This document shows, one piece after another, positions 1 to 64,000 of a stretch of 64,000 bases of DNA. The position numbers and the translations under genes were made by a program. Origin of the DNA: Betaproteobacteria bacterium (GTDB lineage: Bacteria > Pseudomonadota > Gammaproteobacteria > Burkholderiales > Methylophilaceae); assembly GCA_016867975.1 (NCBI GenBank), contig VGIC01000007.1, positions 1 to 64,000 on the forward strand, written 5' to 3'. The notes beneath the pieces are model-generated. The model was not told where the DNA came from. It made no database searches and saw only the letters and a program-made list of their open reading frames with translations. Within the stretch, counting starts at the first letter, position 1. Each line of letters opens with the position of its first letter.

Positions 1-1
1 T

Positions 2-78
2 TGGTCGGGACGGAGTGATTCGAACACTCGACCCCTTGCACCCCATGCAAGTACGCTACCAGGCTGCGCTACGCCCCG
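2..78 (-). tRNA. tRNA-Pro (anticodon GGG)
   Basis: The minus strand folds as a 77-nt tRNA with an encoded CCA end (positions 4-2). The 7-bp acceptor stem pairs CGGGGCG with CGTCCCG, and the T arm carries TTCGAAT. The anticodon stem is CTTGC/GCAAG around the loop ATGGGGT, which gives T33 and anticodon GGG. It lies just downstream of the MerR-type gene, as commonly seen in Betaproteobacteria. Confidence 0.95.
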
Positions 79-158
79 AACCTATCCCGCAATCAATTTG
101 CGGGTGTGCATTATAACCCAAAGCCACTTCATCAGGAATGACACTTGTAAAGAAATAA

Positions 159-620
159 CTAAGATGTACGCAGGTGTGTGTGCAACAAACCTAATATCTG
201 ACGCAACTCTGATTTGAAGGCTTCCAAATCAAAATCACTGACTGATGGCACATGCAAAGGCAACGAAGATTGTAAAGCGCTGGCATGCGTTGTTTTGCTG
301 ACAGTTTTTTCTACCGCAATATCACTTGCATCTGTGTTATCCAAGCGATTCCTAGCACCACTAATGGTGAATCCTTGATCGTATAGCAGTTCACGAATAC
401 GACGGATCAGTAAGACTTCATGATGTTGGTAGTAACGACGATTGCCACGCCTTTTCACTGGCTTTAATTGCGTGAATTCTTGTTCCCAATAGCGGAGTAC
501 ATGAGGCTTTACGCCGCAAAGATCACTTACTTCGCCAATGGTAAAGTAACGTTTAGCTGGGATCGGCGGGAGCGGCATTGGGGCAACCTGATTTGTCATA
601 GTCTGATTCTTTTCACTCAC
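159..620 (-). CDS. MerR-family transcriptional regulator
   Basis: A 153-residue protein with an N-terminal MerR-type winged helix-turn-helix at about residues 23-92 ([24 protein letters not shown], then a wing with KRRGNRRYY). The C-terminal 60 residues are low in similarity to anything I recognise and contain no obvious metal-binding cysteines, so the effector is unknown. This small MerR-like gene beside ihfA is conserved in Betaproteobacteria and resembles the E. coli YcgE/MlrA type only in the DNA-binding part. It is probably the last gene of the pheST-ihfA transcription unit, 63 bp after ihfA. The DNA-binding assignment is firm; the targets cannot be inferred. Confidence 0.85.
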
Positions 621-683
621 GCTTAGCTTAAAGTCAACATCATCAACTATTACAATCCACTAAAATTGGCATGCAGCACATAT

Positions 684-977
684 CTAGCTCGCAAAATTTT
701 CATCCACTCTGCTTTTTAACTTCTGACTGGCATGAAAAGTCACTACGCGACGAGCTGTAATCGATACTTCTTCACCAGTCTTAGGATTTCGCCCAGGACG
801 CTCGGATTTTTGACGTAATTCAAAATTACCAAATCCTGACAACTTAACACTATCCCCTGCTTCCAATGCAATGCGAACCTCCTCAAAGAAGGCCTCCACC
901 ATATCTTTCGCCTCACGCTTATTCAACCCGACTTGCTCATAAAGCAAATCAGCAAGCTCGGCTTTCGTTAAGGTCAT
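684..977 (-). CDS. ihfA: Integration host factor subunit alpha
   Basis: A 97-residue DNA-bending protein of the HU/IHF family that pairs with IHF beta (himD, not in this window). The signature [21 protein letters not shown] at about residues 48-68 forms the beta-arm, with the intercalating proline near residue 65. I chose the ATG at 977 rather than 989 because a GGAG lies five bases upstream of it, whereas the 989 ATG directly abuts its purine run. The gene follows pheT by about 80 bp, the same linkage as in E. coli (pheS-pheT-ihfA), so co-transcription with pheST is likely. Confidence 0.95.
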
Positions 978-1059
978 ACCCACTCCCATCTCCCCTAATA
1001 CTACTATCCGTTTATTATCCTAATTGAAGCCAAACACCAGACACCTACCATGAGCGGAT

Positions 1060-3414
1060 TTAGTTTCTTAATGTTGCTTCGAATGTATTTTGTAACAATT
1101 GTAGCAGCCTAGACATGGTCACATCAGCATCGCTATCTAATAAAGTTTTTTGAGTATCATGCATAAGTACTGATAATGCAAGGCTTTTTTTATTCTCCGA
1201 GATGCCTTTTCCTTGGTAAAGATCAAACAATCCCACCTGAGTAATCAACGGAATCCTAGCCTCTTTAATTGCAGTGAATACCGCCTGAACTGGCACACGC
1301 TCATCTAATACGATGGCCAAGTCACGGCGCACTGGTAAGAATTTAGAGACTTCTTGATACGTAGGGAGTGATCGACTCATCACCGCACTTGCATCCAACT
1401 CAAACAAATAAGGATTTTTTGGTAAACCATGCTGCTGTTGCCACTTTGGATGTAATTTTCCCAGCCAACCTACTGCACAACCATTTATCAAAATGCGAGC
1501 TGACTGCCCAGGATGCAATGCAGGATGTTCCGCCTTCTCATACAGCGCATCAACACCCAGCAATGCATTCACATTGGCTTTAACATCAAAGAAATCAATA
1601 TCCGCATCGCTTGCAGCCCATTGCTCTGGCTTTTGACTACCATAAGCTAAGCCTGAAATACGTGTAGTTTCAACATATTCAGCAGACGACTGATGATACA
1701 CAGCCCCGATTTCGAACAAGAATGCACGATCCTGTTTTCGATTAAGATTATAAGTGAGCGTATCGAGCAAGCCGCCCCACAGGCTACTTCTCATCACGCT
1801 GAGATTACTTGCAATGGGGTTTTTCAACTTAATGGGTACTTGATTACCCAACAAATCACGCTCCCAGCTTTCATCGACAAAACTGTAAGTGACTACCTCT
1901 TGATAGCCAGAGGCCACTAAACCATCACGCAATTGATTCATATGCAACTGCTGCTCTGGCACAGGTAGCATATTCAATACAGCAACCGGCGGCGTGGCTG
2001 GAATATGATCATACCCATGCAAGCGTGCTATCTCTTCAATCAAATCCTCCTCTATCGAAATATCGAAGCGATAGCTAGGAGGCGTGACGGTGAAAATCCC
2101 ATCAGTCTCGGTAAATACAAATCCAAGCTGGGTCAACAAACGCGATACGGTCGACTGCTCGAATGCAATACCCAGCACAGATATCAATCGACCCATGCGC
2201 AGATTCACTGGTTGACGCGTTGGCAACGCTCTCAGCACCTCCGTCACCGCGCCTGCTTTGCCTCCACAGATCTGTAACATCAAGGCAGTTGCATACTCTA
2301 ACGCACTCAGCGTATGAGCAAAATCAACCCCTCGCTCAAAACGATAAGAAGAGTCCGTACTTAACCCCAATCTGCGTGCTTTACCTGCAATCACAGATGG
2401 TACAAAGAATGCGCTCTCGAGAAACACACTAGTGGTTTCATCACTGACCGATGTAGGCTTGCCACCCATAATGCCCGCCAAGGCGATAGCGCCAGTTGCA
2501 TCGGCAATCACCAGATCATCAGCCCTGAGCTGAACAGTGGTGTCATTCAACAGGGTCAGCGATTCACCCGCCTTGGCAAAACGCACCTCAATATCGCCGT
2601 TTAATTTAGCCGCATCAAAGGCGTGCATAGGCTGACCTAGCGCCAACAACACATAATTGGTGATATCCACCACAGCACTGATGCTGCGTAAACCGCTACG
2701 CTCCAAACGCTTTACCATCCATGCTGGGGTTGGCACTTGGGCATTGATGCCACTGACTAAACGTCCTACATAACGCGGGCAGGCCTCTTGGGCGTTAAGG
2801 ATAACTTGTTTGCTTTGCTGTAATTCAGCATTTACTGGGGTAATTTTTTCAAAACGTGTAGCTGCGCCAGTAATTGCGGCCACATCACGTGCAATCCCTT
2901 GAATACTTAAACAGTCGCTACGGTTCGGCGTTAATTTCAAGGTAATCAAATGATCATTCAAATCCAAATATTCACGGATATCCTGCCCAACCATCGCATC
3001 ACTGTCCAACTCCAACAATCCTGTCGCCTCGGCTGATAGCCCAAGCTCCTTGGATGAACACATCATGCCGAATGACTCGACTCCACGTACCTTTGCCTGC
3101 TTGATTGAGATTCCTGGCAACTCTGCCCCCACCAAGGCACATGGTGCAACCAATCCAGCACGCGCATTAGAGGCTCCACAGACAATCTGCAAAGGCTGCG
3201 CCTGACCGACATCCACCTGACATACTTGTAAGCGATCTGCGTCTGGATGCTTTTCTACTGACAATATCTTGGCTACGACAACATGACTAAATGATGCAGC
3301 GACAGCTTGCATCTCTTCGACCTCAAGACCAGCCATGGTCAGCGCATGACTCAATGCCTGACTATCCAGATCTGTATTCACTAAACTGCGTAGCCAATTT
3401 TCTGAAAATTGCAT
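1060..3414 (-). CDS. pheT: Phenylalanyl-tRNA synthetase beta subunit
   Basis: A 784-residue subunit of the alpha2-beta2 cytoplasmic enzyme that charges tRNA-Phe. It has the bacterial beta-subunit layout: an EMAP/OB-type tRNA-binding domain at about residues 39-150 (VVVAKILSVEKHPDADRLQVC), the B3/4 editing region in the middle, the B5 domain, the catalytic-like core (YQEVVTYSFVDE), and a C-terminal FDX-ACB anticodon-binding domain of about 95 residues (FLPVRRDLAIVLDE). Length is normal for the family. It follows pheS by 45 bp and was very probably transcribed with it. Confidence 0.97.
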   Translation of the reverse strand: MQFSENWLRSLVNTDLDSQALSHALTMAGLEVEEMQAVAASFSHVVVAKILSVEKHPDADRLQVCQVDVGQAQPLQIVCGASNARAGLVAPCALVGAELPGISIKQAKVRGVESFGMMCSSKELGLSAEATGLLELDSDAMVGQDIREYLDLNDHLITLKLTPNRSDCLSIQGIARDVAAITGAATRFEKITPVNAELQQSKQVILNAQEACPRYVGRLVSGINAQVPTPAWMVKRLERSGLRSISAVVDITNYVLLALGQPMHAFDAAKLNGDIEVRFAKAGESLTLLNDTTVQLRADDLVIADATGAIALAGIMGGKPTSVSDETTSVFLESAFFVPSVIAGKARRLGLSTDSSYRFERGVDFAHTLSALEYATALMLQICGGKAGAVTEVLRALPTRQPVNLRMGRLISVLGIAFEQSTVSRLLTQLGFVFTETDGIFTVTPPSYRFDISIEEDLIEEIARLHGYDHIPATPPVAVLNMLPVPEQQLHMNQLRDGLVASGYQEVVTYSFVDESWERDLLGNQVPIKLKNPIASNLSVMRSSLWGGLLDTLTYNLNRKQDRAFLFEIGAVYHQSSAEYVETTRISGLAYGSQKPEQWAASDADIDFFDVKANVNALLGVDALYEKAEHPALHPGQSARILINGCAVGWLGKLHPKWQQQHGLPKNPYLFELDASAVMSRSLPTYQEVSKFLPVRRDLAIVLDERVPVQAVFTAIKEARIPLITQVGLFDLYQGKGISENKKSLALSVLMHDTQKTLLDSDADVTMSRLLQLLQNTFEATLRN

Positions 3415-3459
3415 AATGCTTTTAAAACCTTAATTTGAGAATAAATTGATGATGGATGG

Positions 3460-4497
<1,038 letters not shown>

Positions 4498-4578
4498 TTA
4501 AATTGCCCATTTTGTTTCGCAATCCTTTGATTTTTCGTACAAAAATCTGCACAAAAAACAAAAAAGAGATTTTACCGC

Positions 4579-4606
4579 AAAAAAAAGAGGCCGAAGCCTC
4601 TTTTTT
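4579..4606 (-). terminator. Intrinsic terminator downstream of rplT
   Basis: On the minus strand, GAGGC-TTCG-GCCTC is extended by A/T pairs and followed by eight T residues. It sits about 40 nt after the rplT stop codon and about 120 nt before pheS. It could end the thrS-infC-rpmI-rplT operon or act as an attenuator for pheST. The UUCG tetraloop and long U-run make it one of the best terminators in the window. Confidence 0.88.
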
Positions 4607-4642
4607 ATCAATCGCACAGGATGTATGAATACACCAACGTGC

Positions 4643-5002
4643 TTATGCTGCCAAACCAGCTTTTGCCAACTCTACGAATTTAGCAAATGCCGCTTTATCG
4701 AATACCGCTACGTCAGCCAATACTTTACGATCCACTTCAACTGCTGATTTTTTCAAACCATTCATGAAGCGGCTGTATGTCAATCCACACTCACGAGCCG
4801 CCGCGTTAATACGCGCGATCCACAATGTACGGAACTGACGTTTCTTTTGACGACGGTCACGATAAGCATATTGACCAGCCTTCATTACCGCTTGCTTGGC
4901 AACACGGTAAACGTTTTTACGACGACCACGATAGCCTTTTGCTGCTTTTAATACTTTTTTGTGTCTAGCACGAGCGATGACACCACGTTTTACTCTAGGC
5001 AT
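4643..5002 (-). CDS. rplT: 50S ribosomal protein L20
   Basis: A 119-residue, strongly basic L20 with the family start ([20 protein letters not shown]) and the conserved central [21 protein letters not shown]. It binds 23S rRNA early in large-subunit assembly. In E. coli L20 also represses rpmI-rplT translation by binding the mRNA; whether the same holds here was not established from sequence. It follows rpmI by 9 bp, which is consistent with translational coupling, and is followed by a strong terminator. Confidence 0.98.
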
Positions 5003-5011
5003 AGTTTACTC

Positions 5012-5209
5012 CTATTGTGTTGGCATCATAGCGCGGACGCGCTTGACATCGGTTGCAGAAATGATCGCCGTGCCGCGTAGTTTACGCTTTTGCTTGGTGG
5101 TCTTTTTGGTGAGGATATGGCGCAAGTGAGAGTGTGTACGCTTCACTTTACCATTACCCAAGAATTTGAAGCGCTTTTTGGCGCCACTCTTGGTCTTCAT
5201 CTTTGGCAT
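5012..5209 (-). CDS. rpmI: 50S ribosomal protein L35
   Basis: A 65-residue basic protein with the family signature [20 protein letters not shown] at the N-terminus and [15 protein letters not shown] in the centre. Length is normal. It lies between infC and rplT in the order conserved across bacteria. The approximately 110-bp infC-rpmI spacer is where an L20-binding leader would be expected by analogy with E. coli, but I did not identify a specific fold there. Confidence 0.97.
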
Positions 5210-5320
5210 TTTGTTCTCCTTGAACTTAGGTTAAGAGTGCTTAGGCATGCCTTTTCGCCGTATCACTCAGGGGTACTACTTACTACTCATTACAAATTTC
5301 AGCATTAATTGAATTAATAC

Positions 5321-5845
5321 TTATTTTGTCTTTTTAATCGGGCCAAGCACCATCACCATCTGACGGCCTTCCATTTTAGGATATTGCTCAACCACTGAAT
5401 ATTCTTTCAAATCCGCTTCCAAACGCTTCAGCAACGCCATGCCAAACTCCTGATGCGTAATCTCACGACCTCTAAAGCGCAATGTTATCTTAGCTTTGTC
5501 GCCATCCTGCAAAAAGCGAATGATATTGCGCAACTTGATGTTGTAATCGCCATCATCTGTACCAGGGCGGAACTTCACTTCCTTAACAACAACCTGCTTC
5601 TGTTTCAGCTTAATTTCGTGCTGTCTTTTACTCTCGGCATACTTAAACTTGCCGTAATCCATCAATCTGCAGACAGGCGGCGCTGCATTCGGTGCAATCT
5701 CGACGATATCAATATCTGCCTCTTCCGCTTTAGCGAATGCTTCTGCCAAAGACATGATACCTAAAGGCTCACCTTCCATACCCACCAAACGGACTTGTGG
5801 CGCTGTAATATCGCCGTTAATCCGGGTTTCTTTTTCCTGTGCTAT
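5321..5845 (-). CDS. infC: Translation initiation factor IF-3 (AUA start codon)
   Basis: IF-3 checks initiator tRNA and start-codon pairing on the 30S subunit. The protein is about 174 residues, with an N-terminal domain ([19 protein letters not shown]) and a C-terminal domain ([20 protein letters not shown]). The first in-frame ATG (5788) would remove the conserved RINGDI segment. The frame stays open upstream to an ATA codon at 5845-5843, with GGAG eight bases before it, and no ATG/GTG/TTG is available in that segment before the conserved residues. Atypical AUU/AUC/AUA starts are the known basis of IF-3 autoregulation. The gene lies 65 bp after thrS. Confidence 0.93.
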
Positions 5846-5910
5846 ATCAAATTCTCCAAATTAATCACGTGTGATGACACTCCAAACAATTAAGCCGTGC
5901 ACCTATTAGA

Positions 5911-7821
5911 TTAAACCTTAGCTTCTATCTCCGCTTTCAAGCGTGAAATCAACGCTTCAATCGGCATGGAACCCAGGTCTTCACCTTTTCTGGTACGCAC
6001 GGCTAAATGTCCTGCTTGCATCTCACGCTCGCCCGCCACAAGCAGGTACGGCATCTTCTGCATGCTATGCTCGCGTATTTTATAGGTAATCTTCTCATTT
6101 CTCAAGTCAAATTCGCAACGAATACCATTTTTCTTCAAAGTTTCAACTACTTGGCGTACATAGTCAGACTGACTTTCCGAAATATTCAACACCATCGCCT
6201 GAACAGGTGCCAGCCACAGCGGCATCGCACCAGCAAAGTGTTCTATCAGAATACCGGTAAAACGTTCCAGCGAACCAAATAGCGCACGATGAAGCATCAC
6301 CGGACGTTTGCGCTCATTGTTTTCATCCACATAGTCAATATCAAAGCGCTCAGGCAAGTTCATGTCCACCTGTAAAGTGCCGCATTGCCAGTCACGACCA
6401 ATCGTATCGCGTAGCACAAATTCCAGCTTAGGTCCATAGAATGCACCTTCGCCTGGGAATAGCTCATAAGGAATATCCATGGACTCCAAGGCAGAGACCA
6501 GCGCTGCTTCCAGCTTATCCCAAGTTTCATCTGAACCGATCCGGTTTTCCGGACGGGTGGAAAGCTTGATGCGCACGTCGTTAAAACCAAAATCCTTGTA
6601 AATATCCAAAATCAGCTTCACTACATCACGACACTCTTGCCCCATTTGCGATTCGGTACAGAAAATGTGCGCGTCATCCTGCGTGAAATGGCGCACACGC
6701 AACAATCCGTGCAACGCGCCGGATGGCTCATAGCGGTGCACCTTGCCGAATTCTGCCATCCGCAATGGCAAATCGCGATAGCTTTTGAGTCCTTGCGCGA
6801 ACATCAGCACCCCACCAGGACAATTCATTGGCTTGAGCGCAAAAACACGCTCGTCCTCGGTTTGCGTAGTGAACATATTGGCGCGATAATTTTGCCAGTG
6901 CCCAGAAGTCTCCCACAAACCACGATCCATCACGTCTGGTGTGTTAATTTCTACATAGCCAGCGTCCTCTTGCCGTTGGCGCATATAACTAATCAGTGTC
7001 TGGAATAAGCGCCAGCCCTTGGGATGCCAGAATACCGCACCAGGGGCTTCATCCTGAAAATGGAACAACCCGAGTTGCTGACCGAGCTTGCGATGATCGC
7101 GCTTTTCCGCTTCTTCCAGCATGTGCAAATAGGCATCCAACTCTTCTTTATTACGCCAGGCGGTGCCATAGATACGTTGTAGCATCTCGTTTTTGCTATC
7201 GCCACGCCAGTAGGCTCCCGCCAGCTTCATCAGCTTGAATGCCTTGAGCTTACCAGTGCTCGGCACATGCGGGCCTCGGCACAAGTCGGTAAAACCGCCC
7301 TCGGTATAAAGTGACACATCTTCCTGCGAGGGGATGGATTCAATCAACTCGGCCTTATAAGCCTCACCGATGCTTTTGAAGTATGCAACGGCTTCATCTC
7401 TCGGCAACACTTTACGCGTTACAGGCTCATCTTTTTTTGCCAGCTCAGCCATTTTCTTTTCTATGGCGACCAAGTCTTCAGGCGTAAATGGGCGTTTGTA
7501 TGAAAAGTCGTAGTAAAACCCGTTTTCAATCACTGGGCCAATGGTCACCTGCGCATCTGGAAACAAGGTTTTCACCGCATAGGCCAGCAAGTGCGCTGTT
7601 GAGTGGCGAATCACCTCAATCCCCTCTGGGCTTTTATCCGTGATGATCGCTAAATCACTGTCCGCCTCAATCAGGTAGCTGGTATCGACAATCTTGTCAT
7701 TGATCTTACCTGCCAAGGCAGCCTTAGCTAAACCTGCACCAATATTCATCGCAACATCAGCGACCGTGACCGGCGCATCAAATTGACGTTGAGAACCATC
7801 TGGCAAGCGAATAATAGGCAT
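5911..7821 (-). CDS. thrS: Threonyl-tRNA synthetase
   Basis: A 636-residue class II synthetase of standard length. In order: a TGS domain (residues 1-60), the N2 editing domain with the zinc-type HxxxH motif [12 protein letters not shown] near residue 75, the class II catalytic core (motif 2 around [20 protein letters not shown], with zinc ligands including MNCPGG), and a C-terminal anticodon-binding domain ([20 protein letters not shown]). It is the first gene of the thrS-infC-rpmI-rplT cluster. A tRNA-Val gene and a hairpin lie immediately upstream. Confidence 0.98.
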
Positions 7822-7844
7822 AACTTAATCTCGTATAAATAATT

Positions 7845-7867
7845 AAAGCCGTTTATTAAACGGCTTT
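7845..7867 (-). terminator. Hairpin between tRNA-Val and thrS
   Basis: A perfect 10-bp stem (AAAGCCGTTT/AAACGGCTTT) with a 3-base loop lies about 22 bases downstream of tRNA-Val in the minus direction and 23 bp upstream of thrS. The following T-tract is interrupted (TTTAATTATTTAT). It may terminate the tRNA transcript or form part of the thrS leader; the first seems more likely. Confidence 0.6.
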
Positions 7868-7889
7868 TGCTTCTAAGTATTTTCTTTAC

Positions 7890-7966
7890 TGGTAGGCAGT
7901 AGCAGATTCGAACTGCTGACCTCTTGGATGTCGACCAAGCGCTCTAACCAACTGAGCTAACCGCCT
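7890..7966 (-). tRNA. tRNA-Val (anticodon GAC) with C at position 33
   Basis: A 77-nt tRNA with an encoded CCA end. The acceptor stem AGGCGGT pairs with ACTGCCT, the D arm is GCTC/GAGC, and the T arm is AGCAG-TTCGAAT-CTGCT. The anticodon stem CTTGG/CCAAG is perfect. Its seven-base loop reads TCGACAT, so the anticodon is GAC (Val), but position 33, nearly always U, is C. The rest of the cloverleaf is intact. The location upstream of thrS is typical for Betaproteobacteria. Confidence 0.92.
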
Positions 7967-8078
7967 ATACGAATTGAACATGTTCTTAAAATTCAAACAA
8001 AACGCGATTTTAGCCGATTGTGACATGCCACGCAAACTCAATACAACATCAATCTGCAATGATTCCCACTTATTGATC

Positions 8079-8159
8079 CGGCACTAATAAAGTGTCAAGC
8101 AGTATAAGCAGGTAATCAGCGAAACTGATGCTCGCGAACATGTATTTATAGAAGCGCCC
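8079..8159. mobile_element. MITE-like repeat, copy 1 (81 bp)
   Basis: A non-coding repeat whose right end reads TATTTATAGAAGCGCCC, the inverse of the family left end GGGCRCTTCTATAAAT. The internal palindrome ATCAGCGAAACTGAT corresponds to ATCAGCTTCGCTGAT in copy 3. The left end is degenerate (CGGCACTAATAAAGTG). Flanks read TGATC and AGATC, a 4-of-5 match that could be a worn target duplication. The right end stops three bases before the stop codon of the NUDIX gene. Otherwise the 7822-8162 interval holds only tRNA-Val and the hairpin. Confidence 0.75.
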
Positions 8160-8162
8160 AGA

Positions 8163-8711
8163 TCAGTTGCCACCATTCGCCTGTAGATACTTTTCAGCCA
8201 AGAAGATCGCAGTGATGGTTTTGCTATCGGTAATCTCACCTTGCACGATCATCGAGAGACAATCAGCGAAGCTGACATCAAAGACTTCCAGACTTTCATC
8301 TTCGTCACGTCGATGGCTCCCTAATTGTAAATCGGTAGCCAAATAAATGTGGATCACTTCATCTGAATATCCAATACAAGGATGTTGCCTCCCCAGTTTG
8401 ACCCATTGCCTAGCGGTGTAGCCTGTCTCCTCTAATAGCTCACGCTTTCCCGTCTGCAACGTTTCCTCATTCGGATCGATCTTGCCTGCAGGGAGCTCCA
8501 CAAACACCTGGCGCAATGGGTATCTGAACTGCCTCTCAAGAACCACATGTCCATTAGACAACATAGGCACCACCACCACGGCACCAGGGTGCGCCACATA
8601 CTCGCGGTAACTAGTATTGCCGTTGGGGAGGCTGACCAAGTCACGCTTGACGGTCAGCAGATCGCCTGCTGCCATGATTTCAGAATGAAGGGGGTGTTCT
8701 GTCAAATCCAT
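8163..8711 (-). CDS. NUDIX hydrolase (ADP-ribose pyrophosphatase-like)
   Basis: A 182-residue protein with a complete Nudix box at about residues 80-102 (GKIDPNEETLQTGKRELLEETG), matching GX5EX7REUXEEXGU. These glutamates bind the metal that drives hydrolysis of nucleoside diphosphate-X substrates. The overall layout, with VVVVPMLSNGHVVLERQFRYP before the box, resembles NudF/ADP-ribose pyrophosphatases, but substrate specificity cannot be read from the sequence. It is the gene immediately downstream of the nuo/DUF2818 block (39 bp), separated by an inverted repeat. A repeat element abuts its stop codon. Confidence 0.9.
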   Translation of the reverse strand: MDLTEHPLHSEIMAAGDLLTVKRDLVSLPNGNTSYREYVAHPGAVVVVPMLSNGHVVLERQFRYPLRQVFVELPAGKIDPNEETLQTGKRELLEETGYTARQWVKLGRQHPCIGYSDEVIHIYLATDLQLGSHRRDEDESLEVFDVSFADCLSMIVQGEITDSKTITAIFLAEKYLQANGGN

Positions 8712-8713
8712 TA

Positions 8714-8753
8714 TAGAATCCTAGGTCCCTGGTAGCCAGAGTGCATGATTCTA
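8714..8753 (-). repeat. Nested inverted repeat between DUF2818 and NUDIX genes
   Basis: TAGAATC at 8714-8720 pairs with GATTCTA at 8747-8753, enclosing an inner CTGG-TAG-CCAG stem. The outer arm includes the DUF2818 stop codon and the structure ends next to the NUDIX start. There is no U-run, so it is more likely an mRNA processing or stabilising structure than a terminator. Confidence 0.45.
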
Positions 8754-9062
8754 GAGCGTACTTTTCCACAAGGTACGATAGACGAAACCAGGAAATGCAA
8801 AGACCAGAAATATGCAGGCAGTCACCGCATAGAACTCCCATCCTTGGGTCGCCACTTGACCGTAAATCGACTGCTCTGCATACCTAGCCACCATGCCCAT
8901 CATGAAATACAAGATGACAAGTTCTAACAAACACCAACCTATGTGTTTGTTCGCCAGACTTAAGCCATTACGCTTTAAGGGCAGCACATAGAACAGTTTA
9001 TGTGAGAACCAAGGAAGATTGGCCGCAAACAGTAATAATATCAACAATAGCCAATCGGTCAT
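8751..9062 (-). CDS. DUF2818 family membrane protein
   Basis: A 103-residue hydrophobic protein with about three membrane segments (roughly residues 3-20, 40-62 and 78-97). The sequence LLLFAANLPWFSHKLFYVLPLK is the DUF2818 pattern as I know it from Betaproteobacteria, where the gene regularly follows nuoN. It starts 9 bp after nuoN and is very probably co-transcribed with complex I. No biochemical function is known to me; an accessory role for complex I is only a guess from position. Confidence 0.85.
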   Translation of the reverse strand: MTDWLLLILLLFAANLPWFSHKLFYVLPLKRNGLSLANKHIGWCLLELVILYFMMGMVARYAEQSIYGQVATQGWEFYAVTACIFLVFAFPGFVYRTLWKSTL

Positions 9063-9071
9063 TGCGTTGCT

Positions 9072-10520
9072 CTAACCTAGACTTTTAATAATTGCGTAAG
9101 CACAAATCGAAATCAGCGTTTGTGGCATCAATCCCATCACCAATAACGCCAGAGCATTACCACTCAAAACCACCTGCATATCAAGCGGCGCCTGAATCTG
9201 ATGATGATCGGTTGGCTCATCAAAATACATCAGCTTGATGATACGCAGATAATAGAATGCACCAATCACCGCCATGAGCACTGCGAACACGACCAACCAT
9301 ACGAAGCCCGCTTGCAAAGCTGCTTGCAACACCGTGAACTTAGCATAGAAACCTAGCGTCGGAGGTATGCCAGCCATGCTAAACATCACGATCAGCATCA
9401 TGAACGCAAACCAAGGATTACGTTGATTCAAGCCCTTCAAGTCATCCAACCTGTCCGCTTCAAAGCCCTTGCGCGACAACAGCATAATAATGCCGAACCC
9501 GGCCACAGACATCAGTACATAGCTGGCAATGTAGAACAGGGACGATACCACGCCATTCAAGCTCGCGCTAAATAGACCAAACAACACAAAGCCAACGTGC
9601 GAGATTGTCGAATAGGCCAGCATGCGCTTCAGATTAGTCTGAGCAATAGCCGTCACGTTCCCCACAATGATAGACAAGACCGCCATAATCATCAGCATTT
9701 GTTGCCAGTCGACAGACAAGGTAGGCAGCGCCTGCACCAGAATACGAATGATAAAGGCTAGCGCTGCAATCTTAGGCACAGAACCTATCAGCATCGTCAT
9801 CGCGGTTGGTGATCCTTCGTATACATCCGGCACCCACATCTGGAACGGCACTGCACCTAATTTAAATGCCATACCGGCCACGATGAACACCAAGCCTAGA
9901 ATCAAGACTGAACGGTAGTAGGTTCCCTGCATCAACGCATGATCGATGTCCGAAATATTTAAGCTACCGGTCATTCCGTACACCATACTCATACCATATA
10001 GCAACATGCCGGAAGCCAGCGCCCCCAACACAAAATACTTCATGGCAGCCTCAGTGGCGCGCGCATTATCCCGATCCAGTGCTACCAATGCATACAGACT
10101 CAATGATAGCAATTCCAAACCGATATAAAGTGTCAGCAGACTTTGACCAGATACCATAATCATCATGCCGGCCATAGAAAATAAGACTAATGCATAGAAC
10201 TCTCCACGGAACATGTTGCGTATCTGGATATAGGCTCTTGAATAGACAAAGATCAGCGATGTACCCAAATAGATCATCAGTTTCAGAATATCTGACATGG
10301 CATCATCCACAAACGCGCCAGTGAACGCATAGCCCACACTCTGTGTGTGAGTCGTCAGGGTCATGTATGCCGCCACAAACAACGTCAGTTGTGACAAAGC
10401 ATAGATGACCATACGGCTAGATGGTTTCAGAAACAAATCCAGCAGCAATATCACCATCGCCATACCGAGTACGACTATTTCAGGCAATGCGGTAATAAGA
10501 TCGAAACGGATATTTTCCAT
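9072..10520 (-). CDS. nuoN: NADH-quinone oxidoreductase subunit N
   Basis: A 482-residue antiporter-like membrane subunit of complex I, with about 14 predicted helices. The family core KYFVLGALASGMLLYGMSM followed by GMAFKLGAVPFQMWVPDVYEG carries the conserved lysines of the proton channel. It is the last of the 14 nuo genes and starts 3 bp after nuoM. Length is typical for Betaproteobacteria. Confidence 0.97.
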   Translation of the reverse strand: MENIRFDLITALPEIVVLGMAMVILLLDLFLKPSSRMVIYALSQLTLFVAAYMTLTTHTQSVGYAFTGAFVDDAMSDILKLMIYLGTSLIFVYSRAYIQIRNMFRGEFYALVLFSMAGMMIMVSGQSLLTLYIGLELLSLSLYALVALDRDNARATEAAMKYFVLGALASGMLLYGMSMVYGMTGSLNISDIDHALMQGTYYRSVLILGLVFIVAGMAFKLGAVPFQMWVPDVYEGSPTAMTMLIGSVPKIAALAFIIRILVQALPTLSVDWQQMLMIMAVLSIIVGNVTAIAQTNLKRMLAYSTISHVGFVLFGLFSASLNGVVSSLFYIASYVLMSVAGFGIIMLLSRKGFEADRLDDLKGLNQRNPWFAFMMLIVMFSMAGIPPTLGFYAKFTVLQAALQAGFVWLVVFAVLMAVIGAFYYLRIIKLMYFDEPTDHHQIQAPLDMQVVLSGNALALLVMGLMPQTLISICAYAIIKSLG

Positions 10521-10523
10521 GAG

Positions 10524-12041
10524 TTAAAAACCTGTATTCACTGGAGTCACAACCTCCAGCTTACTTTGAGACAAATGAGAAAGAAGTTGTGTCACCGTTG
10601 CATTGGTCATGTCGGTCAGCGGCTCTGGATAAACACCCAGCCCCAACACCAGCAATGCAAGAATCGCTAAAATCAAAAACTCTCGTTTGTTAAGATCTTT
10701 CAATTCAGCCACATGATCGTTGGCAATCTCGCCATAAAATACGCGCTTCACCATCCACAAGGTATAGGCAGCACCGAAAATCAGTGTGAAGGAAGCCAAG
10801 AACGCATACCAGAAATTAACCTGGATAGCGCCAAGAATCACCATAAACTCCCCCACAAATCCGGATGTGCCTGGCAAGCCACTATTGGCCATGGCAAACA
10901 ATACTGCAAATGCAGCGAATGCAGGCATGGTATTGGCAACGCCACCGTAGGCTTCAATCTGACGACTGTGTACACGGTCATACAAGACCCCCACACACAA
11001 GAACATGGCGGAGGAGATAAAGCCATGGGAAATCATCTGCACCATGGCGCCCTCAAGCCCTAAGGGGTTAAAGATAAAGAAACCGAGTGTAACGAATCCC
11101 ATGTGTGAAATCGACGAATAGGCAATCAGTTTTTTCATGTCCTTCTGCACCAATGCCACCAAGGCGATATACACAATCGCAATCAATGACAAGGTGATCA
11201 TCAAGCCAGATAAATGATGAGCCGCATCCGGAGCAATGGGCATTGCAAAACGCAGGAAGCTGTAGCCCCCCAACTTCAATGCGATTGCCGCCAACACCAC
11301 TGAACCACCAGTCGGGGCTTCAACGTGCGCATCAGGCAGCCATGTATGGACTGGCCACATAGGAATCTTTACCGCGAATGCTGCGAAGAACGCCAAGAAA
11401 ATCAGCACCTGCACTTCAAGTGGCATCGGGAATCGATAGTAATCTACGATCTCAAAGCTACCTGTTTTATGGAACAGATAAATAAAGGCCACCAACATGA
11501 GTAAAGAACCCAGCAAGGTATACAAGAAGAACTTGATTGTGGCATAGACGCGATTCTGGCCACCCCAAACACCTATCACCAAGAACATCGGGATCAGCAT
11601 CGCCTCCCAGAATACATAGTAGAGAATTGCATCCAGCGCGCTGAACACACCGATCATCAACCCACTCATGATCAGGAATGACGCCATATACTGAGCGACA
11701 CGCCTCTCAATCACTTCCCAAGCGGCAATGACCACGATAATGGTTGTAAAGCTGGTTAATAAAATCAGCGGTACGGCAATGCCATCTGCCCCGAGATGAT
11801 AATTGATGTTAAAACTCTGGATCCACTGAAAGCCCTCCTGAAACTGGAAGCCGCCGTCTGCGAAATTGAATTGCGTATAGAGCGGAATTGTCACAGCAAA
11901 GCTTGCGACACTGCCGATGAGCGCCAGCCAGCGGGTTAAATCCGGTTTACGATCATCTGAGGTAAACAACACCAGTACGCCCGCCAGAATAGGCAACCAA
12001 ATGGCAAAACTCAGAATATGCTGGGTAAAAAAATCAACCAT
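10524..12041 (-). CDS. nuoM: NADH-quinone oxidoreductase subunit M
   Basis: A 505-residue antiporter-like proton-pumping subunit. Conserved features include FWEAMLIPMFLVIGVWGG with the key TM5 glutamate, AFAVKIPMWPVHTWLPDAHVEAPTGGSV with the channel lysine, and KKLIAYSSISHMGFV. It has about 14 membrane helices. It lies between nuoL and nuoN in the standard order, 34 bp after nuoL. Confidence 0.98.
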   Translation of the reverse strand: MVDFFTQHILSFAIWLPILAGVLVLFTSDDRKPDLTRWLALIGSVASFAVTIPLYTQFNFADGGFQFQEGFQWIQSFNINYHLGADGIAVPLILLTSFTTIIVVIAAWEVIERRVAQYMASFLIMSGLMIGVFSALDAILYYVFWEAMLIPMFLVIGVWGGQNRVYATIKFFLYTLLGSLLMLVAFIYLFHKTGSFEIVDYYRFPMPLEVQVLIFLAFFAAFAVKIPMWPVHTWLPDAHVEAPTGGSVVLAAIALKLGGYSFLRFAMPIAPDAAHHLSGLMITLSLIAIVYIALVALVQKDMKKLIAYSSISHMGFVTLGFFIFNPLGLEGAMVQMISHGFISSAMFLCVGVLYDRVHSRQIEAYGGVANTMPAFAAFAVLFAMANSGLPGTSGFVGEFMVILGAIQVNFWYAFLASFTLIFGAAYTLWMVKRVFYGEIANDHVAELKDLNKREFLILAILALLVLGLGVYPEPLTDMTNATVTQLLSHLSQSKLEVVTPVNTGF

Positions 12042-12075
12042 TTTCTTTTTATACTTTACTAAAAATTAGGTGCAC

Positions 12076-14103
12076 TTAAAATTTGAGCGAATAGAACGAG
12101 AGCATAAAGAACACGCCGATGATCATTGCAAAAGCATAGTGGTAGATCAAACCAGACTGTAGTTTACGCACGATAGCAGATAGCTTACCAATCAGATGCG
12201 CGGTGCCATTGACCATTGCGCCATCAATCAATTTCACGTCACCAATCAACCACAGCTTACTGCCAATAAAACGTGAGCCCGCCGCGAAGACCCGATCATT
12301 AAAACTATCAAAGCCGTACTTATTCTCCAAGATATGATTAATCGCAGAGAAGCGCTGCTGTATCGCCGCTGGAATGTCAGGACGCTTCATATAGAAGAAC
12401 CAAGCCAGCACCACCCCTGACAAGGCCAATGCAAATGGCAGTGTCATCAAGCCATGAAGCGCCATGCCTGCAGGTGTGTGGAAAATATCATGCCAATGAT
12501 GCGCCAGATCATGCATCGCTGGGTGTGTACCTGTGTTGACGGTAATAACTCCTTTAAAGAATTCACCGTACAGCATCGGCTCGATAGCGATATAGCCAAT
12601 CAGCAAAGAAGGCACTGCCAGCAGAATCAAAGGCAACTTGACCACCCAGCCCGGCTCATGCGGATCATCGGTCGGAGCCAAGCCATGATGATGGTCATGA
12701 TCATCATCGTGATGCGTATCATGGCCATGTTTAACCTCGCGCCAGCGCTCTTTACCGTGAAACACAATGAAATACATACGGAAGCTGTAAAACGCTGTGA
12801 CGAATACCCCTGCCAACACTGCAAAATATGCGAAGCCACTACCGGCCACTGTTGAGAACTTGGCCGCTTCGATAATGCTGTCTTTAGAATAGAAGCCTGA
12901 CAAGAATGGAGTACCAATCAGCGCCAATGAGCCAATCAGCGAAGTGATCCATGTCACTGGCATATATTTCTTCAGGTTACCCATATTGCGGATATCCTGA
13001 TCGTGGTGCATGCCCATGATGACTGAGCCAGCAGCTAAGAACAGCAGCGCTTTGAAAAACGCATGTGTCATCAAGTGGAAGATCGCGACTGAATAAGCCG
13101 AAGCGCCCAAGGCAACCGTCATGTAACCTAACTGTGACAGCGTCGAATATGCAACAACGCGCTTGATGTCATTTTGAATAATGCCCAAAAAGCCCATGAA
13201 CAGCGCCGTGACACTGCCAATCACTATCACGAATGAAAGCGCGGTAGAAGAAAGCTCAAACAATGGTGACATGCGAGCCACCATAAAAATACCCGCTGTC
13301 ACCATGGTCGCAGCGTGAATAAGTGCTGAGATCGGCGTCGGGCCTTCCATAGAATCTGGCAACCAGACATGCAAAGGCACTTGTGCCGATTTACCCATGG
13401 CACCGATGAACAGCAGAATGCAGGTAACCGTCATCAGTGACCACGATGTATTACCAATCAGATTGATTTTGGTATCTGCCATTTGTGGCGCAACCGAAAA
13501 CACAGCAGCATAATCCAGACTACCAAAGTAGTAGAGTACTAAACCAATGCCTAACAAGAAGCCAAAGTCACCGACACGATTAACCAGAAAGGCCTTCAGG
13601 TTGGCGTAGATTGCGGTAGGTCGAGTGAACCAGAATCCGATAAGCAAATAAGAAACTAGGCCGACCGCCTCCCAACCAAAGAACAACTGCATAAAATTGT
13701 TACTCATCACCAGCATCAGCATGGAGAAAGTAAACAGCGAGATATAGCTGAAGAAACGACCATAACCTTTATCTTCCGCCATGTAGCCTATGGTGTAGAT
13801 GTGAACCATGAGCGAAACAAAGGTCACCACCACCATCATCATTGCGCTGAGTCGGTCAATCAAAAATCCAATCTCAAAAGTGAAGTTACCACTTTTCAGC
13901 CATGAGTAAACTGTACCGTTGTAGGGTGCGTTTTCCATGGCATGGTTCAACACATAGGCTGACAGGACAAAAGAGATTGCAACGCCTGCGATGGTCAACA
14001 CATGAGCTGCGGCACGTGGCAGGAATTTTCCAAAAACCCCCACGACAAAGGCTGCCAACAGTGGCAATAATGGAATCGCTAAATATATCTGTTGCATGGT
14101 CAT
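12076..14103 (-). CDS. nuoL: NADH-quinone oxidoreductase subunit L
   Basis: A 675-residue distal proton-pumping subunit with the long lateral helix at its C-terminus. Motifs include FFGWEAVGLVSYLLIGFW, GKSAQVPLHVWLPDSMEGPTP and KRVVAYSTLSQLGYM. A histidine/aspartate-rich stretch at about residues 455-475 (HGHDTHHDDDHDHHHG) interrupts the region before the later helices. I chose the ATG at 14103, which has AAAGGAT about 12 bases upstream; an in-frame GTG at 14112 is too close to that site. It follows nuoK by 26 bp. Confidence 0.97.
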   Translation of the reverse strand: MTMQQIYLAIPLLPLLAAFVVGVFGKFLPRAAAHVLTIAGVAISFVLSAYVLNHAMENAPYNGTVYSWLKSGNFTFEIGFLIDRLSAMMMVVVTFVSLMVHIYTIGYMAEDKGYGRFFSYISLFTFSMLMLVMSNNFMQLFFGWEAVGLVSYLLIGFWFTRPTAIYANLKAFLVNRVGDFGFLLGIGLVLYYFGSLDYAAVFSVAPQMADTKINLIGNTSWSLMTVTCILLFIGAMGKSAQVPLHVWLPDSMEGPTPISALIHAATMVTAGIFMVARMSPLFELSSTALSFVIVIGSVTALFMGFLGIIQNDIKRVVAYSTLSQLGYMTVALGASAYSVAIFHLMTHAFFKALLFLAAGSVIMGMHHDQDIRNMGNLKKYMPVTWITSLIGSLALIGTPFLSGFYSKDSIIEAAKFSTVAGSGFAYFAVLAGVFVTAFYSFRMYFIVFHGKERWREVKHGHDTHHDDDHDHHHGLAPTDDPHEPGWVVKLPLILLAVPSLLIGYIAIEPMLYGEFFKGVITVNTGTHPAMHDLAHHWHDIFHTPAGMALHGLMTLPFALALSGVVLAWFFYMKRPDIPAAIQQRFSAINHILENKYGFDSFNDRVFAAGSRFIGSKLWLIGDVKLIDGAMVNGTAHLIGKLSAIVRKLQSGLIYHYAFAMIIGVFFMLSFYSLKF

Positions 14104-14129
14104 GCTCAACACTTATCCTTTAAGTTAAT

Positions 14130-14438
14130 CTAGCCTTTTAATGCGTCCAGATCATCTACATTGATCGTACGCAAGTTTCTGAACAGCACCACCAAAATCG
14201 CCAGACCGATCGCAGATTCAGCCGCGGCCACGGTCAAAATGAAGAACACGAACACTTGACCAGCAATGTCATGCAGATAATGCGAGAAAGCAATGAAGTT
14301 GAGATTGACGGCAAGCAACATCAACTCAATCGCCATCAACAAAATAATCACATTCTTGCGGTTTAGGAATATCCCCACCACGCTGATGGCAAACAGCAAA
14401 GCGCCTAGAATGAGGTAATGTGATAAACCGACGTTCAT
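14130..14438 (-). CDS. nuoK: NADH-quinone oxidoreductase subunit K
   Basis: A 102-residue, three-helix membrane subunit of complex I. The conserved glutamates of the central proton axis lie in [20 protein letters not shown] (TM2) and [19 protein letters not shown] (TM3). The start codon overlaps the stop codon of nuoJ by one base, indicating translational coupling. Confidence 0.98.
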
Positions 14439-15097
14439 TATTGAGTCTCCTGTTTTTCAGCTTGCACAACCCCTACCGGTGCTTCCACTTCTGCCTGCAT
14501 CTTCACGATACGCAAACGGTCCGCTTTTTTAGCCAGCACTTGCAACGCAGGATCCATCGACTTGCTTTCTCGCTTTTCCCGCAAGGTCAATGCAATGGCT
14601 GCCACAATCGCCACCAGCAAGACCACTGAGGCTAGTTCAAACGACAATAGATAATCCGTATACAGTACACGTCCCAACTCCGCCGTATTACTATATCCGG
14701 CGGGATGAGCTGTTGGTGCCACCACTTTATCAACGCCAAAATTACGTACGCCTACAATCATCACCATTTCAACGGCCATTAGCCCCCCCACTGGCAACGC
14801 AACAGGGAGCGCTTTCCAGAATCCTTCGCGCAAACGATCTAGATTGATGTCCAACATCATCACGACAAACAGGAATAGCACCATCACCGCCCCCACGTAG
14901 ACGAGCACCAATGCGATGGCCAAGAACTCAGCTTCTAACAACAACCAAATTCCCGCCGCGGTAAAAAATGCCAGCACAAGATACAGCGCCGCATAGACCG
15001 GATTGCGAGTGGTGATCACCCGTAAGCCTGCTATCAGCAGTATCGCTGCCAGCACGTAAAAAACAATCTCTTGAAAATGTAAGCCAAAAAATGTCAT
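14438..15097 (-). CDS. nuoJ: NADH-quinone oxidoreductase subunit J
   Basis: A 219-residue membrane subunit with five helices, including the conserved [22 protein letters not shown] pi-bulge helix. The C-terminal 50 residues (after [17 protein letters not shown]) are hydrophilic, as usual in Betaproteobacteria. It overlaps nuoK by one base. The 84-bp spacer before it (after nuoI) holds a tandem repeat and a palindrome. Confidence 0.97.
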
Positions 15098-15106
15098 TTA
15101 AATTCC

Positions 15107-15133
15107 GTGAAAAGTGAAAAGTGAAAAGTGAAA
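15107..15133. repeat. Tandem 7-bp repeat (GTGAAAA, 3.9 copies)
   Basis: Three perfect and one partial copies of GTGAAAA (plus-strand reading) lie in the nuoI-nuoJ spacer, ten bases upstream of the nuoJ start codon. They are followed by a perfect palindrome TCGCAGTACTGCGA at 15134-15147. This region covers the expected ribosome-binding site of nuoJ, which on the minus strand reads as repeated TTTTCAC with no strong Shine-Dalgarno inside the repeat. Confidence 0.85.
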
Positions 15134-15181
15134 TCGCAGTACTGCGAGTTGCACCAGTGCTTTTACTGTTTCATTGCCTTT

Positions 15182-15673
15182 CTATCTAAATCTTCTATCT
15201 TGCTCGCGGTCTGCGGCAATCTGCTTCTCATGTTTGTCACCCACCGCCAACAACATTTCCTTGGTGTAAATCAAGTCGCCACGTTGCTCACCATGATAGT
15301 CAAATACACGGGTTTCAACGATAGAATCCACTGGGCAAGATTCTTCACACATGCCGCAGAAAATGCACTTGGTCAAATCAATATCGTAACGTGTCGTGCG
15401 GCGACTATTGTCTTCTCGCTGCTCGGACTCAATGGTAATCGCCATTGCAGGGCACACCGCCTCACATAACTTACAGGCAATACAACGCTCCTCACCATTA
15501 GGGTAGCGGCGCTGTGCATGCAAACCACGGAAACGGTTGGACTGCGGCGTGCTCTCTTCCGGATATTGCACTGTGATCTTGGGTGCAAAGAAGTAACGAC
15601 CGGTGAGCGCCATGCCTTTCAGCAACTCCCACAGCATCAAGCTTCCCAGTGTATGTTTAATCGCTTTAATCAT
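15182..15673 (-). CDS. nuoI: NADH-quinone oxidoreductase subunit I
   Basis: A 163-residue subunit that carries clusters N6a and N6b. Two 4Fe-4S motifs are visible: [12 protein letters not shown] at about residues 60-71 and [12 protein letters not shown] at about 99-110. These pass electrons between NuoG and NuoB in the peripheral arm. Length is normal for Betaproteobacteria. It sits between nuoH and nuoJ, 48 bp after nuoH. Confidence 0.98.
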
Positions 15674-15721
15674 TTTTTAATCAATAAAGTCTTAAGTGTT
15701 GGTTTTCCTAGGATCCGGAAT

Positions 15722-16750
15722 TTAGTGGAACAGATACGCCCAAGGGGTTTGCATCATGCCACCTACAAATACGATCCAGACTATGGTGATGGGGATAAAT
15801 ACCTTCCAGCCCAGACGCATGATCTGATCATAGCGATACCGAGGAAACGTCGCACGGAACCACAAGAACAAGAACAGCAAGAAGCCTACTTTGGCCAATA
15901 GCCACAAAAAACTGTCCGGAATAAATGATACTGGAGATTCCCATCCTCCCAAGAACATCAGCGCCGCCAGCATCGAAACCAGTATCATATTGGCATATTC
16001 CGCCAAGAAGAACACCGCAAATGCCATCCCTGAATATTCAACGTGAAAACCCGCCACAATCTCAGACTCGCCTTCGGCCACGTCAAATGGTGCCCGGTTC
16101 GTTTCTGCCACCGCAGAGATAAAATACACAACGAACAGCGGGAACAGTGGGATGAAATACCAGTGTAACAGTCCGCCGTCCTGCCCTGCCACGATCTTGC
16201 CGAGATTCAGGCTATTGGCGCACATCAATACGCCAACCAATGCAAAACCCATGGCAATCTCGTACGAAACAATCTGCGCAGCGGAGCGTAAGCTTCCCAG
16301 AAACGCGTACTTAGAGTTAGACGCCCAACCAGCAATGATCACGCCGTAAACAGCCACTGAGGTCATGGCCAGAATATACAGCAACCCGGCATCAATATCG
16401 GCCAACACTATATTCAAATCAAATGGCACTACTGCCCACGCCGCAAACGCAGGGGCGATCGCCAATACGGGAGCCAGCATGAACAATGCCTTGTTAGATA
16501 CCGTTGGCAGAATGACCTCTTTAAACAGCAGCTTGATGCCGTCCGCCAGTGGTTGTAGCAGACCGAAATAACCCACACGATTAGGTCCGATACGCACCTG
16601 CATATAGCCGATGACCTTACGCTCAGCCAGTGTCAAATAGGCCACAGCCCCCATCAATGGCGCGACAATGGCGACGATCTTAATGAGCGTCCAGCCCGTG
16701 ACTTCCACCGCCGGCCAATAACTACCAAACAAGCTTGATAACCATTCCAT
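15722..16750 (-). CDS. nuoH: NADH-quinone oxidoreductase subunit H
   Basis: A 342-residue membrane subunit with about eight helices that forms much of the quinone-binding chamber. Family signatures are [20 protein letters not shown] near residue 41 and [20 protein letters not shown] near residue 215. Its start codon overlaps the nuoG stop by one base. Confidence 0.98.
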
Positions 16751-19185
16751 TAGCTACGCACTTCCGTATTTGTTGTATTCATTGCTTCCAACTGCGCTGG
16801 TGACATCTTTTCAATGGTGACCTCACCCATCAAATCCCCCAAGCCTACCGTATCTTCATGCGCAGCCGCCACACGCACACAGCCCATCGCCACATGATTA
16901 TCCAGACGTACAGTCAAAACGGCACTGCCTTTATCCTGCTTGACCAGGACTTGATCGCCTTCAACCAAATCCAATGCTGCCATTTCTTTGGCGCACATAC
17001 GGGCCATGGGTTTGATGTTGTACTTGGTTTTTTTCAAAGAAGGAGAACGACGCACGATCGGATCTGCTTGATACTGCGGCACCTCTCCAATACGCTGCAA
17101 ACCATCATGCTTGATATTGACCTGAATCTCCACCAACTCACGCAGGTTATTATTCAGACTTCTCCATACCACCGCGGATGGTTTCTCACCTCCAAAAATC
17201 GCCTCTTTCACCTGCTCGGTAGATTCGAAATCAAATCCTTCTAACCCCAGTGTGTTAGCAAGCACGCGTAACACTTTCCACGCAGGACGGGATTCACCCA
17301 GTGGTCTGACTGCGGCCGCAAAACTCTGCACCCTGCCCTCTAAACTCATGAATGTGCCTGACGTCTCGGTAAAAGGCGTAATTGGCAACAAGATATCTGC
17401 GTTCTCTAGCGCTTGAGATTTGTAGGCAGTCAGTGCCACCACACATTCGGCTTTCTTCATCGCAGCTTTAGCTAAGGCCGCATGTTGGCAATCTAATTCT
17501 GGCTCAACGTTCAACAACAAATAAGCCTTGCGAGGAATCTCAAGCATCGCCCGTGCATGCATGCCCATACTGGCTGGCATCACGCCCATCATGTGCATAC
17601 CCGTACTATTGGCCGCAGCTGGCAAAATTCCTCCCTTGGCACCAGCAATGCCGCCAATGGCCTCTGCCAAGCTGTACATTTCGGTAAAGCGTGGATCGCT
17701 GAGCGCCATATTGCCAATAAAGATACCGACTTTAGGTGAGATCAGATCATAAGTCTCACCATGCCCAGCCAAACTCTCAGCAATGGCCTGCGTATTGGGG
17801 CGGACTTTGATTTCCTCTAGCAATTGCGTTAGCGATGGTGGCAGACATAATGACAAACGCTGCAAACCTGACATCGCTTTCAGGATTTGTGCCAGTACAT
17901 TCACCATGTCATTCGGACGGACAGTTACTTTGTGCTTGACTGGCATCAGCGGGTTATTGTCGAGCGGACTGACGATAGACAACTCGGCCCCATTGGCAAC
18001 GGCTTTACGAAAACGTTGCGACAGCAATGGGTGCTCATTCCGGATGTTAGACCCAATGATCAGGATACGATCAAGTTCTTCTAGTTCTTGGATATTGCAC
18101 CCCATCCATGGCGTACCCAAACGCTTGCCATCCAACCTAAAATCTGTCTGACGCAAACGGTAATCCACGTTACCACAACCAAGACCGTGGGCAAGCTGCT
18201 TAGCAAGATACCCTTCCTCCATCGTGCTATTGGGGGAGATTAACACCCCCAAAGATTCGCTGCCATATTGATTGGTAATGTCTTTAAGTTGACCCGCAGC
18301 AAACTCTAATGCCGTTTTCCAATCTGTTTCTACCCATGCACCATTGTGCTTAATCATCGGCACCTGGAGACGATCTGGACTATTCAATCCTTCATAAGAG
18401 AAACGGTCTCGATCAGACAACCAACATTCGTTGATGCTCTCTTTCTCACGTGGCAACACGCGCATCACTTTGTTGTCCTTGACCTGCACATCAATATGAG
18501 AACCCAAGCTGTCGTGCGGAGCAATGCTAGGGCGGTGTGTCAGCTCCCAGCTACGCGCGGTATATCTGAACGGCTTGCTAGTGAGCGCGCCCACTGGACA
18601 CAAATCAATGATATTACCAGACAGCTCTGAATCGACACTCTTGTCAACATAGGCGGTAATCTCGGCATGCTCACCACGACCAATCATGCCAAGCTCCTGC
18701 ACCCCCCCCACTTCCTTGAGAAAACGCACACACCGTGTACATTGAATGCAACGCGTCATATCGGTACTGACCAGTGGGCCAATATTCTTATTCAGCACAA
18801 CGCGCTTCTCTTCGGTGTATCGGGAGTTGTTCGCCCCATAAGCGACTGCAACATCCTGCAAATCACATTCACCACCTTGATCACATATCGGACAATCCAG
18901 AGGATGATTGATGAGCAGAAACTCCATCACACTTTTCTGTGCTTCCACCGATGATTTGGAGCGTGTGAAAATTTTCATGCCATCAGCAACCGGGGTGGCG
19001 CAAGCAGGCAAAGGTTTATTGAACTTCTCCACCTGCACCAAACACATACGGCAATTGGCCGCTACTGACAATTTTGGGTGATAGCAAAAACGCGGGATCG
19101 CAACGCCAACCTTATCGGCAGCATCGATAATTGTACTGCCGTGCTCAACTTCTACTGCTTTTCCGTCTATTTCAATGTTTAACAT
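16750..19185 (-). CDS. nuoG: NADH-quinone oxidoreductase subunit G
   Basis: An 811-residue iron-sulfur subunit of the peripheral arm. The N-terminus holds a 2Fe-2S domain ([20 protein letters not shown]), then [14 protein letters not shown] and [10 protein letters not shown] clusters and a His/Cys-ligated N5 site. The rest is a molybdopterin-oxidoreductase-like fold that has lost its cofactor in complex I. It is longer than the T. thermophilus subunit and normal for Betaproteobacteria. It overlaps nuoF and nuoH by one base each. Confidence 0.97.
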
Positions 19186-20501
19186 TACTTGCCATCCACC
19201 ATTGATTTGCCATGCTGTATGTAATATTCGAATTCTTGTCTGAAGTGCTTAATGAAACTCAACACCGGTGTAGCGGCAGCGTCTCCCAAAGCACAGATCG
19301 TCCGCCCAGAAATGTTGTTGCTGATATCTGTCAGCAAATCCAAGTCTTCCATCTTGCCCTGACCTTTGACGATGCGGTCAATCACCCGATAGACCCAACC
19401 CGTTCCCTCGCGACAAGGAGTGCATTGACCACAACTCTCTTCAAAGAAGAAGTAAGAAAGTCGATGCAAAGTCTTCACCATACAGGTGCTGTCATCCATC
19501 ACGATCATAGAGCCTGCCCCCAAACTGGATTTGGCCTTACTCAGACTATCGTAGTCCATGGTGGCGCCAAGAATCGCTGAGGCCGGCATCACCGCAGTGG
19601 AGGCACCGCCAGGAATAACCGCTTTGAGCTGACGACCTCTCCAGATGCCACCGGCCATTGCCAGCAAGTCGACGAAAGGAGTTCCCATCCGAATCTCATA
19701 ATTACCAGGCTTCTCGACATGTCCAGACACCGAAAATAGCTTACTGCCACCGGAATTTGGCACCCCTAGATTTGCGAACGCCTCCCCGCCATGCTGCATG
19801 ATCCATGGGATACTGGTGTAGCTCTCGGTATTGTTCACATTGGTCGGCTTACCGAATACCCCGTAACTTGCAGGAAAAGGCGGCTTAAAGCGTGGCTGAC
19901 CTTTTTTACCCTCAATTGATTCAATCAGTGCCGTCTCTTCCCCACAAATATAGGCTCCATAGCCATGCACTGCGTACAAATCGAAACTGAAGCTCGTGCC
20001 AAATAGGTTCTCACCGATATAGCCAGCCGCACGCGCCTCTTTCAAAGCCGCCTCGAAGGTCTCATAATCTTGCCAGATCTCACCATGAATATAGTTATAA
20101 CCAACACGCGCACCCAAGGTATAAGCGGCAATCGCCATCCCTTCGATCAACTGATGCGGGTTATAGCGAATAATATCTCGATCCTTGAACGTGCCTGGCT
20201 CGCCTTCATCGGTATTGCATACCAGATACTTAACGCCATCAAAATAGCGCGGCATGAAACTCCATTTGAGCCCAGTAGGAAAACCGGCACCCCCACGACC
20301 ACGCAGACCAGAACTCTTCACTTCGGTAATAATGTCAGTCGCTTTCACTTTCTCAGTCACAATACGCTTCAGCGAGGCATAGCCTCCCAGCTTGAGATAA
20401 GTATCCAATGCGGCCGGATTCTCTTCCGTTAAGGTGCGCAACGTGACCAGTGTTTGGCCGGTCAAATCTGTTTTAACAACGGGTTTTTGTGGTGTTGCCA
20501 T
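19185..20501 (-). CDS. nuoF: NADH-quinone oxidoreductase subunit F
   Basis: A 438-residue subunit that binds NADH and FMN. The glycine-rich [20 protein letters not shown] near residue 66 forms the nucleotide site and [20 protein letters not shown]-type sequence (here [19 protein letters not shown]) is conserved. The N3 4Fe-4S cluster ligands are in [12 protein letters not shown] near residue 357, plus a later cysteine. It overlaps nuoE and nuoG by one base each. Confidence 0.98.
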
Positions 20502-20974
20502 TACTTAAGCCCCTCAATAATCGCATCCACTTTTTCTATGGTCAGGAACTCATGCATCTGCATGTTATTGATATGCATCAATGGCGCCCCGCCACAACAG
20601 CCCATACACTCCCCTTCTTTGAGACAAAACTTACCGTCTGGTGTAATCTCATTAAACCCGACACCGAGTTTTTGCTGTAGATGATTGACGATCTCATCCG
20701 AGCCACGCAACATACACGAGATATTAGTGCACACCGTGACTTTGTACTGTCCTACAGGAGCCAAATCATACATATTGTAAAAGGTGGCGACTTCCAATGC
20801 CGCAATCTCAGGAATCCCCAAGTACGCTGCCACTTCACTGATGCTTTCCTTTGACAGCCAGCCACGCTCAGTCTGAACGATGCGTAGCGCACTCATAACC
20901 GCAGCCTGACGCTTATCTGCCGGATACTTAGTCAGCTCGTAATCTATTTTCTCAATTGCCTCTGGACTTAACAT
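20501..20974 (-). CDS. nuoE: NADH-quinone oxidoreductase subunit E
   Basis: A 157-residue thioredoxin-fold subunit that holds the N1a 2Fe-2S cluster. The four ligands are visible as CTNISCML (two cysteines near residues 82 and 87) and CMGCCGG (near residues 123-127). It starts 22 bp after nuoD and overlaps nuoF by one base. Confidence 0.97.
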
Positions 20975-20996
20975 ATTCTTATCTACTTAGATTCAC

Positions 20997-22250
20997 TTAC
21001 CTATCGATTTCACCAAAGACGATATCCTGCGTACCAATGATAGCCACCAAGTCTGCAATCATATGACCTTTAGTCATTTCATCCAGCGCAGCCAGGTGCG
21101 GGAAGCCCGGAGCACGAATCTTCAAACGATAAGGCTTATTCGCCCCATCTGAAACCATATAAATGCCAAACTCGCCCTTAGGGTGCTCCACCGCCGCATA
21201 TGCCTCACCAGTTGGCACATGGAAGCCTTCCGTGAAAAGTTTGAAGTGGTGAATCAAATCTTCCATATTGGTTTTGATCGACTCGCGGCTTGGTGGCGCC
21301 ACTTTATGATCCGCAGTAATGACTGGGCCAGGGTTTTTACGTAGCCAATCGACACATTGTTTAATGATGCGATTTGACTGCCTGAACTCTTCCATGCGCA
21401 CCAAATAACGATCGTAGCAATCGCCATTCACGCCCACTGGAATATCAAAATCCAGATCGGCATACACTTCGTATGGTTGCTTCTTGCGCAAATCCCACTC
21501 AATACCCGAGCCACGCAACATCGGTCCTGTCATGCCAAGCGCCAAGGCACGCTCTGGCGTGACCACGCCGATACCAACCGTACGTTGCTTCCAGATACGG
21601 TTGTCGGTCAGCAAGGTTTCATACTCATCGATATAAGTCGGAAAGCGGTTAGTGAAGTCTTCGATAAAATCCAGCAAGGATCCCTGACGATTTTCATTTT
21701 GCGCCTTCACTGTTTTTGCGTTACGCATCGGCGACACTTGATACTGCGGCATACAATCAGGCAGGTCGCGATACACACCACCTGGACGATAGTAGGCCGC
21801 GTGCATGCGCGCACCTGATACGGCCTCATACATATCGAACAAATCTTCACGCTCACGAAATGCGTAAAGGAACACGGTCATCGCCCCCACGTCCAACGCG
21901 TGAGCACCAATCCACAATAGATGATTCAGTACACGCGTAATCTCATCGAACATCACGCGAATATATTGCGCACGAATAGGCACTTCAAGCGCGAGCATTT
22001 TTTCAATTGCCATGACATACGCATGCTCGTTCGACATCATGGACACATAGTCCAATCTGTCCATATAAGGCACGCTTTGTAAATAGGTACGATTTTCTGC
22101 CAGCTTTTCTGTTCCGCGATGCAACAACCCAATATGCGGATCTGCACGCTGAATCACCTCACCATCCAACTCCAATACCAGACGCAACACGCCGTGCGCA
22201 GCCGGGTGCTGAGGACCAAAGTTCATGGTGTAATTTCTAATCTCAGCCAT
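20997..22250 (-). CDS. nuoD: NADH-quinone oxidoreductase subunit D
   Basis: A 417-residue 49-kDa-type subunit related to the [NiFe]-hydrogenase large subunit, which together with NuoB forms the quinone-binding site. Family signatures are [15 protein letters not shown] at the start, [14 protein letters not shown], and [19 protein letters not shown]-type sequence near the end. The ATG at 22250 gives the canonical MAEIRNYT start. It overlaps the end of nuoC by eight bases, so the two are probably coupled in translation. Confidence 0.98.
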
Positions 22251-22839
22251 GATGCACTCCCTCATCACGAATCACACGCGGCACATTGTTTCTCAACTCA
22301 ATGGATACAGGCTGATAAATCACACGTTGCTGCTCGGGATCATAACGCATCTCGACATTACCGATCATCGGGAAGTCCTTACGGAACGGGTGCCCCACAA
22401 AACCATAGTCGGTCAACAAACGGCGTAAGTCCGGATGATTCTCGAACATGATGCCAAACAGGTCGAACGCCTCGCGCTCAAACCAGTTAGCGACCGGCCA
22501 CAGATCAACCAAGGTGGGCAACACCGGAAAATCCTCATCTGTGGCGAACACACGCAGACGGACGCGTTGATTCAAAGTGACCGATAAGAAATGCACCACA
22601 ACCGCATAACGCAAGCCATCGTAGGCCCCATCACCAAAATCTTGATAATCTACTCCGCACAAATCGATTAACTGCTCGAATTTGAGACTAGCATCATCCC
22701 GCAGGGATTGGCACACCGCCAGATAATCCCGGGCGCTACATTCTATCGTGAGCTCATCGAACGCACGTATCTGCTTGGTGACCTTGGTTCCAAGCACGCT
22801 CTGCAAACTGGCAGACAATTGATCTAATTTAGCTGACAT
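22243..22839 (-). CDS. nuoC: NADH-quinone oxidoreductase subunit C
   Basis: A 198-residue 30-kDa-type subunit of the peripheral arm. The signature [22 protein letters not shown]-type segment (here split as ERE.FD.FGI.F..HPDLRR) lies near residues 115-137. It is separate from nuoD, as in Betaproteobacteria, rather than fused as in E. coli. Confidence 0.97.
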
Positions 22840-22863
22840 ATGTTCTTCTTAACTATGCTCTTA

Positions 22864-23343
22864 TTAACTACGCGCAATGGTATTGGTACGTTTAATTTTC
22901 TTCTGCAATTGAATGATGCCATATAGCAATGCCTCAGCCGTGGGAGGACAACCGGGGATATACACATCTACCGGCACAATACGATCGCAGCCGCGCACCA
23001 CCGCATAGGAATAATGATAGTAACCACCACCATTAGCACAAGAGCCCATCGAGATCACCCAGCGTGGCTCTGCCATCTGGTCATACACCTTACGCAAGGC
23101 CGGCGCCATTTTATTCACCAAAGTCCCTGCCACAATCATCACGTCAGACTGACGCGGGCTTGGGCGAAACACGATACCAAAACGGTCTAAGTCATAGCGG
23201 GATGCACCTGCGTGCATCATCTCTACTGCACAACAGGCCAAACCAAAGGTCATTGGCCACAAAGAGCCAGTGCGAGTGTAATTGATCACCGTATCCAGTG
23301 TGGTGGTCACAAATCCTTTTTCTAAAATACCTTCAATACTCAT
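22864..23343 (-). CDS. nuoB: NADH-quinone oxidoreductase subunit B
   Basis: A 159-residue subunit that carries the terminal N2 4Fe-4S cluster, next to the quinone. Ligands are visible: the tandem cysteines in [11 protein letters not shown] near residue 35, a cysteine in [10 protein letters not shown] near 101, and a cysteine in [11 protein letters not shown] near 131. The ATG at 23343 gives [10 protein letters not shown]; the longer frame to 23370 overlaps nuoA and is unlikely. Confidence 0.98.
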
Positions 23344-23350
23344 ATCGACA

Positions 23351-23707
23351 TCAATCCCACTCAAGAGCACCCTTCATCCACTCATAGATGAAGCCAATGA
23401 CCAACACACCCAAAAACACCATCATCACCAGAAAACCAAACAAACCGATTTCATTCAGCACAACAGCCCATGGGAATAAGAATGCAATTTCCAAATCAAA
23501 CAGAATAAAGAGGATAGCAACCAGATAATAGCGCACGTCGAACTTCATCCGCGCATCTTCGAACGCCTCAAAACCACACTCGTAGGGAGAGTTTTTTGCA
23601 GAATCAGGTTTACTGGGGGATACTAATTTTGAGAGGACTAGGGGGGCGACACCGACGGCCAACCCGACCAGAATAAACAGCAGAATGGGAAAGTAATTTT
23701 CTAGCAC
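23351..23707 (-). CDS. nuoA: NADH-quinone oxidoreductase subunit A
   Basis: A 118-residue subunit with three membrane helices. The conserved loop with [20 protein letters not shown] lies near residues 41-60. It is the first gene of the 14-gene operon; the promoter should lie in the 170 bp between it and the repeat element that starts at 23876. Confidence 0.97.
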
Positions 23708-23875
23708 CGATTAGCCTTTAATTGAGCAGCCTTAACGGCATTAAAATATACAGCGAATATGAATCGTTATTTTTAAAACATCTACCCCGACCAATCCTCT
23801 CATACTTGAAGGTTGCATCATCACGTCAGGCAATATCGCCGATATTATAAACCAAATTTAAGCCAGAATCTTTGC
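23708..23875 (-). promoter_or_regulatory. Leader/promoter region of the nuo operon
   Basis: No coding sequence is visible. On the minus strand a perfect TATAAT hexamer occurs at 23849-23844, about 137 bases upstream of nuoA, but the matching -35 region is poor. If it is a real promoter, its -35 area ends next to the repeat copy at 23876. The palindromic ATATCGCCGATAT at 23833-23845 overlaps the hexamer. Treat as tentative. Confidence 0.3.
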
Positions 23876-24197
23876 AAGAACCTCTATAAATTCAGAATTT
23901 GAGATGCAGTATTGCCCGCAAACCAGTAAACTGGCAAGCGAAGTGTGAAAAGGCATATCCATGGAATATACACGCTAAACCAACATTTGGTTTTTCCTTG
24001 GATATACCAGCTAAAGCAGGTTATTCACACGCAAAAGGCGCATACCCGTACGGGGTTCCCCAACCTCGCTAGATACTGAAATCGGTTGTGACGGAACATA
24101 GACACCGAGAAAGCCAACGCAGTCATGCATTCAAGTGGTTTAAGCAGGCAATCAGTAAATGCTGATGCTCACAAAAAATGCATTGACAGAAGTGACC
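23876..24197. mobile_element. MITE-like repeat, copy 2 (about 322 bp, composite)
   Basis: The outer ends match the family: CTCTATAAATTCAG at the left and, inverted, GGTCACTTCTGTCAATGCATTTTTTG at the right. Reverse-complemented, its middle shares CCGTCACAACCGA, TAGCGAGGTTGGGG, GGGTATGCGCCTT and TACTGCATCTCAAAT with copy 4 in the same order. A further 120 bp, absent from copy 4, forms hairpins (for example GCCAGTTTACTGG, and AACCAAATGTTGGTTT). It fills most of the gap between nuoA and the nucleotidyltransferase gene; no ORF is supported inside. Confidence 0.72.
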
Positions 24198-24236
24198 TTA
24201 AAAAGTGCCCTTGCCAAAATACGGGATAGTTAGGTA

Positions 24237-25343
24237 TCAAGCACGCGCATCCCCCCATCGATGCGTGCAACGATCATCGCCAATGTAGAAAGTCTCACCA
24301 GTGCGATTCACGCAATAGCTAGGCGAGACGATCATCTCCTCAAACGTACACCCTTCACTGATGCGGGTGTATTCAAACAGGATAGAACGGATGACTTTTG
24401 CGCCTTTGTGAATATGCGAACCATGTGATATCCAGCAAGGACCAATAATCTCAGCCCCGGCATCAATCTGCACGCTGGAATCGACATAAACAGGCCCCTC
24501 TATCTTGACTTTATCCCAATCAATTTTAGTATTAAGTCCTACCCAAATACCCGGTTTAATTTCTTTGCCTGGCATTTCCATATAGCTAATTTCGCCACGC
24601 AACACGCGCTGTAGCACTTCCCAGTAATCAGAGATGCGACCAATATCGATCCAGTGGTAGAAACGTTTTTGTGCATAGAAGGGGAGACCTTCTTTCACCA
24701 AGAGCGGAAATAGCTGACTGCCGATGTCAAATTCTACGCCACGGGGGATGAGGTCGATAGCTTCTGGTTCAAAGAAATAGATGCCAGTACTGGCAAGGTT
24801 GGAGCGCGCCTGTTCTGGATTGGGTTTTTCCTGGAATGATATGACGCGCCCATCTTCATCCGTTTCAACAATACCGTAATTGGAGACTTCCGAATTAGGC
24901 ACTTCCATGGTGACGATGCTGACCAGTGCTTTTTTCTGTTTATGCTCGAGCAAGGCAGCGCCAATATCCAAATCGATCAGCGCATCTCCGCACAATACAA
25001 TGGTGGTTTTGTCAAAAAAACCGCCAAAATCCTGAATATACCGAATACCACCAGCTGATCCCCTAGGCTTTGCTTCCAACTCTCCGTGCTCGAATTTACC
25101 TTCATAGGAGTAGCCGATCTGCACGCCGAGACGCTGACCATTGCTAAAGTAATGTTCAATTTTAGTATTGAGATGCGCCACATTGATCATGATCTCTTTT
25201 ACACCGTGGCGAGCCAAATGTTCAATGAGATATTCCATCACCGGTTTACCCAAGATCGGAATCATGGGTTTAGGTATATCCTTAGTCAGCGGACGCACGC
25301 GCGTGCCTTTACCTGCGGCAAGAATCATCCCCTTCAACGACAT
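24237..25343 (-). CDS. NDP-sugar pyrophosphorylase (mannose-1-phosphate guanylyltransferase-like)
   Basis: A 368-residue enzyme predicted to make an NDP-sugar from a sugar 1-phosphate and an NTP. The N-terminal Rossmann-type nucleotidyltransferase domain (about residues 1-235) opens with MILAAGKGTRVRPLTKDIPKP, the nucleotide-binding signature, and includes VLCGDALIDLDIG with the metal-binding aspartate. The C-terminal third is a left-handed beta-helix of hexapeptide repeats (VDSSVQIDAGAEIIGPCWIS). The base and sugar used cannot be told. The ATG at 25343 (MSLKGM) is better than an upstream TTG. No polysaccharide genes surround it, and decayed transposase pieces lie upstream. Confidence 0.85.
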   Translation of the reverse strand: MSLKGMILAAGKGTRVRPLTKDIPKPMIPILGKPVMEYLIEHLARHGVKEIMINVAHLNTKIEHYFSNGQRLGVQIGYSYEGKFEHGELEAKPRGSAGGIRYIQDFGGFFDKTTIVLCGDALIDLDIGAALLEHKQKKALVSIVTMEVPNSEVSNYGIVETDEDGRVISFQEKPNPEQARSNLASTGIYFFEPEAIDLIPRGVEFDIGSQLFPLLVKEGLPFYAQKRFYHWIDIGRISDYWEVLQRVLRGEISYMEMPGKEIKPGIWVGLNTKIDWDKVKIEGPVYVDSSVQIDAGAEIIGPCWISHGSHIHKGAKVIRSILFEYTRISEGCTFEEMIVSPSYCVNRTGETFYIGDDRCTHRWGDARA

Positions 25344-25460
25344 CACTATTTCCAATCACTTATCCATTATTGTTTGTAGGCAGATATCCGAATACACCTC
25401 TTGAGTACACTCAGCATCCCAACACTCTTACCCTAACACTACACCATCCATATTGACTCA

Positions 25461-25525
25461 TTTAAACCCTAACGATTTGCGTGGTCCGATGTTCAGTTTA
25501 CACGCAATCGCATCTAAAGCTCAAC
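25461..25525 (-). pseudogene. Remnant of an IS30-type transposase C-terminus
   Basis: The minus strand reads LDAIACKLNIGPRKSLGFK and then a stop, matching the terminal LN.RPRKTLGFK motif of IS30-family transposases. No start, catalytic domain or inverted repeats are left. Assigned by motif memory only. Confidence 0.5.
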
Positions 25526-25559
25526 ATGCCTTGCCAGCTCGCGGCCTTTAATCATAGTT

Positions 25560-25640
25560 TTGCTCCTGCTCTTCCGACTGACAGGCGCTGTCAGCATGGA
25601 CACATTCACCACCTGTTTCAGCTTTCCACAGTAAGACATC
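25560..25640 (-). pseudogene. Possible IS5-type transposase fragment
   Basis: One minus-strand frame reads LLWKAETGGECVHADSACQS followed by EEQEQNYD and a stop. The HADSA(Y)xSEE-like string resembles the second catalytic-aspartate region of some IS5-group transposases. It abuts the tcdA stop codon. It is too short and out of frame for function; chance similarity is not excluded. Confidence 0.3.
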
Positions 25641-25642
25641 CA

Positions 25643-26419
25643 TCAGGATTTTAATAACTGATTCAACGCCAGTTGCGCCAGTAGCATGCCGAAACTTGCT
25701 GTGACACTAACAGATGAGCCATAACCGGCGCAATTCAGCCCGGTGAGACTGGCGTCCGTTGAACAAATGTGACCCGAGGGCTGCATCACCGGCTCATTAG
25801 AGTAGACACAATTCAGACTCAGTTTAGCTGATTTTTTCAAGGCATCGGATCCCTTGGGGAAGCCGTGCTCCCTACGTAACAGATTACGCACTTTAGCCAG
25901 CAATTTATCTCCCTGCACATGGGCCAAATCCGCGACTTGGACTTTGGTGGGGTCAAGCCGACCTCCCGCACCGCCGGACATAAGCAAAGTCCGCTTTGCT
26001 TGTCTGCAAAACAGCGCCAGCGCCACCTTTGCTTTAGCATCATCGATACAGTCCAGCACCACGTCCGATGGTGGCTGCAAGAGTTGATGGATATTTTCGG
26101 GGGTGATGAAGTCATCTATCGCGTGCACCTGACAAGCAGGATTGATGGCAAGAATACGCGCCAACATCGCGCTGACTTTGGACTTGCCAATGTTGTCTTC
26201 TACTGCGTGCAGTTGACGATTAAAATTGGATTCGGCCACATGGTCCATATCGATCAAGGTGAGATTGCCAACCGCATTGCGCGCCAGCACTTCTGCCGCC
26301 CATGAACCTACGCCGCCCATCCCGACCACCACCACATGCGATGCGTTGAGCTTGGCAATTCCATCGTCACCATATAGCCTGCGTACCCCGCTAAAACGGC
26401 GCTTAAAATCCATATCCAT
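25643..26419 (-). CDS. tcdA: tRNA threonylcarbamoyladenosine dehydratase (TcdA/CsdL-like)
   Basis: A 258-residue ThiF/E1-like protein predicted to cyclise t6A37 to ct6A in tRNA using ATP. The nucleotide-binding loop VVVGMGGVGSWAAEVLARNAV lies near residue 30 and the conserved RQLHAVEDNIGKSKV with Arg and Lys near residue 75. DVVLDCIDDAKAKVAL follows. Length matches E. coli TcdA (268). It overlaps acpS by one base, so it is probably the last gene of the long lepA-acpS transcription unit. Confidence 0.87.
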   Translation of the reverse strand: MDMDFKRRFSGVRRLYGDDGIAKLNASHVVVVGMGGVGSWAAEVLARNAVGNLTLIDMDHVAESNFNRQLHAVEDNIGKSKVSAMLARILAINPACQVHAIDDFITPENIHQLLQPPSDVVLDCIDDAKAKVALALFCRQAKRTLLMSGGAGGRLDPTKVQVADLAHVQGDKLLAKVRNLLRREHGFPKGSDALKKSAKLSLNCVYSNEPVMQPSGHICSTDASLTGLNCAGYGSSVSVTASFGMLLAQLALNQLLKS

Positions 26420-26796
26420 CAGGTTTCCAGTACCACAAAGGCCACCGCTAGGTTTTTCTCATCGCTGATGCTGATGTGCATCCGGGTGATATGCCGCGCC
26501 TGTAACAGCGCCTGCAGCTCTGGTGCCAACACCAGAATGGGCTTACCTAAATCGTCATGGGAGATAGCGATATTCTGAAAAGTGACCGGCGCACGCAATC
26601 CCGTACCCAACGCTTTTGAAAAGGCTTCTTTTGCAGCAAAACGTTTAGCCAGGAATCGGGCCTTGATGTGAGACTGCTGATAACTTGCAAACTCACTCTC
26701 TGCCAGTATGCGCCGTGCGAATGTATCACCAAACTCAGCGACAGAAGCTTCTATGCGAGAAACTTCTACGATATCAGTGCCAATGCCAAAAATCAT
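26419..26796 (-). CDS. acpS: Holo-[acyl-carrier-protein] synthase
   Basis: A 125-residue enzyme that transfers 4-phosphopantetheine from CoA to acyl carrier protein. Both family motifs are present: IFGIGTDIVEVSRIE at the N-terminus with the metal-binding aspartate, and FLAKRFAAKEAFSKALGTG with the Glu-Ala/Phe-Lys-Ala motif. The ATG at 26796 begins exactly at this motif; the frame stays open further upstream but overlaps pdxJ. Adjacent to pdxJ as in E. coli. Confidence 0.96.
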   Translation of the reverse strand: MIFGIGTDIVEVSRIEASVAEFGDTFARRILAESEFASYQQSHIKARFLAKRFAAKEAFSKALGTGLRAPVTFQNIAISHDDLGKPILVLAPELQALLQARHITRMHISISDEKNLAVAFVVLET

Positions 26797-26798
26797 CT

Positions 26799-27527
26799 TT
26801 AGCGTATTGCGCTTGATTTCATTAAGGATTTCATCTCGCGCACGGCGTTGTCCCAACCTACAAACAAAGCGTGTGCCACGATCGCATGGCCGATGTTCAA
26901 CTCTTCAAAACCGTGCAGGCGTGCAATGTGGTGTACATTATGATAGTGCAAACCATGACCAGCATTGACGATCAATTTAGCATCTTTTGCGTGGTACAGC
27001 GCTTGCTCTATCCTCGCCAACTCTGCCATTTGCATAGTATCTTGTTCCGCATCTGCAAAAGTACCGGTGTGCAGTTCGATGACGGGGGCCCCCGTTCTAA
27101 CTGCGGCATCAATCTGTGCCAGATCTGGGGCAATGAAAAGTGAGACGCGAATCCCAGCATCGCTGAGCTTGTGTACGGCCTGCTTCACCTTATCAAAGTT
27201 GCCAATCACGTCCAGCCCGCCTTCGGTGGTGCGCTCCTCACGACGCTCTGGTACCAGGCAAACATCTTGCGGCATGACTTGGATGGCGATATCAAGCATC
27301 TCGTCCGTGACAGCACATTCCAGATTCATCTTGGTTTGCAACAGTGGCCTGAGTGCAAAAATATCGGCATCCTGCATGTGGCGACGGTCTTCACGCAGAT
27401 GCAAGGTAATACTGTCTGCCCCAGACTGCTCTGCACGCAACGCGGCTTGCACCACGCTAGGATATTTAGTGCCTCGCGCCTGACGTATGGTTGCAACGTG
27501 ATCGATATTCACACCTAGTTTGATCAT
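26799..27527 (-). CDS. pdxJ: Pyridoxine 5-phosphate synthase
   Basis: A 242-residue TIM-barrel enzyme that condenses 1-deoxyxylulose 5-phosphate with 3-amino-2-oxopropyl phosphate to form pyridoxine phosphate. Characteristic segments are [20 protein letters not shown] at the start, [16 protein letters not shown] with catalytic His/Arg, and [12 protein letters not shown]. Length is typical. It starts one base after recO and ends two bases before acpS. Confidence 0.97.
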
Positions 27528-27528
27528 T

Positions 27529-28263
27529 TTAGTAACCTTGTAAATCTATTAATAATTGTCTCGTATGTAGAGGTTTATCCCCCAAATAATGCGCCAGTAA
27601 ATAGCGCATCAGCTGCTTACTCTGTTGCTGCGTCTGCGTGTGATGATAGTCGTCATTGGTCATATCGATCAAGGTCTGACCACTTAACAGCACCCCCTGA
27701 TGATAATGCAAGGTGCTGCCATGCACACGGCACGCCCCCTGCTCGGCCTCATAACGATAATCATACTCAGGCACGATGACCACGCCATTAACATCGGTGC
27801 TCAAGGGGATGGCGTAACCCAACTGTTGCAGAAACTTTAATTCAAAGCGCCGCAACGTTGTGGCTAAATCCTGTCCCTGTGCTAAGGTCTGTAAAGTCTC
27901 AGCATAATAGTCAAACAAGGCTTCGTACGAGTCTTCACGCGGTAACAAGCGCATCAACAATTCATTGAGGTAGAAACCACACATCAGTGCCTCTCCCTGC
28001 AACAACAGCAAACCGCCACTCCACTCCAAGCTGTGTAGCGTTTTTAACTCTAACTTACCAGACCATGTAGCGGACAATGGCTGAAACGCCTGTAGCATTC
28101 CTCTCATTGCCGAGCGTGGGCGGCGCGCCCCTTTTGCGGTCGTGGCTACGCGTCCGAAATTGCGCGCAAACAACTCTACGACTAGACTGGTTTCCTTGAA
28201 CGGATAGGTGTGCAGAACGTAAACAGGCTGATTATCTTGACGCTGCGTGCTGACTGCGACCAT
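27529..28263 (-). CDS. recO: DNA repair protein RecO
   Basis: A 244-residue mediator that helps RecR load RecA onto SSB-coated DNA. An N-terminal OB fold is visible ([21 protein letters not shown]...[15 protein letters not shown]), followed by an alpha-helical region. No zinc-finger cysteines are present, as in many proteobacterial RecO proteins. It follows era by 15 bp in the order rnc-era-recO-pdxJ-acpS shared with E. coli. Confidence 0.94.
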
Positions 28264-28278
28264 GTTTGTACTTGCAGA

Positions 28279-29184
28279 TCAATAGCCCAAAGATTTGAGT
28301 GCCCGCTCATCGTCGGCCCAGCCACCCTTCACCTTGACCCAAGTCTCCAGATAGACTTTTCCACCGAATAATTTTTCCATGTCCTGACGCGCTTCTATTG
28401 AAATCTGCTTCAGTTTTTCTCCGCCTTTGCCTATGAGCATCGGTTTCTGGCTATCCTTATCAACAATGATGGCACAAAAAATGCGACGTAGATTTCCCAC
28501 AACTTCAAACTTCTCAACCTCTACTGCCACAGAGTAGGGAATCTCATCCCCCAGCAAGCGGAATATTTTCTCGCGCACCAACTCGGCCGCCAAAAAGCGC
28601 TCGTTTTTGTCGGTCAACTCATCTTCCGCATAAATCGCCTCTTGTTCCGGCAGATAGGTACGAATAGTACTTAATAACTCATCCAGATTGAGGCTCTTCT
28701 TAGCGCTGACTGGCACGATTTCCACAAAGGGAAACTCAAGGTCAAAGTCCTGTATCAGCGGTAGCAGATTCCCCTTATCACCCATCAGATCAAGCTTATT
28801 CACCACCAAGATCGTTGGCATTTTCTCTGAGAGCAGTTTGAGCACCTTGCGGTCGGCATCACCGAGTTTCATCGGCTCAATAACGAACAAAACAACATCC
28901 ACCTCGGACAGAACTTGCGTGACTGTTTTATTCAAGCCCTTATTGAGTGCATTCAGGTGCTTTTGCTGAAAACCTGGCGTATCTACAAACAGGAATTGCG
29001 TTTCAGCTGTCGTATGTATCCCCAATAAACGATGACGGGTGGTCTGCGCCTTACGTGAGGTAATGGCCAGTTTCATTCCTAGAATATGATTTAGCAAAGT
29101 GGACTTACCTACATTTGGTCGCCCTACAATGGCAACCGTCCCACATTTGAAAGGGGCAGCTTGGTCCTGATTTGAGTCTGTCAT
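28279..29184 (-). CDS. era: GTPase Era
   Basis: A 301-residue GTPase that binds the 3 end of 16S rRNA and supports 30S maturation. G motifs are visible: GRPNVGKST (G1, near residue 21), DTPGFQ (G3, near 68) and NKLDLM (G4, near 129). The C-terminal KH domain with LIGKGGEKLKQISIEAR lies near residue 252. It overlaps rnc by four bases. Confidence 0.98.
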   Translation of the reverse strand: MTDSNQDQAAPFKCGTVAIVGRPNVGKSTLLNHILGMKLAITSRKAQTTRHRLLGIHTTAETQFLFVDTPGFQQKHLNALNKGLNKTVTQVLSEVDVVLFVIEPMKLGDADRKVLKLLSEKMPTILVVNKLDLMGDKGNLLPLIQDFDLEFPFVEIVPVSAKKSLNLDELLSTIRTYLPEQEAIYAEDELTDKNERFLAAELVREKIFRLLGDEIPYSVAVEVEKFEVVGNLRRIFCAIIVDKDSQKPMLIGKGGEKLKQISIEARQDMEKLFGGKVYLETWVKVKGGWADDERALKSLGY

Positions 29185-29888
29185 GATTTCTTGTTTCCAA
29201 TCGGTCGCTTTTTTATTTCCAGCAAAGCCTGTTGGGCTGCCTGCTGTTCGGCAGCTCGCCTGCTATTACCCTCACCCACGGTTCTCAGCTGATGTGCGTC
29301 AATGTCACACTGCACCACAAAATGCTGTGCATGCGCCTCTCCGCTGGTGTGCGTTACGGTGTAAGTGGGAGTCGCCATCTTGTTGCTTTGCAATAACTCT
29401 TGCAACTGTGACTTAGCATCTTTATCGACCGCTTTAGGGTCAATCATTTTAAATCTGGCAGCATACAGCTCCAACACAAAACTTTCCGCATGAGCGAAAC
29501 CGCCGTCTAGATAAATTGCACCGATGATAGCTTCTAAAGCATCGGCTAGGATAGAGGGGCGGCGCCAGCCAGCACTTTTTAATTCCCCCTCGCCCATTTT
29601 GAGCGCATCGCCTAAATGAAGGGATGTGGCAATATCGCTCAAAGTAGCCTCCTTGACCATCTGCGCACGCATCCGACTCAAGTCTCCCTCTGGTGACTTG
29701 GGAAATCGCTGATACAGTTGATTGGCGATGACAAAATTCAGGGCGCCATCCCCCAGAAACTCCAATCGTTCGTTATTAGAGGCGCCAAAGCTACGATGCG
29801 TCAGTGCCTGTGTTAGCAAGGACTCATTCTTGAAACAATAGCCTAGGCGATTAACCAACGCCTGCTGAGCAACAGCCTGAATAGTCAT
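29181..29888 (-). CDS. rnc: Ribonuclease III
   Basis: A 235-residue double-strand-specific endoribonuclease for rRNA precursors and mRNAs. The catalytic signature NERLEFLGDGALNFV (metal-binding Glu and Asp) is near residue 40. The second acidic cluster DALEAIIGAIYLDGG is near residue 116. A dsRNA-binding domain fills the C-terminal 75 residues (DAKSQLQELLQSNK). Length is normal. It overlaps era. Confidence 0.97.
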   Translation of the reverse strand: MTIQAVAQQALVNRLGYCFKNESLLTQALTHRSFGASNNERLEFLGDGALNFVIANQLYQRFPKSPEGDLSRMRAQMVKEATLSDIATSLHLGDALKMGEGELKSAGWRRPSILADALEAIIGAIYLDGGFAHAESFVLELYAARFKMIDPKAVDKDAKSQLQELLQSNKMATPTYTVTHTSGEAHAQHFVVQCDIDAHQLRTVGEGNSRRAAEQQAAQQALLEIKKRPIGNKKS

Positions 29889-29928
29889 AGAGATTGCTAA
29901 CGATTAGTCCGAAGTGCTGATAGTAAAC

Positions 29929-30273
29929 TCAAAAAACACTGACGTTGCCCATCATTGGCTTTATCACTTGATATCCCACTGAAACAACAGCACCATCACC
30001 AGTGCCTTTTTCAATGGCGAGATCACTGCCTTTGATGACATCAACATACGCAGCGGATACTCTGCGGTCAAAAGAATCGCTGATTTCTTTGGATAATATT
30101 ACCCCCAAAGTATCCTGCTTTATCGCGCGCAGCACTTGTTTTACTGAAAAAAACTCGGTGTAAGCCGGCACCATTTTCATGTTAATCAATGCAACGAACA
30201 CGACCATCGCTCCCACAATCAGCATGCCCAACCACGTAGCGCCCTGCTGCCGCTCGAAACTTTTTTCATCCAT
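29929..30273 (-). CDS. DUF4845 family membrane protein
   Basis: A 114-residue protein with one N-terminal membrane segment (about residues 15-34, TWLGMLIVGAMVVFVALINM) and a small periplasmic domain. This gene between lepB and rnc is conserved in Beta- and Gammaproteobacteria and is annotated DUF4845. Its function is not known to me; the sequence shows no catalytic motif. Confidence 0.85.
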   Translation of the reverse strand: MDEKSFERQQGATWLGMLIVGAMVVFVALINMKMVPAYTEFFSVKQVLRAIKQDTLGVILSKEISDSFDRRVSAAYVDVIKGSDLAIEKGTGDGAVVSVGYQVIKPMMGNVSVF

Positions 30274-30324
30274 GTATTTTGCATATCATCTCTGCCCTAT
30301 TGACTTAGTTGAAGCGAACTACGG

Positions 30325-31104
30325 CTATTGAATCGAGCTACCTATTCTAGATCCCTGATCAAAATTCATCCAGATAAGAAAAGCCTTCCCAACCAAGTTC
30401 CTGTCAGGAACGAACCCCCACACACGACTATCTGAACTATTGTCGCGATTATCACCCATTGCCAGATAATGTCCAGCAGGGACGGTGATTTCTTCGTTAC
30501 GGGAAAACTTCGCACCGATAGTGTCGGCTTCATAAGTGGCATAGACATCATGTACCAAAATATCATGTTCTACTTGGCCTAATTGCTCACGGTATTGCTT
30601 TGCGGTGACCATATTCAGCCCCGACATCACGTACTCATAATCGCCCAGTTCCTTGACATTGAGCGGTTTGCCATTAACGATCAATCGCTTATCCTCATAG
30701 CGGATCTTATCTCCTGGCAAACCGATCACGCGCTTAATATAGTCGATAGAGGGATCGGGGGGATAATGGAACACGATCACATCGCCACGAGCTGGCTGAT
30801 TGATTTTAATGAACGCTTGGTTCAAGATGGGGACTCGCAAACCGTAGGTGAATTTATTGACTAGAATAAAGTCACCCGCCAATAACGTGGGCATCATGGA
30901 GCCTGATGGAATCTTAAATGGCTCCACAATGAAAGAGCGGATGAGGAACACCAGCAGAATTATGGGGAAAAAACTTTTTGAGTACTCAACGATGATCGGC
31001 TCTTCTGCACCTGCAGAACGCTTTTTGCTTAATACCGCGATATCAAACAGCCATATCAACCCCGTTACCAGCAAGATTAAAATCATGAACAACGCAAACA
31101 TCAT
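30325..31104 (-). CDS. lepB: Signal peptidase I
   Basis: A 259-residue inner-membrane serine protease that removes signal peptides from exported proteins. Two N-terminal membrane segments precede the catalytic Ser in IPSGSMMPTLLAGDFILV (near residue 72) and the general-base Lys in DYIKRVIGLPGDKI (near 130). The box GDNRDNSSDSR is near residue 217. It starts 21 bp after lepA, the standard lepA-lepB pair. Confidence 0.97.
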   Translation of the reverse strand: MMFALFMILILLVTGLIWLFDIAVLSKKRSAGAEEPIIVEYSKSFFPIILLVFLIRSFIVEPFKIPSGSMMPTLLAGDFILVNKFTYGLRVPILNQAFIKINQPARGDVIVFHYPPDPSIDYIKRVIGLPGDKIRYEDKRLIVNGKPLNVKELGDYEYVMSGLNMVTAKQYREQLGQVEHDILVHDVYATYEADTIGAKFSRNEEITVPAGHYLAMGDNRDNSSDSRVWGFVPDRNLVGKAFLIWMNFDQGSRIGSSIQ

Positions 31105-31124
31105 GGTAGCTTTACCCCAACCGT

Positions 31125-32918
31125 TTATTTATCTTCGACACGCAAAATCGCCAAGAATGCTTCTTGCGGAATCTCGACATTACCCACCTGCTTCATGCGT
31201 TTTTTACCCTCTTTTTGCTTGTCCAGCAATTTACGCTTACGGGTAATATCGCCGCCGTAACATTTGGCCAGCACGTTTTTGCGCATGGCTTTCACTGTCT
31301 CTCTGGCGATGATATTTGCACCAATCGATGCCTGAATCGCAATATCGAACATCTGACGTGGAATCAGCTCACGCATTTTTGCCGCCACTTCACGTCCGCG
31401 ATAGACACTGCTAGCGCGATGCACAATCATGCTCAAGGCATCCACACGCTCACCATTGACCATAATGTCCAATTTCACCAGATCCGCAGCGCGAAACTCC
31501 AAGAACTCGTAGTCCATCGAAGCGTAGCCGCGCGATACTGATTTCAACTTATCAAAGAAGTCCAGCACCACTTCGTTCAATGGCATCTCGTAACTGAGCA
31601 TGACTTGACGCCCCATGTACTGCATATTGCGCTGAACACCTCGCTTGTTGTTACACAAAGTCATCACTGGGCCGACATAATCTTGGGGCATTAGCAGATT
31701 GACCACGATGATGGGCTCCCTCATTTCCTCTATGCGCGAGACTTCCGGCAGCCGCGATGGATTCTCAATCTGCACTACATCTCCGTTTTTCAGCAACAAC
31801 TCGTAAATCACCGTTGGCGCAGTGGTAATCAAGTCCATATCGTACTCGCGCTCTAGGCGTTCTTGTACGATCTCCATGTGCAGCAGCCCTAAGAAGCCAC
31901 ATCGAAAACCAAATCCCAGTGCCGTTGAGTTTTCAGCCTCAAACAACAAGGAGGCATCATTCAAACTCAATTTCTCAAGTGCGGTACGCAATGCCTCGAA
32001 CTGGCTGGACTCAACTGGATACAAGCCCGCAAACACCTGTGGTTTGACCTCTTTGAAGCCCGCCAAAGGTTCGGGCGCAGGCTTACTGGCCAAGGTCACG
32101 GTGTCGCCAACTTTAGCGGCTGCCAGCTCCTTGATACCGGAGATTACAAAACCGACTTCACCAGCTGACAAGGCAGATTTTGGTAGTGATTTTGGGGTAA
32201 ATACACCGACCTGCTCACACAGGTGTTCAGAGCCTGTCGCCATCAGGCGGATCTTATCTTTTGGCTTCAGCACGCCATCCATAACTCGCACTAGCATCAC
32301 TACTCCGACATAGTTATCGAACCACGCATCGATTACCAAAGCCTTGAGCGGTTTGGTCACATCCCCCACTGGAGGAGGAACCTTAGCAATCACCGCCTCT
32401 AGTACATCGCGCACACCTAAGCCTGTTTTGGCTGAACAGCGTACGGCATCCTGCGCCTCGATACCAATGACATCTTCGATCTCTTGGATGACGCGCTCAG
32501 GATCTGCTGATGGCAAATCGATCTTATTGAGTACCGCAGTCACTTCCACCCCTAGATCCAGTGCGGTATAGCAATTGGCCACACTTTGCGCCTCTACCCC
32601 CTGACTAGCGTCCACCACCAGCAATGCGCCTTCACAGGCAGACAACGAGCGACTCACCTCATAACTGAAGTCCACATGCCCTGGGGTGTCGATCAAGTTG
32701 AGGTTGTAAATCTCCCCATCATCTGCCTTGTACTGCAGCGCGGCCGTCTGCGCCTTAATGGTAATCCCACGCTCACGCTCAATATCCATCGAGTCAAGCA
32801 CTTGCGCTTCCATCTCGCGATCAGCCAAGCCTCCACAAAGCTGGATGATGCGATCAGCCAAAGTAGATTTGCCATGATCAATGTGGGCGATAATGGAAAA
32901 GTTGCGAATATTTTTCAT
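31125..32918 (-). CDS. lepA: Elongation factor 4 (LepA)
   Basis: A 597-residue translational GTPase that back-translocates ribosomes or helps initiation under stress. G motifs: AHIDHGKST (G1), [16 protein letters not shown] (G3) and [13 protein letters not shown] (G4). The C-terminal LepA-specific domain contains [20 protein letters not shown] and the basic tail [17 protein letters not shown] chose the ATG at 32918 ([16 protein letters not shown]); the longer frame adds an unconserved 20 residues. It lies downstream of mucD. Confidence 0.98.
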
Positions 32919-32968
32919 GAGATCTGGTTGATTTCTAATTAACGACGACAAAGCAACAAGGTAACAAC

Positions 32969-32989
32969 AAGGGCGCACTAGGCGCCCTT
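32969..32989 (-). terminator. GC-rich hairpin between mucD and lepA
   Basis: AAGGGCGC at 32969-32976 pairs with GCGCCCTT at 32982-32989 around a five-base loop. There is no good U-run in either direction. It could be a weak or Rho-assisted terminator or an mRNA-stabilising structure between the rpoE-mucD block and lepA-lepB. Confidence 0.4.
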
Positions 32990-33066
32990 AAACATTGTCT
33001 TTGAACGGATGCGATTTTACAGCAAATTCATAGTATTAGCACCACTGATTACACGCTAACAAGATG

Positions 33067-34500
33067 TTACTTGCTTGCAGCCACTTTCACCGGCACATAA
33101 AGCGTGCTATCACCTCGCAACACCAGCAAGGCGACTGTCTTTCCCGCCGCAAAGCCAGCCAATAGCTTGTTGAACTGCTCAAGGCTTTGCACCTCGCTAT
33201 TGTTCATACCAAGCACCACATCACCGCGACGAACTCCAGCCTGTGCAGCAGCTCCCTGAGACTCAGCTACCAACAAACCGTTTCTGCCATTCAGCTTTTT
33301 CTTTTGTTGCGGTGACAGCTCTTTCAGAATCAAGCCCAAGCGATTGATCTCTACCTTTGCTGGGGATTTGCTCGCCTGCGTCACCTCAGTGCCATCCGAA
33401 GGCATTTCCCCCACACTGACATTCAGCGTTTTCTCAGACCCCTTGCGCAACACCTCAACCGGCACCACCTTGCCAGGCTTGCTTGCGCCAACGGCACGCG
33501 GCAGATCCGCCGAGGTCATGATGGGCTTGCCATCAAACTTCACGATCACATCCCCCGCCTCCAACCCGCCTTTTTCACTGGGACCACCTTTCTCAACCGC
33601 TGCCACCAATGCGCCGTTGGTATTCTTCATACCGAAGGAGTCAGCCAACTCCTTACTTATCTCCTGAATCACCACCCCTAACCAGCCACGCGTGATTTTT
33701 CCGCTAGATTTCAACTGATTGGTGACATCAAGTGCGACATCGATGGGAATACTAAAAGAGAGCCCCATGGAGCCTCCACTGCGACTGTAGATCTGCGAAT
33801 TGATGCCTACCACCTCTCCAGCCAAGTTGAACAAGGGACCGCCAGAATTACCCGGGTTGATCGCAACATCCGTTTGAATGAATGGCACATAATTCTCTTG
33901 TGGCAAGGCTCGCCCTTTGGCGCTGACAATACCAGCAGTCATGGTATTCTCAAGCCCGAATGGCGAGCCGATAGCGGCGACCCATTCGCCTACTTTCAAC
34001 TTACTGGGATCGCCTGTGGTAACTTTAGGTAAGCCATTGGCTTCAATCTTCACCAACGCGACATCGGTGCGCTTATCTGCACCGATGATTTTGGCTTTGA
34101 ATTCACGTTTATCGGAAAGCTTAACGATCACCTCATCCGCATCGGCCACCACATGGGCGTTGGTCAAAATATAGCCATCACTACTGATGATAAAACCAGA
34201 ACCTAAAGATTGATGTTTATATTCCGGCTGCGCTCCGCCATTTTGCCCGGGGAAACCAGGCCCCGGAAAGCCTGGAATGCCAAAGCGCTTAAAAAGCTCC
34301 TGCATCTGCTCATCTCCCTGAAGTCCAGGGAACGGCATCATGCCCTCTGCACGCATGTTCTGCGTGATGCTGATATTGACGACAGCAGGACCCTGTTTTT
34401 CTGCTAATTCAGTAAAATCCGGCAAATCTTTTGCATAAACGTCCAAATGCGCAGCAGAAACCATGCTAAAAGCAACTGCCGCAACCCAATTTCTTATCAT
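33067..34500 (-). CDS. mucD: Periplasmic serine protease, DegP/MucD-like
   Basis: A 477-residue DegQ/DegP-type protease and chaperone for misfolded envelope proteins. An N-terminal signal peptide (about residues 1-23, ending VYA) precedes the trypsin-like domain with catalytic His in TNAHVVADADEV, Asp in DKRTDVALVKIEA and Ser in NPGNSGGPLFN. Two PDZ domains follow (about 265-355 and 385-470). It is in the rpoE-rseA-mucB-rseC-mucD order found in Betaproteobacteria and Pseudomonas, so it is likely part of the sigma-E regulon. Confidence 0.95.
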   Translation of the reverse strand: MIRNWVAAVAFSMVSAAHLDVYAKDLPDFTELAEKQGPAVVNISITQNMRAEGMMPFPGLQGDEQMQELFKRFGIPGFPGPGFPGQNGGAQPEYKHQSLGSGFIISSDGYILTNAHVVADADEVIVKLSDKREFKAKIIGADKRTDVALVKIEANGLPKVTTGDPSKLKVGEWVAAIGSPFGLENTMTAGIVSAKGRALPQENYVPFIQTDVAINPGNSGGPLFNLAGEVVGINSQIYSRSGGSMGLSFSIPIDVALDVTNQLKSSGKITRGWLGVVIQEISKELADSFGMKNTNGALVAAVEKGGPSEKGGLEAGDVIVKFDGKPIMTSADLPRAVGASKPGKVVPVEVLRKGSEKTLNVSVGEMPSDGTEVTQASKSPAKVEINRLGLILKELSPQQKKKLNGRNGLLVAESQGAAAQAGVRRGDVVLGMNNSEVQSLEQFNKLLAGFAAGKTVALLVLRGDSTLYVPVKVAASK

Positions 34501-34534
34501 TAATTCACTCCTCTAAATATAGCGATGACTTTCA

Positions 34535-35017
34535 TCACTTAAAATCCACCACGTCAACCCTCGCCGCCCGCTTGCAAGTGCCATCCTCATCTGCTTGACG
34601 CAAGATGACCGCATAACTGCTTACACTTGCAGATGCAACACTCAAAAGACGTTTGACCAGCGCAAACGCCAAAAACAAACCCGCCAACGCCGCCAGCAAC
34701 ACCCAATATTCCTGATCAAAAAGGGCTTCGGCTAACACTGCACTCAACAACATACCAAGTAGCGGAATGCCATAGAGATAGAACACTGTCTTGAGGAAAA
34801 CATGCTCATCAATGCCTACGACTACGGCATCACCCACCGCCGCATGAATGTCATTTTTTGCCGTCAGAGTCTGCGACTTATGACCCAGCAACTTTCCCCA
34901 AGTTGCATTGCCACAGCCCCGTTTTTGCCCACAGAGTCCGCACGCCGTGCGGCGCTCTATTTCAAGCACGGCGAAATCCTCTTTTTTTTGGGTAACAATT
35001 GCGTATTGCTCGATCAT
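34535..35017 (-). CDS. rseC: RseC/MucC-type positive regulator of sigma-E
   Basis: A 160-residue inner-membrane protein. The cysteine-rich N-terminal domain (TACGLCGQKRGCGNATWGK, residues 25-43) is typical of RseC. Two membrane helices follow at about residues 73-93 and 99-119. RseC has also been linked to reducing SoxR in E. coli. It lies between mucB and mucD. Confidence 0.9.
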   Translation of the reverse strand: MIEQYAIVTQKKEDFAVLEIERRTACGLCGQKRGCGNATWGKLLGHKSQTLTAKNDIHAAVGDAVVVGIDEHVFLKTVFYLYGIPLLGMLLSAVLAEALFDQEYWVLLAALAGLFLAFALVKRLLSVASASVSSYAVILRQADEDGTCKRAARVDVVDFK

Positions 35018-35048
35018 GATATTGGAATCCGTGATGGGCTAAAATGGG

Positions 35049-36047
35049 CTACTTGTTGAATACGATAGCATTGGCAATCTGCACAACAGTCGCCTCCGGC
35101 ACCTCACCCAATACTGTTACCAAGTAGCCTTGATGGGCACTCGCATAGAAACTGGTGCTTCCATTGGTATTCAATACGTTTTGTACTTTAACGCCTTTCG
35201 GCACGGTTTCAATAAACAAAGAAACCGAGGCCAAACCATCGGAAAAGATGACATGTGTGACCAGAGCTGACTTACCCTGCACTAGGCGCACAACCTGATC
35301 AACCTTACGGTAGCCTGCTGGCAACTCTTTGATTGTCCAATGACTGGTCTCACCACGCCCAGTCACAAGCTGTTCAGATTTTTCCATCTCATAACGCTTA
35401 CTGTGATCAATACTGGGTCTAAACCAGTCTAGCGCCACCACGTCCAGCTTGGAAAAGTGATTAAACGCAAACATTTCCATGATTTCATCGCGCTGATTGA
35501 GCATAACCGACTTCAACAACAAAGCAGACTCGGTATCCACCCAAAATTGATACCGATAACGCAAACCATCTTTGGGATTTAATTGCAGGACTTGCGCCTG
35601 ACGGCCAGCCACACGCTCTAAGGGGCCTGTCTGTAAAATGTAACTGTTTTTGATCACATCCAGATTGGCCGGCAACATGGCGGGAAACATGTTCTGACCA
35701 CGACGCTTCTCGATCATGATTTTTTCATTTTTCGGGTTATAGATCACTAAGTCACCACTCTGACTTAGCATCTCTCTCGGGGCGCCATCCAGTACTAGAC
35801 TTCGGGAAAACTCACTCTGCCCATCAAAATGATGGGTGATCTGCACCGACTTGGTCTGATGTGCAGTCTGACAAATAAAAACGCCCTGATAGCTTAATGT
35901 TCTGGCTGCAACCGCCGACTTTTGCAACAAAGCCCAGGCATCCGCTGCTTCTGTTGCGTACACCTCCACACTGCACACCGACAAAGTGACCATCAAGAGC
36001 ATACACAACAATCCGCCACCCCATCTGGACAAGCCTATCAACATCAT
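35049..36047 (-). CDS. mucB: Sigma-E regulator MucB/RseB
   Basis: A 332-residue periplasmic protein with an N-terminal signal/anchor segment (about residues 7-30, ending EVYA). The N-terminal LolA-like lipid-binding domain (SYQGVFICQTAHQTKSVQITHHFDG) and the C-terminal MucB domain (ETSHWTIKELPAGYRKVDQVVRLVQG) are visible. It shields RseA from DegS cleavage and senses misfolded outer-membrane components. It starts four bases after rseA. Confidence 0.93.
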   Translation of the reverse strand: MMLIGLSRWGGGLLCMLLMVTLSVCSVEVYATEAADAWALLQKSAVAARTLSYQGVFICQTAHQTKSVQITHHFDGQSEFSRSLVLDGAPREMLSQSGDLVIYNPKNEKIMIEKRRGQNMFPAMLPANLDVIKNSYILQTGPLERVAGRQAQVLQLNPKDGLRYRYQFWVDTESALLLKSVMLNQRDEIMEMFAFNHFSKLDVVALDWFRPSIDHSKRYEMEKSEQLVTGRGETSHWTIKELPAGYRKVDQVVRLVQGKSALVTHVIFSDGLASVSLFIETVPKGVKVQNVLNTNGSTSFYASAHQGYLVTVLGEVPEATVVQIANAIVFNK

Positions 36048-36051
36048 CCGA

Positions 36052-36555
36052 TCACTCCGCGTAGCTGACTGTCTGCACGTAGTAGGAACTAGCCGAAGGA
36101 GCGAGTGTATGGTGCGCTGCCAAATACTCTGACGGAATCGGCTGTGTCAAAACCACTGTTTCTGGAACAACTCCCCGCATAGCCGAACTTACGGCGAATC
36201 CGTCAGTAGAGTTTACATACTGATCCATCGCCATCCAACCAACCAACATAATCGCAGCAACCGATGCCGCCATCGACCATACTCTTGGCATTTTTTCTTT
36301 AAATTCAATCAGTTTGCTTGATTTTTCCTGATGAGCGCTGGGAGCTAGGACTGTGGGCTCCAGCTCAAGCTTATTCATCAAGTTCTGTTTAAAATCGGAA
36401 CTGAGACTTACTGAACCCCGCATGGCATCACCAATCAGATGATATCGCCCCCACGCCTCAACATTCTGCCGACTCGATTGCCAGTTACTCATCACCCGCA
36501 TCACCTCCTCATGCGATAGCTCATCGTCAATTAAGGCCGATATTTGTTCTGTCAT
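36052..36555 (-). CDS. rseA: Anti-sigma-E factor RseA/MucA
   Basis: A 167-residue single-span membrane protein that holds sigma-E inactive. The cytoplasmic N-terminal domain (ISALIDDELSHEEVMRVMSNW...GRYHLIGDAMRG) binds the sigma factor. A membrane segment lies at about residues 90-110 (VWSMAASVAAIMLVGWMAM). The C-terminal 50 residues are periplasmic. Similarity within the family is low outside the N-terminus. It follows rpoE by 39 bp. Confidence 0.92.
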   Translation of the reverse strand: MTEQISALIDDELSHEEVMRVMSNWQSSRQNVEAWGRYHLIGDAMRGSVSLSSDFKQNLMNKLELEPTVLAPSAHQEKSSKLIEFKEKMPRVWSMAASVAAIMLVGWMAMDQYVNSTDGFAVSSAMRGVVPETVVLTQPIPSEYLAAHHTLAPSASSYYVQTVSYAE

Positions 36556-36594
36556 TTCTCACTCCTCATTACCTTCACTTCTCGCCCTTCAACC

Positions 36595-37203
36595 TCACCA
36601 GCGCTTATTTTCCGGCGTGTCCAACAGTGGTCTCAATTTTTGAGCGATTGCTTCACGCGCCCTAAAAATCCGTGACCTTACCGTGCCTATCGGGCAGTTC
36701 ATGATGGTTGCGATTTCCTCATAACTTAACCCTTCTATCTCACGCAAAGTAATGGCTTCACGTAGCTCCGCGGGCAGATCTGCCACGGTATCATTCACCG
36801 TTTTGGCAATTTCTTTAGTCATCATGCTGGATTCAGGCGTATCTATGGTGCGCAACTCATCGCCAGACTCAAAATGCTCGGCATCTTCAATCTCAATGTC
36901 GGTACTCACAGTGGGTCTGCGACCTAAGGCGATAAGATGGTTCTTAGCGCTATTGATACCGATACGATAGAGCCAAGTATAAAAAGCACTGTCTCCACGA
37001 AAGTTTGGCAATGCCCGATATGCCTTAATAAAGGCTTCCTGCACCACATCTTCGATCTCGGACTGATCGCGCACCATCCGCGACACCAATCTGGCTAATT
37101 TTCTCTGATATTTATCGACCAGCAATCCGAAAGCACGCTTATCGCCGCGTTGCGCGCGTAACACGAGCTCCTGATCAATCTCTCGACTACCTGCGATGGT
37201 CAT
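36595..37203 (-). CDS. rpoE: Envelope-stress sigma factor RpoE/AlgU
   Basis: A 202-residue ECF sigma factor. Region 2 (DKRAFGLLVDKYQRKLARLVSRMV, DVVQEAFIKAYRALPNFRGDSAFYTWLYRI) and region 4 (LPAELREAITLREIEGLSYEEIATIMNCPIGTVRSRI) are complete. I chose the ATG at 37203 because it gives family length. The frame is open much further: an ATG at 37347 with AAGGA seven bases upstream would add 48 residues (MIEANKIERAAQIRYIQPSR...). That extension is either a translated leader or a genuine N-terminal tail. It is divergent from nadB, as in E. coli. Confidence 0.93.
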   Translation of the reverse strand: MTIAGSREIDQELVLRAQRGDKRAFGLLVDKYQRKLARLVSRMVRDQSEIEDVVQEAFIKAYRALPNFRGDSAFYTWLYRIGINSAKNHLIALGRRPTVSTDIEIEDAEHFESGDELRTIDTPESSMMTKEIAKTVNDTVADLPAELREAITLREIEGLSYEEIATIMNCPIGTVRSRIFRAREAIAQKLRPLLDTPENKRW

Positions 37204-37426
37204 ATCACCCACCGCAACCGTGGGTTGCTTAGGCTCGCTCGGGCCGAACTGTGACTGTGAATCCGCATGAGTGTTAGTATACCCCCAGCGCGAGGGTTGA
37301 ATATAACGAATTTGTGCCGCCCTCTCGATTTTATTGGCTTCTATCATCGAATGATCCTTATGTTGATTACCACTATCAATCCCGCATGGCGTGCTTGATA
37401 TTGTATGTTTACGCTTGCCTTTTACA

Positions 37427-37454
37427 CTGACCAAGTTACACTCACGTTAGTTCC
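37427..37454 (-). promoter_or_regulatory. Candidate sigma-E promoter for rpoE
   Basis: On the minus strand GGAACTA, a spacer of 17 bases and TCAGTG resemble the E. coli sigma-E consensus GGAACTT-N16-TCTGA. It lies about 80 bases before the ATG at 37347 and 224 bases before the ATG at 37203, in the intergenic space shared with nadB. The -10 match is partial, so this is a candidate only. Autoregulation of rpoE is established in E. coli. Confidence 0.45.
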
Positions 37455-37496
37455 ATCCATGGTAGACTCACTCACGAGGAAATATTTACTACACCT

Positions 37497-39143
37497 ATGC
37501 GGCAATTTGACGTTCTCATCATCGGTAGCGGTCTTGCTGGGCTATCGCTGGCTTTGCGCACTGCAACCAACAAAAAAATCTGCTTGATCAGCAAACGTAG
37601 AATCAATGATTCTGCCAGCAACTGGGCCCAAGGCGGCATCGCCGCAGTACTTAACGATGACGACTCCATCGATGCACATATTCAAGATACACTGGTTGCG
37701 GGGGCGGGCTTATGTGATGGCGCAGTCACACGAAAAGTGGTCGAGCACGGCAAAGAAACCATCGACTGGCTGATCGAACAGGGGGTTGGTTTTACCAGAG
37801 AGCAGGACGACAGCGGCTATCACCTCACCCGAGAAGGCGGGCACAGCCATCGCCGCGTCATCCACTCCGCAGACGCCACCGGGCATGCAGTACAGACCAC
37901 CCTAGCAGAAAAAGTCAGGCAACACCCGAATATCACCCTGCTCGAGAATCATATCGCTGTCGATCTGATTACTACGAAAAAGGTCAAGGACTATGACGTT
38001 GAGCTGTTCAATAGCAACACCTGCCTGGGTGCCTATGTGCTCGACAACACTACAGGCAAGGTCATCACAATTGGTGCTCAACATACCGTGCTAGCCACTG
38101 GCGGAGCTGGCAAAGTTTACCTCTACACCACAAATCCGGACATCAGCACTGGCGACGGTATTGCCATGGCTTGGCGCGCTGGTTGCAGGGTCGCTAACAT
38201 GGAGTTCATACAATTCCACCCCACCTGTCTGTTTCACCCGCATGCAAAGACCTTTCTAATCTCCGAAATCGTGCGTGGCGAAGGCGGTTTGCTCAAATTG
38301 CCTGACGGCACCCGCTTTATGCCTGACCATGACCCACGAGAAGAGCTTTCCCCACGCGACGTGGTAGCACGAGCGATTGACTTTGAAATCAAGAAGCGTG
38401 GTATCGACTGTGTTTATCTGGACATCAGCCACAAACCGCTTGAGTTCATCCAGGGGCATTTCCCCAACATTTATCGACGTTGCCTGCAACTAGGCATTGA
38501 CATCAGCAAAGAGCAGATCCCTGTCGTACCAGCCGCCCACTACACCTGTGGCGGAGTTATGACGGATGAATCAGGCCATACCGATATCAATAACCTGTAC
38601 GCCATCGGCGAAACCGCCTGTACCGGCCTGCACGGTGCGAACCGCCTTGCCAGCAACTCCTTGCTGGAATGCTTGGTATTTGGTCAGGCTGCAGCAAAAG
38701 ATATTCTCGCCCAACCCGACAGACCCACCCCTAAGCTACCCGACTGGGATGAAAGCCGCGTGACCGATGCCGATGAAGAAGTGCTCATCGCACACACATG
38801 GGATGAACTGCGCAGATTTATGTGGAATTATGTGGGCATCGTTCGCACCGATAAACGCCTGAGCCGCGCATTACACCGTATTCACATGTTGCGCGATGAA
38901 GTGCATGAGTTCTACAGCAACTTCAAAGTCAGCAATGATTTAATTGAGTTACGCAACCTGCTACAAGTGGCTGAACTGATCGTAAAAAGTGCCATGGCGC
39001 GCAAAGAAAGTCGCGGCCTGCATTACAGCAAAGACCATCCACATACCGAGACAGAAGCGGTGCCAACCGTCCTTGAACCCTCCAACTATTACAGCCTGCT
39101 GGATAGTGAGCACGGGCACCCCACCCCCACTAAACAGGGCTAG
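37497..39143 (+). CDS. nadB: L-aspartate oxidase
   Basis: A 548-residue FAD enzyme that oxidises aspartate to iminoaspartate, the first step of NAD synthesis. The dinucleotide-binding motif [15 protein letters not shown] is at residue 6. [20 protein letters not shown] and [10 protein letters not shown] belong to the fumarate-reductase-like active site. The C-terminal helical domain carries [15 protein letters not shown]. It is divergent from rpoE, as in E. coli; nadA and nadC are not in this window. Confidence 0.97.
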
Positions 39144-39231
39144 TGCATTCATTCAAGCTTAAAGAGCGCAAGAATCCCTGACCGCCATTACAGAGTGATT
39201 CTGTTTTGCGATATCAACACACTATTCGACA

Positions 39232-39603
39232 TTAGTTCGCCTGACTAGTCTGCGTTTTGTAATACTCACGTACCGCTGTCATATCAAAATCACGCGCCCA
39301 TTGGATGATCGCATCAAAAGCTGGCGCGCCAATCTCCCCTACCTGCGCATGAATTCCCGCTTGTTCACGAATCACCAGGATACCTGGAACCTGATTCACT
39401 TCAAAATATTCAGCGATTTCAGGGTTGAGTTCAGTATTGACCATGCCAAACAAAATATCAGGGTTTTTCTCAGCGGCAGCCTCAAAAGTCGGTGAAAATG
39501 CAACGCATGGATCACACCATGGCGCCCAGAAATCAACAATCACAAAAGCATTGTTTTCGATTGTTTCTTTAAAATTTTGTTTATTGAGTGAAACGACTGC
39601 CAT
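39232..39603 (-). CDS. Thioredoxin-family protein with CDPC active site
   Basis: A 123-residue thioredoxin fold: FVIVDFWAPWCDPC at residues 20-33, cis-proline in NQVPGILVIRE near residue 76. The usual WCGPC is WCDPC here. The C-terminus extends about 15 residues past the common fold (DFDMTAVREYYKTQTSQAN). No signal peptide is visible, so it is probably cytoplasmic. A MITE-like repeat ends 28 bp upstream of its start codon; the ribosome-binding site TAGGATG lies between them. Its partner reductase cannot be inferred. Confidence 0.87.
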   Translation of the reverse strand: MAVVSLNKQNFKETIENNAFVIVDFWAPWCDPCVAFSPTFEAAAEKNPDILFGMVNTELNPEIAEYFEVNQVPGILVIREQAGIHAQVGEIGAPAFDAIIQWARDFDMTAVREYYKTQTSQAN

Positions 39604-39630
39604 GATGACATCCTAAAATTAATAATTAAC

Positions 39631-39721
39631 GGGCACTTCTACAAATATATTTTTTGCGAGCATCAGCTTCGCTGATTGCCTGCTTTCATCGCTTGAGCAT
39701 CTGAATTTATAGAATGCGCCC
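39631..39721. mobile_element. MITE-like repeat, copy 3 (91 bp, flanked by TTAAC duplication)
   Basis: The clearest copy. Left end GGGCACTTCTACAAATATAT, right end (inverted) GGGCGCATTCTATAAATTCA. The centre is the palindrome ATCAGCTTCGCTGAT followed by TGCCTGCTTTCATCGCTTGAGC. The immediately flanking five bases are TTAAC on both sides (39626-39630 and 39722-39726), as expected for a target-site duplication. It is non-coding and too short for a transposase, so mobility would need a trans-acting enzyme. Confidence 0.85.
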
Positions 39722-39792
39722 TTAACGTTAGGTTAAGAGTTTAGCAGAGCTCGCTCATTAAGTTAAGACACATTTCCACTTTAGAGCCCTTC

Positions 39793-40392
39793 CTAAACTA
39801 CCGGTTGATTCCAACGATTGGCAAAAAACAGCTCAGACAAAGGCTTTCTCACACGCTCAACAGTCTCTCTCGCCAACACATCGCCTTCTAGGGTTGCAAT
39901 ATCCGCTGGGTAACCAACCGATATCATTGCCATCAAAGTGTACTGCTCTGGGATATTAAAGGTAGAACGTACTTTGTCTGAGTCAAAACCACCCATCTGA
40001 TGTGCCATTAACCCCATACTGAATGCCTGCAAACATAGATTTTCTGCAGCTGCGCCCGTATCATACTGTGCAAAACGATTAGGCTTTTGGTTATGCCTAA
40101 ATAGCGTATCCGCGCACACCAATAAGAGTAATGGTGCATCTTTTGCCCAAGCCTGATTACCTGGCACTAGACAATAAAACGCTTGCTGCCAACTTGCCGC
40201 GTCTGTGTTTTTATTCCAAACGACAAAACGCCAAGGCTGATCACCAAAGCAAGAAGGTGCCCATCTTGCCGCCTCAAGTAGTGCAATCACCTGATCTTGA
40301 CTAACACTCTTTGTAGCATCATAAGCACGCCCGCTCCAGCGAGCTGCAATAGTCACATCAATGGGTACTTGGGTAATTGCAGGTTTATGCAT
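39793..40392 (-). CDS. Nitroreductase-family FMN oxidoreductase
   Basis: A 199-residue protein of the nitroreductase fold. FMN-contact segments are visible: ARWSGRAYDATKSVSQDQVIALLEAARWAPSCFGDQPWRFVVW at residues 16-58 and the later MGLMAHQMGGFDSDKVRSTFNIPEQYTLMAMISVGYPAD near residues 128-166. Substrate is unknown; such enzymes reduce nitroaromatics, quinones or enones in vitro. It lies 189 bp from the thioredoxin-like gene and is probably a separate unit. Confidence 0.88.
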   Translation of the reverse strand: MHKPAITQVPIDVTIAARWSGRAYDATKSVSQDQVIALLEAARWAPSCFGDQPWRFVVWNKNTDAASWQQAFYCLVPGNQAWAKDAPLLLLVCADTLFRHNQKPNRFAQYDTGAAAENLCLQAFSMGLMAHQMGGFDSDKVRSTFNIPEQYTLMAMISVGYPADIATLEGDVLARETVERVRKPLSELFFANRWNQPVV

Positions 40393-40501
40393 AATAGTTA
40401 CGCTTTGATAATGAATTTTTGAATTTTTCTGATACTGATATATCAGCCAATTTTAAGACTCTGTTGAAAACACATAATAATCTCAATCTTGGTCGTTAAA
40501 A

Positions 40502-40536
40502 AATATCCCCGTAAACAATTTGCCTACGGGGATATT
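40502..40536 (-). terminator. Intrinsic terminator downstream of nrdJb
   Basis: On the minus strand AATATCCCCGTA (40536-40525) pairs with TACGGGGATATT (40513-40502), a 12-bp stem with an 11-base loop, followed by TTTAAC. It lies about 70 bases after the nrdJb stop codon and ends the ribonucleotide reductase transcript. Confidence 0.8.
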
Positions 40537-40608
40537 CACTTGCAACTTATGTGGTCAAAACTTGCAGCTTATGGTGTAACCCACACAATTTGTTGGTAAG
40601 ATTGTTGC

Positions 40609-41310
40609 TTAACCGCACTTGGATTCACCGCAATTTAAACAGGTGAGGCAGCCGTCCATAATGATGCTGGCTTTGGTGTTGCATTTCTTGCATAGCTGCG
40701 CACCTTTGGGAAATCCTTCGTCATTCATTTCTTCGCCAGATTTAGCATGTTTTTCCAGATATTCCGCTTTTTTTTCATCAATCAGTTTTTGTTGATGCTC
40801 ATCCAGCCCTTGTTTTTTTAGCATGCCAATTTCTTGCAGGTGTTGTTCAACCACTTCGCCAATCTCAGCGACTAGGCTTGGCACGAACTTTCCTCCTTTT
40901 TTGAAGTATCCTCCACTCGGCTCAAATACGCTTTTGAGCTCTTCAACCAAGAATGTTACATCTCCGCCTTTACGGAATACAGCCGACATGACGCGCGTGA
41001 GGGCAACGATCCATTGAAAGTGCTCCATGTTCTTGGAGTTAATGAAGACTTCAAACGGGCGACGATGTTCTTGTGGTGTGCCTTCATGCATCACGATGTC
41101 GTTAATGGTGATATACAGCGCGTGCTCTGTAACGGGGGTTTTGATCTTGTAAGTGTTGCCTACGAGTTTTTCTGGGCGACCGAGCGGTTCGCCCAGTGGA
41201 ATAATATTGGATATCTCCTGTGCTTTTACCTCTTCTGCCCTGACTTTTGCTTTGTCTTCTTCCGTTACCAGATTGTAGCTAACGATTTTCTTTTCAATTT
41301 TGATAGTCAT
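40609..41310 (-). CDS. nrdJb: B12-dependent ribonucleotide reductase, NrdJb subunit (C-terminal half)
   Basis: A 233-residue polypeptide matching the detached C-terminal portion of class II NrdJ as described in Pseudomonas aeruginosa. The ordered part resembles the TSCPD domain (GNTYKIKTPVTEHALYITINDI...VFINSKNMEHFQWIVALTRVMSAVFRKGG, residues 50-115). The C-terminus carries four-plus cysteines (CKKCNTKASIIMDGCLTC, CGESKCG), a zinc-ribbon-like tail with the terminal CGESKCG cysteine pair expected to re-reduce the active site. It lies 222 bp downstream of nrdJa, separated by palindromic DNA. In P. aeruginosa the two are nearly adjacent. Confidence 0.88.
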   Translation of the reverse strand: MTIKIEKKIVSYNLVTEEDKAKVRAEEVKAQEISNIIPLGEPLGRPEKLVGNTYKIKTPVTEHALYITINDIVMHEGTPQEHRRPFEVFINSKNMEHFQWIVALTRVMSAVFRKGGDVTFLVEELKSVFEPSGGYFKKGGKFVPSLVAEIGEVVEQHLQEIGMLKKQGLDEHQQKLIDEKKAEYLEKHAKSGEEMNDEGFPKGAQLCKKCNTKASIIMDGCLTCLNCGESKCG

Positions 41311-41350
41311 ATTATTCTCCTCTTTTGGTTAAGGATCTCCCTCACCCGAG

Positions 41351-41374
41351 CCCTCTCCCGCAAGCGGGCGAGGG
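41351..41374. repeat. GC-rich palindrome of the CCCTC-GAGGG type
   Basis: CCCTCTCCCGC at 41351-41361, AA, then GCGGGCGAGGG at 41364-41374, with one mismatch, preceded by CCCTCACCCGAG. Repeats of this wording are common in intergenic DNA of many proteobacteria. It lies just upstream of the nrdJb start codon and could fold in the leader. Confidence 0.7.
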
Positions 41375-41399
41375 GATTGTTATTTTTAATTTAGCTGGG

Positions 41400-41525
41400 T
41401 TAAAACGTTACGCGCGAAATGAGTGCTAGGCGAAAACTGGTTTTGAACCGGAATGTACATTGAAGTACATGAGGATTTAAAACCAGTTTTTAACAACGCA
41501 ATCATGAGCATAGTAGTTTTAAGCA
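41400..41525. repeat. Large imperfect palindrome between nrdJa and nrdJb
   Basis: Core arms AAAACTGGTTTT (41433-41444) and AAAACCAGTTTT (41479-41490) are exact inverted repeats, enclosing a second hairpin ATGTAC-ATTGAA-GTACAT. Outward the symmetry continues imperfectly (GCACTCATTT against GCAATCATGA, and AACGTTTTA against TAGTTTTAA). Nearly the whole 222-bp spacer between the two nrdJ halves is thus palindromic. Confidence 0.75.
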
Positions 41526-41532
41526 GCTAAAT

Positions 41533-43698
41533 TTAGAATTTGCCGTAATAGCCCTCTTTCAAAGCATCATACAAATTGGCTGCTGAGTGTGTTTCGCCGT
41601 CATATTCAATCTCTTCGTTGCCTTTGACTTCAATCTCAGTGCCATCTTCTAGCGTGAATTTGTAGGTGGTATTCTCTAAATCTTTCTCGGTCACCAATAC
41701 ACCTTGGAACGCTTCTGGGTTGAATCTGAAGGTGGTGCACCCTTTTAGACCTTTATCGTATGCGTAAAGATAAATATTTTTGAAGTCTTCAAAATCATAA
41801 TCGGTCGGCACGTTGATGGTTTTTGAGATTGAGCTGTCAATCCACTTTTGTGATGCCGCTTGAATATCCACGTGGGCTTTGGCCATGATGGTGGAAGAGT
41901 CTAGGAAGTAATCCGGCAATTGCTCTTCAGGCTTGTCGCTAAATGGCATGGCATTGGGGTTCACCAACTCGCGGTAAGCCAATAGCTCATAAGAGAACAC
42001 ATCGACTTTTTCTTTGGATTTTTTGCCTTCACGAATCACGTTGCGCGCATAGTGGTGAGCAAATGACGGTTCAATCCCGTTGCTGGCATTATTCGCCAAT
42101 GACAGTGAGATGGTACCAGTTGGGGCGATGGAGCTATGGTGGGTGAAGCGTACCCCTTTAGCGGCAATCTGGTTGCGCAAGCCTTCAGGAAATTGCTGCA
42201 TGTAACGGCTGTATTTACCCAATAAGACCTTACCGGCGATCTTTTGACCGACTTTGATGCCATCGGCAGCCATTTCTGGGCGTAGGCGCATCATGTCGGC
42301 AGTCACTTCAAATTTCTCATCCATAATCGGTGCTGGACCTTTTTCTTCTGCCAGTTGCACCCCTACGTTCCAGCCTTCTTCAGCCATGACGCGGGTGACT
42401 TCTTCGGTAAATTTGATGGAGTCTTCTTCACCGTATTTCATTTTCATCATGGTTAAGCTGGAACCCAAGCCTAAGTAGCCCATGCCATGACGGCGTTTGC
42501 GCATGATCTCATCGCGTTGTTGTTGTAAGGGTAGACCATTGATCTCCACGACATTATCTAGCATGCGGGTGAACACACCCACCACCTCGCGATATTCTTT
42601 CCAGTCAAAATAGGCTTCATCCGTGAATGGTTTTCTGACAAAACGTGTTAAATTGATAGAACCTAACAGGCAGGCACCATAAGGCGGGAGCGGTTGCTCA
42701 CCGCATGGATTGGTCGCGCGGATGTTTTCACAGAACCAGTTATTGTTCATTTCATTGACGCGGTCAATCAAAATGAAACCTGGCTCAGCAAAGTCATAGG
42801 TTGACGACATGATGACATCCCACAGGCGACGTGCCTTGATGGTCTTGTAGATTCGGCAGGCGACTTTGCCGGCATCTTTACCTTCGGTCTTGGTTAAGTA
42901 TTTGCCTTTAATTGGCCACTCGCGCCACACCACCTGGCTGTCATCGTTGGTGTTCAAACCATCAACAATGGCTTCTTTCTCAGTGACTGGAAAAGCCAGC
43001 TTCCATTCAGCATCCGCTTTGACCGCCTCCATGAACTCTTTGGTAATCAGGCAGGACAGATTGAACTGACGCAAACGGCCGTTCTCGCGTTTGGCTTTGA
43101 TGAAATCGGTCACGTCAGGGTGTGAAATATCAAACGTGGCCATTTGTGCGCCACGGCGACCGCCAGCTGAGGACACTGTGAAGCACATCTTGTCGTAAAT
43201 ATCCATAAATGACAGCGGACCGCTGGTATAGGCGCCGGCGCCTGCCACAAACGCACCTTTCGGGCGCAGTGTTGAGAACTCGTAACCGATGCCGCAACCT
43301 GCCTTGAGGGTAAGGCCAGCCTCATGCACTTTGCCTAGAATATCGTCCATGCTATCGGAGATGACGCCAGACACCGTGCAGTTGATGGTAGAGGTTGCCG
43401 GCTTGTGTTCAAGCGCGCCAGCATTAGAAGTGATGCGACCTGCAGGAATCGCACCTTTGCGTAATGCCCATAAGAATTTCTCATGCCATTCAGCACGCTT
43501 TTCATCGGTCGTTTCTACATCAGCCAAGGCACGGGCTACACGTGCAAATGAGGCATCCATGTCAGTGTCGACATGTTCGCCTGACTTTGTCTTCAATCGA
43601 TACTTTTTATCCCAAATATCCAATGAAACTGGCTGAATTGGAATCTCCCTTTCAGCATCGGCATTTGCAGATTTAGCAGTATCAACGACCTTTAACAT
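41533..43698 (-). CDS. nrdJa: B12-dependent ribonucleotide reductase, NrdJa subunit (catalytic)
   Basis: A 721-residue class II ribonucleotide reductase catalytic chain that makes deoxynucleotides using adenosylcobalamin, independent of oxygen. Motifs: TINCTVSGVISDSMDD (N-terminal redox cysteine), the loop LKAGCGIGYEFSTLRPKG, the active-site NPCGEQPLPPYGACLLGSINL near residue 335 with the thiyl cysteine and glutamate, and THHSSIAPTGTISLSLANNASNG near residue 545. The TSCPD/zinc-tail part is on a separate gene (nrdJb) as in P. aeruginosa. A canonical promoter and NrdR-like box lie upstream. Confidence 0.93.
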   Translation of the reverse strand: MLKVVDTAKSANADAEREIPIQPVSLDIWDKKYRLKTKSGEHVDTDMDASFARVARALADVETTDEKRAEWHEKFLWALRKGAIPAGRITSNAGALEHKPATSTINCTVSGVISDSMDDILGKVHEAGLTLKAGCGIGYEFSTLRPKGAFVAGAGAYTSGPLSFMDIYDKMCFTVSSAGGRRGAQMATFDISHPDVTDFIKAKRENGRLRQFNLSCLITKEFMEAVKADAEWKLAFPVTEKEAIVDGLNTNDDSQVVWREWPIKGKYLTKTEGKDAGKVACRIYKTIKARRLWDVIMSSTYDFAEPGFILIDRVNEMNNNWFCENIRATNPCGEQPLPPYGACLLGSINLTRFVRKPFTDEAYFDWKEYREVVGVFTRMLDNVVEINGLPLQQQRDEIMRKRRHGMGYLGLGSSLTMMKMKYGEEDSIKFTEEVTRVMAEEGWNVGVQLAEEKGPAPIMDEKFEVTADMMRLRPEMAADGIKVGQKIAGKVLLGKYSRYMQQFPEGLRNQIAAKGVRFTHHSSIAPTGTISLSLANNASNGIEPSFAHHYARNVIREGKKSKEKVDVFSYELLAYRELVNPNAMPFSDKPEEQLPDYFLDSSTIMAKAHVDIQAASQKWIDSSISKTINVPTDYDFEDFKNIYLYAYDKGLKGCTTFRFNPEAFQGVLVTEKDLENTTYKFTLEDGTEIEVKGNEEIEYDGETHSAANLYDALKEGYYGKF

Positions 43699-43823
43699 GA
43701 ATCACTCCCTATGATGAAACCAAAGCCACGGGGTTGACCAGTGGCTATCGTGTCTGATTAATAAAATTATTGAATTTCAGCATTCAGACAATGGGTAGCG
43801 CCATGGGTCTGAATGTAACTAAA

Positions 43824-43839
43824 ACACAATATGTTGTGT
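43824..43839. promoter_or_regulatory. NrdR-type operator (box)
   Basis: ACACAATATGTTGTGT closely matches the NrdR consensus ACACWAYATWTKGTGT. It lies just downstream of the nrdJ -10 element, near the expected transcription start, a normal position for NrdR repression. NrdR boxes usually occur in pairs; I found no convincing second box near it. Confidence 0.75.
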
Positions 43840-43848
43840 TTTTTTGTT

Positions 43849-43877
43849 AATTTAATCATTTAGTAGTGGTCGGTCAA
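43849..43877 (-). promoter_or_regulatory. Sigma-70 promoter for nrdJa
   Basis: On the minus strand TTGACC (-35, 43877-43872), a 17-base spacer and TAAATT (-10, 43854-43849), followed within 10 bases by the NrdR-like box. Spacing is ideal and both hexamers are good matches. The leader to the start codon would be about 140 bases and shows no cobalamin riboswitch motif that I can recognise. Confidence 0.65.
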
Positions 43878-44073
43878 GAAGTTTTTGGGGGAATATTTTT
43901 AATTTTTAATGCGATCTCCACTTGCAAATTGGCAAGCTCGCGCCAGCATTGGCTTACAACCCAGCATCTAATTTTATGGGTTTAAAAATACTGTGAAATT
44001 AGAAATCGCTCTCGATGAATGATATGTGAGAAAATGTTGCATCAATCAAAGTCAGGACTCATTGATTCTAGTC
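43878..44073. other. Divergent nrdJa-waaA spacer
   Basis: Non-coding. It holds the inverted repeat TTGCAAATTGGCAA at 43922-43935 and AT-rich DNA. No ORF, RNA fold or riboswitch consensus is evident. The waaA promoter should lie here but no good hexamer pair stands out. Confidence 0.4.
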
Positions 44074-45339
44074 ATGAACCGAAGCATCTACACATTTTTG
44101 CTATATGTCCTACTGCCACTCACGCCGCTGAAGCTATTGTGGCGCGCAAGAAAACAACCTGAATATCTGTCGCACTGGCATGAGCGCTACGGCTATTATC
44201 TATTCAAACCGATCAAGCCTGTCATTTGGCTACATAGTGTTTCTGTGGGTGAAACACGTGCGGCAGAACCACTCATTCGAGCTTTGCTTGATGAATACCC
44301 GAATCATCAGATATTGCTGACCCATACCACGCCAACTGGTCGCGCAGCTAGTGAGCAATTATTTAGCGATGCGGTGATGCGAACTTACCTTCCTTACGAC
44401 ACACCTGGTGCGGTCAAGCGCTTCTTGAATAATTTTCAACCCGATATCGGCATTATCATGGAGACTGAGCTCTGGTTCAACCTGATTGCCCAGTGCAAAC
44501 AGCAGGCCATTCCACTCCTACTGGTCAATGCACGTCTATCCGAGAAATCTTCGCGCGGATATAAAAAGCTGGGGGCATTGGTAAACGAAGGTTTACACAA
44601 CTTATCAGCGATTGCCGCACAGACTGAGTACGATGCACAGCGCCTGGAAGAATTAGGGGCCCCCAAAGTGAACGTGACCGGTAATTTAAAATTCGATGTC
44701 GCGCCTCCTGCCCAAGCCGAGGCTAACGGCAATCAAATGCGTACCGCTTTTGGGCAAGACCGCCCGGTATTTTTGGCTGCCAGCACCAGAGAAGGTGAAG
44801 AAGAGATGGTCTTGAATGCTGTCGAGAATCTCAATACACAAAACCTACTCACCGTGATTGTGCCTCGCCACCCGCAACGCTTTGATGCTGTAGAAACATT
44901 GCTAAATCACCGCAAACTAAGTTATTTGAGACGCTCAGCTTTGCATCAAGACAGCCATGTCAGCCCTGAAATCACACACATACTGGGCGACACCATGGGT
45001 GAGATGTTCACCTACTACGGCGCTTGTGATATCGCATTCATCGGCGGAAGCCTGTTGCCGCTAGGCGGGCAGAGCCCAATTGAAGCTTTAAGCATGGGAA
45101 AGCCCGTGCTGATTGGTCCACATACCTTTAATTTCGATCAAGTCACCAAACTTGCGACCGCTGCAGGGGCGGCCATACAAGTACAAAATAGTGCAGAACT
45201 GACGAAACACATTGATGCGCTATTCGCACGTCAATCTAGACAGCAGTTAATGTCAGAGAACGCACGCAGCTTTACTGCCGCCAATCAGGGGGCTACTCAA
45301 CATACGCTAAAACTGATCCAAACCTTGATGCGCAACTAG
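44074..45339 (+). CDS. waaA: 3-deoxy-D-manno-octulosonic acid (Kdo) transferase
   Basis: A 421-residue inner-membrane glycosyltransferase that adds Kdo to lipid A precursor. A hydrophobic N-terminal helix (IYTFLLYVLLPLTPLKLLW) anchors it. The catalytic glutamate is in HSVSVGETRAAEPL near residue 60. The GT-B C-terminal motif GGSLLPLGGQSPIEALSMGKPVLIGPHTFNFD is near residue 330. The ATG at 44074 (MNRSIYTF) is preferred to an upstream in-frame start at 44026. Confidence 0.95.
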   Translation: MNRSIYTFLLYVLLPLTPLKLLWRARKQPEYLSHWHERYGYYLFKPIKPVIWLHSVSVGETRAAEPLIRALLDEYPNHQILLTHTTPTGRAASEQLFSDAVMRTYLPYDTPGAVKRFLNNFQPDIGIIMETELWFNLIAQCKQQAIPLLLVNARLSEKSSRGYKKLGALVNEGLHNLSAIAAQTEYDAQRLEELGAPKVNVTGNLKFDVAPPAQAEANGNQMRTAFGQDRPVFLAASTREGEEEMVLNAVENLNTQNLLTVIVPRHPQRFDAVETLLNHRKLSYLRRSALHQDSHVSPEITHILGDTMGEMFTYYGACDIAFIGGSLLPLGGQSPIEALSMGKPVLIGPHTFNFDQVTKLATAAGAAIQVQNSAELTKHIDALFARQSRQQLMSENARSFTAANQGATQHTLKLIQTLMRN

Positions 45340-45552
45340 ACCAGGAAAGTACGCGCAGACCGCTCATCAAGAACACTTCTCCGGCACCCATACCGGCATC
45401 ATGACGCGTCAATGAACTTTTCCAACGCCAGCCACCGCTCGCTTTGCCTCGATTAACCATCCATCTGCACCACGCGTACCCAAGGCGTACAGATGTCAAC
45501 TGGTCTTCAAGGTAACAACTCGGACTCACATCCCATGTGAATTTTTAATGGA
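45340..45552. other. Convergent waaA-isochorismatase spacer
   Basis: About 213 bp with no supported gene. GC and codon-like texture are similar to coding DNA but all six frames break or give unrecognised peptides. The last 27 bases contain a small hairpin. Possibly an eroded gene. Confidence 0.4.
45526..45546 (+). terminator. Weak hairpin terminator after waaA
   Basis: TCACAT-CCC-ATGTGA followed by ATTTTT on the plus strand, 190 bases after waaA. The stem is only six base pairs. It might act in either direction, also ending the convergent isochorismatase-type transcript. Confidence 0.35.
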
Positions 45553-46113
45553 TTAGCGAATTAACTTGACCAGCGCCTTGAAGACATCCCCTTCAGCCAC
45601 AGCAAGCCATTCAAACATCACTGACTCCGTATTCGTGACGATGCAGCCTGCATCGCGCATTCTAGCCAGAGCGTTAGCTTTATTAGCTGGATTACGCGAA
45701 ACAACGGCATCTTCCACAATAAACACTTGCTTGCCTATCGCGCGCAAATCCAGCGCAGTCTGTACTATACAGATATGCGCCTCCATGCCCGCAAGTATGA
45801 TCTGAGGATGATCACCTGTAAGCTGGCGCTTAAACCTCGGTTCTTGAACGCATGAAAAGGCTTTTTTCTCTATCGGTTGGATACCGACAGACTGCGCCGA
45901 CAATTCCGCTAACGTGTGCCCTAAGCCCTTAGGATATTGCTCGGTGATGATGATCGGCACATTGAGTAGACGTGCCGATTGCAGCAGTGTGCCGCAATTT
46001 TTTACCACTGCTGCCATGTTTTCTTGAGGCATAGCAACCGCTAATTGTACCTGCATATCCACCAGCATGAACTGGCTTGTATTGACCTGTGCTTTTAGCG
46101 AAATGGAGTTCAT
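45553..46113 (-). CDS. Isochorismatase-family cysteine hydrolase
   Basis: A 186-residue alpha/beta hydrolase-like protein. The catalytic Asp is in FMLVDMQVQLAVAM near residue 17 and the nucleophilic Cys in GMEAHICIVQTALDL near residue 110; KAFSCVQEPRFKRQL carries the likely lysine. Related enzymes hydrolyse isochorismate, nicotinamide or N-carbamoyl compounds, so the substrate is open. The ATG at 46113 starts just after tolC (one base gap), so it is probably co-transcribed with pcm and tolC. Confidence 0.85.
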   Translation of the reverse strand: MNSISLKAQVNTSQFMLVDMQVQLAVAMPQENMAAVVKNCGTLLQSARLLNVPIIITEQYPKGLGHTLAELSAQSVGIQPIEKKAFSCVQEPRFKRQLTGDHPQIILAGMEAHICIVQTALDLRAIGKQVFIVEDAVVSRNPANKANALARMRDAGCIVTNTESVMFEWLAVAEGDVFKALVKLIR

Positions 46114-46114
46114 A

Positions 46115-47497
46115 TTAGTGGTCGGCAAGCACCAACTGTTGGTTGATATCAGCAAGGTCTACTTCTGCAACCACGCCAGTTGTAGCCTTCAAGCGAATGA
46201 TATTAGCGAGATAACCATAACGTGCCTGTAGCAAATCACGCTTTGCGCTGAATAACTGCTGTTGTGCATTAAGCACATCCACACTGGTTCGCACGCCCAC
46301 CTCATAACCTAACTTGGTTGAATCTAACTGACTCTGGCTGGAACTAAGCGCCTGCTCGAAAGCTTTCACCTGCGCGATGCTGGTCTCTAAGTTAAGGTAA
46401 GCGCGCTGTGTATCGAGCTCAGTTCGACGGCGCGCTATTTCCACATCATCTTGCGCTTTTTGCTGATTCAATACAGCCTGACGTGCACGTGAACTGATTG
46501 CACCACCTTGGTAGATTGGGATTTGAAGTTGCAAGCCAATGGTACCGTTAGTCAAATCTTGGCCAACACCAGCAGTACCGCCATTTGAATAAATATCTGT
46601 GTAACTTGCCACAGCATCCAGCGTAGGTAAATGTCCAGCATTAGCACGTGCTATTTCCTGCTCGTTCAACTTCACAGTATCTTGCTGGATTTGGATCGTC
46701 AGGTTGTTCTGCATCGCCACTTCTAGCCACTTCTCTAGACTTTGCTCCAGTCGCTTCACCTTAATATCTGCTTTTACAGTGGCTAGCTTTTGTGGCATTT
46801 CCCCTGTGATTGCCTGCACGGCATATTTAGCGACTTGATGTTCGTTTATGGCGGCAATTTCTTGCGCTGTAATCAAATCAAAACGTGCCTGCGCTTCATT
46901 GACATCGGTAATGGTCGCAGTACCGACCTCAAAATTGGCCTTTGCTTGCTCTAATTGGCTTTGAATCGCAGTTTTTTGAGCAATGATCAGTTCAATCCGG
47001 TCTTGAGCCATCAGCACATCAAAATAGTTCTGCGTCACTCTGAGCATCAAATCTTGCTGGCTCAAATGTAACTGTTTATCTGCTTGGCTTACCTGTATCT
47101 GACTTTGATCAATTTGTACCAAATTCTGCTTACGGTAAATCGGCTGACGCAGCTCAACACCATAATTGTAGCCTTCAAAATTTTGCCTACCCTCGGTTCT
47201 AAAGGCATTAAATCCGGCACCTGTAAACTTGATATCCGTCTGTGAGGCACTCACGCCCGCGTTAAAGTTAACCGTAGGACGGTATAAGGCTTTGCCCTGC
47301 TCGATAATCTCCTGTGCCGCCCGATTGGCACTTAGTGCAGACGCAAGTGTGGGGTCATGTGCCAGCGCTTGCTGGTAGATATCGAGCAGTGAATAAGGCT
47401 GATTTTCTACATGGACATCTGCATGGACATAAGTTGCGACACTGAGTAACAAGCTTACTAACAATCCACTCGCCAATTTTGTCACGGATCTATTCAC
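46115..47497 (-). CDS. tolC: TolC-family outer-membrane efflux protein
   Basis: A 460-residue trimeric outer-membrane channel protein. A signal peptide (about residues 1-26, ending VHA) is followed by two repeated outer-membrane efflux domains (YSLLDIYQQALAHDPTLASALSANRAAQEIIEQG and its later equivalent). Alanine/glutamine-rich coiled-coil helices are evident. The GTG start (MNRSVTK) overlaps the pcm stop by one base. It would serve type I secretion or RND pumps. Confidence 0.93.
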   Translation of the reverse strand: MNRSVTKLASGLLVSLLLSVATYVHADVHVENQPYSLLDIYQQALAHDPTLASALSANRAAQEIIEQGKALYRPTVNFNAGVSASQTDIKFTGAGFNAFRTEGRQNFEGYNYGVELRQPIYRKQNLVQIDQSQIQVSQADKQLHLSQQDLMLRVTQNYFDVLMAQDRIELIIAQKTAIQSQLEQAKANFEVGTATITDVNEAQARFDLITAQEIAAINEHQVAKYAVQAITGEMPQKLATVKADIKVKRLEQSLEKWLEVAMQNNLTIQIQQDTVKLNEQEIARANAGHLPTLDAVASYTDIYSNGGTAGVGQDLTNGTIGLQLQIPIYQGGAISSRARQAVLNQQKAQDDVEIARRRTELDTQRAYLNLETSIAQVKAFEQALSSSQSQLDSTKLGYEVGVRTSVDVLNAQQQLFSAKRDLLQARYGYLANIIRLKATTGVVAEVDLADINQQLVLADH

Positions 47498-48186
47498 TAG
47501 AACTCAAATTTAGTAGCTTGTGGTGCATTTTCCAGTGAGGGCAGGCATGTTTCAAACACTACCTCATGTCGGTAATCGTTCTCTGCGATGCGCTGAGTCA
47601 GTGTTGCTTGCATTATGGGCGCATCACCAACGACGGCAAATAAACGCCCCCCTACGCTCAGCATCTTTTCTGCCGCTTGTGGATGCAGATGCAAAGCGCC
47701 TGCAAATACAATCACATCATAAGGGCCCCCACCGACAAACCCACGTGAAGCATCGCCGATATGCAGCGTTACGTTATGAATATTCTGAGATTGTAGGCGG
47801 TACTGAGCTAGATTAGACAACGCTGGATAAATCTCGACGGCATCCACATGCGCCCCCAAGGTAGCCAGCAGGGCAGTCAGATAACCGCTTCCTGTGCCCA
47901 CCAGCAAAATTCGATCAGCTTTCTTGACGCCGATTGTCTGTAATATCCGACCCTCCAGCTTGGGTGACAGCATTGTTTGACCCTCACCGATAGGCAGCTC
48001 GATGTCCGCAAATGCCAGCCCCTGTTGTGACTCAGCCACAAAATGCTCGCGTGGCACTTGATCTAACACGCTCAGCACGGATGCATCCAGCACATCCCAA
48101 GGGCGAATTTGTTGTTCTATCATATTAAAACGTGCCGCTTCGCGGGGGGTATTGAATCTTGTGTCTAGATTTACTGTCTGTGTCAT
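47497..48186 (-). CDS. pcm: Protein-L-isoaspartate O-methyltransferase family protein
   Basis: A 229-residue SAM-dependent methyltransferase. The family segments VPREHFVAESQQGLAFADIELPIGEGQTMLSPKLEGRILQTI (residues 47-88) and the SAM loop RILLVGTGSGYLTALLA are present. It belongs to the betaproteobacterial group next to tolC. The usual role is repair of isoaspartyl residues. True repair activity in this subgroup is less certain than for E. coli Pcm. Confidence 0.88.
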   Translation of the reverse strand: MTQTVNLDTRFNTPREAARFNMIEQQIRPWDVLDASVLSVLDQVPREHFVAESQQGLAFADIELPIGEGQTMLSPKLEGRILQTIGVKKADRILLVGTGSGYLTALLATLGAHVDAVEIYPALSNLAQYRLQSQNIHNVTLHIGDASRGFVGGGPYDVIVFAGALHLHPQAAEKMLSVGGRLFAVVGDAPIMQATLTQRIAENDYRHEVVFETCLPSLENAPQATKFEF

Positions 48187-48244
48187 CTCAATTACTCTTA
48201 GTCGTTAGCTTGGTTAATTATAGCGCAAGAATTTGTAAGGGCGC

Positions 48245-48724
48245 TTACTCTTTGGCCACCCAATCACCAGATTTGCCACCATGTTTCCCGAGCAAGCGGA
48301 TATCACAGATGGTCATAGCGCGATCTACACTCTTGCACATGTCGTAAATGGTGAGTAGCGCTGTGCTAACTGCGGTGAGCGCTTCCATTTCCACGCCGGT
48401 TTTGCCATGGGTTTCTGCGGTGACTGTACATAAGATGCTGGAGGAGGCTTCTATCACTTCAAAATCTGCGGCAACGCGCGTCAAGGCAATCGGGTGACAT
48501 AGCGGGATCAATTCGGCCGTTCTTTTACTGGCTTGGATCGCCGCGATACGAGCAATGCCGAGGACATCACCCTTTTTGCTATTACCCTGCTGAATGAGTT
48601 TGAGCGTGTCAGGTAACATGCTGATGCGACCTGTTGCAACGGCAATGCGATGCGTTTCAGCTTTTTCTCCGACATCTACCATGTGGGCTTGGCCGCTGTT
48701 ATCAAAGTGTGTAAGGGTTTTCAT
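48245..48724 (-). CDS. moaC: Cyclic pyranopterin monophosphate synthase
   Basis: A 159-residue enzyme that forms cyclic pyranopterin monophosphate from the MoaA product in molybdenum cofactor synthesis. Conserved segments: [72 protein letters not shown], with the catalytic Lys/Asp near the end. It is divergent from the M48 peptidase gene by about 70 bp. No other moa genes are in this window. Confidence 0.97.
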
Positions 48725-48793
48725 AGGAGGTATTCTTCATATTGAGCGCAGATTTTTGATGAACCGATGCAACAAAACGCTATCATAGCAACA

Positions 48794-50242
48794 ATGAAAT
48801 TAAAAACACCAATTATTATCCTAACTGTGGCTTTGTCGCTACATTGCTCAATGTTGCAGGCCAATGAGTTGCCTGATCTTGGCGATGTTTCTGCCACGGT
48901 GTTATCTCCGTTGCAGGAGCGCGCGATTGCTGAGCAGATTCTGCGAGAAGTCGCCGTGAGTGATGAGGTGTTGCATGATGTTGAGGTCACAGATTACCTG
49001 AAGGCGCTGGGAGCTAGGCTGGTTGCCAATGGTCCTGATCGGCAACAGAAGTTCAATTTTTTTGTGGTGCAAGATCGCTCCATCAATGCATTTGCGATGC
49101 CTGGGGGGGTGATTGGGGTGCATACTGGCCTGATGCTGAGTGCTAATAGTGAGTCTGAGCTGGCGAGTGTATTGGGGCATGAAATCGGCCACGTGACTCA
49201 GCGGCATTTAGCGCGCATGCTGGCTTCGCAGAAGTATGATACGTTTAAGAATCTAGCCGGTGTTGCGCTGGCCTTGTTGCTGTCACGCTCAAATCCACAG
49301 TTGGCGAGTGGGGCCATGACAACCGCAAGTGCGATGGGTGTGCAAAGTCAGCTAGACTACACCCGTGAACACGAGCGGGAGGCGGACCGTATCGGCTTGC
49401 AAATTTTGGATAGTGGCGGTTTTGATGTGCGTGCCATGCCGCAATTTTTCAATACGCTACAGCGAGGGACGCGTTTCATTGAAGGCGGAGCGCCAAGTTT
49501 TTTGCGGACTCACCCATTGACCACGGAGCGTATTGCTGACGTTGCCAACCGTGTAGAGCAGATGCCCTACCGACAAGTGACAGATAGCGTTGAGTTTTAC
49601 TATGTGCGAGCCAAGTTGCGCGCATCTCAGGGTAGTTTGCAAGCGGCAATCGATCTGTTTGAGCAGAATATCCGTGAGCAGCGTTATAGTCACGAGGCTG
49701 CTGAACACTTTGGATTAGCAACTGCCTATCTGTTAAAAAATGATGTCGTCAATACGGAAAAGGAACTGGGGTGGCTGAGGCAGCATGCACCAAAACATGC
49801 CATGATAGAAAATCTAGCAGCGAGGCTATTAGTAGCCCAAAACAACCCTCAGCAGGCAGAACGTCAATACGCATCAGCATTGAATGTCTACCCTGGCAAT
49901 CTTGCCCTGATTTATGGCTATGCCGAGCATTTTCTGGCGATCAAACAACCGGAAAGAGTCATCGCTCTGATTAAGGATAAGCAGGCTTTGTACCCCGATG
50001 ACGCGATGCTATTCGAGCTATTGGCCAAAGCCTACACAATGCAGGATAAAGTACTACTCAGACATCAGGCGCAAAGTGATGCTTATTTCAGAAAGTACGA
50101 TTTGACGCGAGCAATCGAGCAGATGGATTTGGCGAGTAAGGCCAATGATGGTGATTTTTATCAGAAATCCATTGTAGAAGCGCGGTTAAAGCGGTTACGG
50201 CAGATGCAGGGCAAAGAAAAGAAAGCAAACTTCTGGGAGTAA
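48794..50242 (+). CDS. M48-family metalloprotease with TPR tail (BepA-like)
   Basis: A 482-residue periplasmic protein. A signal peptide of about 23 residues (MKLKTPIIILTVALSLHCSML...) precedes the zinc-protease domain with LGHEIGHVTQRHLARML (HEXXH) and a downstream Glu in EREADRIGLQIL. The C-terminal 200 residues are TPR-like (HAMIENLAARLLVAQNNPQQAERQYASALNVYP). In E. coli BepA assembles LptD and degrades stalled outer-membrane proteins. The ATG at 48794 was chosen as it begins a normal signal peptide. The soxYZ pair starts eight bases after it and is probably co-transcribed. Confidence 0.9.
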   Translation: MKLKTPIIILTVALSLHCSMLQANELPDLGDVSATVLSPLQERAIAEQILREVAVSDEVLHDVEVTDYLKALGARLVANGPDRQQKFNFFVVQDRSINAFAMPGGVIGVHTGLMLSANSESELASVLGHEIGHVTQRHLARMLASQKYDTFKNLAGVALALLLSRSNPQLASGAMTTASAMGVQSQLDYTREHEREADRIGLQILDSGGFDVRAMPQFFNTLQRGTRFIEGGAPSFLRTHPLTTERIADVANRVEQMPYRQVTDSVEFYYVRAKLRASQGSLQAAIDLFEQNIREQRYSHEAAEHFGLATAYLLKNDVVNTEKELGWLRQHAPKHAMIENLAARLLVAQNNPQQAERQYASALNVYPGNLALIYGYAEHFLAIKQPERVIALIKDKQALYPDDAMLFELLAKAYTMQDKVLLRHQAQSDAYFRKYDLTRAIEQMDLASKANDGDFYQKSIVEARLKRLRQMQGKEKKANFWE

Positions 50243-50249
50243 AGAGACA

Positions 50250-50684
50250 GTGAAACGAAGAGACTTTTTGCTGGGTATATTGACACTTGCCACATTGGCG
50301 CCAATAAAGGTATTGGCAGCCTTGTGGAATAAAGCCGCTTTCGAATCTACACGGTTACAAGATGCTAGCAGGCATCTGCAAATTAACGCTGAAATTCCAA
50401 GCCAGCTAATTGAAATTGTTGCACCTGAGCGTGCAGAAAATGGCGCCATCGTGCAGGTGGAAGTAAGGAGCCATATTCCCCAAACAGAGGCAATTGCGAT
50501 ATTTGTGGAAAACAATCCAAACCCGTTAATCGCTAATTTTATATTCAACAATGGGGCGCAGCCATTTGTAGTAACGAGGATCAAGATGGCAGAGAACTCG
50601 GAAATCAAAGTGGTGGTCAAGTCTGCTGAACGTTATTTCACCCATTCAAAAAACGTCATCGTACTTTCAAATGGATGTGGCTAA
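50250..50684 (+). CDS. soxY: Sulfur-carrier protein SoxY-like
   Basis: A 144-residue protein with a twin-arginine signal (KRRDFLLGILTLATLAPI) at the N-terminus and a SoxY-type beta-sandwich. SoxY carries sulfur substrate on a C-terminal cysteine in GGCGG. Here the chain ends NGCG, so the cysteine is second from last and the tail is shorter. The GTG start follows the M48 gene by eight bases and soxZ follows directly. No soxX, A, B, C or D are in this window, so full thiosulfate oxidation cannot be inferred. Confidence 0.85.
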   Translation: MKRRDFLLGILTLATLAPIKVLAALWNKAAFESTRLQDASRHLQINAEIPSQLIEIVAPERAENGAIVQVEVRSHIPQTEAIAIFVENNPNPLIANFIFNNGAQPFVVTRIKMAENSEIKVVVKSAERYFTHSKNVIVLSNGCG

Positions 50685-50685
50685 G

Positions 50686-51006
50686 ATGAATGCAGACAAT
50701 ATGAAAATGCGTGCCCAGCTAAAGGACGGGTTGCTTGAGGTGAAGGTGTTGATCAGCCACCCCATGGAAACTGGTCGCAGAAAAGACGACTCCGACAGGC
50801 TGATCCCTGCACATTTCGTGCAGTTACTCACCGCGACTTGGAATGGAAAGATTGTGCTTGAGGCACAATGGGGCACTGGAATCTCTAAGAATCCGTATCT
50901 TACGTTCTACCTGCAAGGGGCTCAGGTGGGCGATATCGTTGAAGTGACTTGGCATGACAATCTTGGCGAAAGTGCTACTCAAAAGATTGCAGTCACGCAG
51001 GCTTGA
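50686..51006 (+). CDS. soxZ: Sulfur-oxidation protein SoxZ-like
   Basis: A 106-residue SoxZ, the partner that forms a heterodimer with SoxY. The family segments RAQLKDGLLEVKVLISHPMETGRRKDDS and the later AQWGTGISKNPYLTFYLQGAQVGDIVEVTWHDNLGES are conserved. The ATG at 50686 begins two bases after the soxY stop and matches the short N-terminus of the family (MNADNMKMRA); an ATG at 50671 overlapping soxY would add five residues. Confidence 0.88.
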   Translation: MNADNMKMRAQLKDGLLEVKVLISHPMETGRRKDDSDRLIPAHFVQLLTATWNGKIVLEAQWGTGISKNPYLTFYLQGAQVGDIVEVTWHDNLGESATQKIAVTQA

Positions 51007-51016
51007 TAATCGGCAT

Positions 51017-51047
51017 AAAAAAGCAGGGCGCTTGCGCAGCCCTGCTT
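51017..51047 (-). terminator. Intrinsic terminator of the peroxiredoxin gene
   Basis: On the minus strand AAGCAGGGC pairs with GCCCTGCTT, then six T residues (51022-51017). It lies between convergent soxZ and the peroxiredoxin gene. In the plus direction the stem has no U-run, so it mainly ends the peroxiredoxin transcript. Confidence 0.8.
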
Positions 51048-51072
51048 GTCATTTGCAATCCCGTTTGATGGA

Positions 51073-51675
51073 TTACAGGTCTTTAGCGTTTTCAGCCAAG
51101 TATTTCGCTACGCCTTCCGTTGAAGCGTTCATACCGGCTTTGCCTTTTTTCCAGCCTGCTGGACATACCTCACCGTTGGCTTCAAAGAATTGCAGTGCGT
51201 CAACCATGCGTAGCATTTCATCAATGTCACGACCTAAAGGCAAGTCGTTTACAACCTGATGTACCACCACACCTGCTTTATTAATCAAGAATGAGCCACG
51301 GTAAGCGACACCTCCATTGGCCTCAACATCATAGGCCTTACAGATGTCATGTTTGATGTCAGCCACCAGCGGGTAGCCCACTTGGCCGATACCACCGTTG
51401 TTGATGGGTGTGTTTTTCCATGCCAAGTGAGTAAAGTGTGAGTCAATTGAAACACCAATCACTTCAACGCCACGGCTTTTGAAATCAGCCAAGCGATGAT
51501 CAAAAGCAATCAGCTCTGAAGGACAAACAAATGTGAAATCTAAGGGGTAAAAGAAAATAACAGCTTCTTTGCCTTTAATGTAGCTCGCTAAATTGAAGCT
51601 CTCATTGATTTCGTTATTGCCCATTACCGCTGCAGCGGTGAAGTCGGGTGCTGGTTTTCCTACTAATACGGCCAT
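51073..51675 (-). CDS. 2-Cys peroxiredoxin (AhpC/Prx1 type)
   Basis: A 200-residue typical 2-Cys peroxiredoxin that reduces hydrogen peroxide and alkyl hydroperoxides. The peroxidatic cysteine is in PLDFTFVCPSELIAF near residue 51 and the resolving cysteine in EANGEVCPAGWKKG near residue 170. The GGLG-like NDLPLGRD segment and C-terminal extension suggest the overoxidation-sensitive Prx1 type, but this is not certain. Shine-Dalgarno AGGAGA precedes the ATG by six bases; a repeat element ends 22 bp upstream. Confidence 0.95.
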   Translation of the reverse strand: MAVLVGKPAPDFTAAAVMGNNEINESFNLASYIKGKEAVIFFYPLDFTFVCPSELIAFDHRLADFKSRGVEVIGVSIDSHFTHLAWKNTPINNGGIGQVGYPLVADIKHDICKAYDVEANGGVAYRGSFLINKAGVVVHQVVNDLPLGRDIDEMLRMVDALQFFEANGEVCPAGWKKGKAGMNASTEGVAKYLAENAKDL

Positions 51676-51696
51676 CGTTTTCTCCTATAAATTGTT

Positions 51697-51944
51697 GGGC
51701 ACTTCTATAAATACATTCTTTGAGCGCATTACTGCGTTGCGCGGTTTTTTGGTTACGACATAACCTAAAGGTTAGTCTGCACCGCAACTGCGTTGTCGCA
51801 ACCTCGCTGTATACTGCATACTATCTCAGCTTCTGCGTTCCGTCACAACCGACTTAATGCTTCAGCATTTAGCGAGGTTGGGGACGCCCCATGCGGGTGT
51901 GCGCCTTGTACTGCATCTCAAATCCTGCGTTTATAGAAGCGCCC
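51697..51944. mobile_element. MITE-like repeat, copy 4 (248 bp)
   Basis: Terminal inverted repeat GGGCACTTCTATAAATACAT (left) and, inverted, GGGCGCTTCTATAAACGCAG (right). Flanking bases are TGTT on both sides. The interior has several small palindromes (GCGCATTACTGCG, GACATAACC-TAA-AGGTTAGTC, AATGCT-TC-AGCATT). It fills most of the peroxiredoxin upstream gap. No ORF is supported. Confidence 0.82.
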
Positions 51945-52122
51945 TGTTGAATAAAGTTGATAGAGCAAGTGTGACGATTGGCTATAAGACAACGTACACA
52001 AAAGAATACTTGAATATTACACTCAGGTATATTTTCTCACAAGTGAGGTTTGGGTATAAGATGATTTTACTTAAAAGATACTCACCTTTGTACTGAAGCT
52101 TCAGTACACAATTAGATCGGCA
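51945..52122. other. AT-rich spacer before the DUF2892 gene
   Basis: Non-coding, about 178 bp between copy 4 of the repeat and the DUF2892 stop codon. It contains a perfect 20-bp palindrome (separate entry). No gene or RNA is recognisable. Confidence 0.5.
52089..52108. repeat. Perfect 20-bp palindrome
   Basis: TGTACTGAAGCTTCAGTACA, completely self-complementary with no loop, 14 bases past the DUF2892 stop codon. The lack of a loop and of a U-run makes a terminator unlikely; a dimeric regulator could bind here. No consensus I know fits exactly. Confidence 0.8.
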
Positions 52123-52311
52123 TTATTTTGCTTTACAGGTGTTAATGCCAAGAATGCTATAAAGCCCACAAAAGCTCATTAGGCCAGTGGCAAGTGGCAC
52201 AACGCCAATCCACGCCCACATCGGGCCACCGGCAGCAGCAACCCAAGCGATTAATGCCACACCAACGACCACTCTTAAAATCTTATCAATACCGCCAACA
52301 TTTGCTTTCAT
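52123..52311 (-). CDS. DUF2892 family small membrane protein
   Basis: A 62-residue protein (MKANVGGIDKILRVVVGVAL...) with two hydrophobic segments, matching the DUF2892 fold (also the C-terminal part of YgaP). Such proteins are often found beside rhodaneses or in redox clusters, but the function is not known. It lies between peroxiredoxin and the COG2509 gene. Confidence 0.85.
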   Translation of the reverse strand: MKANVGGIDKILRVVVGVALIAWVAAAGGPMWAWIGVVPLATGLMSFCGLYSILGINTCKAK

Positions 52312-52392
52312 TGCATCTCTCCTGATAGTTAAAGTTGTGACAAAACTTTACGACAGCATTGTGACATTAAAAAGTGACTTTAGTGACATTGG

Positions 52393-54189
52393 CTATTGTT
52401 TTAATGTTGCGCTGGGTTGTGCACTGATGCTCAGTGCAACTGCTTCAGCCACTTTGATACCATCCACACCAGCGGAGAGAATTCCGCCCGCATAGCCAGC
52501 GCCTTCGCCGCATGGATACAAGCCTTTGGTATTGATGCTCTGTAAGGTTTCATCATCACGTTTGATACGAATCGGGCTTGAGGTGCGTGTTTCCACACCG
52601 GTTAGCACGCCTTCTGCAAAATCGAACCCTTTGATCTGTTTTGCGAATTCCGGAATTGCTTCACGGATTGCACTGATGGCGAATTCCGGCAAAGCGGTGT
52701 CTAAATTGGTCAGATGCACGCCCGGTTTGTAGGATGGCATAACGCTGCCGAATTGCGTCGAAGGTCTGTTGGCCAGAAAATCCCCAATCAATTGACCAGG
52801 TGCATTGTAATTGCTACCGCCCAATAAAAAAGCATGGCTTTCTAACTGGCGTTGCAACTCCATGCCGGCGAGGGGATTGTCAGGATAATCGACTTCAGGG
52901 GTAATGCCAACCACGATGCCCGCATTGGCGTTACGCTCGTTACGCGAGTATTGGCTCATGCCGTTAGTCACTACGCGATTGGGTTCCGAGGTCGCAGCAA
53001 CTACGGCGCCACCTGGGCACATGCAAAAGCTATATACGCTACGCCCATTTTTAGCATGGTGTACCAGCTTGTAATCTGCCGCGCCCAGCTTGGCAAGCAA
53101 ATCCTCACTATAACTCTTGCCGTATCTAGCTCTATCAATGAGCGATTGCGGGTGCTCGATACGGAAGCCAATCGAAAACGGCTTGGCCTCAACGTAAACA
53201 CCACGTTTATAAATCATCTCAAAAGTGTCGCGTGCGCTGTGGCCCACGGCAAGTATTAAATGGTTGGTGGCAATGCGCTCGCCAGTTTGCAGCACCACTG
53301 CCTGCACCTCACCAAGTTCGATCTCGATATCTTCCACACGCGATTCGAACCGGACCTCACCGCCAAGTGCAATGATGGTTTTTCGCATTTCTTCCACCAT
53401 GCCTACCAATCTAAAGGTGCCAATATGTGGGTGGCTGACATACATGATTTCTTCGGGCGCGCCCGCCTTTACGAATTCTTGTATCACTTTTCGACCATAA
53501 TGCTTTGGATCTTTGATTTGACTGTAAAGTTTGCCATCAGAGAACGTCCCCGCACCCCCTTCGCCAAACTGTACATTCGATTCCGGATTAAGCATATTTT
53601 TGCGCCACAATCCCCAAGTATCCTGTGTACGTTTACGCACTTCCTTACCGCGTTCCAGCACGATGGGCTTGAAGCCAGACTGGGCAAGAATAAGCGCCGC
53701 AAAGATGCCGGCAGGGCCAAAGCCTACAATCACCGGCCTTTGCTGTAAATGCGTTTGCTTTGTCGATATGGTGTTGCCTGCCTCGTTCGACGCTTGCCAT
53801 ACTCCCTGTACGACCTGTGCGCCTTGCTCGTGGGTGCCTTGTCTCAACTTCTCATTCGAATTTTCGCTGCTCTTCGATGCTATGGCACTAGAACTGTTTA
53901 CCATAGCAACGAAGTGATAGTTAGTGTCCGGGGCAGGCTTTACATGCGGGTCTTTTTTGAATTTAGCCAAAAGATTGGCTTCGTTTTTCGCTTGTACGTC
54001 CAGATTATAGACATACAGAATCGCATGAGATTTACGTGCATCCACACCGCGTTTAAAAATGCTGAAATCAATCAAATCACTTTCAGGAATTTCCAATCGT
54101 TTAAGCAGGGCGGCTTTGATTTGCTCGTCTTGATGTTTGAGCGTGTCAGCAAGCTCGATAGGAAGTTTGATTTCGTTAATGCGAAGCAT
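52393..54189 (-). CDS. NAD(P)/FAD-dependent oxidoreductase, COG2509 type
   Basis: A 598-residue flavoprotein. After about 130 residues of N-terminal domain, the FAD motif VIVGFGPAGIFAALILAQSGFKPIVLERG appears near residue 145. A second conserved part has NVQFGEGGAGTFSDGKLYSQIKDPKHYGRKV and the C-terminal GLYPCGEGAGYAGGILSAGVDGIK, the usual signature of this family. The physiological substrate is unknown. The ATG at 54189 gives the conserved start MLRINEIKLP. It is not in an evident operon. Confidence 0.87.
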   Translation of the reverse strand: MLRINEIKLPIELADTLKHQDEQIKAALLKRLEIPESDLIDFSIFKRGVDARKSHAILYVYNLDVQAKNEANLLAKFKKDPHVKPAPDTNYHFVAMVNSSSAIASKSSENSNEKLRQGTHEQGAQVVQGVWQASNEAGNTISTKQTHLQQRPVIVGFGPAGIFAALILAQSGFKPIVLERGKEVRKRTQDTWGLWRKNMLNPESNVQFGEGGAGTFSDGKLYSQIKDPKHYGRKVIQEFVKAGAPEEIMYVSHPHIGTFRLVGMVEEMRKTIIALGGEVRFESRVEDIEIELGEVQAVVLQTGERIATNHLILAVGHSARDTFEMIYKRGVYVEAKPFSIGFRIEHPQSLIDRARYGKSYSEDLLAKLGAADYKLVHHAKNGRSVYSFCMCPGGAVVAATSEPNRVVTNGMSQYSRNERNANAGIVVGITPEVDYPDNPLAGMELQRQLESHAFLLGGSNYNAPGQLIGDFLANRPSTQFGSVMPSYKPGVHLTNLDTALPEFAISAIREAIPEFAKQIKGFDFAEGVLTGVETRTSSPIRIKRDDETLQSINTKGLYPCGEGAGYAGGILSAGVDGIKVAEAVALSISAQPSATLKQ

Positions 54190-54241
54190 GGTCGATAAGT
54201 TCTTAGAGTAGAGGTGCTTGCCCGAGGAAGCGTTCAATTAA

Positions 54242-54271
54242 AGGGCACTTAGTGTCCTCACTTAGTGCCCT
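54242..54271. terminator. Hairpin between hda and the COG2509 gene
   Basis: AGGGCACTTAGTG (54242-54254) and CACTTAGTGCCCT (54259-54271) pair with one mismatch around a four-base loop. In the minus direction it follows hda by 95 bases with a weak T-tract. The outer GGGCACTT matches the repeat family end, which could be coincidence. Confidence 0.55.
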
Positions 54272-54365
54272 AAAGTTTGCGTCATCATAACCTATCTTGT
54301 TGATAATTACTTTGGCACAAGCTCTAGATTGCCAACACACAGATTATTATGCCTGCAAATAGGGT

Positions 54366-54995
54366 TTAGATTTCTAGATTAAGCTGTAACAGCTTGCGTA
54401 GCATGGGCACTGTCACAGGTTTTTTGGTTGTGAGTGACCATTCATCCAATGCATTGATGGTGGCAATCAGGTTAGGTAAATCGCGGTGCAGATACCGCAA
54501 GCAGTAATCAATGACCTCGGTGGGAAGGCGCATACCACGAATTCTTGCATGATGCCGCAAGGCGAGCGCTTTTTCTTCGTCCGAAAGCGGGTGAAGCTGA
54601 TAAGCAAGACCCCATGCTAAGCGCGTAGAAAGATCGTCACGCAAACCCATATGGCTGGGAGGTGCGTTGCCTGTGACGATAAGCGCGCGCTCGGATGTGC
54701 GACCAGCTAAGTTGTCATCACGTATCTGGTTGTAGGTGTTAAAAAGATCGATCTGATCTGCCTCGTTAAGCAGGTGCACATCGTCTACGGTGATGACATT
54801 GTGTGCCTGGCAGGCGGTAATTAAATGCGTCTTTCCGCTGCCCGTTTCACCCCAAAGATAGATAAAGCGTATGGCGCTAGATGCCGGGTCAATTGCCTGC
54901 TGAATGTTATGCAGTGCCTCAGCATTACGCCCTGCAATGAAGTTCTCTAATTTTGGAGGTGCCGGGGGTTGTATGTCTAACAGCAGTTGCTTCAA
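54366..54995 (-). CDS. hda: DnaA-inactivating protein Hda
   Basis: A 209-residue AAA+ protein that with the beta clamp promotes hydrolysis of ATP bound to DnaA. The clamp-binding segment is at the N-terminus (QLLLDIQPPAPPKLENF). The Walker A motif is LWGETGSGKTHLI near residue 50 and the sensor region is VDDVHLLNEADQIDLFN. It lacks the DnaA DNA-binding domain. It overlaps perM by four bases. Confidence 0.94.
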   Translation of the reverse strand: MKQLLLDIQPPAPPKLENFIAGRNAEALHNIQQAIDPASSAIRFIYLWGETGSGKTHLITACQAHNVITVDDVHLLNEADQIDLFNTYNQIRDDNLAGRTSERALIVTGNAPPSHMGLRDDLSTRLAWGLAYQLHPLSDEEKALALRHHARIRGMRLPTEVIDYCLRYLHRDLPNLIATINALDEWSLTTKKPVTVPMLRKLLQLNLEI

Positions 54996-56062
54996 TGGGA
55001 GCTACCTGTATAAAAATGGCTTTGCAGATATTGAGTTTTTGCGTGTCTAAAGCCCACGGCAATTGCTGCAGACACGGGCAATGCCAGCAAAACGCCAGCA
55101 AAGCCGAATAACTGACCGCCAGCCATCAAGGCAAAGATCACAACGAGCGGATGTAGTCCGATGCGGTCACCGATCAGCCATGGAGTTAACGCCACACTTT
55201 CGACCAACTGCCCTACGCCGAACACGATTAAAACTGGCATCAGGTCATGTAAAGTGCCAAACTGTAACAGTCCGGACAGGATGGCGAGTCCGAAGCCGAT
55301 GCCTACGCCTATATAAGGCACAAAACCCAATAAACCAGAGAGAACTCCAATCGGCAAGGCGAATTCCAGCCCAATCATCCACAGCCCAGTGGAATAAAAA
55401 ACGCTCATTAATAGCATTACCGTGAGTTGCCCACGAAGAAACTCGGCGAGCACAGAATCGATTTCTGCGGCAATCTCGCTGGTTTTTCCAATCAGATTTC
55501 TTGGAACCAGATGTCTGATCTTGTCGATAATGATGTTCCAGTCGGCTAGCAGGTAAAACAGCACCACGGGAATCAGGATCATGTTTGCCAGCCAGCCAAT
55601 CAATGTCATGCCTTGAGAGCTGATGCTAAGGGCAATGTGTTTAGCAACATTGCCAGCTGTTTGCCAGTGCTCAGTCAGCATTTGCTGGAGTTGAGAAAAA
55701 TCAACATTGAGTGCCATATCGAAATGTGTTTGCAACCAAGGATCCACATTGGATTTTATGGCCCCCAAGTAGGTTGGCAGTTTTTTTGACAGCATCAGAA
55801 TCTCTTGCTGCATGAGAGGAACAACGATCACGAGTATCAGCATCAGCACAGCGAGCATGAGTATTATGACAATGAAAGTGGCGAGTGTGCGACTGGGGCT
55901 GAATTGCTTAAATTGAAATGCATCAATTCGATTGACTAGGGGATTGGCGATGTAAGCCAAGATTGCTGCGATTAAAAAAGGCGTGAGAATAGGACCCAGC
56001 AAATACACCAGAACGCAGACGAGCAGGGCTGCAATCCAACAAGCTGGAATACGATTTTGCAT
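54992..56062 (-). CDS. perM: AI-2E/PerM-family membrane protein
   Basis: A 356-residue protein with about eight membrane segments (for example WIAALLVCVLVYLLGPILTPFLIAAILAYIANPLV). The central LIGWLANMILIPVVLFYLLADW and the C-terminal GVLLALPVSAAIAVGFRH are typical. Family members were proposed to export AI-2 or act as permeases; the true function is unsettled. It overlaps hda. The ATG at 56062 was chosen over an in-frame GTG at 56074. Confidence 0.87.
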   Translation of the reverse strand: MQNRIPACWIAALLVCVLVYLLGPILTPFLIAAILAYIANPLVNRIDAFQFKQFSPSRTLATFIVIILMLAVLMLILVIVVPLMQQEILMLSKKLPTYLGAIKSNVDPWLQTHFDMALNVDFSQLQQMLTEHWQTAGNVAKHIALSISSQGMTLIGWLANMILIPVVLFYLLADWNIIIDKIRHLVPRNLIGKTSEIAAEIDSVLAEFLRGQLTVMLLMSVFYSTGLWMIGLEFALPIGVLSGLLGFVPYIGVGIGFGLAILSGLLQFGTLHDLMPVLIVFGVGQLVESVALTPWLIGDRIGLHPLVVIFALMAGGQLFGFAGVLLALPVSAAIAVGFRHAKTQYLQSHFYTGSSH

Positions 56063-56374
56063 GAAGGCGCTCACTATTTTGGTTAAACCTAGAAAAAGTA
56101 GTTAATCACGTTGAGTATGCGGTTCTTGGGATGGATGGCAAGGCGTGATGAGACAGCATGGCCGCCCCCTGCAACGAAGAGTAACGTAGCCAGACATTGC
56201 AAAAACCGTGTAATCGACGTGAAAGCGTTCTCACCCATTGGGTGAATTGAGTTAAGGTGGAAATGTTGAACGTTCATAACGGCTTAATAGGATAATTGAG
56301 CGTTTAACAGCTTTTTCTAGGTTAAAATACCATTATAACGATATAACCCAATTTTGTAGAAAGCGAGAATCTTC
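56063..56374. other. Divergent perM-purM intergenic region
   Basis: No gene is supported. A 62-codon minus-strand frame at 56089-56277 looks accidental. The last 60 bases before purM are AT-rich with several TATAA-like strings (for example CATTATAACGATATAACC), which probably include the purM promoter, but I cannot pick a -35/-10 pair with confidence. Confidence 0.4.
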
Positions 56375-57424
56375 GTGAGCGCCAATAATTCAGATAAAAC
56401 TTCCATCAGCTACCGTGATGCGGGCGTGGATATCGAGGCAGGAGATGCCTTAGTTGAACAGATCAAACCGTTTGCAAAACGCACGATGCGCCCAGAAGTA
56501 TTGGGGGGAATTGGTGGGTTCGGCTCGCTGTTCGCAGTGCCGCAAAAATTCAAAGAACCGATTCTAGTTTCTGGTACCGATGGCGTAGGTACCAAGCTGA
56601 AACTTGCTTTTGAATTGAATAAACATGACACCGTGGGGATCGACCTAGTGGCTATGAGCGTCAATGATATTCTGGTGCAGGGGGCAGAGCCCCTGTTTTT
56701 CTTGGATTACTTTGCTTGCGGCAAGCTGGAGGTTGGCGTAGCTGCGCAAGTGATCAAAGGGATTGCTCAAGGCTGCGAGGAATCAGGCTGCGCACTGGTC
56801 GGCGGTGAGACGGCAGAGATGCCAGGGATGTATCCAGCGGGGGAATATGACCTGGCAGGATTTGCTGTTGGTTGCGTGGACAAATCCAAGATTATCGACG
56901 GCACTACGATCAAAGCGGGTGACGTGGTGCTTGGATTGGCTTCAAGCGGTGCGCATTCGAATGGCTACTCCTTGATTCGCAAACTGATTACAAAGTCAGG
57001 CATTGATTTTGAGTCAGATTTTCATGGCAGGAAATTTAAAGATGTCGTGATGGCCCCCACTAAACTGTACGTCAAATCAGTATTGAAACTGATTGAGGCT
57101 TTGCCGGTAAAAGGCATGGCGCACATTACCGGTGGCGGCATCACCGAGAACATCCCGCGCGTATTGCCAGAAGGTTTAACCGCTGAAATTAAGGCGTCTA
57201 GCTGGACTTTGCCACCGTTATTCCAGTGGTTGCAAGCTCAGGGCAATATCGTGCCAAGTGAAATGTACAAAACCTTCAATTGCGGTATTGGCATGGCAAT
57301 TGTGATGGCGAAAGAGGATGCTGTAGCAGCTAAAGCATTGCTGGAAGCATCAGGCGAAACAGTATTCGAAATCGGTCATATCCGCACACAAAACGTAGGT
57401 GAGGCACCGACCGTTGTTGTTTAA
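56375..57424 (+). CDS. purM: Phosphoribosylformylglycinamidine cyclo-ligase (AIR synthetase)
   Basis: A 349-residue enzyme that closes the imidazole ring in purine synthesis using ATP. Conserved segments: [26 protein letters not shown] at the N-terminus, [34 protein letters not shown] near residue 67, [12 protein letters not shown] near residue 143 and GIGMAIVM near the end. The start is GTG. Divergent from hda/perM, as in many Betaproteobacteria. Confidence 0.97.
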
Positions 57425-57448
57425 GCCATCTGTTTGGTAACGAAAGCC

Positions 57449-57502
57449 AAGCTGATACTCGCAAAAAATGTATTGATAGAAATATCCTTTATAGAAGTGC
57501 TC
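57449..57502. repeat. MITE-like repeat, degenerate copy 5
   Basis: GCTGATACTCGCAAAAAATG at 57451-57470 matches GCTGATGCTCACAAAAAATG in copy 2, followed by TATTGATAGAA. The segment ends TTTATAGAAGTGCTC, close to the inverted family end TTTATAGAAGTGCCC. It is shorter than others and has no clear left end. The end contains the likely GTG start codon of the next gene. Confidence 0.65.
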
Positions 57503-58216
57503 TTTAATCACATCAAACTAGTCAGCTTTGCGTTGCTTCTATCCATAGCTTCACAGGCATCGGCACAGCAAACAACACGACCTACCCACATACAGGCCAC
57601 CTATGAAGTGACCAAAAATGGTCAGCCGTTTGCCAGGGTGAAAGAACAGTTTATTGTTTCTGAAAATGGCTACAAAATAGAGAGCGTTACCAAGGGGGTG
57701 GGCGTATACAGCTTGCTTGGTGATCGTATGCTTGCGAGTTCTGGAGAGGTTGCTGCGCAAGGACTTAAACCTGCACGTTTTGAGCTACGTCAGGGTGATA
57801 ATGCCAAAAAATTCCTGCTATCGGAGTTTGACTGGACACATCAGACTCTACGCATGACAGTGAAGGGTAAGGTAAAAGAAACGCCGTTGGCAGAAGGTAC
57901 ACAGGATTTGGCTAGTTATGCTTATCAGTTCATGTTTTTGCCAGCCCCGATCCAAGATGCCATTAACGTGACACTTACGACCGGCAAAAAAGTCAATCAG
58001 TATCAATATAAAGTGGCTTCTGAACATGAAAATGTCGAGGCTGCGGGCATCAGGTACAAGACCTTGCACCTGATGCAGTCAGATCAACAGGACAAGACAG
58101 AAACTAAAGAACTCTGGCTGGCAGTTGAGCAGTATCATTTGCCAGTGCGCATTCTAATGGTGGATGAAAACGGGCAAAAATTGGAACAGACTCTGACGGA
58201 GCTACACGTAGAATAG
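57497..58216 (+). CDS. DUF3108 domain periplasmic protein
   Basis: A 239-residue protein if started at the GTG (57497), which begins a normal signal peptide (MLFNHIKLVSFALLLSIASQASA). An in-frame TTG at 57434 would add 21 residues encoded by a degenerate repeat copy, so it is unlikely. The mature part has the DUF3108 pattern (ATYEVTKNGQPFARVKEQFIVSENGYKIES). Function is unknown to me. It lies 72 bp after purM. Confidence 0.82.
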   Translation: MLFNHIKLVSFALLLSIASQASAQQTTRPTHIQATYEVTKNGQPFARVKEQFIVSENGYKIESVTKGVGVYSLLGDRMLASSGEVAAQGLKPARFELRQGDNAKKFLLSEFDWTHQTLRMTVKGKVKETPLAEGTQDLASYAYQFMFLPAPIQDAINVTLTTGKKVNQYQYKVASEHENVEAAGIRYKTLHLMQSDQQDKTETKELWLAVEQYHLPVRILMVDENGQKLEQTLTELHVE

Positions 58217-58262
58217 CCCCTTGGAATAACCTCCTGAAATAGCACGTTGGGATAGCCCCATT
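58211..58262. repeat. Imperfect tandem repeat, four units of 13 bp
   Basis: The units read GAATAGCCCCTTG, GAATAACCTCCTG, AAATAGCACGTTG and GGATAGCCCCATT. They span the last codon and stop of the DUF3108 gene and end 44 bases before the RsmB-like gene. Confidence 0.75.
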
Positions 58263-58306
58263 ATGATCAACATCACAGCCCCTATATTTATTAAAGAATC
58301 CCTAAT

Positions 58307-59605
58307 ATGACGCCCAATCTCATTCGGCAAGCTTCTGTCGTACTTTCTAATTTGCTGACATTCAGCGGCCCTGCTGATGCTAAATTAAGTGAGTTTTTCC
58401 GTAACCATCGCGATTTAGGGACTAAAGAACGCGCATTCGTCGCCGAGAGTGTCTACGGCGTGTTGCGTCGGTTGCGCTTTCTAAGCACTGTTACCTCAAA
58501 TGACGAGAATGATCCAGATGATGCCCGTAAGCTGATTCTGGCCTGGTTGTTGCGTGTACAGGGCATGAGTATCCGCGAACTGGAGCCTATGCTGAATGAG
58601 CAACAAAAAGAGTGGGCGCATATGATTAAGGCAAAATCTACTGAAGATTTGCCTATCGCAGTGCAGGCAGATGTGCGCGACTGGCTATGGGATAAGCTGA
58701 TGGCGCAGTACGGTGAGGCAGAGGCATTAAAAATCGCCCGTAGTATGCATGAGCAGGCGACATTAGATCTACGGGTGAATATCATCAAGGGAACACGAGA
58801 AGAGGTGCTGGCGAGATTCATCGCTGAAAATACCTCGGGGGAAACCAATGTAACTAAAACGCCCTATTCGCCAGTCGGCATCCGCATGCCAAATCGCATG
58901 AATATTGGTCGCCATGTATTGTTCACTGAGGGGAAAATTGAAGTGCAGGATGAAGGCAGCCAGTTGTTGGCTTACTTGGTGGCGGCTAAACGTGGCATGA
59001 TGATAGCGGATTTTTGCGCGGGTGCCGGGGGCAAAAGTCTGGCAATCGGTGCGTTGATGCGCAATACCGGGCGCTTGTATGCGTTTGATGTGTCAGAAAA
59101 ACGGCTAAATAACTTGGGTCAGCGTCTGAAACGTTCCGGCTTGAGCAATCTTCATGCACAAGTGATCACTGGAGAAACTGATGCTAAACTCAAACGGCTA
59201 AATGGCAAATTCGATCGCGTGCTGGTGGATGCCCCGTGTAGCGGGCTGGGCACATTGCGCCGCAATCCAGACTTGAAATGGCGCCAGACATTACAGGATG
59301 TGGAAGACCTGAATGTCAAGCAAGCAAACATTTTGGCGCGCGCTGCGAAGTTGACCAAAGCAGGCGGAAGGCTGATTTATGCCACTTGTAGCGTGTTAGC
59401 AGAGGAAAACGAGCAAATCGCGGAGCAGTTCCTTGCGACGCATCCTGATTTTAAACTGTTGAATGCTGCCGAGATATTAGCACAGCAGCAAATTGAACTT
59501 GATACTGGTCATTATCTGCAACTGTTGCCGCATGTGCATCATACTGATGGGTTCTTTGCGGCTGTATTTGAGAAGGTGGATGGTAAAACCACATCCGCAA
59601 CTTAA
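58307..59605 (+). CDS. RsmB/NOP-family RNA cytosine-5 methyltransferase
   Basis: A 432-residue SAM-dependent methyltransferase that makes m5C in rRNA. The N-terminal NusB-like part (residues 1-140) precedes the catalytic domain with the SAM loop DFCAGAGGKSLAIGA near 230, the DAPCSGLGTLRRNPDLKW motif (catalytic cysteine helper) near 306 and TCSVLAEENEQ with the catalytic cysteine near 365. RsmB of E. coli is similar in length; assignment to exact C967 is likely but not proven. Confidence 0.9.
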   Translation: MTPNLIRQASVVLSNLLTFSGPADAKLSEFFRNHRDLGTKERAFVAESVYGVLRRLRFLSTVTSNDENDPDDARKLILAWLLRVQGMSIRELEPMLNEQQKEWAHMIKAKSTEDLPIAVQADVRDWLWDKLMAQYGEAEALKIARSMHEQATLDLRVNIIKGTREEVLARFIAENTSGETNVTKTPYSPVGIRMPNRMNIGRHVLFTEGKIEVQDEGSQLLAYLVAAKRGMMIADFCAGAGGKSLAIGALMRNTGRLYAFDVSEKRLNNLGQRLKRSGLSNLHAQVITGETDAKLKRLNGKFDRVLVDAPCSGLGTLRRNPDLKWRQTLQDVEDLNVKQANILARAAKLTKAGGRLIYATCSVLAEENEQIAEQFLATHPDFKLLNAAEILAQQQIELDTGHYLQLLPHVHHTDGFFAAVFEKVDGKTTSAT

Positions 59606-59610
59606 CATCT

Positions 59611-60849
59611 ATGAAAACACCTAGCCTCAATGTCCAAATATTGCTTGCAGCGGCGCTAGGCATTCTCATCGGCATGGCTTTTCAAGTGCTCGGTGTCCTC
59701 CATCCATTTGTGCAAGGCGGCTTGTACGTATCTAGCCTAGTCGGCACGCTGTTTATCGACTTGCTAAAGATGATTCTGATTCCGCTAGTATTTTGTTCCA
59801 TATCAGTCGGCATATCCAATTTGCGACAGCATCAGCAGATGCAGCGCGTTTGGGTCACCACACTACTCTTCTTTATATCCAGTATGGGAATTGCCATATT
59901 GTTGGGCATGGCGGCCAGTTGGTATTTTAAGCCAGGCGCGGGACTGCATTTGGCGATGTTTGAACAAGCAATGCAGAATTACGAGGCCAAGCAACTCCCT
60001 TTGTCTGATTTTATTTCCCAGTTTTTACATGGTTTATTCGTCAATCCGTTTACTGCATTGTCGCAAGGAAATGTGATTGCCGTGGTTGTCTTTGCACTCA
60101 TTCTTGGTATTGCACTGGTAAAAGGCGGTGACCGCTTTCAGCAATTACGGACCTTGATGCAGCAGGGCTTGGAAATTACCATGCTGATTGTAGGTTGGGT
60201 GATGCGACTGGCACCACTCGGCATCATGGCGCTACTCATCAAATTGGTTGCTTTGCAAGATGTAGCAATGCTCAGTACGCTGGCCAAATTTGTCGCAGTA
60301 GTGCTCGGCACCTTGTTAATACATGGTCTGGTGGTGTTGCCACTTATTTTGTATCTGTTCACCCGCCACTCCCCCTTATGGTTCTGGCGGGGTGCGCGTG
60401 AAGCGCTAATCACTGCGTTTGCCACCAGCTCCAGCGCCGCCACGTTACCTATCACGCTACGCAATGCAACGCAGCAACTTCATGTGAAACCTGAAATCGC
60501 AGGTTTTGTGATTCCATTAGGCGCAACCATCAATATGGATGGCACTGCACTTTATGAAGCTGCCGCTGCACTGTTTATCGCTAATCTAGTGGGCGTGGAG
60601 CTTAGTTTTGTTCAGCAACTGGTGATATTTTTCACGGCGATGATCGCTGCCATGGGCGCACCTGGCATCCCGAGTGCAGGCATGGTGACCATGGTGATGG
60701 TACTACAATCTGTCGGCCTGCCCGCAGAGGCAATCGCTATTCTGTTACCGATTGACCGACTGCTGGATACCTTGCGCACTGCAATGAATGTTCAGGGAGA
60801 TATGGTAGGTAGTTTGGTGGTGCAGAAACTGGTTAAGCCAGATCGGTGA
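59611..60849 (+). CDS. Dicarboxylate/amino acid:cation symporter (DAACS family)
   Basis: A 412-residue protein with about eight membrane helices and re-entrant hairpins. The serine-rich ATSSSAATLPITL (HP1) near residue 270, GATINMDGTALYEAAAALFIANL (TM7 NMDGT motif) near 305 and GAPGIPSAGMVTMVMVL (HP2) are present. GltP/DctA-type uptake of C4-dicarboxylates or glutamate/aspartate is expected; the substrate is not determined. It starts five bases after the methyltransferase gene. Confidence 0.92.
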   Translation: MKTPSLNVQILLAAALGILIGMAFQVLGVLHPFVQGGLYVSSLVGTLFIDLLKMILIPLVFCSISVGISNLRQHQQMQRVWVTTLLFFISSMGIAILLGMAASWYFKPGAGLHLAMFEQAMQNYEAKQLPLSDFISQFLHGLFVNPFTALSQGNVIAVVVFALILGIALVKGGDRFQQLRTLMQQGLEITMLIVGWVMRLAPLGIMALLIKLVALQDVAMLSTLAKFVAVVLGTLLIHGLVVLPLILYLFTRHSPLWFWRGAREALITAFATSSSAATLPITLRNATQQLHVKPEIAGFVIPLGATINMDGTALYEAAAALFIANLVGVELSFVQQLVIFFTAMIAAMGAPGIPSAGMVTMVMVLQSVGLPAEAIAILLPIDRLLDTLRTAMNVQGDMVGSLVVQKLVKPDR

Positions 60850-60865
60850 GCATAAAAGCTAAACG

Positions 60866-63800
60866 CTAGTGATTAAATCTTTGCGCTTTATGCATCACCA
60901 GTGAATAAGCGACGGGCACCACCACCAATGTGAGTAATGTGGATGAAACCATCCCGCCAATAATCGCAATGGACAGCGGTTTATTAGTCTCGCTTCCAGC
61001 GCCTAAACCGAGTGCCGCTGGCAACAGCGCCAGGATGATGGTCAATGATGTCATCAGCACAGGACGCAATCTAATCGGACAAGCTTGCTTCAGCGCATCA
61101 TTGATGCTGGCGCCTCTCTCACGTAATTGATTGGTCAAGTCCACGAGGAGGATGGAGTTTTTTGCTACCAGTCCAATGAGCAGCACCAGCCCAATCATTG
61201 AATAGATATTCAGACTGTTGCCTGTGATCAGCAAGGCGATTAGCCCACCAATAATGGCGAGCGGCTGTGCCAGCATAATGATGACTGGTTGTAGGAATGA
61301 GTTAAACTGACTGGCTAACACCATATAAAGCAAGATCAAGCCCAGCGTGAACACGAATTGGATGTTCTTGAAAGTTTTGCCGAACTCTTCTGCCTGCCCG
61401 GTCAGTTTGAGCGTGTATTCAGGGGGGACAACTTTAGCTACGGTTGCTTTTACCAGACTGATGGCATCCCCCAGCGGCATATTTGGGTTGGCGTAGAAGT
61501 TGGCGGCATACTGCAAATCATACCGACCGATGACAGCGGGCCCCAGCTCCCGTTTAAAGTTCACCACAGCATCAATACGTACCAGACTGCCATTGGTACT
61601 GCGTAAATAGATTTTTTTCAGGTCGTCTAAGTTGCTCAACTGACCTTCGGTGGCCTTTAGGCGGACGTCGTAACGCTGTCCATCGCCCGTGGTGTCATTG
61701 AATTTTGCAATATTGACGCCCCCGGCATAAAGACTGACCGCATTCGCGATCTCAGTGGCATTCAGCCCTAATGTTGCGGCTTTAGCTCGATCGACCTGAA
61801 CATCGATCTGAGGCAGATCCAATTGAACATCAAGATCGACCTTACCCATGTTCGTTTCGTTGCTTAATGCTTGTTGTAATAGTGTGGAGATACGACCAAT
61901 TTCCTGCAGGTTATTGCCAGACAGATTGAACTGCAGTTTTTCTGAGCGCTGACCGCGTACCACGGAGGGAGGTGCCGGCAACGCACGAACGCCTGGGATA
62001 AGGTCTAATTGTTTCCTGAGCTCTTTGATGAGTGCCTGCTGGCTTTTCTCACGCGCCTGCTTCGGTTTAAGTCGCACGATCACGATGCCCTGGTTGACCT
62101 GCCCGCGCGAGCCGGTGCCTATGCTGGCAAAGTAACTGGCAACTTCTTGTGGATGGCTGGCCACAACGGCCTCGACTAACTTCAATCTGGAGTCCGTATA
62201 GTCAAGGCTGGAGCCTAGCGGCGTTTTGATGTTAATGCTAAAGCTACTTTCATCCACTTCGGGAGCAAAATCTTTCACAACGTATTTGAGTGAGTAAAAG
62301 CCCGTAATTGCAATGAAAAATGCAGTGAACACCAGCACAAAGCCGCGATGATTAAGTGCCGCATACAGTAATTTTCTGTAAAAGGTGTCTAACTTACCCA
62401 ACATGCGACCCGTGGCACGATAGATGGTATTTTCATTGTGGGTGACGCTGAGGTAGCGTGAGCACAGCATGGGTGTGAGGGTCAGTGAAACCAAAAGAGA
62501 AACAAGCACGCCAAAGGTCACCACCACGGCGAATGATTTGATAAACATGCCCAGGATGCCGCTCATAAAAATCACCGGTGCAAAAATACAAACCAGTGAC
62601 AAAGAGGAGGCAATGACCGCGAATACGACCTCATTACTGCCGAGGATGGTAGCGCGGGTGCGGAAGGCGGCCACTTTCTTAGGGTCGCTCATCTCGTCGG
62701 GGCTAAGTGTATTCCCGTTTTCGCCTGACATATGTCGCAATATGCTCTCGCGTACGACAATGGCATCATCGACCACCACCCCGATGAGCAGGAGCAAAGC
62801 CAGCATGGTCATGCTGTTGAAGGTGTAGCCGGAAAAATACATAATAGCGATCGCACCCAGCAGTGACACCGGAATCTCCAAGCAAATCATCAGGGTAGAG
62901 CTGAATGAGCGCATAAAAATGAGTACGATCAATGCGGCAAACAGTGTGCCTTCTACCAGATGTTGCTTGAGTGACGAAACAAGCTGATTGATAAAAATGC
63001 CGTCGTTGGTGGAAATTTCCAGAGATAGCCCTGGAGGCAGGTTGGGGCGTATGTCCTGCTCCAGGCGCCGCTCAACTTCTTTGATAATTTCCATCGTGTT
63101 GGCATTGGCGATTTTCACCATACCCAAACCGACCGTCGGCTTGTTGTTGTATCGTGCGATCTGGCGGTGATCTGAGATACCATCTACAACAGTTGTAACG
63201 TCTTTTAGGCGAATAGAGGCTCCCTCTTTGTGGGCAATGATGAGGTCACTCAAATCTTTAAGATTGTGGAACTCAAGATCAAGTTTTAACAGTTGCTCAG
63301 ATTGGGTGCTGACTAAGAAGCCGCCTGGTAGCTGGATATGCTCGCGATTAAATGCATTGATGAGGTCGCTAGCCGTGAGTTGGTAGGCAGCCATTCGTTC
63401 GGGAAGCAGGTTGACGCGAATGACGCGGTCACGCCGTCCGCCAATGCTGACTTCCCCCACCCCATTGATGGTTTCGAATTTCTTCTTCAGCACATTTTCT
63501 GCATACAAATTCAGCTGCTGAATAGTACGGTCACCGCTCAGTGCCAACCAGATCACCGCCGAAGCATTGGTATCGACCTTTTGGATAGTAGGTGGGTCGG
63601 CATCGGTAGGCAGACGTCGTAGCACTTGGCTAACTTTGGTCTGCACTTCGTTATAGGCAACATCAATATCTTTATCGAGTGAGAAGGTGATGGTAATGCT
63701 GGAGACCCCTGGTGAAGAGGATGATTGAATGTGATCGATGCCGGGCGTGGTGTTCACGGCAGACTCAATGATGCTGGTGACGCTGGTGTCGATGACATCT

Positions 63801-63967
63801 GGATTGGCACCACGCAAGGTGGTGTTGATCATGATAATGGGAAAATCGATGGACGGGATGCGATCGACGCCGATGCGTTGGTATGAAATGATACCGAACA
63901 ACACAATAACAGCGGACAGCATCCAAGCCAGGACGTGGCGTTTGATGGATAGTTCAGGTAGCGTCAT
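60866..63967 (-). CDS. RND-family efflux pump permease (HAE1 type)
   Basis: A 1033-residue inner-membrane proton antiporter. The conserved aspartate pair of TM4 is in GVVVDDAIVVRESI near residue 402. Twelve membrane helices and two large periplasmic loops are evident (N-terminal SIKRHVLAWMLSAVIVLFGIISYQRIGVDRIPSIDFP). The MdtB/C-like sequence pattern is closer to multidrug pumps than to metal (CzcA) pumps. The start codon is 33 bp from the window edge and the membrane-fusion partner probably lies beyond it. TolC (46115) could serve as outer-membrane channel. Confidence 0.93.
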   Translation of the reverse strand: MTLPELSIKRHVLAWMLSAVIVLFGIISYQRIGVDRIPSIDFPIIMINTTLRGANPDVIDTSVTSIIESAVNTTPGIDHIQSSSSPGVSSITITFSLDKDIDVAYNEVQTKVSQVLRRLPTDADPPTIQKVDTNASAVIWLALSGDRTIQQLNLYAENVLKKKFETINGVGEVSIGGRRDRVIRVNLLPERMAAYQLTASDLINAFNREHIQLPGGFLVSTQSEQLLKLDLEFHNLKDLSDLIIAHKEGASIRLKDVTTVVDGISDHRQIARYNNKPTVGLGMVKIANANTMEIIKEVERRLEQDIRPNLPPGLSLEISTNDGIFINQLVSSLKQHLVEGTLFAALIVLIFMRSFSSTLMICLEIPVSLLGAIAIMYFSGYTFNSMTMLALLLLIGVVVDDAIVVRESILRHMSGENGNTLSPDEMSDPKKVAAFRTRATILGSNEVVFAVIASSLSLVCIFAPVIFMSGILGMFIKSFAVVVTFGVLVSLLVSLTLTPMLCSRYLSVTHNENTIYRATGRMLGKLDTFYRKLLYAALNHRGFVLVFTAFFIAITGFYSLKYVVKDFAPEVDESSFSINIKTPLGSSLDYTDSRLKLVEAVVASHPQEVASYFASIGTGSRGQVNQGIVIVRLKPKQAREKSQQALIKELRKQLDLIPGVRALPAPPSVVRGQRSEKLQFNLSGNNLQEIGRISTLLQQALSNETNMGKVDLDVQLDLPQIDVQVDRAKAATLGLNATEIANAVSLYAGGVNIAKFNDTTGDGQRYDVRLKATEGQLSNLDDLKKIYLRSTNGSLVRIDAVVNFKRELGPAVIGRYDLQYAANFYANPNMPLGDAISLVKATVAKVVPPEYTLKLTGQAEEFGKTFKNIQFVFTLGLILLYMVLASQFNSFLQPVIIMLAQPLAIIGGLIALLITGNSLNIYSMIGLVLLIGLVAKNSILLVDLTNQLRERGASINDALKQACPIRLRPVLMTSLTIILALLPAALGLGAGSETNKPLSIAIIGGMVSSTLLTLVVVPVAYSLVMHKAQRFNH

Positions 63968-64000
63968 GTTAAAAGTTCAAACTGTATTAAACTGCAGCGT

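Follow-up and report, generated by a model that had tools for sequence, protein, structure and literature searches.

A short inverted-repeat element upstream of a thioredoxin-like gene and the 4-bp target duplications of its family

Among the described systems, MITEAba12 derives from ISAba12, measures 111-114 bp and is flanked by 9-bp duplications in 36 of 90 copies, according to the copy descriptions in PMC6382973. The REP/RAYT palindromes of the GTAG and CGTC superfamilies are treated in a paper where a term search found none of the names Nitrosomonas, Gallionella, Methylotenera and Sideroxydans (PMC3733652). No published description of the MITE family reported here was found in the open-licence PMC literature at the level of titles and abstracts. 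The window, i.e. the whole stretch of 64,000 nucleotides that was analysed, carries copies 1 to 4 of this family and a fragment of a further one. A sequence-only reading had reported TTAAC on both sides of a 91-bp unit with inverted-repeat ends at 39626-39726, and the letters are as it gave them. The features are the following:

39631..39721, + strand: copy 3, a 91-bp non-coding, internally shortened MITE member (blastn in its own genome, nhmmer family alignment)
39631..39646, + strand: left terminal inverted repeat GGGCACTTCTACAAAT; family consensus GGGCACTTCTATAAAT
39705..39721, - strand: right terminal inverted repeat, one base longer than in other copies (sequence, family alignment)
39656..39683, + strand: core palindrome GCGAGCATCAGCTTCGCTGATTGCCTGC (module F), also present in other copies and, in other genomes, away from the element
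39626..39630, + strand: left TTAAC flank (sequence)
39722..39726, + strand: right TTAAC flank, likelier ancestral sequence than duplication (family flank counts, ortholog alignment, spacing)
39232..39603, - strand: thioredoxin-like gene, 123 aa (ORF; orthologs and promoter alignment)
39793..40392, - strand: nitroreductase-like ORF, 199 aa, on the far side of copy 3 (ORF list)
8079..8159, - strand: copy 1, scored at 81 bp, with a weak right end; flanks GATCT/GATCA, matching at 4 of 5 positions
23876..24197, - strand: copy 2, 322 bp; flanks without match
51697..51944, + strand: copy 4, 248 bp; TGTT on each side, a 4-bp duplication
57445..57491, - strand: fragment of a further copy, right end not recognised

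Copy 3 and its dispersed family

As read from the sequence, TTAAC (39626-39630) and TTAAC (39722-39726) directly abut the 91-bp unit (39631-39721), which starts with GGGC and ends with GCCC. Its ends are inverted repeats (GGGCGCATTCTATAAAT versus GGGCACTTCTACAAAT), with one extra base in the right end. The unit is gene-less and intergenic between the ORF limits 39603 and 39793, and it is placed 27 bp upstream of the ATG of the thioredoxin-like gene, with the inferred -10 box on its other side. The ORF 39793..40392, putatively nitroreductase-like, is a neighbour conserved in 28 of the 30 fetched loci.

A blastn search with copy 3 plus the adjoining sequence returned 31 matches in its own genome (G000; 1.56 Mb, 44 contigs). 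The terminal-end pattern matched 43 times in this genome, against 0 for the reversed control pattern, and at least once in 17 of the 52 genomes of the genus, the reversed control giving 0 in each. The family is present at dozens of sites in this Methylotenera-like genome and also in other Nitrosomonadales, so that one MITE family is documented across methylotrophs, iron oxidisers and ammonia oxidisers. Copy 3 is short, has no coding capacity and possesses terminal inverted repeats shared across copies. Judged by its sequence, it belongs, in shortened form, to a dispersed family of gene-less inverted-repeat elements (MITE), and its alignment reads as module F plus both ends, most of the remaining element being gone.

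Target duplications of the family and the TTAAC flanks of copy 3

The flanks were compared in a set of 107 two-ended copies with distinct sequences, each end matching at least 13 of 16 positions (summed at least 28), ends 60-450 bp apart and 12 bp of flank. This set was drawn from loci retrieved on the strength of a match rather than from whole genomes, and a few evidently wrong pairings remain in it (e.g. L263 at 230, L283 at 84, L070 at 1182 and L059 at 1254). Copies 1 and 3 are outside the set, their right ends being below the end-matching threshold, and copy 4 (TGTT) is inside. For the null distribution, right flanks were shuffled among copies in 1000 trials; a run of 500 shuffles agrees.

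A flush 4-bp flank repeat is present in 49 of the 107 copies, whereas the shuffled flanks gave 6.8 on average and at most 15. The corresponding values are 1/107 for flush 5-bp repeats (shuffled mean 0.8) and 8/107 for flush 3-bp repeats (10.4). When up to one mismatch is allowed, 80 of the 107 copies have the 4-bp repeat; the exact repeat is absent in 58. It is found in 19 of the 31 copies with both ends at 16/16 and, for the own genome only, in 12 of 27 copies (5-bp repeat: 0/27). Pooled with their reverse complements, the 49 duplications comprise TAAA (18), TTAA (10), ATAA (7), ATTA (5) and nine others. The MITE family thus duplicates 4 bp at its target. A size of 5 bp is ruled out for the family, as are duplications sitting one base off: a 4-bp repeat plus one spare base was observed in 1/107 copies on each side, below the shuffled means of 2.6 and 2.7. 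The sequence-only reading had left the size unsettled, having correctly noted TGTT on both sides of copy 4 and the 4-of-5 flank match of copy 1; it is now settled at 4 bp for the family. The same reading had allowed that its case would fall if the duplication pattern were not repeated in other copies, which is what was found for 5 bp and not for 4 bp.

A close thioredoxin ortholog (at least 71% identity) was detected in 46 of the 52 genomes of the genus, and the upstream region was read in all 46. The element is present in three of these promoters (G000 with copy 3, G024 and G055) and absent from the other 43; the upstream region of G007 contains a single 14/16 end match with no partner end. 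The elements of G024 (193 bp) and G055 (200 bp, at the -35 box) have TTAA on each side. After removal of the 193-bp element and of one TTAA, the G024 region measures 117 bp and displays an ungapped identity of 108/117 to the empty site of G016 and of 98/117 to that of G061. Because this element-free reconstruction matches both empty sites without gaps, the alignment proves that the G024 copy is an insertion with a 4-bp duplication. The search for an empty site in the thioredoxin promoters of relatives, which had been suggested from the sequence alone, was thus conclusive for a sister copy, and the claim that the family belongs to the transposed elements holds, given the shared ends, the 4-bp duplications and this empty site.

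The three promoter elements are unlike in sequence class, position and length. One inherited insertion common to G000 and G024 was rejected, G016 (whose flank is nearly identical to that of G024) being empty and the element classes being different. Three independent insertions (L134, L141 and window 39604-39748), two of them TTAA-flanked, are observed in one thioredoxin promoter/leader among 46 genomes. This promoter/leader is possibly an insertion hot spot, and natural variants with and without the element are available for expression comparison.

The TTAAC repeat of copy 3 had been interpreted as a transposition footprint. This interpretation does not fit the family, which makes 4 bp and not 5, and the empty orthologs agree better with both TTAACs having existed before the insertion. 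When copy 3 is removed and both TTAACs are kept, the distance from TCTGCTAAA to the ATG is 54 nt; when one TTAAC is also removed, it is 49 nt. Among 44 orthologs, a spacing of 54 is the commonest (10 sequences), followed by 63 (9) and 52 (7), and 49 occurs in none. Since the spacing of 54 is restored with both TTAACs and the spacing of 49 is absent among the orthologs, the repeat is likelier an old flank than a duplication, and we would give the old flank about an even chance. Pairwise alignment to the empty orthologs preferred both TTAACs in 25 of 26 cases and one TTAAC in none, with one tie, the longer reconstruction offering more positions at which a match can occur. G016, G061 and G047, the empty orthologs that align best, scored 103, 103 and 100 with both kept versus 96.5, 96.5 and 93.5 with one. 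Relatives carry TTTAAGTCAA at the position of the TTAAC/TTAAC flank, and the best-aligned ones have TTTAAGTCAATTATT in place of the GTTAAGTTAATTATT expected for G000, so that the TTAAC pair (GTTAA in the direction of the gene) resembles two adjacent words of older sequence. The nearest orthologs by thioredoxin identity barely discriminate (G056 83.0/83.0, G048 83.0/82.5), and in a two-protein tree G000 is located near a clade with a leader that can hardly be aligned.

There is perhaps one chance in a few that copy 3 did make a genuine, off-size 5-bp duplication (TTAAC), as DDE transposases occasionally stagger one base longer or shorter. Its perfect flush match is expected by chance in about 1% of copies (approximately 0.8 per 107 shuffled flank pairs), which taken singly is somewhat more than chance; across the family it is not, 5-bp matches being at chance level (1/107). 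One-base departures have a precedent in MITEAba12, whose duplications are usually of 9 bp and once of 8 bp among the copies described in PMC6382973. Such a duplication is not contradicted by the orthologs of highest protein identity, but the pre-insertion leader that it implies (49 nt) has no counterpart in the 44 orthologs, and G016, G061 and G047 align across the junction with both repeats kept. It is unlikely that copy 3 duplicated TTAA (4 bp) and has a single spare base at one of its ends, the fifth match being coincidental. Such a structure would agree with the family size and with TTAA as the second commonest target (10/49), and copy 1 is readable alike (GATC plus T), but these offset duplications are not in excess in the family (see above). 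If the flank is old, an empty close relative is expected to read GTTAAGTTAATTATT, TTTAAGTYAATTATT, GTTAAGTTAA or TTTAAGTYAA; if 5 bp were duplicated, it is expected to read TAACGTTAATTATTAA, with a single GTTAA. A perfect flanking repeat at a single copy can mislead where the family rule differs.

Putative transposase, modules and folding

Copy 3 is very probably a non-autonomous MITE that an IS5-family DDE transposase mobilised in trans and that landed at the thioredoxin promoter, the TTAACs being likelier pre-existing. We infer trans-mobilisation by an IS5-type transposase from the ends and the duplication size. This transposase would recognise ends of the type GGGCRCYTCTAWAAAT, cut AT-rich targets with a 4-bp stagger and move the MITE in trans. 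Copy 3, at 91 bp, would derive by internal deletion from a longer form (other copies measure about 142 bp or more) and would have inserted downstream of the -10 box and ahead of the start codon, in a promoter region apparently hit in three separate lineages. Its real 4-bp duplication (TTAA) would then probably have been lost from one side, and the transposase would later have been lost from, or missed in, G000.

The genome G039, from another family of the same order, contains eight two-ended ISs of 1334-1335 bp with ends GGGCATCTCTAAAAAT, of which five have exact 4-bp duplications. Their transposase matches NF033581 (IS5 family) with 160.7 bits for a cut-off of 140, and also PF05598 and PF01609. 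One 1351-bp IS of this type, flanked by TTTA, is found in Nitrosomonas sp. Nm34, and a truncated IS5-family gene relic in Methylophilaceae bacterium P-RSF-NP-02 has the end GGGCACTTCTATAAAT, identical at 16/16 positions to the MITE family. The ends of the ISs of G039 and Nm34 are near-identical to those of the MITE, but the resemblance is limited to about 16 bp, and the internal sequences differ. The reading frame of the G039 IS is interrupted in L101 (728-2062) and is likewise split in the other copies listed (L098-L106), which would reflect either a programmed frameshift or the multiplication of a broken IS.

Within G000, no match to PF01609, to the G039 protein or to NF033581 was obtained in an assembly that is 92.7% complete and divided into 44 contigs; ISs are easily lost from incomplete multi-contig assemblies. 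Among the members of the genus, only G062 has a full NF033581 match that exceeds the cut-off, and the IS ends found there differ (GAGACCTTTGCACGAA). Ends of the MITE type are mostly absent from the IS5 copies of G062 and from the other IS5-type loci examined, the exceptions being Nm34 and the P-RSF-NP-02 relic. The plasmid records yielded at least 5000 IS5-type matches, all below 60% identity, and did not help further.

Element lengths are quantised when modules and module borders are taken as our own reading of the aligned sequences: of the 19 copies whose sole module is D, 17 measure 141-144 bp; those with D and F have 182 bp (2/2), and 4 of the 7 with D and B have 200-201 bp. The Nitrosomonas/Gallionella form measures 140-142 bp in 12 of 21 copies and, with F, 179-181 bp in 11 of 14. 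A degenerate pattern of the core palindrome matched 75 stretches of named genomes, mostly from Gallionella, Sideroxydans, other Gallionellaceae/Nitrosomonadales, Nitrosomonas and Methylotenera. A family end is located within 45 bp upstream of module F in 23 of the 75 exact matches and none is there in 52; the others are inside GTCATTCCGGC...GCCGGAATGAC palindromes or near unrelated sequence, some of them belonging to family elements whose ends are farther away (L200, L208, L224). Among the several other contexts of module F are loops of GTCATTCCGGC-type palindromes and positions beside CTCGTTTGCCTCCTCTCCCGC-type repeats in Gallionellaceae (L152-L226). We tentatively propose that the family is a modular mosaic, in which a base of about 142 bp would gain or lose whole palindromic modules (about 40, 58 and 60-65 bp), and in which module F (40 bp) may also move without terminal repeats, into loops of unrelated palindromic repeats, across several Nitrosomonadales families. 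At what seems to be one site (left flank ATGCTCAA), L045 (G012) and L050 (G011) contain elements of 251 and 182 bp, which looks like the gain or loss of a module at that site. If the mosaic is true, hairpin-in-hairpin insertion would build composite miniature transposons, and a real modular build-up would offer a natural series of composite elements for studying the gain and loss of palindromic modules.

The 52 matches without a nearby end could also suggest that the family spreads as a REP-like palindrome via a Y1 (RAYT) transposase, and G000 does have a Y1-transposase gene with an internal stop. We consider this very unlikely: the core palindrome (up to 6/28 mismatches) was detected in 0 of the 30 examined loci around Y1 genes and Y1 transposition is not known to involve IS5-type ends or target duplications of 4 bp. 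The G000 gene, of RAYT type (G000:C28:1244-1570, L344), has an internal TAG, and the core palindrome was not found in this locus.

The predicted fold of copy 3 has -33.3 kcal/mol on the thioredoxin strand against a shuffled mean of -19.4 (z -4.6), and a z of -1.7 on the opposite strand; the strong folding is attributable to the inverted ends, which alone would produce folding. Copy 3 contains no intrinsic terminator pattern and one weak promoter-like match (shuffled mean 0.5), and an Rfam search of the window returned only a tRNA, with nothing at gathering score in copy 3. That the unit is a conserved regulatory RNA or thioredoxin leader and not a mobile element, as its fold and its occurrence in the thioredoxin promoter of three lineages might suggest, is highly improbable in view of the 43/46 promoters without it, the dissimilarity of the three promoter elements, the dozens of copies at other places, the Rfam result and the folding expected from the ends; as a general explanation it is refuted by the empty sites in orthologs.

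Comparison with known systems

The REP/RAYT palindromes resemble the family in having a short, scattered palindromic module, which here displays no RAYT association (0/30 loci). MITEAba12, as far as its description in PMC6382973 extends, is likewise small and gene-less, with terminal repeats, AT-rich targets, a presumed trans-mobilisation and fixed-size duplications in about 40% of copies (36/90 versus 49/107 here). It differs by its 9-bp duplications, its near-uniform length and its resident parent IS, whereas the window family has a mosaic length (70 to more than 340 bp) and no parent IS was found in G000. The IS5-family ISs (NF033581; PF05598 and PF01609) differ from the window element, which is gene-less and has only the terminal stretch in common with them; they are like the MITE in their type of terminal repeat and in their 4-bp AT-rich duplications, and the DDE transposase is present in full-length ISs of the same order.
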